IMG/VR virus record: IMGVR_UViG_3300023180_000211
Coordinates: 1-33,118 of that record
Direction: 5' to 3' (one strand)
DNA from: a virus
Length of the DNA: 33,118 bases
The translations under genes and the position numbers were made by a program. Below the pieces are notes generated by a model. That model was given only the letters and a program-made list of their open reading frames with translations. It searched no databases and was not told where the DNA came from. The number at the start of each line of letters is the position of its first letter. Within the stretch, counting starts at the first letter, position 1. Shown in pieces: positions 1-33,118 of this stretch.

Positions 1-1
1 A

Positions 2-526
2 TTAGGAACTTCTTGGCAATCAGATGTAGCGGGAGACAGAGCAGTCGGTCAAGTCAATCTAGCCGACAGTACATCTAACGAATGGTACATCACAGGAGTA
101 CAACTAGAAGTCGGTACAACTGCTAGTGATTTTGAGTTCTTACCTTATGATGTGAATTTACAGAGGTGTCAGAGGTATTATTATTACATAGGTGGAACTA
201 ACGCCACATACAAAAGAATTGCTACTGTTATAACAAATCCAAATAACAGAAATCAAACAGCGGGTTTGCACGCACTCCCAGTTCCTATGCGAGGTAATCC
301 AACTGTAAGTTTACCTTCAGCAAGTAATATTACTGGTGTGTATATCGGTGGAGCAGATAACTATGGTTCTGTTACCGCTTCTGGTCAATCTGAATGGAGT
401 GGAGATAAAGATGTAAGTTTACTTAGATTTAGTGGAACACTGCAAAGTAATGTTGGCAACCATGCTCTACAAGCTGAAATTTCATATAACTCTACTTATA
501 AATTGGAGGCAGACGCAGAACTATGA
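2..526 (+). CDS. tail fibre protein, C-terminal part (5' end outside window)
   Basis: The reading frame is open from base 2, so the gene begins outside the window. The visible 174 residues contain the pattern YITGVQLEVG followed by FEFLPYD and a CQRYYYY stretch. I recognise this as the typical C-terminal end of phage tail fibres and related virion proteins, where a beta-rich carbohydrate-binding-like region precedes a receptor-contact tip. It overlaps the next gene by four bases (ATGA). Its missing N-terminus is probably the fibre start seen at 33008, but the two pieces are not directly contiguous in frame across the window ends, so sequence is missing. The fibre assignment is fairly sure; the receptor cannot be inferred. 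Confidence 0.75.
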   Translation, partial: LGTSWQSDVAGDRAVGQVNLADSTSNEWYITGVQLEVGTTASDFEFLPYDVNLQRCQRYYYYIGGTNATYKRIATVITNPNNRNQTAGLHALPVPMRGNPTVSLPSASNITGVYIGGADNYGSVTASGQSEWSGDKDVSLLRFSGTLQSNVGNHALQAEISYNSTYKLEADAEL

Positions 527-711
527 ACATAGAGACAGTTACAAAAAGTTATAATTTTGACGGAATATTTGATTGCTACATTGTTACTTATACAGATGAC
601 CCGATACAAATATCTTGTGTACCCCATGATGAAAACAATCGTCATTACCAAATGATTATGGAATGGGTAGCTGAAGGAAACACAATTACAGATAATGGGG
701 GTAGTGAGTAA
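523..711 (+). CDS. small conserved phage protein next to tail fibre
   Basis: This 62-residue protein starts within the fibre stop codon (ATGA overlap) and ends overlapping the next start, so it is translationally coupled on both sides. The C-terminal half contains NRHYQMIMEWVAEGNTI, a pattern I know from small phage proteins encoded beside tail fibre genes, where it reads roughly NRHYxxIxEWVxxGNxI. No transmembrane segment or signal peptide is visible. It may be a fibre-assembly helper or a minor tail component, inferred only from position. The exact function is unknown. Confidence 0.65.
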   Translation: MNIETVTKSYNFDGIFDCYIVTYTDDPIQISCVPHDENNRHYQMIMEWVAEGNTITDNGGSE

Positions 712-1553
712 TGGCATACATAGGTAGAGGAACAGAAAGCATATCCAATGTAGAGGTACTGGATAACTTAACATTTGATGGTTCAGCAAGTTACACCTTA
801 CAGAAATCCTCAGTAAACTTTGTACCTTCTAGTGCTAATAACTTATTGAGTAGTATTAGTGGTGTGGTGCAACAGGGGAACTTTAGTGTCAGTGGATCAA
901 CGATTACCTTTGATACCACTGTATCTGCTAGTGATACTTGTGATTGGATATTACATTATGGTACAGGGTTAATTACCACTGTGGCAGACGGAGCGATTAC
1001 TGAAGCGAAGTTAGGCAGTAATGCTGTTACGACTGCTAAGATAAACAATGGTGCGATTACCTCTGCTAAGTTAGATAGTGGATTAGCTTTAGGGAAGATT
1101 GGTCAAGTAATTAGTACTACAAAAACAGATACATTCTCTACTGCTTCTACTACATTTGTAGATATAACAGGATTGTCTGTTTCAATAACACCTACATCAG
1201 CGACAAGCAAAATTTTAATTCATATTAACTTAGTTAAAGGAACAAATGCTAACGACCAAAGTGCATTTAAACTTGTAAGAGGTTCAACTGATATTGCTAT
1301 TGGTGATGCTGATGGTAGTAGAACTAGAGCAACACTACCTAGTTATACTGGTAATGCAGACGCAAGTCCACAATACACATCATTAGCTATGACACACTTA
1401 GACTCTCCAAGTACAACAAGTGCTACTACATATAAAATCATTGGAAGAACAAATAGTGGTACTATTTATGTAAATAGAAGTGCAACTGATGCTAACAGCT
1501 CTAGTTATTATAGAGGTGTGTCATCACTTACTGTAATGGAGGTACTAGCATAA
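711..1553 (+). CDS. tail fibre-like virion protein with AKL repeats
   Basis: A 280-residue protein rich in Ser, Thr, Gly and Asn. Residues about 95-125 carry three copies of a short unit, ITEAKLGS, VTTAKINN and ITSAKLDS, a repeat style typical of trimeric phage fibre shafts. The remainder is beta-rich. Its C-terminal region (from about GKIGQVIS) is paralogous to the next protein: both share ITPTSAxxKI, LDSPxTTSAT and a terminal SLxxMEx pattern. It is coupled by one-base overlaps to both neighbours. A second receptor-binding or decoration fibre is the likeliest role, by family resemblance and position. Confidence 0.65.
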   Translation: MAYIGRGTESISNVEVLDNLTFDGSASYTLQKSSVNFVPSSANNLLSSISGVVQQGNFSVSGSTITFDTTVSASDTCDWILHYGTGLITTVADGAITEAKLGSNAVTTAKINNGAITSAKLDSGLALGKIGQVISTTKTDTFSTASTTFVDITGLSVSITPTSATSKILIHINLVKGTNANDQSAFKLVRGSTDIAIGDADGSRTRATLPSYTGNADASPQYTSLAMTHLDSPSTTSATTYKIIGRTNSGTIYVNRSATDANSSSYYRGVSSLTVMEVLA

Positions 1554-2083
1554 TGGCATTAATCAGATTAAATAATCAATCAATCAGTTCTGTTACTGCT
1601 TTGCCTAGTGGTGTTGCTACAGGGAAAGTTTTGCAACACATTACGGCTACTGGTGGTGCGGGAAATACTAACTCTACAAGTTATGTAGCTTCTGGTGTAA
1701 AAGCTACCATTACTCCAACAAGTGCTTCTAACAAAATATTTGTTGTTTTTAATCTTCATATTTTTACAAGATATGGTGGTTCTAACAGAGCAGACGGAAG
1801 TTGTTTATCACAAGGAAAAATAGTTAGAGATATTGGTGGAACGACTACTGATTTAGCAAATAATATGAGAGTTAATGGTGGTAGTGGATATTTAACTGAT
1901 GCCTATGAATATGGTCATCACGAAAACAGAGCCTACATAGGATATTTAGATAGTCCAAATACGACTTCAGCTACAGAATATGAACTACATTTAAAATATT
2001 CAGAAGGATTAACGAGTGGGGGAAAACATGAGTGGAGTAGTTCTTTTTATAATTTCTGCTCGTTAATGGAAATAGAAACATAA
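1553..2083 (+). CDS. tail fibre-like protein, paralogue of upstream C-terminal domain
   Basis: This 176-residue protein begins at the last base of the preceding stop codon (TAATG). After a short N-terminal segment it repeats the C-terminal domain of its neighbour: GKVLQHI against GKIGQVI, ITPTSASNKI against ITPTSATSKI, and LDSPNTTSATEY against LDSPSTTSATTY, ending in SLMEIET against SLTVMEVLA. It lacks the AKL shaft repeats. The pair looks like a domain duplication in the receptor-binding region, a common source of host-range variation in phages. The function as a fibre tip or accessory fibre is inferred. Confidence 0.6.
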   Translation: MALIRLNNQSISSVTALPSGVATGKVLQHITATGGAGNTNSTSYVASGVKATITPTSASNKIFVVFNLHIFTRYGGSNRADGSCLSQGKIVRDIGGTTTDLANNMRVNGGSGYLTDAYEYGHHENRAYIGYLDSPNTTSATEYELHLKYSEGLTSGGKHEWSSSFYNFCSLMEIET

Positions 2084-2093
2084 GGAGAAAACA

Positions 2094-2459
2094 ATGACAG
2101 ACATAGCAACAGCAATACAATCTCTCAACAAAAAGAATGATAACAATCACGAATTTGTTGTAAGAGGTGAACCAACTAACGAAGCAGAATACAACAGTAA
2201 TGTTGATTATGTTTCAGGTGCAGATGCTAATGGTACTGCTATCTTCTCTGATACAAAACCTTATACATGGTCAGAAGTCAGTGCTGAGAAAGCCTTACTC
2301 CAGACTGAGTATGACAACAATCAGTATCAAAGAGATAGAGCTTCTGCTTACCCATCAATCCAAGACCAGTTAGATATGCAATACTGGGATAGTGTCAATG
2401 GCACAACTACTTGGAAAGATAAGATAGCAGAAGTTAAAGCAGATAATCCTAAACCCTAA
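2094..2459 (+). CDS. XkdW-like tail-associated protein
   Basis: A 121-residue protein with a clear ribosome binding site (AAGGAGA, seven bases before ATG). The C-terminal part, YPSIQDQLDMQYWD followed by TTWKDKIAEVKADNP, matches the pattern I know from phage tail proteins of the XkdW/fibre-assembly type, usually YPxxxDQLDxLYxD...W...I..VK..YP. Such genes sit directly after tail fibres and are thought to be small tail or fibre-associated proteins. It shares its last base with the start of the next gene. The family call is moderately sure; a detailed role is not known. Confidence 0.6.
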   Translation: MTDIATAIQSLNKKNDNNHEFVVRGEPTNEAEYNSNVDYVSGADANGTAIFSDTKPYTWSEVSAEKALLQTEYDNNQYQRDRASAYPSIQDQLDMQYWDSVNGTTTWKDKIAEVKADNPKP

Positions 2460-2992
2460 TGAAAAAAGAATGGTTGATGTGGTTATGTTCTGTCATCCTA
2501 ATTATATTTGTTTTAATAATTGGGTTTGAACAGAAATCTTATGCAGAGACCAATACAGTGTCCAGTACGATTTCTGGAACAACGACAGTTGATAAATCCG
2601 TAGGAACAGCCTCTGCTCCTTCGGTGATCATTAATAATCAAGATGTATGTACTACAGGAGCAAGTGCTGCTGTACAAACACAGATCTTAGGTATTGCAGG
2701 TGCAACTGTTTATACTGATGAGAACTGTGAACGATTAAAACTTTCTCGATCCTTATATGGAATGGGAATGAAGGTTGCTGCTGTCTCTGTTCTTTGTCAA
2801 GATGAACGAGTTTTTTCAGCAATGGAAATGGCAGGTACTCCTTGCCCGTACTTTGGTACGATAGGTGAGGTTGCTCAAGCAGGGTGGGATAGTCACCCTC
2901 AACATAAACCAGGATATGAGGAATCTAGAAACTATGAAAAATACCTTGTGGGTGGTCTGTTGGCTATCATTACTGGTTTCGCTATCTTCTAG
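2459..2992 (+). CDS. secreted or membrane-anchored phage protein of unknown function
   Basis: Encodes 177 residues. The N-terminus (MKKEW, then a run of hydrophobic residues, then SYA before Glu) looks like a signal peptide, with likely cleavage after Ala29. The mature part has four cysteines, which could form disulfides in the periplasm (CTTG, CERLKLSR, VLCQDERVF, TPCPYFG). A hydrophobic stretch near the C-terminus (YLVGGLLAIITGFAIF) may anchor it. I recall similar CERLKLSR / LCQDERVF proteins in marine phages but know no function. It overlaps the next signal-peptide gene by 59 bases in another frame. Confidence 0.65.
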   Translation: MKKEWLMWLCSVILIIFVLIIGFEQKSYAETNTVSSTISGTTTVDKSVGTASAPSVIINNQDVCTTGASAAVQTQILGIAGATVYTDENCERLKLSRSLYGMGMKVAAVSVLCQDERVFSAMEMAGTPCPYFGTIGEVAQAGWDSHPQHKPGYEESRNYEKYLVGGLLAIITGFAIF

Positions 2993-4067
2993 AGCAGAAG
3001 AAGTCACTACAGAAAATTTATTAAAAGATAGTACCGATACAAATATTAACGATGTAGAAAACTCTAATAGCTCCTATGGTATGGAGGGAGCAGAGTTTAC
3101 AACAGGAAATGAGAGTCTAGGAGGAGGCTCAAAAACCTTTGATATTGATTTATCAGAATACAAAAACATTGATCTCATCGAGTATGGAAGCAATGTCTAC
3201 AGTCACATCTCAAATGACACAGTTCCTCTATGTGTTAACACAACAGGAGATTGTAAAGATGAATTTAAAATTACAGTCTCTCTCTATAACGATTCCGTTT
3301 TAATCAAACAATACAATCATAGTTATTCTGATCTCTCTTGGTCTGGAGTTAAAGATTTCAAATATACCCAAAGTGTCTCGGATTTAGTTTTTAATACCGC
3401 AGAATTAGAACTTTATGGTGTTGATATGGGATATCATGGTGGATATTATGGCCCAGGTTTCTCTGATTATTACTTCACTGCTACTTATAAGATAATTGAA
3501 TTAGTTATTGATCAAGTCTTAGATCAAGTAGAAATGGACTTAATTGATGCTAGTTATGAAATTTATGAAGATGTTAGTTTTGAAATAGATATCCAAGATC
3601 CTACAGGAGAAATGATTTCTTTTGAGTTTGATATGGTTGAACCTGAAATCGTAGAGATCGATACTCCTGTCATGGAAGAGTTTGCTGCCATTGAAGAAAT
3701 ACCAACAGAAATGGAAGTCGAGATGACCGAAATGGTCGAAGAGTTAGAGGTTGAGCCAGAAGTAACAGAAGAACCCTCTAATGAAGAACAACCTCAAGAG
3801 ACACCTACCAAAGAAGAAGTAGCCCAAAAGATTATGGTCAAGGTAGTCGAACAAGGCAATCAAACTGTTTTAAACAATGTTAAGTTAGCTGTTATGGCCC
3901 AGTTAGCAGACACAAAATCTTTTAATAACTACCAACTAAAAACATTAACAGATAACAATATTGACGACTATCTTAGTGTCACGATAGATGATCCTTATGG
4001 TATAATGTTCAATATAGCTCAACAACAAACAATGGATGAAATGATTAACTCACAATGGCAGAAGTAA
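2934..4067 (+). CDS. secreted acidic protein, unknown function
   Basis: The open frame extends upstream to 2865, but ATG at 2934 is preferred: it gives a textbook signal peptide (MKNTLWVVCWLSLLVSLSS, then RA before EE) and a shorter overlap with the upstream gene. The product is then 377 residues. The middle is beta-rich, with Gly/Tyr and two cysteines in CVNTTGDC. Residues about 250-310 are a very acidic, Glu/Pro/Val-rich low-complexity stretch, followed by a helical KEEVAQKIMVKVVEQ region. It may be an envelope or virion-surface protein. No function is recognised. Confidence 0.6.
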   Translation: MKNTLWVVCWLSLLVSLSSRAEEVTTENLLKDSTDTNINDVENSNSSYGMEGAEFTTGNESLGGGSKTFDIDLSEYKNIDLIEYGSNVYSHISNDTVPLCVNTTGDCKDEFKITVSLYNDSVLIKQYNHSYSDLSWSGVKDFKYTQSVSDLVFNTAELELYGVDMGYHGGYYGPGFSDYYFTATYKIIELVIDQVLDQVEMDLIDASYEIYEDVSFEIDIQDPTGEMISFEFDMVEPEIVEIDTPVMEEFAAIEEIPTEMEVEMTEMVEELEVEPEVTEEPSNEEQPQETPTKEEVAQKIMVKVVEQGNQTVLNNVKLAVMAQLADTKSFNNYQLKTLTDNNIDDYLSVTIDDPYGIMFNIAQQQTMDEMINSQWQK

Positions 4068-4516
4068 GTATAGGACAGTTATCTTTTAAAGGAGGTAAGG
4101 TGTTTGGTATCCTTATTGCCTTATCTACCCTTGTAGGAGGCTTATATGGAGGATTTGAGGTATATAAAGACTATATGGACATGAAAGAGAAGATTCAAAA
4201 TTACACTGCTCCTGACCTATCTCATATCGAACAAGAGATTGCTGTTGTAAAGTCTGAAGTAGATATGGTTCTAGAAGAGATCTCTATTGTAGCAGATGTG
4301 GCCAAAGATCTAAAGAATGATATGAAGGCAGATTTACGTCAAATGAATAATGACATCCGACACATTACTGAAATTGTCAATGATGTGGAAGATAGACAAA
4401 AAGAAGATTCGAGAGAGTTAATCTCAGAGATGAAGATACTAGAAGAGAATCTTGATCTTAAAATTAACAAAGCACTTAATAACCCTTTAAACAATATGTC
4501 GGCAAATATCAAATGA
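4055..4516 (+). CDS. membrane-anchored coiled-coil protein
   Basis: A 153-residue protein that overlaps the previous gene by 13 bases. Residues about 13-35 (GKVFGILIALSTLVGGLYGG) form a single transmembrane segment. The rest is highly charged, Glu/Lys/Asp-rich and predicted by eye to be a long coiled coil (residues about 55-145). The build resembles inner-membrane proteins with a periplasmic coiled coil, such as i-spanins, but I cannot assign it to a spanin family. It lies upstream of the lysozyme and holin genes. Function unknown. Confidence 0.6.
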   Translation: MAEVSIGQLSFKGGKVFGILIALSTLVGGLYGGFEVYKDYMDMKEKIQNYTAPDLSHIEQEIAVVKSEVDMVLEEISIVADVAKDLKNDMKADLRQMNNDIRHITEIVNDVEDRQKEDSRELISEMKILEENLDLKINKALNNPLNNMSANIK

Positions 4517-4707
4517 AAATAGAACTCAAAGTCATCCTACCCTACGTAGCGTTAATAGTTGGGTTAGGTATGTCTTGGGGAATGTTCTCGGAACGATTAG
4601 ATGCAGTTGAAGTAAAGGCCGATAGAATTGCCAATATGCAAACCGATATCGCCATTATCAAAGAAAAGATTATGTGGATTGAGGCCTACTTAGTTCGATC
4701 CCAATAA
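4513..4707 (+). CDS. small membrane protein with short coiled coil
   Basis: This 64-residue protein starts in an ATGA overlap with the previous gene. It has one N-terminal transmembrane segment (VILPYVALIVGLGMSWGMF) followed by a helical, charged tail of about 40 residues. The layout is a miniature of the preceding protein, so the two may form a complex in the membrane, possibly in lysis or superinfection control. That pairing is inferred from architecture only. Confidence 0.55.
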   Translation: MKIELKVILPYVALIVGLGMSWGMFSERLDAVEVKADRIANMQTDIAIIKEKIMWIEAYLVRSQ

Positions 4708-4715
4708 CCCCTAGT

Positions 4716-4740
4716 TTATCCACAGATTATAGTATATAAT
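4716..4740 (+). promoter_or_regulatory. promoter-like motif with perfect DnaA-box match
   Basis: In the 52-base gap before the metallophosphoesterase gene there is TTATCCACA (4716-4724), an exact match to the DnaA-box consensus, and then TATAAT at 4735-4740. The same arrangement, TTATCCAC then 11 bases then ATATAAT, with identical spacing, occurs at 13776-13800. TATAAT is a good sigma-70 -10 element, but no standard -35 sits 17 bases upstream. The upstream box may replace it or bind a regulator. It probably drives the lysis-region genes; the strand is inferred from position. Confidence 0.45.
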
Positions 4741-4759
4741 TATTGACATATTGACGAAT

Positions 4760-5464
4760 ATGTACAAAAAAATATTAGTCATTTCTGACACTCACTTCCC
4801 TTATCATCACCCTGATACTTTCCCTTTTTTACAGAAATTAAACAAAGCCTATAAACCCGATCACGTGGTTCATATAGGAGATGAAATGGACTGGCACTCT
4901 ATTAATGTTTCTCATGTTATTAATCCCGATCTCCCTAGCCCAGCTGATGAATTATTAGTTGGGCAATCCCTTTGTAAACAATTAGAAAAGATATTTCCTA
5001 AAGTTATCCTACTAGAAAGTAATCATGGTTCGATGGTGCTGCGTAGAGCAATGGCCAAAGGAATGTCTAAGTTCTTTATTAAAGACTATAACGAGATCTT
5101 AGATGTAGGTAAGGGTTGGCAATGGAAAGAACGCCACATTATTGAAACAGACAAAGGTAAGATTATCTTTGCTCATCAATTCTGTAAGGATATTGCCAAA
5201 GCGGTAAGAGAAGCCAGTATGTCTTGTGTTCAAGGACACTTCCACACTACGAGTGAAATTAAATATGTCGCTAACGACTTCCACCTTAATTGGGGGATGA
5301 GTGTTGGTTGCATGGTAGATAAGAAGTCTCTCGCTATGGCTTATATGAAAGTTAATATGGCCAAACCTATTCTCTCTTGTGCAGTGATTACTGACGGAGT
5401 ACCCTATATCGTACCCATGATCTTAAAGAAATCTGGTAGTTGGGATAGAAATATCTATCTATGA
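4760..5464 (+). CDS. calcineurin-like metallophosphoesterase
   Basis: Start chosen at ATG 4760; a TTG nine bases upstream is also in frame. The 234-residue product has the ordered metal-binding motifs of the calcineurin-like phosphoesterase superfamily: SDTH (Asp10, His12), IGDE (Gly40-Asp41), ESNHG (Asn88, His89), a later His139 and GHFH (159-162). This predicts a two-metal hydrolase acting on a phosphoester; the substrate is unknown. Comparable enzymes occur in marine phages near structural or lysis genes. A promoter-like element lies just upstream and the next gene starts in its stop codon (ATGA). Confidence 0.85.
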   Translation: MYKKILVISDTHFPYHHPDTFPFLQKLNKAYKPDHVVHIGDEMDWHSINVSHVINPDLPSPADELLVGQSLCKQLEKIFPKVILLESNHGSMVLRRAMAKGMSKFFIKDYNEILDVGKGWQWKERHIIETDKGKIIFAHQFCKDIAKAVREASMSCVQGHFHTTSEIKYVANDFHLNWGMSVGCMVDKKSLAMAYMKVNMAKPILSCAVITDGVPYIVPMILKKSGSWDRNIYL

Positions 5465-5640
5465 GAATATTACCTGGAAAAGATAAATTAATTTTTTCTA
5501 TTATTGATGAAGAGTCTAAAGAGTTCAATAAACTCAATGGTAAAAAGGGGTATGTCGAGATATCTGACAAGAACCTTCTCATCATTTGGAAAGACCTATG
5601 TGATATAATAGAAGGGAAATGTCAACAAGAGAACAAATAA
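5461..5640 (+). CDS. small hypothetical protein (59 aa)
   Basis: A 59-residue open frame begins with ATG in an ATGA overlap with the metallophosphoesterase stop and runs 22 bases into the lysozyme gene. The protein begins MRILPGKDKLIFSII and has a mixed charged sequence with no membrane segment. Tight coupling on both sides and the lack of any other way to fill 5465-5618 support it as real. No family is recognised. A weak TATAAT (5604-5609, with an upstream TG) falls inside it but is too close to the lysozyme start to be a convincing promoter. Confidence 0.6.
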   Translation: MRILPGKDKLIFSIIDEESKEFNKLNGKKGYVEISDKNLLIIWKDLCDIIEGKCQQENK

Positions 5641-6050
5641 AACAATCTATCCTCAAGCATGAGGGTAAGGTAAATTCTGTCTATAAAGACCATTTAGGAA
5701 ACGCCACGTTTGGAGTAGGCCATTTAGTTCTACCTACAGATGATCTTCAAGAAGGAGTAGAATACTCTGATGAAGTTGTCATGGAATACTTTGACAAAGA
5801 CTTTAGCATTGCTTTAGAAGATGCAAAGAAGTTTGTTACTGAAGAGCACGTACATCCTACTGCCTTTGGTATTGTGGTCGAGATGTGTTTCCAATTAGGC
5901 CTTCCAAGATTACAAAAATTCAAAAGATTTCATTATCATCTCAATAAGTGTGAGTACGAGGCAAGTGCAGCAGAGATGTTGGATAGCCGTTGGGCAAAAC
6001 AAACCCCTAATCGTGCCAACGCTTTAGCAGATAAAATGAAAAGTATTTAA
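5619..6050 (+). CDS. T4-type lysozyme (GH24 endolysin)
   Basis: A 143-residue muramidase that cleaves the glycan strands of host peptidoglycan at lysis. The catalytic triad of the T4 lysozyme family is visible as Glu15 (KHEG), Asp24 and Thr30 in a YKDHLGNATFGVGH context, with the same spacing as Glu11-Asp20-Thr26 of T4. No signal peptide is present, so release probably depends on the holin encoded 130 bases downstream. The ribosome binding site is GAAGGG just before ATG. Length is close to that of other small GH24 endolysins. Confidence 0.93.
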   Translation: MSTREQIKQSILKHEGKVNSVYKDHLGNATFGVGHLVLPTDDLQEGVEYSDEVVMEYFDKDFSIALEDAKKFVTEEHVHPTAFGIVVEMCFQLGLPRLQKFKRFHYHLNKCEYEASAAEMLDSRWAKQTPNRANALADKMKSI

Positions 6051-6069
6051 CAACCGAAAGGAGTTAGAG

Positions 6070-6183
6070 ATGAAACAAGCATGGGATTGGGTATTAGGTT
6101 TATGGACTAAACTAAATACTCACGCAAAATGGATGATCCTTATTGTCTTAGCTTTAATAGTTTATAACTGGTGGATAGCTTAA
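6070..6183 (+). CDS. small single-pass membrane protein (37 aa)
   Basis: A 37-residue open frame with an excellent ribosome binding site (AAGGAG, seven bases before ATG 6070). The sequence has a Trp-rich amphipathic N-terminus (MKQAWDWVLGLW) and a transmembrane segment (MILIVLALIVYNWWI). Its stop overlaps the holin start as TAATG. Located between endolysin and holin, it may be a holin partner or antiholin; that is inferred from position and topology only. Confidence 0.6.
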   Translation: MKQAWDWVLGLWTKLNTHAKWMILIVLALIVYNWWIA

Positions 6184-6596
6184 TGCTATCTAAACTACTA
6201 GGCGGATCTCTTGTGGACACTGTTGGTAAAGTTATCGACAGTGTTCATACTTCCGAAGAAGAAAAACTTGCTGCTAGAAATAAACTCAAAGAACTAGAAA
6301 ACGAGATTAACTCTAAACAAATGGATATAAACTTAGCAGATGCTAAGTCTACTGCCACAGGTATTGGTGGTATTATGCAACGATCCTGGAGACCATTAAT
6401 AGGAATGAGTTGTGCTCTTGCAATTTTTTGGGAGTATGTCGCTAAACAATTCATTATGTTTATTCTTGCTGCTTTTAGTATTGAACATGATCCTTTACCC
6501 GCATTAGACATGGGTGTCTTGATGCCTTTAGTCATGGCTCTCTTGGGCATGGCTGGGATTCGCAGCTTTGAGAAGGTTAAAAAAATTACTAAATGA
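6183..6596 (+). CDS. holin, GTA 3TM-type
   Basis: Start chosen at ATG 6183 (TAATG with the previous gene); an in-frame GTG exists at 6171. The 137-residue protein has a charged helical N-terminal half (EEEKLAARNKLKELENEI), then QRSWRPLIGMS, then two or three hydrophobic segments (about residues 80-105 and 112-130). The order 'helix - RSWRPLIG - TM segments' is what I know from the 3TM holin family of gene transfer agents and alphaproteobacterial phages. It should form membrane lesions that let the endolysin reach peptidoglycan. The context with the lysozyme gene supports this. Confidence 0.8.
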   Translation: MLSKLLGGSLVDTVGKVIDSVHTSEEEKLAARNKLKELENEINSKQMDINLADAKSTATGIGGIMQRSWRPLIGMSCALAIFWEYVAKQFIMFILAAFSIEHDPLPALDMGVLMPLVMALLGMAGIRSFEKVKKITK

Positions 6597-6682
6597 TCAA
6601 GTGTGAGAAATGTGGATGTTCTTGTCATTGTGAGATGACTTGTATAAACTGTGATTGTGCAGGTTGCACACATAAGGAGTAA
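6593..6682 (+). CDS. cysteine-rich micro-protein, metallothionein-like (29 aa)
   Basis: A 29-residue frame starts in an ATGA overlap with the holin stop. Nine of 29 residues are cysteine, at positions 4, 7, 9, 11, 13, 17, 20, 22 and 25, in CxxCxCxC and CxxCxC patterns (KCGCSCHC, CINCDC), with His12 and His27. This density of CxC/CxxC pairs is typical of metal-binding metallothionein-like peptides. No aromatic core or signal peptide is present. The next gene has its own ribosome binding site (AAGGAG) at the end of this frame. Metal binding is inferred, and expression is supported only by gene coupling. Confidence 0.55.
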   Translation: MIKCEKCGCSCHCEMTCINCDCAGCTHKE

Positions 6683-6685
6683 CAC

Positions 6686-6961
6686 ATGGCAACACTTAAA
6701 GAAGTAGAAAAACAATTAAGAGAAACTAAAAAAGAATTAAGAGAACAAAGAGCAAGAGTTCAATTCCTCTTAGAAAGACTAGAACTTGGGCATGAAAGAA
6801 ATGCTGAGTTAAGAAAAAAGATTATGACCATGACCTTTGATGATGTTGTAAAGAACCAAAAAGAACTTTTACTATATCAAGAGAAGATGGCCAAAGACAA
6901 AGAATTGGTCGAAACATTTGAGAACCAGGTTAAACAATCGGAAAAACTAAATGCCTTATAG
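6686..6961 (+). CDS. coiled-coil protein of unknown function
   Basis: A 91-residue protein almost entirely helical and charged, with heptad-like Leu/Val spacing (VEKQLRETKKELREQRARV, then VQFLLERLELGHERNAEL), so a dimeric coiled coil is likely. The ribosome binding site AAGGAG lies six bases before ATG. It overlaps the next small gene by 11 bases. No enzymatic motif is visible and no family is recognised. Confidence 0.65.
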   Translation: MATLKEVEKQLRETKKELREQRARVQFLLERLELGHERNAELRKKIMTMTFDDVVKNQKELLLYQEKMAKDKELVETFENQVKQSEKLNAL

Positions 6962-7076
6962 TAAATACTCACCCAAACAAAAGAAGTTGGCCGCAGTCAA
7001 ACCACCTCGTAAAAAGATTACTGCTGCTGATCTTAAAGCATTAAAGAAGAAAAAGAATGGCAGATCCAAGACTTAA
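6951..7076 (+). CDS. small basic marine-phage protein (41 aa)
   Basis: A 41-residue Lys/Pro-rich peptide beginning MPYSKYSPKQKKLAAVKPP and continuing with a helical ITAADLKALKKKK segment. I recognise the 'MPYSKYSPKQKKLA...PPRKKIT..D' style from uncultured marine phage genomes, where it is always a tiny hypothetical. It overlaps both neighbours (11 and 20 bases), consistent with translational coupling. The high positive charge suggests contact with DNA or RNA, but this is a guess. Confidence 0.6.
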   Translation: MPYSKYSPKQKKLAAVKPPRKKITAADLKALKKKKNGRSKT

Positions 7077-7332
7077 ACGTGCTGGTGTTAGTGGATTTAA
7101 CAAACCTAAAAGAACACCTAGTCACCCAAGTAAATCACACGTAGTTGTTGCTAAAGAAGGTGACAAAGTTAAAACCATTCGCTTTGGTCAACAAGGCGTA
7201 TCAGGAGCTGGTAAAAGCCCTAAATCAGCATCTGAGAAAGCAAGACGTAAATCTTTCAAGGCCCGTCATGCTAGAAACATTGCTAAAGGAAAGATGTCCG
7301 CAGCATATTGGGCAGATAAGGTTAAATGGTAA
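7057..7332 (+). CDS. DUF5872-like basic protein
   Basis: A 91-residue, very basic protein. The C-terminal half, with ARRKSFKARHARNIAKGK then MSAAYWADKVKW, matches the DUF5872 pattern as I know it from phages and their hosts. The N-terminal half has PKRTPSHPSKSHVVVAKEGDK and a glycine-rich VRFGQQGVSGAGKSP-like stretch. It may bind nucleic acid or be a minor virion component; the family has no established function that I know. It ends in a TAATG junction with the next tiny gene. Confidence 0.75.
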   Translation: MADPRLKRAGVSGFNKPKRTPSHPSKSHVVVAKEGDKVKTIRFGQQGVSGAGKSPKSASEKARRKSFKARHARNIAKGKMSAAYWADKVKW

Positions 7333-7487
7333 TGAAAGTCTGGGAAAAGAAATACAAAGGAAAAACAAAGTCTATCAAAGACAAAAAAGGTTACGCTGCC
7401 ATAAAAGCACAGGCAGACAAGAAATTTGGAAAGAAGGTAAGTCTAGTCAAGAATATGTGGATTTCCAAACAACTCAAGAAAGGATAG
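7332..7487 (+). CDS. small basic protein (51 aa)
   Basis: A 51-residue frame starting in the TAATG junction after the DUF5872-like gene. The product is strongly basic (MKVWEKKYKGKTKSIKDKKG, then DKKFGKKVSLVKNMW). Two other frames are open through this stretch. This one is chosen because it gives stop-start coupling on the left and a five-base gap to the next ATG on the right. No family recognised. Confidence 0.5.
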   Translation: MKVWEKKYKGKTKSIKDKKGYAAIKAQADKKFGKKVSLVKNMWISKQLKKG

Positions 7488-7492
7488 GAACA

Positions 7493-7603
7493 ATGCCAAA
7501 AGTCGGTGGAAAAAAATTTGCATATACAGAAAAAGGAATGAAGGAAGCCAAGAAGTATGCAAAGAAAAAAGGTAAAAAAGTCTCCAGTAAAAAAAAGAAA
7601 TAG
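7493..7603 (+). CDS. small lysine-rich peptide (36 aa)
   Basis: The frame is open from further upstream, but the ATG at 7493 is the sensible start: an AAAGGATAGGA purine tract precedes it and the peptide MPKVGGKKFAYTEKGMKEAK matches small 'MPKVGGKKFxYTxKG' peptides known to me from marine phages. Sixteen of its 36 residues are lysine, ending in a poly-Lys tail. Upstream of 7493 the same frame overlaps two other genes and reads as non-genic. Role unknown. Confidence 0.55.
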   Translation: MPKVGGKKFAYTEKGMKEAKKYAKKKGKKVSSKKKK

Positions 7604-7859
7604 TCTCAGACACGTAGAGATTACATGGATTGATTCTGGTAGAGCCTCTGGTGAATGGAGTAACTGTGAGGATACAATGAAAAAACCTATGCCAATATGT
7701 TTATCTACAGGATATTGGTACGATCAAAACAAAGAAAAAATCCTTATCTATGGTGCTATAGAGCTCGACAAAGAGGGTAATCCCATTAAAGGCACTGAAG
7801 GTTCAGAACAAGAGATATTGAAAAAGTGTGTCGAAAAGGTACACTTTTTAGATGCTTAA
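7557..7859 (+). CDS. conserved phage hypothetical protein (100 aa)
   Basis: A 100-residue protein. The first 18 residues, Lys/Arg-rich, overlap the preceding Lys-rich gene; the recognisable part begins at VEITWIDSGRASGEW and includes ICLSTGYWYDQNKEKILIYGAI. This layout (beta-rich, WxDSG early, then C(L/V)SxG(Y/W)) is a small protein type I know from many phages, without assigned function. ATG 7557 is the only standard start before the conserved part, so the true N-terminus is uncertain. It overlaps the next gene by eight bases. Confidence 0.65.
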   Translation: MQRKKVKKSPVKKRNSLRHVEITWIDSGRASGEWSNCEDTMKKPMPICLSTGYWYDQNKEKILIYGAIELDKEGNPIKGTEGSEQEILKKCVEKVHFLDA

Positions 7860-8058
7860 ATTCTTTTTGGTTGGGTGGATTTGTCTTGGTACAGGACTCG
7901 ATAAACAATGTGTTCGCATGGGATCAGAAGTGATCTTCAATAACTACCAAGAGTGTGATGAATACTTCAAGTTAGTTAAAGAAGATTTCTCTGATGTTAA
8001 AGACATTGAATGGAAATTTACTTGTGTCCAAGCAGGTGTCTTAGAAGATGTCTTATAA
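7852..8058 (+). CDS. small exported cysteine-containing protein
   Basis: A 68-residue protein with a short hydrophobic N-terminus (MLKFFLVGWICLGTG) that could be a signal peptide or anchor, followed by a soluble part with Cys in DKQCVRMGS, YQECDEYF and FTCVQAG. The spacing suggests disulfide bonding in the periplasm. It is the last rightward gene of this block, and its stop overlaps the stop of the leftward gene ending at 8053. Function unknown. Confidence 0.6.
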   Translation: MLKFFLVGWICLGTGLDKQCVRMGSEVIFNNYQECDEYFKLVKEDFSDVKDIEWKFTCVQAGVLEDVL

Positions 8059-8229
8059 AGTTCTTCTAATATAGTTAGGGAATCTTCCCTCTTCCTTCCA
8101 GGTCATATAGGCAGCATACCAATCTTTTTTATATTCAGCTTGGCAAAACTCTTTGATTGTTTCCTCTGGATTTGGTTTGTTAAAGAAGTTTAAGAAGTGC
8201 GTCATAGCACGAAAAGTTAAATTAAACAT
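8053..8229 (-). CDS. small hypothetical protein (58 aa), leftward
   Basis: A 58-residue frame on the minus strand starting at 8229, with AAAGGA as ribosome binding site about nine bases before ATG. The protein begins MFNLTFRAMTHFLNFFNKP and ends GRFPNYIRRTL; the middle is acidic/aromatic (ETIKEFCQAEYKKDWYAAYM). It would be the last gene of the leftward early block, and its stop codon overlaps the stop of the rightward gene (8053-8058 shared), leaving no intergenic DNA at the convergence. Confidence 0.55.
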   Translation of the reverse strand: MFNLTFRAMTHFLNFFNKPNPEETIKEFCQAEYKKDWYAAYMTWKEEGRFPNYIRRTL

Positions 8230-8304
8230 ATTCGTATATCCTTTCAGACAAAGAATATAACATACTCATTGTGGGATTTTCTGTGTTACAAAAGAACAGT
8301 AGAT

Positions 8305-8329
8305 GTGCAAGGCGATGAACGCCTTACAC
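8305..8329 (-). promoter_or_regulatory. 10-bp hairpin, fully paired only in leftward RNA
   Basis: An inverted repeat with arms 8305-8314 and 8320-8329 and a five-base loop. Read as leftward RNA the arms are GUGUAAGGCG and CGCCUUGCAC, all ten pairs formed including one U-G wobble; read rightward there is a C-A mismatch. It lies between the leftward genes at 8363 and 8229. There is no strong U-run directly after it, so it may be an inefficient terminator of the early transcript or a leader structure for the 8229 gene. Confidence 0.5.
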
Positions 8330-8362
8330 TAAGTTGGACAGAATGTACAATGAAAGGAGGAC

Positions 8363-8710
8363 TTAACGAGTAAACTTCATTTCTTCCATGACTGCTTTGT
8401 TCATGGACATCTTAAACATAATCCGATTACGATTATCTTCATGTTCTGCAAGAGCTCTCATTTTATTAAGACGAACCTTTTTATACTCTTGTAAGTATTC
8501 TTCATATTCAGAACTGGCTTTTGCTCTCTTCTCACTTTCACTAGCTGACTTACCTTTATCCATAAATTCTGTTTCTATTCTAGCCCGGACAACACTAATC
8601 ATGTTCTCACCATATTTTTCTGCTGCATCAGCTTCTGCTAATTTTTCCCCAGACTTTCTAAACTTATCTAAAAGTTTACCCATATCTTCATTTATTTCTG
8701 CTAAACTCAT
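8363..8710 (-). CDS. helical charged protein, unknown function
   Basis: A 115-residue, strongly helical protein rich in Glu, Lys and Ala (EINEDMGKLLDKFRKSGEKL, later SEYEEYLQEYKKVRLNKMRALAEHEDNRNRI). The ribosome binding site AGGAG lies five bases before ATG. It overlaps the upstream leftward gene by 23 bases. A coiled-coil or DNA-mimic style protein is possible. No family is recognised. It belongs to the leftward early block. Confidence 0.6.
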   Translation of the reverse strand: MSLAEINEDMGKLLDKFRKSGEKLAEADAAEKYGENMISVVRARIETEFMDKGKSASESEKRAKASSEYEEYLQEYKKVRLNKMRALAEHEDNRNRIMFKMSMNKAVMEEMKFTR

Positions 8711-8885
8711 TATTACTCCTGTTATGACATATAATACACAAAAAGTTTTTCTTCGTTGTATCTAATTGAATCATCATTGCTCTAGTATGTAATCTATCAC
8801 AAGATATACATAACTCAATTTTCTTTGAATCTTCACTTAGTGGTGTCCAATGATTATCTGACAAAGAAGTAAATATAATTGCCAT
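8688..8885 (-). CDS. small zinc-ribbon-like protein
   Basis: This 65-residue protein has two Cys pairs, CISC and CIICH, about 20 residues apart, the layout of a zinc ribbon or treble-clef finger (compare DksA/TraR-like C-terminal fingers, which have a similar CxxC...CxxC form). It overlaps the upstream gene by 32 bases and the downstream gene by 23. Its ribosome binding site is weak (AAAAGA), so coupling is likely. A nucleic-acid or RNA-polymerase-binding role is possible but not shown. Confidence 0.5.
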   Translation of the reverse strand: MAIIFTSLSDNHWTPLSEDSKKIELCISCDRLHTRAMMIQLDTTKKNFLCIICHNRSNNEFSRNK

Positions 8886-9111
8886 TTTTTAATCTTTTCT
8901 GAAAAGGCATTACTTCATGTTTCTCTGCATTTCTTTGAACCATTGTAGAGATACTTCTTAATTCATTATCTTTTTTATCGTATTTATCATTTGCAATCAT
9001 TCCTCGATGATATAGATAAATCTTTCCTTGTCTTGGTTGGTTCAACACTTTGTGCATATCTATAACAGTATTAACCCAATTTGCATCTTTAGTTAGATCT
9101 TCTAGTTTCAT
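8854..9111 (-). CDS. hypothetical phage protein (85 aa)
   Basis: An 85-residue protein with a strong ribosome binding site (AAGGAGG, seven bases before ATG). It is mixed charged and ends in beta-rich, aromatic residues (NGNYIYFFVR). No catalytic or membrane motif is seen. It overlaps the 49-residue gene upstream by 23 bases and the zinc-ribbon gene downstream by 32, so it is part of one leftward operon. Function unknown. Confidence 0.55.
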   Translation of the reverse strand: MKLEDLTKDANWVNTVIDMHKVLNQPRQGKIYLYHRGMIANDKYDKKDNELRSISTMVQRNAEKHEVMPFQKRLKNGNYIYFFVR

Positions 9112-9238
9112 TTTTTACCTCCTTCATTGTCTTTAAAGCCTCTTTTAATCCGTCTAAATGACCTTTTTCATAAACAATTCTTAATGTTCTTTGAAGTTCA
9201 ATAATTTCTTTACTTAGATCTGGTTGTTTCTTTTTCAT
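9089..9238 (-). CDS. small charged protein (49 aa)
   Basis: A 49-residue leftward frame that fills the gap between the winged-helix gene and the 9111 gene. It starts with ATG in an ATGA overlap with the upstream stop and has GGAGGG four bases before the start. The product is a helical peptide: MKKKQPDLSKEIIELQRTL, then RIVYEKGHLDGLKEALKTM. Its end carries the ribosome binding site of the next gene. No family recognised. Confidence 0.55.
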   Translation of the reverse strand: MKKKQPDLSKEIIELQRTLRIVYEKGHLDGLKEALKTMKEVKNETRRSN

Positions 9239-9531
9239 GCTGCCCTCCATACAATGACATTTTTATTGTTTTTATTTTTTCTTCTTTCCCCGGTATCGGC
9301 AAAGATACCCTTCTTGTATAGTTCAGTCGATCTAGGTCTAATGTTTCCTAAATCTTCATTCAACAAAGAAGATATTTCTTCATTGGTTAAACCACCAGGA
9401 TATTGACGAACAATATTCTCAACCTTCATTCTTAATGATTTAGCTCTATTCTTTTCAATATCTTTCGCTGCCTCTTTACTAGTATCAGTTTTTTGATACC
9501 CCGCACTTCTTGGATAACTAAATAAATCCAT
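9235..9531 (-). CDS. winged-helix DNA-binding protein of phage type
   Basis: 98 residues. The pattern 'TDTSKEAAKDI ... PGGLTNEEISSLLN ... IRPRSTELYKKGIFADTGERR ... VIVWR' matches a winged-helix family I know from phages of Proteobacteria, with a helix-turn-helix at about residues 45-75 and a wing ending in VxW. Usually these sit near recombination genes and are annotated as hypothetical or helix-turn-helix proteins. Regulation of early genes or a recombination accessory role are both possible. It shares one base with the HNH gene end upstream. Confidence 0.75.
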   Translation of the reverse strand: MDLFSYPRSAGYQKTDTSKEAAKDIEKNRAKSLRMKVENIVRQYPGGLTNEEISSLLNEDLGNIRPRSTELYKKGIFADTGERRKNKNNKNVIVWRAA

Positions 9532-9845
9532 TATTTTCCCTTCCTTTCTTGATATTCTTGATACATCTCATCGGCCATAATCTTAGGATCAACTCCTACA
9601 TTATCCCAAAAGTTTCTTTCTCCACCCTGAGTGTGTAGTTGATTGTGATGCTGCCAACAAAGAACAACACCAACTCTATCGTCTCTAATGGAAGCTCCTT
9701 GTCTATAAGCACCCTGAAGATGATGAAACTGACGTTGTTCCGACCAATTATCTAGATTCATAATTTGGCATACATAACATGGAAATTTATCTAAACACCA
9801 CATCATGTATGCTCTATCTTTTCTTTTATCTTTAGAGGTCGTCAT
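9531..9845 (-). CDS. Ref/DUF968-like HNH nuclease
   Basis: 104 residues with the treble-clef layout of HNH enzymes: Cys23 and Cys26 (CYVC), His41-His42 (FHHLQGAYRQG), then Cys63, His66, His67 and His71 (LCWQHHNQLH). The tail 'NFWDNVGVDPKIMADEMYQ' is typical of the phage Ref-like/DUF968 group, in which P1 Ref is a RecA-dependent DNA endonuclease. A role in cutting recombination or replication intermediates fits its place beside an annealing protein and an exonuclease. Activity is inferred from motifs. Confidence 0.8.
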   Translation of the reverse strand: MTTSKDKRKDRAYMMWCLDKFPCYVCQIMNLDNWSEQRQFHHLQGAYRQGASIRDDRVGVVLCWQHHNQLHTQGGERNFWDNVGVDPKIMADEMYQEYQERKGK

Positions 9846-10128
9846 CGACTGATTGACTATTCTTCTCCTTTTCTAATTGTTGTTCTGCATTGTGCATATG
9901 TTTCAAATGAGCAAATTCTGGTTTGTTTTGAATTGCCCACTCATTAAGAACAGCACGAACACTAATATATTGTGTTCCACTATCTGAAGTTTGTTTTTTA
10001 AGACCTAATTTATAAGGATGTCCTTCTTTAAAAGAAAAATCCTCATTAGGAATAAAGCTACCATTCTCATAAACGATACCTACTTCATTCTCTCTTGCCT
10101 TAAATAAATTAAAATATATTTCACTCAT
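9832..10128 (-). CDS. hypothetical recombination-operon protein (98 aa)
   Basis: 98 residues; start in an ATGA overlap with the annealing-protein gene, with AGGAGAG as ribosome binding site. The middle reads YKLGLKKQTSDSGTQYISV, suggesting a small beta-barrel-like fold, and the acidic tail ends in SVDDDL. A basic/beta domain with an acidic C-terminus is also the layout of single-stranded-DNA-binding proteins, but the protein is short and I cannot recognise an OB-fold with confidence. It overlaps the HNH gene by 14 bases. Confidence 0.5.
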   Translation of the reverse strand: MSEIYFNLFKARENEVGIVYENGSFIPNEDFSFKEGHPYKLGLKKQTSDSGTQYISVRAVLNEWAIQNKPEFAHLKHMHNAEQQLEKEKNSQSVDDDL

Positions 10129-10562
10129 ATATCATCACTCTCCTGTGTTTTTGTTTGTATATATTTGTTGCCATCAAATTTCCCTAAAAAGATATCTGCT
10201 GACATACCTAAGTGAGACATTGCTTTAGTTAAAGCATCTGTCGTTGCTTTCTTAGGTGCTTCATCATCTAGTGTCCCCTTACTATTGTATAGTGGATTCA
10301 CTGCTGATATTGGGCCATACCAATTAAAGTCTTTATTGGTATCTTCTCTCCAACCTATTTTTAGTTCTGCAAATACATTTTTTTCTGTGTAAGTGTATTT
10401 AACATCATAAGTCCAACCTTCACCAACAGGCCCAAACTGATCTGTCATCTTTCTAATTTGATACATTGGATCAGTTGTTGTTAGTTCTGTTCCAAACTTA
10501 TTAAAAGGTTTGGTGTATTTTTTATCTGTGTGACAAAGATTTTCCCATATTCTTTTATTCAT
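10125..10562 (-). CDS. Rad52/Sak-like single-strand annealing protein
   Basis: 145 residues. The C-terminal half, 'DDEAPKKATTDALTKAMSHLGMSADIFLGKFDGNKY', matches the hallmark of the phage Rad52-like annealing proteins (an acidic residue, then KKAxTDAxxKAxSxLGxxADVxLGxxD). The N-terminal part carries the beta-rich core (PVGEGWTYDVKYTYTEKNVFAELKIGW). Such proteins anneal complementary single strands during phage recombination. The adjacent RecB-type nuclease gene makes a two-component exonuclease-annealase system, like lambda Exo/Beta in logic. ERF or DUF1071 labels are alternatives. Confidence 0.75.
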   Translation of the reverse strand: MNKRIWENLCHTDKKYTKPFNKFGTELTTTDPMYQIRKMTDQFGPVGEGWTYDVKYTYTEKNVFAELKIGWREDTNKDFNWYGPISAVNPLYNSKGTLDDEAPKKATTDALTKAMSHLGMSADIFLGKFDGNKYIQTKTQESDDI

Positions 10563-11541
10563 CTCTAACTCCTAATTCTTCTTTTGTTTTTTTAAACTGA
10601 GGACAAACAATATTGTAAGCACAATAATCTCTACATCTCATAGGAATACCCATAGGTCGATGTTCTAAGAATCCCCCCGGTACGTTTAAAGAATATTCTT
10701 CTGCTTCATCTTTTTTCTTAAAAAGTTTAACAGCTCTCTTTTTACCTTTAGTCATCACTGCCCACTCTTTATGATCAGACAACCACAAATCATCTTTACT
10801 ACAAGAAGGTGTGTACTTGTGATCTGGGTTCTGTGCCATTTGATGACGATTAACACACTCTGACAAATATTCTTGTATCTGTTCAGACGTTAACATGGGA
10901 ATAGACCGAGCATACAAAGGATATTGTGGAAAGTTTGGATCTTCCCAAGCCAACTTATTAGTCCAATGTTTGCAATAAATAATTAAATATAAATCTTTTA
11001 CCCAAAAACCTTTTTGCCTCATACCTTCTGCATAAGCATTTAATTGATAAAAGTATTTATGTTTTAACTCTTTCCAATCACCTGTTTTTTCATATTTGTA
11101 TATTTCTTTATTCAAGGTTGATACTTGATAAGAACTTGTCGCCTTGATGTCACCAATTTTTACTTGGTTCATCGCTAACATTTCTAAAATATCTATACGA
11201 CCAGACAGATACCAGTCACCCAAATCACCCCTAACTTTGATTTGCACAGGTTCTTCAATATGACAACTAGTTCCTTTAACAGCAATAAAGTGTCTTTGAA
11301 TTTCTTTGTGCATAAACTCACCAATCATTGTATGTAAATGATCAGATGTTTTTGTTTCTATATCAGGGTGTTTTAATCTCAAATAATGAACTAATGGACT
11401 ATCCATTACAGAGGAAAGACCAATATCAGATTGGAACTCTAAATTTTTCTTTCTCTCTAAATACTCACTTTGAGACTCTTGTAGATGTGACATGACAATA
11501 TCGTTTATCACACCTAGTTCTTTTACTTCTTTGACATTCAT
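10555..11541 (-). CDS. PD-(D/E)XK exonuclease, RecB/Cas4-like, probable Fe-S protein
   Basis: 328 residues with the RecB-family nuclease signature: GEFMH (His78), GRIDIL (Asp117), GDIKATS (Asp131, Lys133) and QLNAY (Gln166, Tyr170). Four cysteines (Cys247, Cys303, Cys307, Cys313) fit the iron-sulfur staple seen in Cas4 and AddB nucleases. It probably resects DNA ends for the annealing protein encoded just downstream (eight-base overlap). The start has AGGAGA six bases upstream. It is the first gene of the leftward block, next to the divergent control region. No CRISPR array is present, so a Cas adaptation role is unlikely. Confidence 0.85.
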   Translation of the reverse strand: MNVKEVKELGVINDIVMSHLQESQSEYLERKKNLEFQSDIGLSSVMDSPLVHYLRLKHPDIETKTSDHLHTMIGEFMHKEIQRHFIAVKGTSCHIEEPVQIKVRGDLGDWYLSGRIDILEMLAMNQVKIGDIKATSSYQVSTLNKEIYKYEKTGDWKELKHKYFYQLNAYAEGMRQKGFWVKDLYLIIYCKHWTNKLAWEDPNFPQYPLYARSIPMLTSEQIQEYLSECVNRHQMAQNPDHKYTPSCSKDDLWLSDHKEWAVMTKGKKRAVKLFKKKDEAEEYSLNVPGGFLEHRPMGIPMRCRDYCAYNIVCPQFKKTKEELGVRDE

Positions 11542-11634
11542 AATATTTCTCCTAATAAAAACTTAAATAAATTATCCCCAAAAAACAAGAAAAAAAAACT
11601 AATTGATTTTAATTAATTTATGTATACATTCTTC

Positions 11635-11646
11635 TTGTGTGAATGT
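11635..11646 (+). promoter_or_regulatory. operator-like site, left copy
   Basis: The sequence TTGTGTGAATGT is an exact reverse complement of the 12 bases at 11722-11733. If two more matching bases (one mismatch between) are counted, the similarity reaches 14 of 15. The copies are 75 bases apart and flank the divergent promoters. The LexA-like DNA-binding protein encoded from 11755 is the obvious candidate ligand, by proximity only. Confidence 0.5.
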
Positions 11647-11721
11647 TTCTTTATATAAAATATATTTTGTGTATATAATTTGTATAAAATTCATAGATCT
11701 TAGTCCCTTCTTTTTGGCGAG

Positions 11722-11733
11722 ACATTCACACAA
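11722..11733 (-). promoter_or_regulatory. operator-like site, right copy
   Basis: ACATTCACACAA, exact inverse of the site at 11635-11646, placed 21 bases before the LexA-like start codon. In this position a bound protein could block transcript elongation or translation of the first rightward gene, or loop with the left copy. Confidence 0.5.
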
Positions 11734-11754
11734 TTTCCTCCGTAAATATAACGA

Positions 11755-11982
11755 ATGGGTGGCCTTGTAATGAGGCTGCCCTTAACTCGTAAACAAAAAA
11801 ATTTTTATCGTATCTTGTGCAGCTTCACTGATTATGGGGACAAACCCACTTATAAAGAGTTGGCAGAAATTTATGGTTGCAATTCAACTTCCACTATCTA
11901 TAAATTAATTCAACAACTAAAGATTCGGGGATGGATTGATTATATCCCTGGATCTAATAAGGAAGGGTTTATAATAGAATGA
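11755..11982 (+). CDS. LexA-type winged-helix regulator without protease domain
   Basis: 75 residues. After the first ten, 'LTRKQKNFYRILCSFTDYGDKPTYKELAEIYGCNS' then 'STIYKLIQQLKIRGWIDYIPG' follows the LexA N-terminal DNA-binding domain pattern (LTxxQxxxLxxI...GxxPTxxELAxxxGxxSxSTIxxxIxxLxxRGxI). The C-terminal self-cleaving peptidase domain of LexA is absent, so control by RecA-stimulated cleavage is not expected. The start may be ATG 11755 or ATG 11770. It overlaps the next gene as ATGA. It is likely a regulator of the divergent early genes via the nearby inverted sites. Confidence 0.75.
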   Translation: MGGLVMRLPLTRKQKNFYRILCSFTDYGDKPTYKELAEIYGCNSTSTIYKLIQQLKIRGWIDYIPGSNKEGFIIE

Positions 11983-12746
11983 AAATGAAAGCGATGTGGT
12001 TTTTCTGTGATGATTGGATTGCAGATACCAGAAACTTAACACCTCAACAAAGAGGTATTTATATTGATCTACTATCTTATTCACATGGTAAAGGGCTGCC
12101 CAACGACATTGATGAGTTGTGTCGTATGGTTATTAATTATGTTCCTGATTTAGAAAAACTAGAAGAACTTAAGGGGGATGTGTTAAAAATCATAACAACA
12201 AAATATACCCTTGTAGATAATCGTTACGTTAATTTAAAACAACAAGAAGAATATGAAAAGGGTTTAGAACTTTCAAATAAAAGAAGCCAAGCCAGAAAGA
12301 AAAAATTTGATAACGATTTGTCAGAACAAAACACTCACACCCTAGATAGAGATAGAGATAGAGATTATATAAATAATAATAATATAGAAGAGCTAGAAAA
12401 AATATGGAAATCACTATCTGCAAAACTTCGGCAGCGATCTAGTAAACCAAAAACAATAGAACGATTTAATAAACTAAAACCAGAAGATCAAGAAAAGGTA
12501 TTAAAAACTTACCCAGTCTATGTAGAAAATCATGGTGAGTATGCAGTAGCTTTTGAAAGATTTATAACAAATCAAAAATTTAACGAAGTGGATATGCCAC
12601 CCACTGATGAAGAAATCCAAGACTCAGAAAAGAAAATTAGAAAGTCTAGGTGGGAAATGGCAATGAAACGAGGTGGGCCTTTGTATTCTATGTCAATAAC
12701 AGAATTTGATAAGTTAAAGGAAGAGTTTGGTGAAACCCTTACCTAA
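11979..12746 (+). CDS. DUF1376-domain replication protein
   Basis: 255 residues. The N-terminal 85 residues (WFFCDDWIADTRNLTPQQRGIYIDLL, with DELCRMV) match the DUF1376/YdaU domain, a winged-helix domain found in phage replication-initiation proteins. A polar, low-complexity linker (THTLDRDRDRDYINNNN, encoded by a hexanucleotide repeat) connects to a helical C-terminal domain with a KTIERFNKLKPEDQEKVLKT segment. Proteins of this build probably recognise the origin and recruit host replication machinery. No helicase loader or polymerase gene is visible nearby, so host recruitment is likely. It overlaps the methyltransferase gene by 17 bases. Confidence 0.75.
   Translation: MKMKAMWFFCDDWIADTRNLTPQQRGIYIDLLSYSHGKGLPNDIDELCRMVINYVPDLEKLEELKGDVLKIITTKYTLVDNRYVNLKQQEEYEKGLELSNKRSQARKKKFDNDLSEQNTHTLDRDRDRDYINNNNIEELEKIWKSLSAKLRQRSSKPKTIERFNKLKPEDQEKVLKTYPVYVENHGEYAVAFERFITNQKFNEVDMPPTDEEIQDSEKKIRKSRWEMAMKRGGPLYSMSITEFDKLKEEFGETLT
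12343..12366 (+). repeat. GATAGA hexanucleotide microsatellite
   Basis: Inside the DUF1376 gene, the unit AGATAG is repeated about three and a half times and encodes Asp-Arg dipeptides (DRDRDRD). The six-base unit keeps frame, so copy-number change would alter linker length without a frameshift. Such Asp-Arg or Glu-Lys linkers are common in DUF1376 proteins. Confidence 0.7.
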
Positions 12747-13260
12747 CAAAAAATATCAAATCATTTATGCAGATCCACCTTGGTCTTATAATGGGAATAT
12801 GATGAACAGTTCTGCTACGGATCATTATTCTACTATGTCAATAGGAGATCTTACTTACCTTCCGATTAGAAGAATAGCTGACGACAATTCTATTTTGTTT
12901 ATGTGGGTAACTTTACCCAAGTTAAATGAATTTATGAAAGTTGTAGAGTCTTGGGGATTTGAATATAAATCAACAGCTTTTGTTTGGTGTAAAAAAAACA
13001 AAAAATCAGATAGTTTTTTTTTAGGTCTTGGAAGGTGGACAAGAGCAAATCCAGAGATTTGCATATTGGCTACAAGAGGTAGGATTAAAAGATTATCAGC
13101 ATCAGTAAGGCAACTACAAATTCATCCTATAGAACATCACTCAAAGAAACCAGACGTATTTAGAGATTTGATATTAGAGTTAGTAGGTGATTTACCAAGA
13201 ATAGAATTATTTGCCAGAAACAAAACAGAAGGTTGGGATGTTTGGGGTAATGAGGTTTAA
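12730..13260 (+). CDS. MT-A70-family DNA N6-adenine methyltransferase
   Basis: The likely start is GTG 12730, placed behind AAGGAAGAG; TTG 12727 is also possible. The 176-residue product has the catalytic DPPW motif at residues 15-18 (IIYADPPWSY), the following SATDHYSTMS, then LFMWVTLPKL, and a C-terminal RIELFARNKTEGWDVWGNE, all in the order of the MT-A70 family. It transfers methyl from S-adenosylmethionine to adenine N6. No partner restriction enzyme is encoded nearby, so it is an orphan, probably protecting phage DNA or marking it. It overlaps the DUF1376 gene. Confidence 0.9.
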   Translation: MKPLPNKKYQIIYADPPWSYNGNMMNSSATDHYSTMSIGDLTYLPIRRIADDNSILFMWVTLPKLNEFMKVVESWGFEYKSTAFVWCKKNKKSDSFFLGLGRWTRANPEICILATRGRIKRLSASVRQLQIHPIEHHSKKPDVFRDLILELVGDLPRIELFARNKTEGWDVWGNEV

Positions 13261-13754
13261 TGCCTAAAAAATCTGATTTTGGTGGTCAAACTATTGTTGA
13301 GATCAGTGGCAAACATTATCGGCTGCCAGACTTTGAAGAAGTTGTTGTTGAAATACCAAAGGTTGAAAAGGGAGAAGAAGCCTATAAACGTGTTAGAAAA
13401 AGACACGCAGATATCTTTGAATACTATTACAACAATCATTTATTGTTCCCAGATAACCACAATTTAAACAACGACCTATACAATGCAGGTTTGAGATTGC
13501 AACAAGATATCTATTATGCAGGTTATTATCCAAAAGTAACATTTGATTACGTTAAAGAAAAAATTATTGGAGATGGCGATAAGGCAGCAATCTCTAAATT
13601 AGGAGCACAAGACAGAGTTAGAGGGGCTCTTAGAAAAGCTGGTGATTATGCCTCTATTGTCTATGAGGTTATTGTTAACAATGAGCCAGCCCGGTCACAT
13701 ATTAGTAAATTCCGTAGTGGTTTATTTAGATTATGTGATTACTACGAAATATAA
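13260..13754 (+). CDS. DUF6456-like protein
   Basis: 164 residues; starts at the last base of the methyltransferase stop. The C-terminal region has LYNAGLRLQQDIYYAGYYPKV, then DRVRGALRKAGDYASIVYEV, then PARSHISKFRSGLFRLCDYY, matching the order of the DUF6456 domain (AGxRLRxDxxxAxLxPxVT ... RVRxAL ... LxxVC ... L..GL..L..YY). That domain is common in Alphaproteobacteria and their phages, which supports such a host. Function is unknown; it often occurs with helix-turn-helix proteins. Confidence 0.65.
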   Translation: MPKKSDFGGQTIVEISGKHYRLPDFEEVVVEIPKVEKGEEAYKRVRKRHADIFEYYYNNHLLFPDNHNLNNDLYNAGLRLQQDIYYAGYYPKVTFDYVKEKIIGDGDKAAISKLGAQDRVRGALRKAGDYASIVYEVIVNNEPARSHISKFRSGLFRLCDYYEI

Positions 13755-13756
13755 TT

Positions 13757-13778
13757 TTCGCCTTTTATTCGCCTTTTA
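13757..13778 (+). repeat. 11-bp perfect tandem duplication in promoter region
   Basis: TTCGCCTTTTA occurs twice head to tail (13757-13767 and 13768-13778), directly before the TATAAT element at 13795. The second copy runs into the TTATCCAC box. Confidence 0.8.
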
Positions 13779-13800
13779 TCCACGACTCTTATGATATAAT
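13776..13800 (+). promoter_or_regulatory. promoter before terminase-region genes
   Basis: An extended -10 element (TG, one base, TATAAT; 13792-13800) is preceded by TTATCCAC at 13776-13783. Box spacing and flanks equal those of the element at 4716-4740 (16 of 25 positions identical, with all of the first eight and last five). It lies 28 bases before the gene at 13829 and probably starts the transcript that carries the small terminase. Confidence 0.55.
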
Positions 13801-13828
13801 AAACTTAGAATGGGATTAGTACGTGTAA

Positions 13829-14179
13829 ATGATGTATCAAACTCTATATCAAGAAATACTAACTCAGTTAATACTTGACGCTTTAGGTATCACAACACAT
13901 CCATTCTACAACAAAAGATTTGGGACAGATCAAGATAAAAAAGATGCCCAAAAATGGTTAAAAAGACACAACCAAGACTTTCAATTCATTTGTCAAATGG
14001 CAGGTTTAGTTCCATCTTATGTCTTGAAAAAATACAAGTTTCTACAAAGTAATAAAAGAAAGATAAATAAATTAATAAAGAGTTATATCTCAAGATTGGA
14101 TAATTATGAAAAACAAAGACAAATTGTTAGACGATATGTTAGTACGTCAACGATTTATGTTGCTGCAAAATCAAGATAA
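13829..14179 (+). CDS. conserved phage hypothetical upstream of small terminase
   Basis: 116 residues. The central part, 'DAQKWLKRHNQDFQFICQMAGLVPSYVLKKYKFL', resembles a helical phage protein type (xAxxWLxxxxxDFxxVCxxAGLxPxxVxxxx) that I often see just before small terminase genes. The C-terminal third is basic. No clear ribosome binding site; two ATG codons lie in tandem at 13829 and 13832. Overlaps the next gene by 74 bases. Function unknown. Confidence 0.6.
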   Translation: MMYQTLYQEILTQLILDALGITTHPFYNKRFGTDQDKKDAQKWLKRHNQDFQFICQMAGLVPSYVLKKYKFLQSNKRKINKLIKSYISRLDNYEKQRQIVRRYVSTSTIYVAAKSR

Positions 14180-14312
14180 CACTTACAGTATTATTATTAG
14201 TGTTGGTAATTTTGATTATAAGAATGATGCACTCGACTTCGTTGATCAAATATCCAAAGAACATGAAATAGAGTTTCACGATGTCAACCAAATCAACACT
14301 ACCCTCCACTAA
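14106..14312 (+). CDS. small hypothetical protein (68 aa)
   Basis: A 68-residue frame overlapping both neighbours (74 bases left, 32 bases right). The C-terminal half, NTYSIIISVGNFDYKNDALDFVDQI, looks like a compact beta-alpha protein rather than a random frame. GGATAATT precedes the ATG. The long overlaps lower confidence. Function unknown. Confidence 0.45.
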   Translation: MKNKDKLLDDMLVRQRFMLLQNQDNTYSIIISVGNFDYKNDALDFVDQISKEHEIEFHDVNQINTTLH

Positions 14313-14721
14313 AAAGACTGGTCGCCCGGTCAAATATACAAAGACTTTAATCGACCAAGTATTTACCCTGATTAGTCAAGGAATAAATCCTACTGAGGCA
14401 GTGAAAAAATGTAAGTTGACCTGGAGTAATTTCTATAATCACGTCTTTAACGATGACAAAATGAAGTTGGCATACGAACAAGCCAAACACGCTGGAGCTG
14501 ATTTTAAAGTTTCCGAATATCATCAACTATTAGAGGATTTACAAAATTCTGTTAAAGAAGATAGAAAACTGAATATGTCCACAATCAAGGGCCTTGAGAT
14601 TTTACAAAAACAATTACATTGGTACGCTGGTAAAGCTGCAGCAACACATTACGGATCAGATAAAGAAAGAATTACTTTGACTTCAGGTGATCAGAGTTTC
14701 TCGATTGAGTGGTCTAAATAG
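14281..14721 (+). CDS. terminase small subunit
   Basis: 146 residues. The N-terminal 'GRPVKYTKTLIDQVFTLISQGINPTEAVKKCKLTWSNFYNHV' is the helix-turn-helix DNA-binding part of phage small terminases. The middle, 'YEQAKHAGADFKVSEYHQLLEDL', is the helical oligomerisation part. The tail, 'LHWYAGKAAATHYGSDKERITLTSGDQ', is the usual end of this family. It recognises the packaging site and hands DNA to the large subunit, which here lies 4.4 kb away rather than adjacent. A repeat array that may contain its binding site begins at its stop codon. Confidence 0.85.
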   Translation: MSTKSTLPSTKKTGRPVKYTKTLIDQVFTLISQGINPTEAVKKCKLTWSNFYNHVFNDDKMKLAYEQAKHAGADFKVSEYHQLLEDLQNSVKEDRKLNMSTIKGLEILQKQLHWYAGKAAATHYGSDKERITLTSGDQSFSIEWSK

Positions 14722-14960
14722 TTTTTGAGAATTACCTGGATAAATCCAAATCACTTTTGAAAATTGCCTAAAAAAATTCAAATTGTTTTTGAGAATTAGG
14801 TTAAAAAATCCAAATAGTTTTTGAGAATTGGGTGTAAAAATCCAAACTAAATTTAAAATTTAGGTTGAAAAATCCTTTTTATAGGTCAAATAATCCTTGA
14901 AAATTGGTTGTTGAAATTCAAACAGATTTTAAAAAATACTTTGAAAAAACCAATCCAAAG
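14722..14960. repeat. array of about 32-bp imperfect repeats (iteron-like)
   Basis: Starting one base after the small-terminase stop, a unit of 31-34 bases recurs: TTTTTGAGAATT, then about four variable bases, then AAAAATCCAAA. Best copies: 14722-14754, 14755-14785, 14786-14817 and 14818-14850. More degenerate copies follow at about 14852-14880, 14881-14896 (half), 14897-14925 and 14926-14960. Each copy is itself a weak dyad (TTTG ... CAAA). There are no spacers, so this is not a CRISPR array. No gene lies here. It could be a packaging site, an origin, or a protein-binding centromere-like array. Confidence 0.75.
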
Positions 14961-14990
14961 AAAAAAACAGATTTTTTATAAAAATATTAC

Positions 14991-15011
14991 ATTTTAAACC
15001 CCCTTTAAAAT
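14991..15011 (-). terminator. possible terminator of the leftward cassette
   Basis: A perfect 8-bp inverted repeat (ATTTTAAA and TTTAAAAT) around a loop of five C (leftward RNA: five G), just past the stop of the last leftward gene at 15022. Read leftward it is followed by GTAATATTTTT. The stem is all A-T, so it would be weak; it may act for both strands. Confidence 0.4.
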
Positions 15012-15021
15012 TTAGATTTAA

Positions 15022-15255
15022 TTAGACAACAAAATTGTACTTATGAAAGGCACAAAATCCAATTACCTTATAAAGGGTATTTTCTTCGATTAAATGTTCA
15101 ACAATTTCGATTTTATTTTCATGTACATAAATAAAGTCATCATTTGCACCAAAAACAACTAAATCACAATTTACCCCTTGAGTGGTACATTGCCCAAATT
15201 GTTTTCCAAGATAACTAATTAAAAATGCATCATTACAATAATTGTTTTTTTTCAT
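15022..15255 (-). CDS. small hypothetical protein of leftward cassette (77 aa)
   Basis: Start chosen at 15255: it follows the upstream stop by one base and has AAAGG eight bases before ATG. A longer frame to 15357 would overlap the upstream gene by 100 bases. The 77-residue product begins MKKNNYCNDAFLISYLGKQF and has four Cys and a beta-rich, aromatic C-terminus (YKVIGFCAFHKYNFVV). I do not recognise a family. It is the last gene of the cassette. Confidence 0.55.
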   Translation of the reverse strand: MKKNNYCNDAFLISYLGKQFGQCTTQGVNCDLVVFGANDDFIYVHENKIEIVEHLIEENTLYKVIGFCAFHKYNFVV

Positions 15256-15256
15256 T

Positions 15257-15451
15257 TTATAAACCTTTCCCATTGGGTTTATGTTCCACTTTTTCCCAAA
15301 GATAAATAAATCTTTGTAACCATTTAATTTTTGATTTATTACCTTCATAATCATCAATTAAATCATAATGTAATTCTTCGGCACAACCATATGGAAGATT
15401 ATTTTTTTCAATCCAATTAGTATAAACCTTTGTTAATAAGTTAATTGTCAT
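15257..15451 (-). CDS. small helical cassette protein (64 aa)
   Basis: Start at 15451, with a perfect AAGGAGG nine bases upstream; the upstream ATG at 15490 lacks one. The product contains 'WIEKNNLPYGCAEELHYDL' and ends 'SKIKWLQRFIYLWEKVE', a layout (W..N.LPY.SA.EL......WL..F...WE) that I associate with short accessory proteins spread over plasmids and phages, without known function. It overlaps the upstream gene by 11 bases. Confidence 0.6.
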   Translation of the reverse strand: MTINLLTKVYTNWIEKNNLPYGCAEELHYDLIDDYEGNKSKIKWLQRFIYLWEKVEHKPNGKGL

Positions 15452-15749
15452 TGTTTTGATCCTCCTTTTCATACCAACAGATAAAACCACCTAAATAAAA
15501 ATATTTAGTATCATTTATTAAAATGGGGTTTTGTCCGATTTCAATTAAACTTTGGATAAAGTCCAAGTTTTCGAAATAGTAAGGGTTTTCGATTTGCCAT
15601 TTTAACTGTTGGTTAAGATATTTTTTAAAATTATCTTCTGTTAAATATGGATTTGACCAACCATTCCAAAATTGATTGTTTTGATCAATAAGGCAAGGAA
15701 GATTGAAACCGAGTCCCTCGGTTGTCACAGTTTTATTTATATAGTTCAT
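15441..15749 (-). CDS. small cassette protein (102 aa)
   Basis: 102 residues, rich in Asn, Tyr, Phe and Trp. It includes FNLPCLIDQNNQFWNGWSNP and ends LGGFICWYEKEDQ. The ribosome binding site region AGAAAGAAGG is identical to that of the gene starting at 16457, and each is preceded by a hairpin with a UUUAA loop. The protein looks small, soluble and beta-rich; I do not know its function. Base composition is more AT-rich than in the late genes. Confidence 0.6.
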   Translation of the reverse strand: MNYINKTVTTEGLGFNLPCLIDQNNQFWNGWSNPYLTEDNFKKYLNQQLKWQIENPYYFENLDFIQSLIEIGQNPILINDTKYFYLGGFICWYEKEDQNNDN

Positions 15750-15765
15750 TTAGTCCTTCTTTCTA

Positions 15766-15780
15766 CTAGATTAAATCTAG
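15766..15780 (-). promoter_or_regulatory. leader hairpin with UUUAA loop, copy A
   Basis: Leftward RNA: CUAGA, loop UUUAA, UCUAG. It sits directly before AGAAAGAAGG, the ribosome binding region of the gene starting at 15749. A sister hairpin with the same loop but different stem bases stands in the same place before the gene starting at 16457. Confidence 0.65.
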
Positions 15781-15783
15781 TCC

Positions 15784-15805
15784 TAAACCCTATGAAAAGG
15801 GTTTA
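15784..15805 (-). terminator. hairpin between cassette genes, copy A
   Basis: Stem TAAACCC (15784-15790) with GGGTTTA (15799-15805), eight-base loop. It lies after the stop of the 48-residue gene and three bases from the UUUAA hairpin. No U-run follows, so it is probably a processing or pausing structure more than a true terminator. Confidence 0.45.
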
Positions 15806-15814
15806 AGAATAAAT

Positions 15815-15961
15815 TTAATTTTTAGTAAGTTCTTTTAATTCTTCCCAATCTTTTTCAGTAAAGAGTTGAGAAGAACCATCAAGAAAAGTTATTTTATGAT
15901 AATAGTTTTTATTACCATTATATAAGACATAAAAATGTTCAATCTTTTTAAAAGTTAACAT
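15815..15961 (-). CDS. small cassette protein (48 aa)
   Basis: A 48-residue leftward frame with GGAG six bases before ATG 15961. The sequence, MLTFKKIEHFYVLYNGNKNY then YHKITFLDGSSQLFTEKDW, looks like a small beta-sheet protein with a helical tail (EELKELTKN). Its start overlaps the end of the upstream gene by seven bases. No family recognised. Confidence 0.55.
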   Translation of the reverse strand: MLTFKKIEHFYVLYNGNKNYYHKITFLDGSSQLFTEKDWEELKELTKN

Positions 15962-16110
15962 TTTCCACTCCATTCAATTTCAGATTGATATTTTTTTCGT
16001 AAATTTAAAACATAACTTTTCATGTGTTTAATATTATTCCAAATTTGACAATAATATTCTGCAATTTCTTGATCCGTCATGTAATAAATTGATTTTTTCC
16101 ACTCGATCAT
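15955..16110 (-). CDS. small cassette protein (51 aa)
   Basis: A 51-residue leftward frame with AAGGAG eight bases before ATG 16110. It begins MIEWKKSIYYMTDQEIAEYY and continues with a basic helical part (KHMKSYVLNLRKKYQSEIEW). It overlaps the next gene. Good ribosome binding site and coupling support it; function unknown. Confidence 0.55.
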   Translation of the reverse strand: MIEWKKSIYYMTDQEIAEYYCQIWNNIKHMKSYVLNLRKKYQSEIEWSGKC

Positions 16111-16112
16111 TT

Positions 16113-16196
16113 TTATTTACTCCTTTTAATTAATTGATAACTAATAAAACAAAAAATCATTAGTTGGATTAAATCCAATCCGTCTAAACCTTGCAT
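16113..16196 (-). CDS. possible 27-residue membrane peptide
   Basis: The frame starts one base past the stop of the 86-residue gene (TAAATG) and ends three bases before the next start. The peptide has a hydrophobic core (LIQLMIFCFISYQLI) and a basic tail (KRSK), which would make a small transmembrane peptide. It contains hairpin copy C. It has no ribosome binding site of its own, so coupling or chance are both possible. Confidence 0.35.
   Translation of the reverse strand: MQGLDGLDLIQLMIFCFISYQLIKRSK
16164..16178 (-). promoter_or_regulatory. hairpin with UUUAA loop, copy C
   Basis: Leftward RNA: UUGGA, loop UUUAA, UCCAA, followed by CUAAUGAUUUUUUG. The stem differs from copies A and B while pairing is kept. 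The U-run after it could make this a terminator, or it may be an eroded leader hairpin. Confidence 0.5.
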
Positions 16197-16457
16197 TTAG
16201 TATTCACCTCCAAAGTCCTTAACTTCTCTTTGTTTACAATTTGGAATTTTTACAAATCTAATTGGTAGATCAGAATTGAAACCCTTTAAATTTAAAAACT
16301 CTTTTGCAACATATTCACTATGTGTTCCGTAACCATATTGAAAAGGAATTTTTTTAATTGTTCCATTTTCTAAGTTTTCTATTTGAGATGCAAAATAAGT
16401 ATTTCCGTTTATTTTGTCTCTCCATTCTTTTGTAGTCACTAAATATTTAATATTCAT
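16197..16457 (-). CDS. small cassette protein (86 aa)
   Basis: 86 residues. 'WRDKINGNTYFASQIENLENG' and 'KKIPFQYGYGTHSEYVAKEFL' match a short-protein type I know from plasmids and phages (W.DK.NGNTYxSxxI...G....PFQYGYGxxYxxxA...L). No function is established that I know of. Its leader carries hairpin copy B and AGAAAGAAGG as ribosome binding region. Confidence 0.65.
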   Translation of the reverse strand: MNIKYLVTTKEWRDKINGNTYFASQIENLENGTIKKIPFQYGYGTHSEYVAKEFLNLKGFNSDLPIRFVKIPNCKQREVKDFGGEY

Positions 16458-16472
16458 TAGTACCTTCTTTCT

Positions 16473-16489
16473 CTTAGGTTAAACCTAAG
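16473..16489 (-). promoter_or_regulatory. leader hairpin with UUUAA loop, copy B
   Basis: Leftward RNA: CUUAGG, loop UUUAA, CCUAAG, directly followed by AGAAAGAAGG and the ATG at 16457. Compared with copy A, stem bases change on both sides together, so pairing is maintained. Confidence 0.65.
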
Positions 16490-16490
16490 T

Positions 16491-16514
16491 GAAAACCCCA
16501 AAAAAGAGGTTTTC
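16491..16514 (-). terminator. hairpin between cassette genes, copy B
   Basis: Stem GAAAACC (16491-16497) with GGTTTTC (16508-16514), ten-base loop, one base from the UUUAA hairpin. It lies just past the stop of the 187-residue gene at 16527. Same position and order as the 15784 hairpin. Confidence 0.45.
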
Positions 16515-16526
16515 ATTTAAGTTTAA

Positions 16527-17090
16527 TTAATGTCCGTAAATAGGATCGGTTTGGTGTAGTGGTTTGCCATCCCATTTAGAACCATAGGCATAAGAATAGA
16601 TTTTAACTCGGTTATCTCTTCCGACTCTTTTTGTTTTTTCTTTTCCTATGATTTGATTAGTTGGAACTACTTTATCTCCATATACTCCATTTTGTTCCGT
16701 AAATGATTGTCTAACTTTGGCAATTTTAATTGTTTGATCACTTACAACTTCAACAACCTTGAAGAAATCAACATTAGTTTGATCATATCCCCACATACAA
16801 TCTATAAAGTCTCCGACTTGATAAGTGTGGGGTTGTTTTCTCTCTTCCTTTCTATTAATGACGTTTTGTTTGTGTTCGATCCTATTTTTAATGGTCTCTT
16901 CTATTTTTGCCATCATTTGATCTATGTTTCTAAATCGATAATGCCAAATAGGTTTTTTAGTTTTATCAGAATGACACATTGCAACCAATTTATTTTGATC
17001 ACCATAAAATTTAAGATCATTCAATTTAGAATTAACTAAATCACTTGTTTCAAGTAATTCGTAGTTATTAGGTATTAATTGTTTATTCAT
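16527..17090 (-). CDS. cassette protein with 'GYDQTNVDFFxV' domain (187 aa)
   Basis: Start at 17090, with AAGGAG ten bases upstream; a longer frame to 17144 starts inside a hydrophobic, non-conserved stretch. The C-terminal 100 residues, 'YQVGDFIDCMWGYDQTNVDFFKVVEVVSD' onward, match a small beta domain I know from accessory proteins of plasmids, ICEs and phages. The N-terminal part (WHYRFRNIDQMMAKIEETI) is helical with a basic linker. Relatives often lie near anti-restriction genes, but no function is established. It is the first gene of the leftward cassette. Confidence 0.6.
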   Translation of the reverse strand: MNKQLIPNNYELLETSDLVNSKLNDLKFYGDQNKLVAMCHSDKTKKPIWHYRFRNIDQMMAKIEETIKNRIEHKQNVINRKEERKQPHTYQVGDFIDCMWGYDQTNVDFFKVVEVVSDQTIKIAKVRQSFTEQNGVYGDKVVPTNQIIGKEKTKRVGRDNRVKIYSYAYGSKWDGKPLHQTDPIYGH

Positions 17091-17108
17091 TTTTCTTAGT
17101 CTCCTTAT

Positions 17109-17135
17109 TTTTGTTAATGGTTTAAAATAACAAAA
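17109..17135 (-). promoter_or_regulatory. leader hairpin before the first cassette gene
   Basis: Stem TTTTGTTA (17109-17116) with TAACAAAA (17128-17135), 11-base loop that in leftward RNA begins UUUUAAACC. It precedes AAGGAG of the gene starting at 17090. The stem differs from the UUUAA hairpins, but location and loop start are alike. Confidence 0.45.
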
Positions 17136-17682
17136 TAATAACAAAAGTTAAACAAAATAATTAATTGATTTAATGGATTTATTTGCCGATTTCGTGGGGG
17201 TTTTTTCTTCTATTAGAGACTAAATAAGAATAAATAAGGGGTAGTTTCTTCCATTCCAAATATTACTAAATTAGATATAAAAGAACTATAAAGAGATATA
17301 ATAAAGAACTAAATATAGATAAATATGGATATAAATACTATATCTAGGTTTTAATCCTTCATTCTATTGTTGTTGATAATATTGGGTTATATTTAGAGTG
17401 TTACGAGAAACAACTATTTAGACACAATTATTCTATAGAAATTTACTATTTTTATAAAAATATATTGAAAATAGGGGGGTTCTTTCGTTTGATTCCTCTA
17501 AGATATATTATGCAACAATATAATATCTCCCCTACCCTACTGAACTATTGTTGATTATCAATGCCCACCCCCCTGGCCTTTCACGTTAACGTCAACTAAC
17601 ACACTTCAACACAGTAGTAATTCTCTACGGGTTTTGCTAATATATAGCTGTATGAGCTTTAAAATGGATTTTTGGGGGTATT
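17136..17682. promoter_or_regulatory. AT-rich divergent region, likely promoters or origin
   Basis: About 550 bases without a supported gene, between the leftward cassette and rightward genes. Visible structure: a direct repeat of GATATAA(T)AAAGAACTA at about 17274-17315; an imperfect inverted repeat AGATAT...ATATCT (17501-17506, 17523-17528) around a TATAAT; TTGATTATCAA palindrome (17551-17561); ACGTTAACGT palindrome (17583-17592); and G-runs at about 17200 and 17475 and a C-run at about 17570. An origin or a dense promoter/operator region would look like this; neither is proven. Confidence 0.5.
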
Positions 17683-17901
17683 TTGAAGAGATATAACAGT
17701 CACCAGGTCTTTAACTGGAATCACGAAGAACAAATTAAGTATCGAAGGTGTTATATTTGCGATAAATATGGTAGTTTTGGTATAAACGATAAAGGAGCAT
17801 ACTATTTTGTATGTGGAAAACATTATGGCAAAGAAAACAACAAAGAAAACAAGAAAACAGACAAGAAAAGAAGCATCGGATCTAATTACGAGTTATTATG
17901 A
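17683..17901 (+). CDS. small zinc-finger-like protein, TTG start
   Basis: 72 residues. No ATG is available in frame; TTG 17683 follows GGGGG at a plausible distance. The sequence has RRCYICDKYGSF ... YYFVCGKHYGK, i.e. CxxC then CxxH about 17 residues on, a treble-clef or zinc-ribbon pattern as in HNH relatives, but with no catalytic HN pair. The C-terminal 20 residues overlap the next gene and look unconstrained. DNA or RNA binding is possible. Confidence 0.5.
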   Translation: MKRYNSHQVFNWNHEEQIKYRRCYICDKYGSFGINDKGAYYFVCGKHYGKENNKENKKTDKKRSIGSNYELL

Positions 17902-18004
17902 GCAGTTATCTCAGCATACTCCGACCTCAGACACCAAAGGAAGAGGGCAAGTCAAGGGAAAAGACATCGATAGAATCCAAGATTATTTATTAAATAAAAG
18001 TTGA
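17825..18004 (+). CDS. small basic protein (59 aa)
   Basis: Start at ATG 17825 behind GGAAA; an in-frame ATG exists at 17807. The product begins MAKKTTKKTRKQTRKEASD and ends with a helical DIDRIQDYLLNK, so a basic N-terminal tail followed by a small helical part. It overlaps the preceding gene by 77 bases in another frame. Function unknown. Confidence 0.5.
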   Translation: MAKKTTKKTRKQTRKEASDLITSYYEQLSQHTPTSDTKGRGQVKGKDIDRIQDYLLNKS

Positions 18005-18034
18005 AAAATTCTGAATTGTACTGATAATAACTAT

Positions 18035-19225
18035 ATGAACGTATTATCACTATTTGACGGAATGTCATGTGGGCAGATAGCTCTCAATAGACTCGGTATC
18101 AAATATGATAACTATTATGCTGCCGAAATCGATAAATATGCCATTGAGGTCACCAAGAAGAACTTTCCGAATACGATTCATTTAGGAGACGTGACGAAGG
18201 TTAAAGCAGCAGATTTAGAACCCATTGATTTATTGATGGGGGGATCTCCTTGTCAAGGATTTAGTTTTGCTGGAAAACAACTGAATTTCGATGATCCCAG
18301 AAGTGCCTTATTTTTTGAATTTGTCCGTTTACTGAAAGAATGTAAACCTCAGTATTTCTTACTAGAGAATGTAAGAATGAAGAAGATCTATCAAGATGTG
18401 ATTACCGAACATCTAGGAGTAGAACCCATTATGATTAATAGTTCTCTTCTATCGGCACAATCTCGTCATAGACTTTATTGGACTAACATACCGAATGTTC
18501 AACAACCTCAGGACAAAGGTTTAGTCATAAAAGATATTTTAGAAGATTTACCTTTTGACGATCCACCTAATTACTTGAATGGAAATTTTGGTGGGAGAAC
18601 AAGAGGAAGTATGGTTTCATCTGTGGAAGATGATAAAGCAAATTGTTTAGTGGCAAGTATGTATAAAGGGCAAATTCCTTTATATGTAAAAAACCCTGAA
18701 AGATTAAGAGAGACACCTAATTATTGGCAAATGGATGTGAGTGGCAAAGGATATGCCTCACAACAAGATCGTATTCGTAAACCAGAAAAACCTTCTAACT
18801 CTCTTGCTGCTGGTTCTGCATCGATACCAAAAGTTATGTGTGGTGCATTTCGTGGTCGTTATTATGACGAAAACGGAAAAAGAACTGACCATAAAGAGAG
18901 TGTTCAAGGTAAGACAACCCAACACTTAGAGATTAGAGAAGATGGTAAAACAAACTCTCTAACAACAGTTCAAAAAGATAACGTAGTTACGAAAGACAGA
19001 ATGTATTATCGTAAATTAACACCGATTGAGTGTGAACGATTACAAACTGTACCAGATAATTACACACAAGGAGTTTCTAATACCCAACGATATAAAATGT
19101 TGGGCAATGGGTGGACAGTTGATGTTATTGCCCATATATTGAAAAACATACATGAAGAAAATAGTCATACCCTACAAACCGAGAGAACTCCAACAAGAGA
19201 TACACAAAGGTCTCAAGAGATTTAA
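18035..19225 (+). CDS. DNA C5-cytosine methyltransferase, DNMT3-like phage type
   Basis: 396 residues with all key motifs in order: FDGMSCG (7-13, SAM binding), GSPCQGFS with the catalytic Cys73, ENV (111-113), QSRHR (142-146) and GNGW (357-360). The region between QSRHR and the C-terminal motif is the target recognition part and includes 'REDGKTNSLTTVQKDN', typical of phage and bacterial DNMT3-like enzymes. It methylates cytosine in a short site that cannot be read from sequence. No cognate restriction enzyme is seen, so protection from host restriction is likely. Its last 24 codons overlap the large terminase gene. Confidence 0.92.
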   Translation: MNVLSLFDGMSCGQIALNRLGIKYDNYYAAEIDKYAIEVTKKNFPNTIHLGDVTKVKAADLEPIDLLMGGSPCQGFSFAGKQLNFDDPRSALFFEFVRLLKECKPQYFLLENVRMKKIYQDVITEHLGVEPIMINSSLLSAQSRHRLYWTNIPNVQQPQDKGLVIKDILEDLPFDDPPNYLNGNFGGRTRGSMVSSVEDDKANCLVASMYKGQIPLYVKNPERLRETPNYWQMDVSGKGYASQQDRIRKPEKPSNSLAAGSASIPKVMCGAFRGRYYDENGKRTDHKESVQGKTTQHLEIREDGKTNSLTTVQKDNVVTKDRMYYRKLTPIECERLQTVPDNYTQGVSNTQRYKMLGNGWTVDVIAHILKNIHEENSHTLQTERTPTRDTQRSQEI

Positions 19226-20405
19226 TGTTTTAGTTTGTCACCGAAGATTCGGCAAGACAGTCCTTACAGTTAACGAAATTATCAAGAAGTGTTTACAGAA
19301 TACACTTCCTAGACCTCGTTATTATTACATAGCTCCTACTTACAGTATGGCTAAAAGAATCGCTTGGGACTATCTCAAGTATTATACTTCAGTGCTGCCA
19401 AACATGGAGTATCACGAAACAGAACTAAGAGCTGACTTCCCTAATGGGGGAAGAATCCAATTACTCGGTTGTGAAAGACCAAACACCTTGAAAGGACTTT
19501 ACATTGATGGTGTTATACTAGACGAGGTTGCACAAATGCCTCCGAAGATTTGGACTGAAGTGATTAGACCTGCTTTATCAGACCGAGAAGGGTGGATGAT
19601 TGCGATTGGAACTCCAACCGGGCATAATGCCTTTTATAATTTATACGATCATGGAAAACATACCGAAGGGTGGTTCACAGGATTGTATAAGGCTTCCGAG
19701 ACAAAGATTATTAAAGAATTAGAATTAGAAGAAGCAAAAAAAATGATGCCTCCTGAAATATACGAGGCAGAATATGAATGTAGTTTTGAATCTAATGCTA
19801 TAGGAGCTATTTACTCTCAAGGATTAGGAAAATGTGATGATGAAGGTAGAGTAACCAAGATTCCGTATGATAGCACTATACCTGTTGATACTTTTTGGGA
19901 CTTGGGGATGGCTGATAAAACATCGATTTGGTTCGTTCAACAAAAAGGCCATGCGATACACGTTATTGACTACTTTGAGGACTCGGGAGAAAGTCTAGAA
20001 TATTATGCAACAATCCTTAGAGATAGGGGTTATAACTACGATACTCACTACTTCCCTCACGATGCCTCTGTTAGAGAACTCGGAACAGGTAAATCAAGAT
20101 TAGAGATAGCTCAATCACTCGGACTGACCACCTCTGTTGTACCGAAAATGTCGGTAGATGACGGAATTAACGCGGTACGTATGATATTATCTAGATGTTA
20201 CTTTAATTACGAAACAACAAAAGATGGATTAGATGCCTTGAGACAATATCGATGGGCAACAAACGATAAAGGAGAAACCAAGAACAGACCACAACACGAT
20301 TGGACATCTCACGCAGCAGATGCTTTTCGTTATATGGCAGTCGGTTTAAACGAAACAAAACAATGGAGCAGAAAGATCGAGTATAACCAAATAGGAATTG
20401 TATAA
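19152..20405 (+). CDS. terminase large subunit
   Basis: 417 residues. ATPase part: Walker A CHRRFGKT (29-36) and Walker B VILDEV (Asp124, Glu125), followed by IGTPTGHNAF (coupling motif). Nuclease part: FWDLGMAD (Asp250, Asp255), FPHDAS (about 301-306) and the late AADAFRYMA with an acidic residue. It pumps DNA into the capsid and cuts it. It starts inside the methyltransferase gene (74-base overlap) and its stop overlaps the portal start as TAATG. Confidence 0.93.
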   Translation: MKKIVIPYKPRELQQEIHKGLKRFNVLVCHRRFGKTVLTVNEIIKKCLQNTLPRPRYYYIAPTYSMAKRIAWDYLKYYTSVLPNMEYHETELRADFPNGGRIQLLGCERPNTLKGLYIDGVILDEVAQMPPKIWTEVIRPALSDREGWMIAIGTPTGHNAFYNLYDHGKHTEGWFTGLYKASETKIIKELELEEAKKMMPPEIYEAEYECSFESNAIGAIYSQGLGKCDDEGRVTKIPYDSTIPVDTFWDLGMADKTSIWFVQQKGHAIHVIDYFEDSGESLEYYATILRDRGYNYDTHYFPHDASVRELGTGKSRLEIAQSLGLTTSVVPKMSVDDGINAVRMILSRCYFNYETTKDGLDALRQYRWATNDKGETKNRPQHDWTSHAADAFRYMAVGLNETKQWSRKIEYNQIGIV

Positions 20406-22396
20406 TGGATGAATTTAAATTAAAAGCGATGATCTCCCAAGAGATCGATAACTCTCTGGGATATTATGGTGGCAAACTTACCGAACAAAGAAGAAAGTTT
20501 TTAGAATACTACTTAGGAGAACCTTATGGCAATGAGGTTGAAGGTAGATCTCAAGTTACTTCTCAAGACACCTTAGAAGTTGTCGAGAGTGTGCTGCCTT
20601 CTTTAATGAGAATTTTTACTGCGGGTGAATCCATTGTGGAGTTTACTCCTGTAGGCCCTGAAGATATCGAAACAGCAGAACAAGCAACTGATTATTGTAA
20701 CCATATCTTAATGAAAGATAATCCTGGTTTTATGACCTTACACACTTGGTTCAAAGACGCACTGATTCAGAAGAATGGTTTTATTAAAGTATTTTGGAAT
20801 GAAGCCATTGAAGAGAAAAAAGAAACTTATGAAAATTTAACAGAGATCGAATATCAATCACTTCTTGCTAATGACGATGTGGAATTAATTTCTAAAACAG
20901 AAACAATGATGGAAGAAGAAGTCATGGATGAGATGGGCAACCCCCAAATGTCTCAACAAGTATTCTATGATTGTGAAGTCAAAAGAAAAAAGACTGTCGG
21001 TAAAGTTCAAATAGAGAACGTACCACCTGAAGAGATGCTCATTTCAAGAGAAGCAAAAGATTTACAAACAGCAGACTTCATTGCACACCGAGTCACCAAA
21101 ACAAGATCACAGTTAGTGAGAGAAGGTTTTGATCGTGATATCATTATGGGATTACCTGCGTTTGACGAACAAGTTTATAACGAAGAAAAAACTTCGAGAA
21201 GAATTTATGACGACCAAGCTCCTTATGAGCAGAGTAATGCTGATCCCACAATGGAAGAGGTCATGGTTACTGAATGTTATATGCGAGTAGACTCTGATGA
21301 TGATGGAGTAGCAGAGTTAAGAAAGATTACAGTGGCTGGTCAAGGGTATGAGATCTTAGATAACGAAGAAATAGACCACGTTCCTTTTGCTACATTAACT
21401 CCGATTCCCATGCCACACAGATTCTTTGGTCTATCCCTTACTGACTTAACAGCAGATTTACAGTTAATTAAAACCACAGTGTTAAGACAAACACTCGACA
21501 ATATGTACTTACAAAATAATGCACGTACTATTGTGACTGATGGACAAGTAAACTTAGACGACTTACTGACTTCTAGACCTGGTGGTATTGTTCGTGTGAA
21601 ATCACCTAACGCAGTTCAACCTTTCCCAACTCCTAACTTCTTAAATCAAGGTTTAAGTATGATGGAGAAAGTCGATCAGATCAAAGAACAACGCACTGGT
21701 GTTTCAAGAACACAAATGGGTGCAGATCCCGACTTAATTCAAAAGTCACATACCACTGCTGCTTCGACAAGAGCCTTAATGAACGCTGCAACTCAGCGTA
21801 TTGAAATGATTGCTCGTGTTTTTGCAGAGACAGGTGTCAAAGAAATGTTTAAATTGATTTATGCTAACGTAGTCAAGTATCAAGATGCTGCACGTATTGT
21901 AAGACTCAGAGGAAAATATATTCCTGTTGATCCTCGTTCATGGGTATCCAACATGGACTTAACGATTACTGTAGGATTAGGTAATGCAGATCCAGAACAA
22001 CGATATGCTGCTTTGGCTCAGATATTAGCAATCCAAGAAAAATTAATTCAAGCGGGGGGAATGGGAACATTAGTAGATCAAAATAAAATCTACAATACCA
22101 TTTCTAAGATTGTCGAAGTAGCGGGTTATAAATCACCTGAACAGTTCTTTATTAATCCAGCAAATATACCACCTCAACCACCGAAACAAAAAGAACAAAA
22201 TCCATTAGTAGGTGTGGCTTTACAAGAATTAGAACTAAACAGACAAAAAGCAATGGCCGATATCCAACTTCAACAACAAAAGTTAGAAGCGGACATAGCT
22301 ATACAAAAACAAAAGATTTTAGCCGATATAGAAAAACAAAAAATTAAAAACGAAGGTGACATACAAGAAGCCTTAATTAAGAGAGGAATGAGATGA
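20405..22396 (+). CDS. portal protein (podovirus type)
   Basis: 663 residues. The start has EQRRKFLEYYLGEPYGNE, then EGRSQVTSQDTLEVVESVLPSLMRIFTAG, then 'EMLISREAKDL', 'RMPHRFFGLS'-like and 'LRQTLDNMYLQNN', which are the usual landmarks of P22-like portal proteins of podoviruses. The C-terminal 80 residues are a long Gln/Lys/Ile coiled coil (QLQQQKLEADIAIQKQKIL), fitting the portal barrel. It forms the dodecameric ring at the head vertex. It sits between terminase and scaffold, the standard order. Confidence 0.9.
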   Translation: MDEFKLKAMISQEIDNSLGYYGGKLTEQRRKFLEYYLGEPYGNEVEGRSQVTSQDTLEVVESVLPSLMRIFTAGESIVEFTPVGPEDIETAEQATDYCNHILMKDNPGFMTLHTWFKDALIQKNGFIKVFWNEAIEEKKETYENLTEIEYQSLLANDDVELISKTETMMEEEVMDEMGNPQMSQQVFYDCEVKRKKTVGKVQIENVPPEEMLISREAKDLQTADFIAHRVTKTRSQLVREGFDRDIIMGLPAFDEQVYNEEKTSRRIYDDQAPYEQSNADPTMEEVMVTECYMRVDSDDDGVAELRKITVAGQGYEILDNEEIDHVPFATLTPIPMPHRFFGLSLTDLTADLQLIKTTVLRQTLDNMYLQNNARTIVTDGQVNLDDLLTSRPGGIVRVKSPNAVQPFPTPNFLNQGLSMMEKVDQIKEQRTGVSRTQMGADPDLIQKSHTTAASTRALMNAATQRIEMIARVFAETGVKEMFKLIYANVVKYQDAARIVRLRGKYIPVDPRSWVSNMDLTITVGLGNADPEQRYAALAQILAIQEKLIQAGGMGTLVDQNKIYNTISKIVEVAGYKSPEQFFINPANIPPQPPKQKEQNPLVGVALQELELNRQKAMADIQLQQQKLEADIAIQKQKILADIEKQKIKNEGDIQEALIKRGMR

Positions 22397-23388
22397 TAGG
22401 AAACGATCCTAGATACCAAGCAATTATTGATGCTTACAGAGCGGGAGAGATGGCATCTACCGCACCCCAATACAACCCTATTTATGATATTCGTAGAGAA
22501 CAAATCGAAGCGGGTGAATTAGAAGAAGGTGAAAGATTTCCTCGACCACAACTAGACACAACTCCAGCACCAGTAGAAGAAGGTGAAGGAGGAGGAGTTG
22601 GTTTTGATCCTTGTCCTCCAGGTTATCAATTAATTGATGGTGTGTGTCAACCTGATAGTATGTTTGATCGAGGAAGAGATCAAGAATACACAGGCCCTAA
22701 GATTTCACCCGAAGGTTTAATAGAAGGATATGAACAAGTACTTGCTCCTGGTTTTGGTGCATTAAATTCTATGCAGATGATGGAATTAGAAAGAAGATTT
22801 GGCCCAGAAAAGGCAAGAGAAATAGGATTATTAAATCAAAAATATCGTAGTAGAGGAGTACAATATAATCCTGAAACAGGAAGATTTGTAGCTATGTCTC
22901 CTACACTAGGACAACTTGCTGGAGATATTGGTGGTGGAATTGGTAGTATGTTTGGTAGTATTGGAGATGCTGCACAAGAATATTTATCTGGTGGTGGTAT
23001 GTTAGGTTATCTAGCAAATTTATTTGCACCACAACAACCCACTGTTAGATATGGTGGAGGAAGTACCATGACTGTAACAGAAACAGGACAACCTATGATT
23101 CCTACTGATAGTGTAATCCCAACTGGAATTGTTAGACCGGGTTATCCTACTGAAATGCCAACCCCTTCTATTGTTAGAGAACCTTTACCTCCTATTGAAA
23201 AATATGTTGCACAACAAGAGTTACTTAAAGAAATGGAACAATCTGAAAGAGATCGTCAACCTTCCCTTCCAAGAGCTGGTACAGGAAGATCTGGCCCTCC
23301 AGGTAGAGATTATTCCACACCTGCTAGAACTAGAGCAGCACAAGCCGCTAAAAAACTTGGAACAAAACTAGCTACAAGAGGCAGATAA
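22393..23388 (+). CDS. virion-region protein, proline/glycine-rich
   Basis: 331 residues starting in an ATGA overlap with portal. Low-complexity Pro, Gly, Glu and Arg segments predominate; 'FDPCPPGYQLIDGVCQP' is a short Cys pair motif I know from marine phage proteins at the same place. The middle has a Gly-rich hydrophobic stretch (DIGGGIGSMFGSIGDAAQEY), and the C-terminus is basic. Likely a structural or morphogenesis protein; no family function known. Confidence 0.55.
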   Translation: MIGNDPRYQAIIDAYRAGEMASTAPQYNPIYDIRREQIEAGELEEGERFPRPQLDTTPAPVEEGEGGGVGFDPCPPGYQLIDGVCQPDSMFDRGRDQEYTGPKISPEGLIEGYEQVLAPGFGALNSMQMMELERRFGPEKAREIGLLNQKYRSRGVQYNPETGRFVAMSPTLGQLAGDIGGGIGSMFGSIGDAAQEYLSGGGMLGYLANLFAPQQPTVRYGGGSTMTVTETGQPMIPTDSVIPTGIVRPGYPTEMPTPSIVREPLPPIEKYVAQQELLKEMEQSERDRQPSLPRAGTGRSGPPGRDYSTPARTRAAQAAKKLGTKLATRGR

Positions 23389-23631
23389 TTGGATTTAAAT
23401 AAACAAATTTCTAGAGGACAACAAGCTAAAGACATTTTAGAGAATCCTCTATTACAAGATTCCTTAAAAGCAATTAGGAATAAACTTGACACTGAATGGA
23501 AGAACTCACCCCTGAGAGACGTTGAAGGTCGTGAAAAAATATTCTTCCTAGTCAAGGCTATTGATGAGTTTGAGGCCATGTTAATTTCAGAAATGGAAAC
23601 TGGAAAACTAGCTTCAGAACAACTCAAATAA
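23389..23631 (+). CDS. small conserved morphogenesis-region protein, TTG start
   Basis: 80 residues. It begins with TTG directly after the previous stop; the product 'SRGQQAKDILENPLLQDSLKAI ... EWKNSPLRDVEGREKIFFLVKAIDEFEAML' follows the known phage pattern GxxAxxILxxPLxxEAxxxI...W..SP.RD.EGRE.L..., found between portal and scaffold or capsid genes. Role not established. AAGAGG precedes the start by about nine bases. Confidence 0.75.
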   Translation: MDLNKQISRGQQAKDILENPLLQDSLKAIRNKLDTEWKNSPLRDVEGREKIFFLVKAIDEFEAMLISEMETGKLASEQLK

Positions 23632-23657
23632 TAATCATAAAAGAAAGGTAATATACC

Positions 23658-24662
23658 ATGTCAGACAATCCCAATGGGGAATCTACACCTGTCTACAATA
23701 CTGTAGACCAAGCACAATCTGCATTTGCTAACTTGTTAAACGCCACAGACGAGAGCCAAGAGCAGACAACAGAACCAGTCGAAGCAACACAAGACGAACC
23801 TCAAGAGGTTACCGAGAGTGAAGTAGAAACTGCGGAAGTTGAAGAACAAAGTCAATCCGAAGATCTAACTGAAGAGGTTAGTGAAGAGGCACAAGAAGAG
23901 GAAGCCAAATACGAAATCAAAGTAAATGGCAAACCTGTTGAAGTTACCCTCGATGAACTAATGTCTGGTTATCAACGAGATTCAGACTATCGAAGAAAGA
24001 CGATGGAACTAGCTGATGAAAGACGACTCTTAGAAGAGGAAGTCAATAAAGCGAAGTCCGAGTCCGATGCGGTGGCAAAACTACGACAAGACTATGCGAC
24101 ACGTCTAAGTGAGATTGAAAACTCAATGAAACCTGATGCGAACATTGATTGGGCAAAGTTATATGAAACTGATCCTGATGAATATCATCGCAAAAAGATT
24201 GAAGTTGAGAATAAATCCAAAGCGTTAGAAACCATTAAGGCAGAACGTCAACGTGCTATTCAAGAGCAACAGCAAGAGCAGACCAAAGTATTCAATCAAT
24301 ACTTGGAACAACAAAAAAAACTCCTTGCTGATAAAGAGCCTGAGTATGTTGATCCTGTTAAAGGTGAAGGCTTACGCAAAGACATGACGAGTTATCTTAA
24401 AAAAGAAGGCTACTCAGATCAAGAGTTGAACATGATGGTAGATCATCGATCATTCGTGATTGCCAAGAAAGCAATGCTTTATGATAAGATGATGAACTCA
24501 AAAGTCTCTGCTAAACAGTCTAAACCTGTACCGAAAATGGTTCGCAGTGGAACAACAAAAACAATCAACAAAGATAGTCAACAGTCAAAGTCGTTAAAAT
24601 CTCGCTTAAAACAAACAGGATCGATGAGAGATGCTGCTAATGTTTTAAAGCAATTCTTATAA
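23658..24662 (+). CDS. capsid scaffolding protein
   Basis: 334 residues. The first 90 are highly acidic (Glu/Gln/Thr repeats), followed by the usual 'KYEIKVNGKPVEVTLDELMSGYQRDSDYRRKTMEL' segment, then long helices, and a basic C-terminus ('MVRSGTTKTINKDSQQ' onward). This composition and order is typical of scaffolding proteins of P22- and T7-like phages, which guide capsid assembly and leave before maturation. It lies directly before the capsid gene. Own ribosome binding site AAAGG. Confidence 0.85.
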   Translation: MSDNPNGESTPVYNTVDQAQSAFANLLNATDESQEQTTEPVEATQDEPQEVTESEVETAEVEEQSQSEDLTEEVSEEAQEEEAKYEIKVNGKPVEVTLDELMSGYQRDSDYRRKTMELADERRLLEEEVNKAKSESDAVAKLRQDYATRLSEIENSMKPDANIDWAKLYETDPDEYHRKKIEVENKSKALETIKAERQRAIQEQQQEQTKVFNQYLEQQKKLLADKEPEYVDPVKGEGLRKDMTSYLKKEGYSDQELNMMVDHRSFVIAKKAMLYDKMMNSKVSAKQSKPVPKMVRSGTTKTINKDSQQSKSLKSRLKQTGSMRDAANVLKQFL

Positions 24663-24684
24663 CAACTAACGAAAGGAAAAAACA

Positions 24685-25644
24685 ATGGCTGTACCTACAA
24701 ATACAGTGTCCGCCCATAACAGAGTTGGCATAAGAGAAGATCTAGAGGATGTAATTTATTCGATTTCTCCTACAGAAACTCCTTTTATGACTAACATTGC
24801 TAAAGGAACAGCGGATCAAGTAAAACACGAATGGCAGAAAGATTCACTAGCTGCTGCATCAACATCTAACGCACAAATCGAAGGTGATGATGTCGGTACT
24901 TTTGATTCAAGAGCCGCAACAACCAGAGTACAAAACTACTGTCAGATCTCAAGAAAGACTGTTGTAGTATCTGGAACTAACAGTGCTGTTAACTCAGCTG
25001 GAAGAAACGATGAACTAGCATACCAATTAGCAAAAATGGGTAAAGAGTTAAAGAGAGACATGGAGTCTATCTTAACTAATAACCAAGCTGCTTCTGCTGG
25101 TAGTGCTTCTGCTGCAAGAGCTCTTGCTGGTCTACCTGCATGGTTGACTAACGCAGTACGTTCAGCTGGTACATCAACTGCGGGAGCAGATCCTACAGGT
25201 GACGGAACAGACACAGCTACTGACTCTGACTTATTAGTAGCTTTCTCAGAAGATAACTTAAAAGCAGTTATCCTAGAGTGTTACCAAGATGGTGGCGATC
25301 CAGATATGATCATGGTTGGCCCATTCAACAAGCAAAAGTTCTCAGGCTTCACAGGTTCTGCTACTAAGTACAAGAACGTAGAAGATAGAACTATTGTTGC
25401 AACTGCTGATATTTACGTATCTGACTTTGGTGAGTTAAGCGTAGTGCCTAACAGATTCCAAAGAGAAAGAGATGCGTTTGTATTACAATCAGATATGTTT
25501 GAGTGTGCGTTCTTACGCCCATTCCAAACTAAAGACTTAGCATCTTCTGGTGATAACGATAAGAGACTACTCTTAGCTGAGTACACTCTTGTTGCTAGAA
25601 ACGCTGACTCTTCTGGACTTGTAGCTGACTGTACAACTTCATAA
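24685..25644 (+). CDS. major capsid protein, DUF5309-like
   Basis: 319 residues. 'REDLEDVIYSISPTETPFMTNIAKG' then 'EWQKDSLAAAS', 'RVQNYCQISRKTVVVSGT', 'AYQLAKMGKELKRDMESILTNN' and the later 'IMVGPFNKQKFSGF' form the pattern of the DUF5309 major-capsid family with HK97-like fold. Ribosome binding site AAAGGAAA precedes it. It uses more G+C-containing codons than neighbours, as expected for the most expressed phage protein. A GC-rich hairpin follows the gene. Confidence 0.9.
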   Translation: MAVPTNTVSAHNRVGIREDLEDVIYSISPTETPFMTNIAKGTADQVKHEWQKDSLAAASTSNAQIEGDDVGTFDSRAATTRVQNYCQISRKTVVVSGTNSAVNSAGRNDELAYQLAKMGKELKRDMESILTNNQAASAGSASAARALAGLPAWLTNAVRSAGTSTAGADPTGDGTDTATDSDLLVAFSEDNLKAVILECYQDGGDPDMIMVGPFNKQKFSGFTGSATKYKNVEDRTIVATADIYVSDFGELSVVPNRFQRERDAFVLQSDMFECAFLRPFQTKDLASSGDNDKRLLLAEYTLVARNADSSGLVADCTTS

Positions 25645-25663
25645 GTAATATAGTATAATCAAA

Positions 25664-25687
25664 GGGTAGGGGGATTTTCCCCCACCC
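25664..25687 (+). terminator. GC-rich hairpin after major capsid gene
   Basis: Arms GGGT + GGGGGA (25664-25674, one A bulged) and TCCCCC + ACCC (25678-25687), loop TTT; ten base pairs, nine G-C or better in an AT-rich genome. A TATAAT stands at 25654-25659. No U-run follows, so it may stabilise the capsid mRNA 3' end or partly attenuate downstream reading instead of ending transcription. Confidence 0.55.
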
Positions 25688-25710
25688 TACTAAAAACAAA
25701 GGAGCAATAA

Positions 25711-25905
25711 ATGAAAGTATTTGACAAAGGTGCATCTTACACAAAAGGTTCTAAAAAATCTGCTGTGATGCAAGATGGCACTTACAAAGGTGGTAAAGCC
25801 AAAGTTAGTAAAAGAAATACACCTGGTGCTAACAAGATGATGATTACTAAAGGCAACCAAAAAGATCCTATCCAAGATATGATCAACAAAGCAATCAATG
25901 GCTAA
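25711..25905 (+). CDS. small basic head-region protein (64 aa)
   Basis: 64 residues, rich in Lys and Gly (DKGASYTKGSKKSAVMQDG, later NTPGANKMMITKGNQKDP). AAAGGAG lies seven bases before ATG. Small basic proteins right after the capsid gene are common in marine phages and may be decoration or DNA-contact proteins; function not known. Overlaps the next gene by eight bases. Confidence 0.6.
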   Translation: MKVFDKGASYTKGSKKSAVMQDGTYKGGKAKVSKRNTPGANKMMITKGNQKDPIQDMINKAING

Positions 25906-26221
25906 AAAATTAAAACTATCTAATCCCGGGGATGTAATTGAAAGTAACTTCTATATTGATGAAGCTGCCGATAAATATTACATCGAGGATAAAATTGATG
26001 CAAAACCCATTATAGATCGTAATAAGGAATTACAAAAACACGACATTAACAAACATAAAGATTTCAAGTATGTTGCGAGTATTCCTTTAACAGTATTTTA
26101 TAATATGCAAAAAACAGGGATTATCTCTAAGACAGGCAAAGTTCAAGATCGTGTAGCTTTTGCTCGTTTCTTAAATGATCCAGACAATAAATATTTAAAG
26201 GTAACAGATAAGAAAATCTAA
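25898..26221 (+). CDS. conserved head-region hypothetical protein
   Basis: 107 residues with mixed alpha/beta look. 'NFYIDEAADKYYIEDKIDAKP', 'NKHKDFKYVASIPLTVF' and 'FARFLNDPDNKYLKVTDKKI' resemble a conserved marine podovirus protein between capsid and head-tail adaptor. The final 'FARFLNDPDNKYLKV' is characteristic. Role in head completion is inferred from order only. The stop shares a base with the next start. Confidence 0.65.
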   Translation: MAKKLKLSNPGDVIESNFYIDEAADKYYIEDKIDAKPIIDRNKELQKHDINKHKDFKYVASIPLTVFYNMQKTGIISKTGKVQDRVAFARFLNDPDNKYLKVTDKKI

Positions 26222-26850
26222 TGGCATTAACAACATTCAGTCAACTTAAAACAAGTATTGCAAATTACTTAAATCGTTCTGACTTAACAGGAGTCATTCC
26301 AGATTTTATTACTTTAGCAGAATCTAAATTAAATAGAAATCTACGATTAAGAAAAATGCAAACCACTACAACTTTAACTTGTGTAAGTGGCACAGCTACG
26401 CTTGATTTACCGACAGACTTCTTAGAGGTTGTTCAGTTATATGTTGACGGAAATCCTAATGTTGTTTTAGACTATGTTAATCCTAATGAGATTGAATTAA
26501 ATAATTTAACTGATAGTTCGGGTACTCCACAACTCTATACAATTATTGGAGATACAATTAAACTTGCTCCTATTCCCGATTCTACTTACAGTGTTAAATT
26601 AACTTACTTTCAAAAGATACCTGCTTTATCAGATTCTAACACAACTAATTTTCTTTTAACGCATTATCCTCAAATTTATCTTTATGGATCATTAGTAGAA
26701 TCTCAACCTTATATTATGAACGATGAACGATTAGTAACATGGTTAACTCTTTACAATGAGTCTCTTAATGCTGCTAATCAAGATGATGAAAAAGGAAGAT
26801 ATGCTGGGCGAACTGCCTTCGCAATGAACACTGATACATCCACCCCATGA
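26221..26850 (+). CDS. head-tail adaptor protein
   Basis: 209 residues. 'LTTFSQLKTSIANYLNRSDLTGVIPDFITLAESKLNRNLR' is the usual N-terminus of podovirus adaptor proteins that bind below the portal, comparable in position and role with P22 gp4 or T7 gp11. The remainder, 'LDLPTDFLEVVQLYVDGN' and 'LTYFQKIPALSDSNTTNFLLTHYPQIYLYGSL', keeps the family order. ATGA-type overlap with the next gene (four bases). Confidence 0.8.
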   Translation: MALTTFSQLKTSIANYLNRSDLTGVIPDFITLAESKLNRNLRLRKMQTTTTLTCVSGTATLDLPTDFLEVVQLYVDGNPNVVLDYVNPNEIELNNLTDSSGTPQLYTIIGDTIKLAPIPDSTYSVKLTYFQKIPALSDSNTTNFLLTHYPQIYLYGSLVESQPYIMNDERLVTWLTLYNESLNAANQDDEKGRYAGRTAFAMNTDTSTP

Positions 26851-28334
26851 TTGAATTTGGAAACCTACAAGCTGATTTACCAAGATATCAAAATCCTGGT
26901 TCATTAAAGATTGATAATGTTATTCCTTTAGCAAAAGGTTATAAATCATTTCCTTCTTTTGTTGAACTCAGTGATGTTGCTCTAACTTCTCAACCTTTAG
27001 GTTTGTTTACTTCTTTTGGTGCAAGTGGATCAACTAACTATTCGGGTGATACTACCAAGTTATATCAAATGGATAGCAATGGTGACTTCCAAGACAAGTC
27101 TATTTCTGGTGGATATAATAACTCTACAACTGAAGGTTCAAAAGATTTTTGGACATTTACTCAGTTTGGTAACAAGATTATTGCAGCTAACTTTGCTGAC
27201 AACTTACAGAAGTTTGATGAAGGAGTAGATACTCTTTTTTCTGATTTAGTATCAGTCAAGGCTAAATACTTAGCAGTGATTAGAGATTTTGTTTTTGCTG
27301 GTTATACAGAAGAAAGTTCAACTGTTTATAATCAACGAGTTAAATGGTCTGCGTTAAACGATGCTACAGACTGGACACCTAGTCAAACAACTCAATCGGG
27401 TTATCAAGACATTGTTGGTACTCATGGTTCAGTACAAGGAATTGTCGGTGGTGAAAGTTCTGGTGTGATCTTTATGGAAAGAGCTATCTATCGTGTTGAA
27501 TACGTAGGTACTCCTTTAATTTTTACATTTAACAAGATTGCAGATAATATTGGTGCATTTGCTCCTAAAGCGATTGCTTCTTTTGGTAATACAATATTCT
27601 TCCTAGCACAAGACGGATTCTATAAATTAACAGGTGGCCAACAATTAACACCTATTGGTGCTGGTCGTGTTAATGAATTTTTCTTTGATGATATCACCTC
27701 TAACTTTGAAGGTATTACTTCTGCTGTTGATCCAAACAACTCGATTGTTATTTGGTCATATCGTGGTAGTGGTGCGACAGGTGGTGGTACAATCAATAAC
27801 AAGTTTTTAATTTATAACTATGCTGTCGATAAATGGTCAACAGGATCTGGACAAGATTTACAGTTTATTAGTTCTGCTTCTCAAGAAGCCTTTAATACTC
27901 TTGAGTCACTAGATGTGTTAGGTGATTTAGATGGATTACCTAGATCACTAGATTCTTACTTCTATGGTGAAGGAGTTATTGGTCTAGCAGGATTTGATAG
28001 TAATAATAAGTTTGGTAAATTCTTAGGTGGCAGTTTATCTGCGACTGTCGATACAACAGAGTTTGAAGGTGTACAAGGGAGACGTTCTACACTAATCAAT
28101 GCACGACCTATTGTGGATGCTAATGGTGAGAATACCACAGTAACAGTCACACCTTTTAGTAGAGCTTCTCAAGTTAATGCCGCCACACAAGGTACAGCAG
28201 TCTCCGTTACGGATAGTGGAGATTGTCCTTTAAGAACAAACAGTCGATATCACCGACTCAGAGTGACAGTGAACGGAAACTTTGATACACTCAGTGGTGT
28301 GGATATTGAAGCAAGACCAGAAGGAAAAAGATAA
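26847..28334 (+). CDS. tail hub/nozzle-like protein
   Basis: 495 residues, beta-rich. It starts 'MIEFGNLQADLPRYQNPGSLKIDNVIPLAKGYKSFP', a pattern I know from P22 gp10-like tail proteins of marine podoviruses, and repeats 'FTQFGNKIIAANFADN', 'GGESSGVIFMERAIYRVEYVG', 'LAQDGFYKLTGGQQLTPIG', a beta-propeller-like series. It should form the tail tube end below the adaptor. C-terminal 'SRYHRLRVTVNGNFDTLSGVDIEARPEGKR' is typical too. Confidence 0.8.
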   Translation: MIEFGNLQADLPRYQNPGSLKIDNVIPLAKGYKSFPSFVELSDVALTSQPLGLFTSFGASGSTNYSGDTTKLYQMDSNGDFQDKSISGGYNNSTTEGSKDFWTFTQFGNKIIAANFADNLQKFDEGVDTLFSDLVSVKAKYLAVIRDFVFAGYTEESSTVYNQRVKWSALNDATDWTPSQTTQSGYQDIVGTHGSVQGIVGGESSGVIFMERAIYRVEYVGTPLIFTFNKIADNIGAFAPKAIASFGNTIFFLAQDGFYKLTGGQQLTPIGAGRVNEFFFDDITSNFEGITSAVDPNNSIVIWSYRGSGATGGGTINNKFLIYNYAVDKWSTGSGQDLQFISSASQEAFNTLESLDVLGDLDGLPRSLDSYFYGEGVIGLAGFDSNNKFGKFLGGSLSATVDTTEFEGVQGRRSTLINARPIVDANGENTTVTVTPFSRASQVNAATQGTAVSVTDSGDCPLRTNSRYHRLRVTVNGNFDTLSGVDIEARPEGKR

Positions 28335-28654
28335 TGGCTAATAATCAGTTTCTTAATGTACCCCTCTCGATACCCGATCATGGACAACATTTACGTTTAA
28401 TCTCTAGTGCCTTAAATAACACGATTGATGGCAAGTTAAATTCTACTGGTGAAATAACCTTAACAAACTCTAGCACAACGACTACTTTAACAGATGCAAG
28501 AATAGGTGGTAATAGTGTTATTCTTTTAATGCCTATAACCAATAATGCTGCTAATGCCCATGTTCATTTTACTAATATTGGCAATGGAACAGCGACTATG
28601 AATCATGGATCTGGTTCAAGCACAAGAACATTTAAATATGTCATCATTGGGTAG
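28334..28654 (+). CDS. small virion-region protein (106 aa)
   Basis: 106 residues; begins one base inside the previous stop (TAATG). N-terminus 'FLNVPLSIPDHGQHLRLISSALNNTIDGKLN' then a Thr/Ser/Asn-rich beta part ('EITLTNSSTTTTLTDARIGGNSVILL'), as in small trimeric tail or fibre-associated proteins found after tail hub genes. Role in the tail is inferred. Confidence 0.65.
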   Translation: MANNQFLNVPLSIPDHGQHLRLISSALNNTIDGKLNSTGEITLTNSSTTTTLTDARIGGNSVILLMPITNNAANAHVHFTNIGNGTATMNHGSGSSTRTFKYVIIG

Positions 28655-29048
28655 GGTAATAACACAAGTACCTGTAGAAGATTTAGAGTTTATTTGGTCA
28701 CAAGTTAAACCTCAAATAGAAAAAGCCTTAGACGGATCATACTCTAGTTATGATATACTTGAGTATATAAAGCAAAATAGGATGCAACTATGGATTAGTT
28801 GGAATGACGGAATAGAAGCATCTTTTGTTACTGAGGTTTGCGATTATCCTCAACTGAGGGTATTGCGTTGGGTTTTAGCTGGTGGCTCTAATATGGAATC
28901 ATGGCTAGACCTAGTGACAAGTAAAGTCGAAGATTGGGCCAAAAGAAACAACTGCCAACGATTAGAGATTGTTGGAAGGAAAGGATGGACAAAAGTTTTG
29001 AGAGACTATGAACCTCAAGCAGTATATTTTGTAAAGGAACTAAAATGA
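28638..29048 (+). CDS. GNAT-fold-like virion-region protein
   Basis: Start at 28638 (MSSLGRVITQVP...), with a 17-base overlap; an upstream ATG at 28605 gives a longer overlap. The 136-residue product has 'ALDGSYSSYDILEYIKQNRMQLWI', 'LRVLRWVLAGGSNMESWLD' and 'AKRNNCQRLEIVGRKGWTKVL...YEPQAVYFVKEL', the layout of small GNAT-like proteins that marine and T7-like podoviruses encode before internal virion genes. Acetyl-CoA-binding residues are not clearly present, so catalysis is doubtful. Confidence 0.6.
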   Translation: MSSLGRVITQVPVEDLEFIWSQVKPQIEKALDGSYSSYDILEYIKQNRMQLWISWNDGIEASFVTEVCDYPQLRVLRWVLAGGSNMESWLDLVTSKVEDWAKRNNCQRLEIVGRKGWTKVLRDYEPQAVYFVKELK

Positions 29049-29863
29049 GTAAAGGATCACAACCAACACAACAAGCAACGACAGTAACAGCAGAACCTTC
29101 GGAGTTTGTTAAACCATATTACGAAGAAGCATTAGGACAAGCACAACAGCTATATCAATCAGATGTACCTCAATACTTTCCAGAGGCTACTTACACACCT
29201 TTTTCTGGTCAAACAGAAGCTGCATTACAGTTACAAGAACAAAGAGCATTAGCGGGTAGTCCACTATTAGGTTCATCCCAACAAGAGATTCAAAATATTT
29301 TATCTGGTCAATATCTAGATCCAGCAACTAACCCGTATCTACAACAAACATTTCAAAGAGCCGCAGGTGATGTCCAAAGTCAATTAGGTTCGATGTTTGC
29401 AAAAGGTGGTCGTTATGGATCTGCTGCAATGGCAGAGACTGCTGGTCGAAGAATGGGCGATCTCGCATCACAGATTTATGGTGGTGCATATCAACAAGAA
29501 AGACAAAGACAATTACAAGCTGCTCAATTAGCACCTCAGTTAGCTGCATTAGATTATGCAGATATTGGTCAACTAGCACAAGTAGGTCAACAACGTGAAG
29601 CATTAGAAGAAGCTAAACTAGCTGATGCAATGCAACGATTCCAATTCGAACAACAAAAACCTTATACTAAACTAAGAGAATACTTAGCATCGATTGGTGC
29701 TCCAACATCTCAACAAACAGTATCACAACAACCTATTTACAGAAACTTAGGTGCTAACCTATTAGGTGGTGCATTAGGTGGTGCTCAACTTGCTGGATTA
29801 GTTCCGGGTATGACAGGAAAAATGGGAGCTATTGGTGGCGGGTTATTAGGAGCTTTATTTTAA
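29045..29863 (+). CDS. internal virion protein, Ala/Gln-rich
   Basis: 272 residues. Ala, Gln and Glu make up a large share, with long helical segments ('EEALGQAQQLYQ', 'YQQERQRQLQAAQLAPQLAALDY'). The C-terminus is a glycine-zipper (LLGGALGGAQLAGLVPG, GAIGGGLLGALF) able to enter membranes. In podoviruses such proteins are ejected with DNA to build a channel across the cell envelope. ATGA overlap with the previous gene. Confidence 0.65.
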   Translation: MSKGSQPTQQATTVTAEPSEFVKPYYEEALGQAQQLYQSDVPQYFPEATYTPFSGQTEAALQLQEQRALAGSPLLGSSQQEIQNILSGQYLDPATNPYLQQTFQRAAGDVQSQLGSMFAKGGRYGSAAMAETAGRRMGDLASQIYGGAYQQERQRQLQAAQLAPQLAALDYADIGQLAQVGQQREALEEAKLADAMQRFQFEQQKPYTKLREYLASIGAPTSQQTVSQQPIYRNLGANLLGGALGGAQLAGLVPGMTGKMGAIGGGLLGALF

Positions 29864-31029
29864 TGAGTGTTTTAGATTTAATAATGCAACAACAAGCATT
29901 ACAAACCTTAGGAAAAATACAAGAACAACCTAAAGGATTGTTAGGAATGTCTACACCTAAACAAATGGGATTACTAGGTGCAACTCAAGGAATACAACCT
30001 TATATGGGTTATACTGACAAACCTGTATCTTTAGGTCAAGTATTAGCAGGGGCTGGTGGCGGATATACCAGCGGATTACAAGCTGGATATCAACAAGATT
30101 TACAAAAATCTTTAGGAACATTAGGAGCTTTAGGAACTATTAAAGATATTATGGCAGAGCCAACACCCCCCGGTTCTGTAAAAGTTATTGATGCTAAAAC
30201 AGGTAAACCTGGATTTGTTCCTAAAGGACAAGAATTAAGTACCGATGAACAAGGCAATCCTTTGTATTATCCATACGAAGGAGGTCAAATTGGATATACT
30301 GTAACTACAGGCCCAGAAGGTACTTCTATTACTCCAACTTTAGTTGGTGGTTATGGAGAACAAGCATTACCAACCATAGAAAAAGGAACTAAAAAATCTT
30401 TAGAAGAAAATATACTTCAATCAGCAAAACAATTCGATGCTATCACAAGAATAGAAGAATCATTTGATCCAGCTTATTTACAATACCCTACTAGAGTTGA
30501 AAATTATCTAAATTCTATATTAGAAAAAACTGGTGTTGAATTATCCCCAAAAGAAAAAGAAGATTTAGAAAAATATTCTGCATGGAAAAGAAATTCAGCT
30601 CAAGCATTAAACGAATACATTAAATATATTACTGGTGCTCAAATGTCTGAAGCGGAAGCACAAAGATTGTCAAAAGGATACCCCGATCCGTTTAAAGATT
30701 CTCCAACACAATATTTATCAAAATTAAGTTCTCTCAAAGAGGAATTGTTATTAGTTAGAGCAAGAACTAATTATTTCTTAAATAACAAACAAGAGTTTTT
30801 AGGACTTGACCAAAATGATTTATTTAACAAAAATAATAGCTTGGAAAATAAATTATCTATATCAGATATGAAATCAACTATTGTTAATAAATTTAAACAA
30901 TTTAAAAATGAAATTTCACAAAACCCACAATATCAAGGAATGAGTGATGAACAATTTAATAATGTAGCTAAACAAATGACATCTAATTACTTTGGAGTTG
31001 ATTTTAATCAACTAATTGGAAAATATTAA
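29863..31029 (+). CDS. internal virion protein (388 aa)
   Basis: 388 residues. N-terminus rich in Gln/Leu/Gly ('LIMQQQALQTLGKIQEQPKGLLGM', then 'VLAGAGGGYTSGLQAGYQQDL'), middle beta-like ('YTVTTGPEGTSITPTLVGGYG'), C-terminal 180 residues helical, with 'YITGAQMSEAEAQRLSKGYPDPFKDSPTQYLSKL', a pattern I know from phage ejection or internal virion proteins. Begins at the last base of the preceding stop. Function by context: DNA ejection. Confidence 0.65.
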   Translation: MSVLDLIMQQQALQTLGKIQEQPKGLLGMSTPKQMGLLGATQGIQPYMGYTDKPVSLGQVLAGAGGGYTSGLQAGYQQDLQKSLGTLGALGTIKDIMAEPTPPGSVKVIDAKTGKPGFVPKGQELSTDEQGNPLYYPYEGGQIGYTVTTGPEGTSITPTLVGGYGEQALPTIEKGTKKSLEENILQSAKQFDAITRIEESFDPAYLQYPTRVENYLNSILEKTGVELSPKEKEDLEKYSAWKRNSAQALNEYIKYITGAQMSEAEAQRLSKGYPDPFKDSPTQYLSKLSSLKEELLLVRARTNYFLNNKQEFLGLDQNDLFNKNNSLENKLSISDMKSTIVNKFKQFKNEISQNPQYQGMSDEQFNNVAKQMTSNYFGVDFNQLIGKY

Positions 31030-31031
31030 AA

Positions 31032-32978
31032 ATGGATGAATTTGATTTAATTTTTAAAAGTCAAAATACCAACAATCAAAACAATCAAAATGTTTTAAGT
31101 GTAGATGATGAATTTGATTTAATTTTTAAAGATCAAGCTATTAGCAGCACCATTACAAGCAAAGATAAAAAAGATGTATCTTTTAGTGATTATATTATTG
31201 ATGCTGGGAAAAACTTTGCAGAAGGTTTAAAAATGGGAACTGCTGGTGTACTAGGATTACCCGGTTTAATACAAAGCGGTATAGGAACTGGTGTACAAAA
31301 ATATCAAGAATATAAAGGGATCGCAGAACCAGAAGATCAACCTATAAAATTTTTACCGACTTATTCGGATATAATGACTGCTTTTGATAAATTGTATAAA
31401 GCTGAACCCGAAACTTTTGCTGGAGAGTACGCTCAAAGATTAGGAGAATATATACCTGGCACTGGTCTGAAATTATATCAGATGTTAATTACAGGAGGAG
31501 CTGCATCACTTGATGCAGGTGTTTCATATTTAACAAAAGAAGGGTATGGAGATGTTGCTGGATTTGTAACTTATTTAGCAAGCATCCCATTTTTAGGAAA
31601 AGGAAGAACTGGGAAAGTAGTCCAAGAAGCTGTCCCTGACAGTAAAAGATTAAAAGAAGCAGAAGAATTGCTTACTAAAAGTCGTGAAATGGGTATGCCT
31701 TTAACAACAAGTGAGGCGGTAGGTGGAGTACCTTTTTCTCAAGTAGCGGGAGATGTGGCATCTTCACCCGCAGGAAGAGAATTATCAGATTTTATTGAAA
31801 AAAGAACAGGTCAAATACCTGAGTCAGTTTTAGGCGAATTAAAAGATATCGTTGGAGAAATTAAAGAACCAATGGGTGTTTTTAAAACAGTAAAAGACGC
31901 AACTAACGCCGCTATAAAAGAAGCTAAAAAACATAGAAGTAAAGTCGCCAACTACAAATCAGCCGAATTAGAAATAATAAATTCAAAAACATTTAAGGGT
32001 TTTACTCAAGCATTATCTAATGAAGCTAAAACTTTAAATAAAGGAGATCCTTTAAAACTTCAACTTAATTCATTGATAAGTCAAATAGGACAAAATAAAA
32101 ATTTATCAGTTAAAACATTAGATAGAATTATTAGAAATACAGAAGATAAAATTAGTGCTTTATATGCAAAAGGTGGTGGTAAAAGTAATACAGCTACTTC
32201 ATTGGTTGAATATAAAAATCAATTAGAAGAAATAGTTGAAGCTGCAAGCCCCGCTTATAAAAAAGCAAAAGACACATATAGACAAATATCAGAAACTATT
32301 GTAGATCCTTTAAAAGAAGTATTAGATCCTGTAACAACAAAAGTTACTTATAATACTATAAATAATATTCTTTTTGATCCAAGTAAAGTAACACCAACTT
32401 CTATACAAAAAGTTGCTGCAGCTTTAAATAAACAAGATAAAACAGCGTTTCCTAAAATGGCTGGATATTTATTAGATCAAATGATTACAAACTCTACCTA
32501 TAAATCTAAAAACCCAGGTTTTAAACTTTATAATGACTTGTTTGCCAATCCTAAAACACGTCAAAATGTTTTAGCTATATTAGAAGAATCTGCAAGATCA
32601 AGAGGATTAAATGTTAGTGGTGTTAGACAAGGATTTGATAGTATGGTTAAAATTTTAAAACAAATGGAATTACAACCTGTGGTTGGATCGCCTACTTCAG
32701 GTAGAGAAGCGAGAAAAGCAGACTTTTCTAGTAACTTGTTTTCAATGATATCACAAACACTTTCAGCTAAACCTTTTAGTGCTATCGATGCCTATTCTCA
32801 ATCTGTAAAATTAAGTCAAACTTATAAAAACTTAGCAACAATGTTAACTTCAGAACAAGGGATAAAATTATTAAAAGAATTTGGCAAATCAGATGCCTTG
32901 AAAAAAAGATTAAGAAGTTTCTTGGGTGGAACTATGGCACTAGAAAGATCACCATATTATAACAAAGAACAACAGTAA
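31032..32978 (+). CDS. large internal virion / ejection protein (648 aa)
   Basis: 648 residues, the last large protein before the fibre. The N-terminus has two copies of DEFDLIFK (residues 2-9 and about 26-33) encoded by a 24-bp exact direct repeat; such short repeated acidic motifs occur at the start of internal virion proteins of marine podoviruses. A hydrophobic, Gly-rich part follows ('FAEGLKMGTAGVLGLPGLIQSGIG'), then long helices. There is no lysozyme or transglycosylase motif that I can see. DNA ejection is inferred. Confidence 0.65.
   Translation: MDEFDLIFKSQNTNNQNNQNVLSVDDEFDLIFKDQAISSTITSKDKKDVSFSDYIIDAGKNFAEGLKMGTAGVLGLPGLIQSGIGTGVQKYQEYKGIAEPEDQPIKFLPTYSDIMTAFDKLYKAEPETFAGEYAQRLGEYIPGTGLKLYQMLITGGAASLDAGVSYLTKEGYGDVAGFVTYLASIPFLGKGRTGKVVQEAVPDSKRLKEAEELLTKSREMGMPLTTSEAVGGVPFSQVAGDVASSPAGRELSDFIEKRTGQIPESVLGELKDIVGEIKEPMGVFKTVKDATNAAIKEAKKHRSKVANYKSAELEIINSKTFKGFTQALSNEAKTLNKGDPLKLQLNSLISQIGQNKNLSVKTLDRIIRNTEDKISALYAKGGGKSNTATSLVEYKNQLEEIVEAASPAYKKAKDTYRQISETIVDPLKEVLDPVTTKVTYNTINNILFDPSKVTPTSIQKVAAALNKQDKTAFPKMAGYLLDQMITNSTYKSKNPGFKLYNDLFANPKTRQNVLAILEESARSRGLNVSGVRQGFDSMVKILKQMELQPVVGSPTSGREARKADFSSNLFSMISQTLSAKPFSAIDAYSQSVKLSQTYKNLATMLTSEQGIKLLKEFGKSDALKKRLRSFLGGTMALERSPYYNKEQQ
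31035..31130 (+). repeat. 24-bp exact direct repeat pair in ejection-protein gene
   Basis: GATGAATTTGATTTAATTTT plus four more bases occurs at 31035-31058 and again at 31107-31130, offset by 72 bases (24 codons). It encodes DEFDLIFK twice in the same frame. Confidence 0.85.
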
Positions 32979-33007
32979 TGTTGTATAATAACTTAAAAGG
33001 AGAATAA

Positions 33008-33118
33008 ATGGCAATCAAAGAATATAGCACAACCGCTGCTAATAACACATCTGTTAATAGTAGTTCGTTGGCAGAAGGGATGAGTCCTAGTGCAGTTAAC
33101 AACTCCATGCGTGAGATT
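33008..33118 (+). CDS. tail fibre protein, N-terminal part (3' end outside window)
   Basis: The first 37 codons are visible: MAIKEYSTTAANNTSVNSSS then LAEGMSPSAVNNSMREI. The 'AEGMxPSxVNxxMRxx' pattern is the well-known head-proximal start of marine podovirus tail fibres. AAAAGGAGA stands six bases before ATG, and a TATAAT is at 32984-32989. Probably the same gene as, or a neighbour of, the fibre C-terminus at the left end, with sequence missing between. Confidence 0.8.
   Translation, partial: MAIKEYSTTAANNTSVNSSSLAEGMSPSAVNNSMREI

Follow-up and report, generated by a model that had tools for sequence, protein, structure and literature searches.

The DNA analysed here, referred to below as the window, comprises all 33,118 bases of a virus record. 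Its terminase was found to be 47-49% identical to those of HTVC010P-kind pelagiphages and of the Methylophilales phage Venkman, and its portal protein is of the SU10 kind; a search of genome contigs with the portal protein, in which a prophage or host was looked for, found none. The accessory array under study is read leftward (minus strand) and contains a 187-aa gene at 16527..17090 (phrog_37844) followed by an 86-aa gene at 16197..16457 (phrog_6246), both with no assigned function, and then a 52-aa gene at 15815..15973, a 102-aa gene at 15441..15749 (a weak phrog_9945 assignment) and, next after it, a 64-aa gene at 15257..15451 (phrog_9962). A defence function was sought among the cassette proteins and nothing convincing was found (the best match was KwaB, E 0.035).

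Two leaders in this array are copies of an element of about 75 bases that extends from the stop codon of the upstream gene to the ribosome-binding site of the next gene. Leader A (16463..16530, minus strand; R1, 84 bits; R2, 79 bits) separates the 17090 gene from the 16457 gene, and leader B (15755..15822, minus strand; R1, 94 bits; R2, 79 bits) separates the 15973 gene from the 15749 gene; the two split the array into the gene groups 17090, 16457-15973 and 15749-15255. Aligned without gaps (16530-16457 and 15822-15749, minus strand), they are identical at 48 of 74 positions.

Each leader contains three strands, S1, S2 and S3, all on the minus strand. At the base of leader A is the stop codon TAA of the upstream gene (16527..16529), followed by S1 (16506..16526, the lower arm and the apical 5′ arm), S2 (16479..16499) and S3 (16478-16473). 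The alternative hairpin S2:S3 (CUUAGG-UUUAA-CCUAAG) occupies 16473..16489, the C at 16489 does not pair with its S1 counterpart in the long form, and the Shine-Dalgarno (SD) box AGAAAGAAGG (16463..16472) is directly 3′ of S3. In leader B, the stop codon TAA (15815..15817) is base-paired at the bottom of the long helix, S1 is at 15798..15819, S2 at 15770..15791 (with the C at 15780 mismatched in the long form), S3 at 15770-15765, the alternative hairpin (ACUAGA-UUUAA-UCUAGU) at 15765..15781 and the SD box AGAAAGAAGG at 15755..15764. This box occurs exactly twice in the window, both times in these leaders, and the order that a preliminary description had reported for the leaders of the 16457 and 15749 genes (a hairpin, a hairpin with the loop UUUAA, AGAAAGAAGG and the start codon) was found to be exact.

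Some other features of the region were observed. About 600 bases of noncoding, AT-rich DNA (17100-17700) precede the leftward array and contain a 23-bp direct repeat and several minus-strand runs of four to six C, with A-rich sequence before each; the promoter of the array is likely to be here. Between convergent genes with ends near 14721 and 15022 are four imperfect 32-bp copies in tandem with a TTTTTGAGAATT core (14713-14900), possibly a terminator or a binding array. A 27-codon open reading frame at 16113-16196 (minus strand), MQGLDGLDLIQLMIFCFISYQLIKRSK, belongs to a family of small membrane peptides (GLNGLDLILL...), and members of this family are themselves found behind a leader in L190, L182, L208, L179 and L181.

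Predicted folds of the two leaders

Compared with dinucleotide shuffles, leaders A and B gave fold z-scores of -4.2 and -4.0, and both are within the top five 60-nt folds of the 33-kb window on either strand. Two hairpins in tandem had been described for each leader. The hairpin with the UUUAA loop can indeed form, but the minimum-energy fold is a single long hairpin with a 6-nt loop, its helix interrupted by a 1x1 mismatch between segments of 9-10 bp and 10-11 bp. This long helix, S1:S2, of about 20 bp and about -22 kcal/mol, is the predicted ground state; its register is identical in leaders A and B and matches two inverted repeats. The S2:S3 hairpin reuses one strand of the long helix, and is therefore an alternative partner of its lower half. 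Across leaders, the long form was favoured over the alternative by an average of 3.6 kcal/mol (range -8.4 to +0.5).

Further copies that had been proposed did not behave in this way and do not belong to the family. The supposed third copy at 16164 is inside coding sequence (GLDLIQ of a small membrane peptide); it lacks an SD box, folds in an ordinary way (z -0.9), and none of the homologues keeps its palindrome, the motif being encoded there by other codons. The hairpin before the 17090 gene, described as a fourth, had a z-score of -0.4 and was unmatched by either of the covariance models described below.

Three other identities of the leaders were considered and rejected. An intrinsic terminator was rejected because a U-tract is missing 3′ of the leader hairpin; a terminator was flagged on leader A alone, caused by T's within its own stem, and in the homologous leaders S3 and AGAAAG come after the hairpin. 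A promoter was rejected because the region has no more promoter-like sites than chance would give (20 found vs 21.4 expected), with none listed within leader A or B. A DNA-binding operator was rejected on account of at least a dozen different half-sites.

Recurrence, conserved pairing and gene shuffling

A terminase search gathered 80 contigs as relatives of the window, and blast of the cassette against them showed leaders conserved between differing genes. A first covariance model was built from five leaders using the S1:S2 helix alone, with the S2:S3 pairs left out. It found 34 minus-strand matches with E-values no higher than 0.015. All are on the strand of the accessory array, and phages with sufficient coverage almost always have two. 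An apical-hairpin pattern was used to reach further phages, namely L340 (three copies; terminase 69% to HTVC033P, of the HMO-2011 kind), L283 (two copies; helicase 39% to HTVC033P), L244 (two copies; terminase 57-61% to HTVC023P, HTVC027P and 023Pt_psg01), L342 and L330. The phages found by this pattern had no detectable similarity to the window terminase or major capsid protein in a search run without a positive control. A second covariance model, R2, raised the number of homologues to at least 55, and a further 36.5-kb phage with three copies (L386, L385) was reached from a downstream gene family. Homologues are present both in relatives and in unrelated groups (HMO-2011-like, HTVC023P-like and others), oriented like the gene that follows them; in any whole contig, the matches are restricted to one place, with one to three copies. 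The E-values in other phages went down to 1e-13, with the S2:S3 pairs absent from the model.

A literal search of viral contigs for TTTAAN6AGAAAGAAGG gave 120 matches, none of which outside the window had a stem of 5 bp or more, which indicates that the sequence is not the conserved part. Among the 4227 families of Rfam 15, which include cis-regulatory leaders that these resemble in general terms, none matched in the window at gathering thresholds; the best sub-threshold match was to an unrelated snoRNA (E 0.14). The leaders are a real RNA family that is apparently undescribed. No significant copy was found in 13 isolate genomes, and blastn for a leader-like match in isolate DNA gave nothing. 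A weak match (E 0.07) was seen at record position 19226 of Pelagibacter phage HTVC027P (L362), which has a stop codon, an imperfect hairpin, AGAAAGG and ATG, and no S3 strand; it may be a simpler relative of the element in an isolated phage.

Forty leaders, 32 of them distinct, were inspected individually. The S2:S3 stem was found to pair at 6/6 positions in 39 of the 40 and at 5/6 in the remaining one. The stem occurs in a dozen or more sequence variants, AG(A/G)A follows it immediately, and further credible matches likewise keep this pairing. The long helix is retained throughout the 40, with one conserved 1x1 mismatch in nearly all (C-A, C-U or G-G), located at base 1 or 2 of the S2:S3 stem. 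The S2:S3 loops vary (UUUAA, CUUAUA, GUUAU, UCUAU, UAUUUAG, UCUAAG and others), because the loop pairs with the S1 strand; a constant loop serving as the binding site of a single regulator, as had been proposed, is not supported.

Covariation was evaluated on a three-strand structural alignment with a tree and 120 null alignments, in which the inferred substitutions were moved between columns along the tree. This test was home-made and not R-scape, with the S1 register set by maximal pairing in each sequence and S3 anchored by the box. The ten highest of 1275 column pairs were all S1:S2, S2:S3 or S1:S3, and several tested pairs were at E <= 1e-3. A single S2 base covaries with both its S1 and its S3 partner, as competing helices would predict. 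These comparisons support the interpretation that the leader stems are a selected RNA structure, as had been proposed from the compensatory changes between the window copies, and the suggested covariance-model search did find the element before accessory genes in other phages.

Many apical hairpins (in L159, L157, L176, L160, L190 and others) were seen to have the form GCUCUUU...AGGGC, with a U-G pair kept. The apical CUCUUU, which is absent from the window copies, is boxA-like (antitermination) and complements the AAAGAG in the SD box; a CUCUUU/AAAGAG pseudoknot was judged by eye, and this is biased, as some of the loci had themselves been found with the CUCUUU pattern.

The neighbours of the element are shuffled. 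The 20 upstream and 23 downstream gene families are combined in 28 different pairs, and several flanking families have more than one partner, such that one upstream family may stand before different downstream families and the reverse. Related families adjoin the element in unrelated phages (L171/L283, L283/L244). The leader is kept beside homologues of the 15815..15973 gene that are 62-72% identical (L159, L157, L176), and in L162 and L163 a homologue of the 15257..15451 gene is directly behind it. In L175 and L177, the array ends after the 15973-gene homologue and a plain hairpin is found instead of the element, which indicates that the element goes with the downstream gene. Most phages with homologues of a downstream gene lack the element (in 80 contigs, only about ten such homologues have it directly upstream), which makes it a lineage-shared expression part and not a property of the gene.

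The preliminary description had named two observations that would speak against its reading, homologous genes without the hairpins and stem changes that break the pairing, and here the outcome was mixed: the stem changes keep pairing, but the element is missing beside most of the distant homologues of the flanked genes (the contigs of distant homologues of the 16457 gene gave no covariance-model match), which indicates that the element is not part of the genes. At the level of sequence, the helices, the mismatch, the SD box, the position of the stop codon (described next) and the recurrence with shuffled neighbours in several phage groups can be regarded as established.

The upstream stop codon and a proposed switch

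In 33 of 38 leaders, the in-frame stop codon of the upstream reading frame occupies one and the same nucleotide of the structure, at the base of the helix (27 in the exact column, five in a class with two extra base pairs and one offset by one). The upstream genes belong to about 20 unrelated families, of which 16 of 20, by an inferred count, follow the rule. It was also obeyed by 13/13 further leaders with a recognisable upstream reading frame and by the three copies in L385. The exceptions are leader A, L330, L340b and L340c, in which the stop is 4-7 nt further upstream (4 nt further out in leader A than in most homologues). The identity of the stop codon covaries with its S2 partner, TAA with UUA and TAG with CUA (S1:S2 offset 7, p 6.5e-6). 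About 8-9 bases separate the stop from the mismatch, which is about the span that a ribosome with a stop codon in its A site is said to hold open, judging from the position of the ribosomal helicase.

Because the element spans the interval from the stop codon to the SD box and has two mutually exclusive folds, it probably senses whether a ribosome has just completed the upstream gene. We consider the best explanation of the element to be a portable RNA switch between cistrons that is set when a ribosome terminates, with about as much to be said for it as against it. S1, S2 and S3 would compete, and with no ribosome at the upstream stop, the hairpin of about 20 bp with its 1x1 mismatch (S1:S2) would form. 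A terminating ribosome would occupy and open the lower half of S1, roughly to the mismatch, such that a 10-bp apical hairpin remains and the freed S2 pairs with S3 to give a second hairpin abutting the SD box. The S2:S3 state would then promote translation of the downstream gene through coupling (termination or reinitiation): S3 would be held away from the SD region, and the folded spacer of about 65 nt would bring the stop near the SD box. The element would also serve as a homology joint for the exchange of accessory genes.

In computed folds, masking from the stop to offset 2 changed the median probability of S2:S3 from 0.04 to 0.95, and this predicted switch between folds upon ribosome masking agrees with the scheme. 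Together with the small energy gap between the two forms, the shift favours a switch set by upstream termination. The same masking changed the median probability that the SD box is unpaired from 0.71 to 0.86, with a fall in about a quarter of cases. The SD box is mostly unpaired in both predicted states, and the predicted change in output is therefore modest. A more accessible SD box and a folded spacer would argue for translational coupling, but the output proposed for the switch, namely that S2:S3 promotes translation of the downstream gene, is less certain. It also counts against a switch that structure just after the stop codon has been reported to correlate negatively with coupling efficiency (PMC12548453).

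The strongest rival explanation, which we think rather unlikely to be the right one, is a processing site of the kind found in the T7 early region. RNase III would cut the long hairpin near the mismatch; the upstream mRNA would keep the 10-bp hairpin at its 3′ end, the released S2 would refold with S3 at the 5′ terminus before the SD box, and with a hairpin at each new end both products would be protected. In T7, the early-region RNase III sites are irregular hairpins of about 20 bp that lie between a stop codon and an SD box and segment the operon. The likeness is a hairpin of this length with an internal mismatch between genes, cleavage being only hypothetical here. Processing would account for both helices, for the central mismatch of nearly all copies and its place at the 5′ edge of the S2:S3 hairpin, and for the division of the array into gene groups, but it does not require a fixed stop nucleotide across unrelated upstream genes. 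We know of no description of a T7 site in which three strands compete and the stop position is fixed. An RNase as the controller, one of the two candidates named in the preliminary description, is possible.

A further rival explanation is that the element is a recombination linker only, a conserved noncoding joint for accessory-gene exchange with structure as a by-product or a weak terminator. Gene shuffling is clear on both sides, and the related families beside the element in unrelated phages fit such a joint. However, pairing kept through at least a dozen S2:S3 stems is needless for homology, a U-tract is missing after the hairpin, and promoter-like sites are at chance level; we regard this reading as improbable. 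More doubtful still is a reading in line with the single-regulator idea of the preliminary description, in which an RNA-binding protein of the phage or the host would use the hairpin as its operator and repress or protect the mRNA downstream. A hairpin directly at the SD box with an invariant AG(A/G)A adjoining the stem would suit such an operator, whereas only the pairing of the hairpin is conserved, not its stem and loop sequences, and a second structure would not be needed. Chance, or simple AT-rich palindromes derived from one duplicated spacer, could be entertained from the very AT-rich spacers and the two copies in the window, but can be considered already refuted by z-scores of about -4, covariation beyond phylogeny, and E-values to 1e-13 in other phages that retain S2:S3 pairs outside the model.

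With respect to a switch set by termination, coupling by RNA unfolding or translational attenuation has been described for MS2 and f1 gene pairs and for E. coli rpmI-rplT (PMC12548453). As in those cases, a ribosome on the upstream reading frame would alter pairing before the downstream SD box, and the spacing is of similar order to that of rpmI-rplT (+52 nt; PMC12548453). By computation, the leaders show the hallmark of an attenuator, mutually exclusive helices of which one is blocked by a ribosome on the upstream reading frame. In contrast to the known cases, which are individual gene pairs, a conserved RNA family is here reused between many unrelated pairs, the stop codon is inside the helix, and the alternative hairpin abuts the SD box instead of hiding it. 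The PeSL (promoter early stem-loop) elements of T4-like phages (Arbiol 2010, Comeau 2014, as cited in PMC4503421) are described as short intergenic stem-loops that mediate shuffling among small early genes, and the leaders are similar in role, being stem-loops at the shuffling joints of small accessory genes. The leaders differ in that no promoter was found in them and in having alternative pairing at the RNA level and a fixed stop codon.

A bolder version of the proposed switch, which we put forward tentatively as possible but not probable, is a self-contained, horizontally shared "stop-to-start" module that links expression by termination-driven strand exchange, giving a stop context to any upstream gene and an SD box to any downstream gene. 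If this were true, phages could join unrelated genes with coupled translation. The structured RNA family formed by the leaders seems not to have been described before; its carriers are several groups of abundant marine phages that are relatives of the pelagiphage groups, and it is placed before many genes of no assigned function. The fixed stop in a conserved three-strand switch makes a question of long standing testable, namely whether dedicated RNA elements allow terminating ribosomes to control the next gene. The element would serve as a marker for accessory cassettes and as a portable part for joining genes, and it would show how control of expression can survive gene shuffling. The largest gene found behind a leader encodes 248 aa (MKQDQIYTSNDYHEF...; in L190, L188, L182 and L187), and by eye its protein has the look of a ParB/Srx-type domain (IDSIKTFGLVNPIVVDQY).
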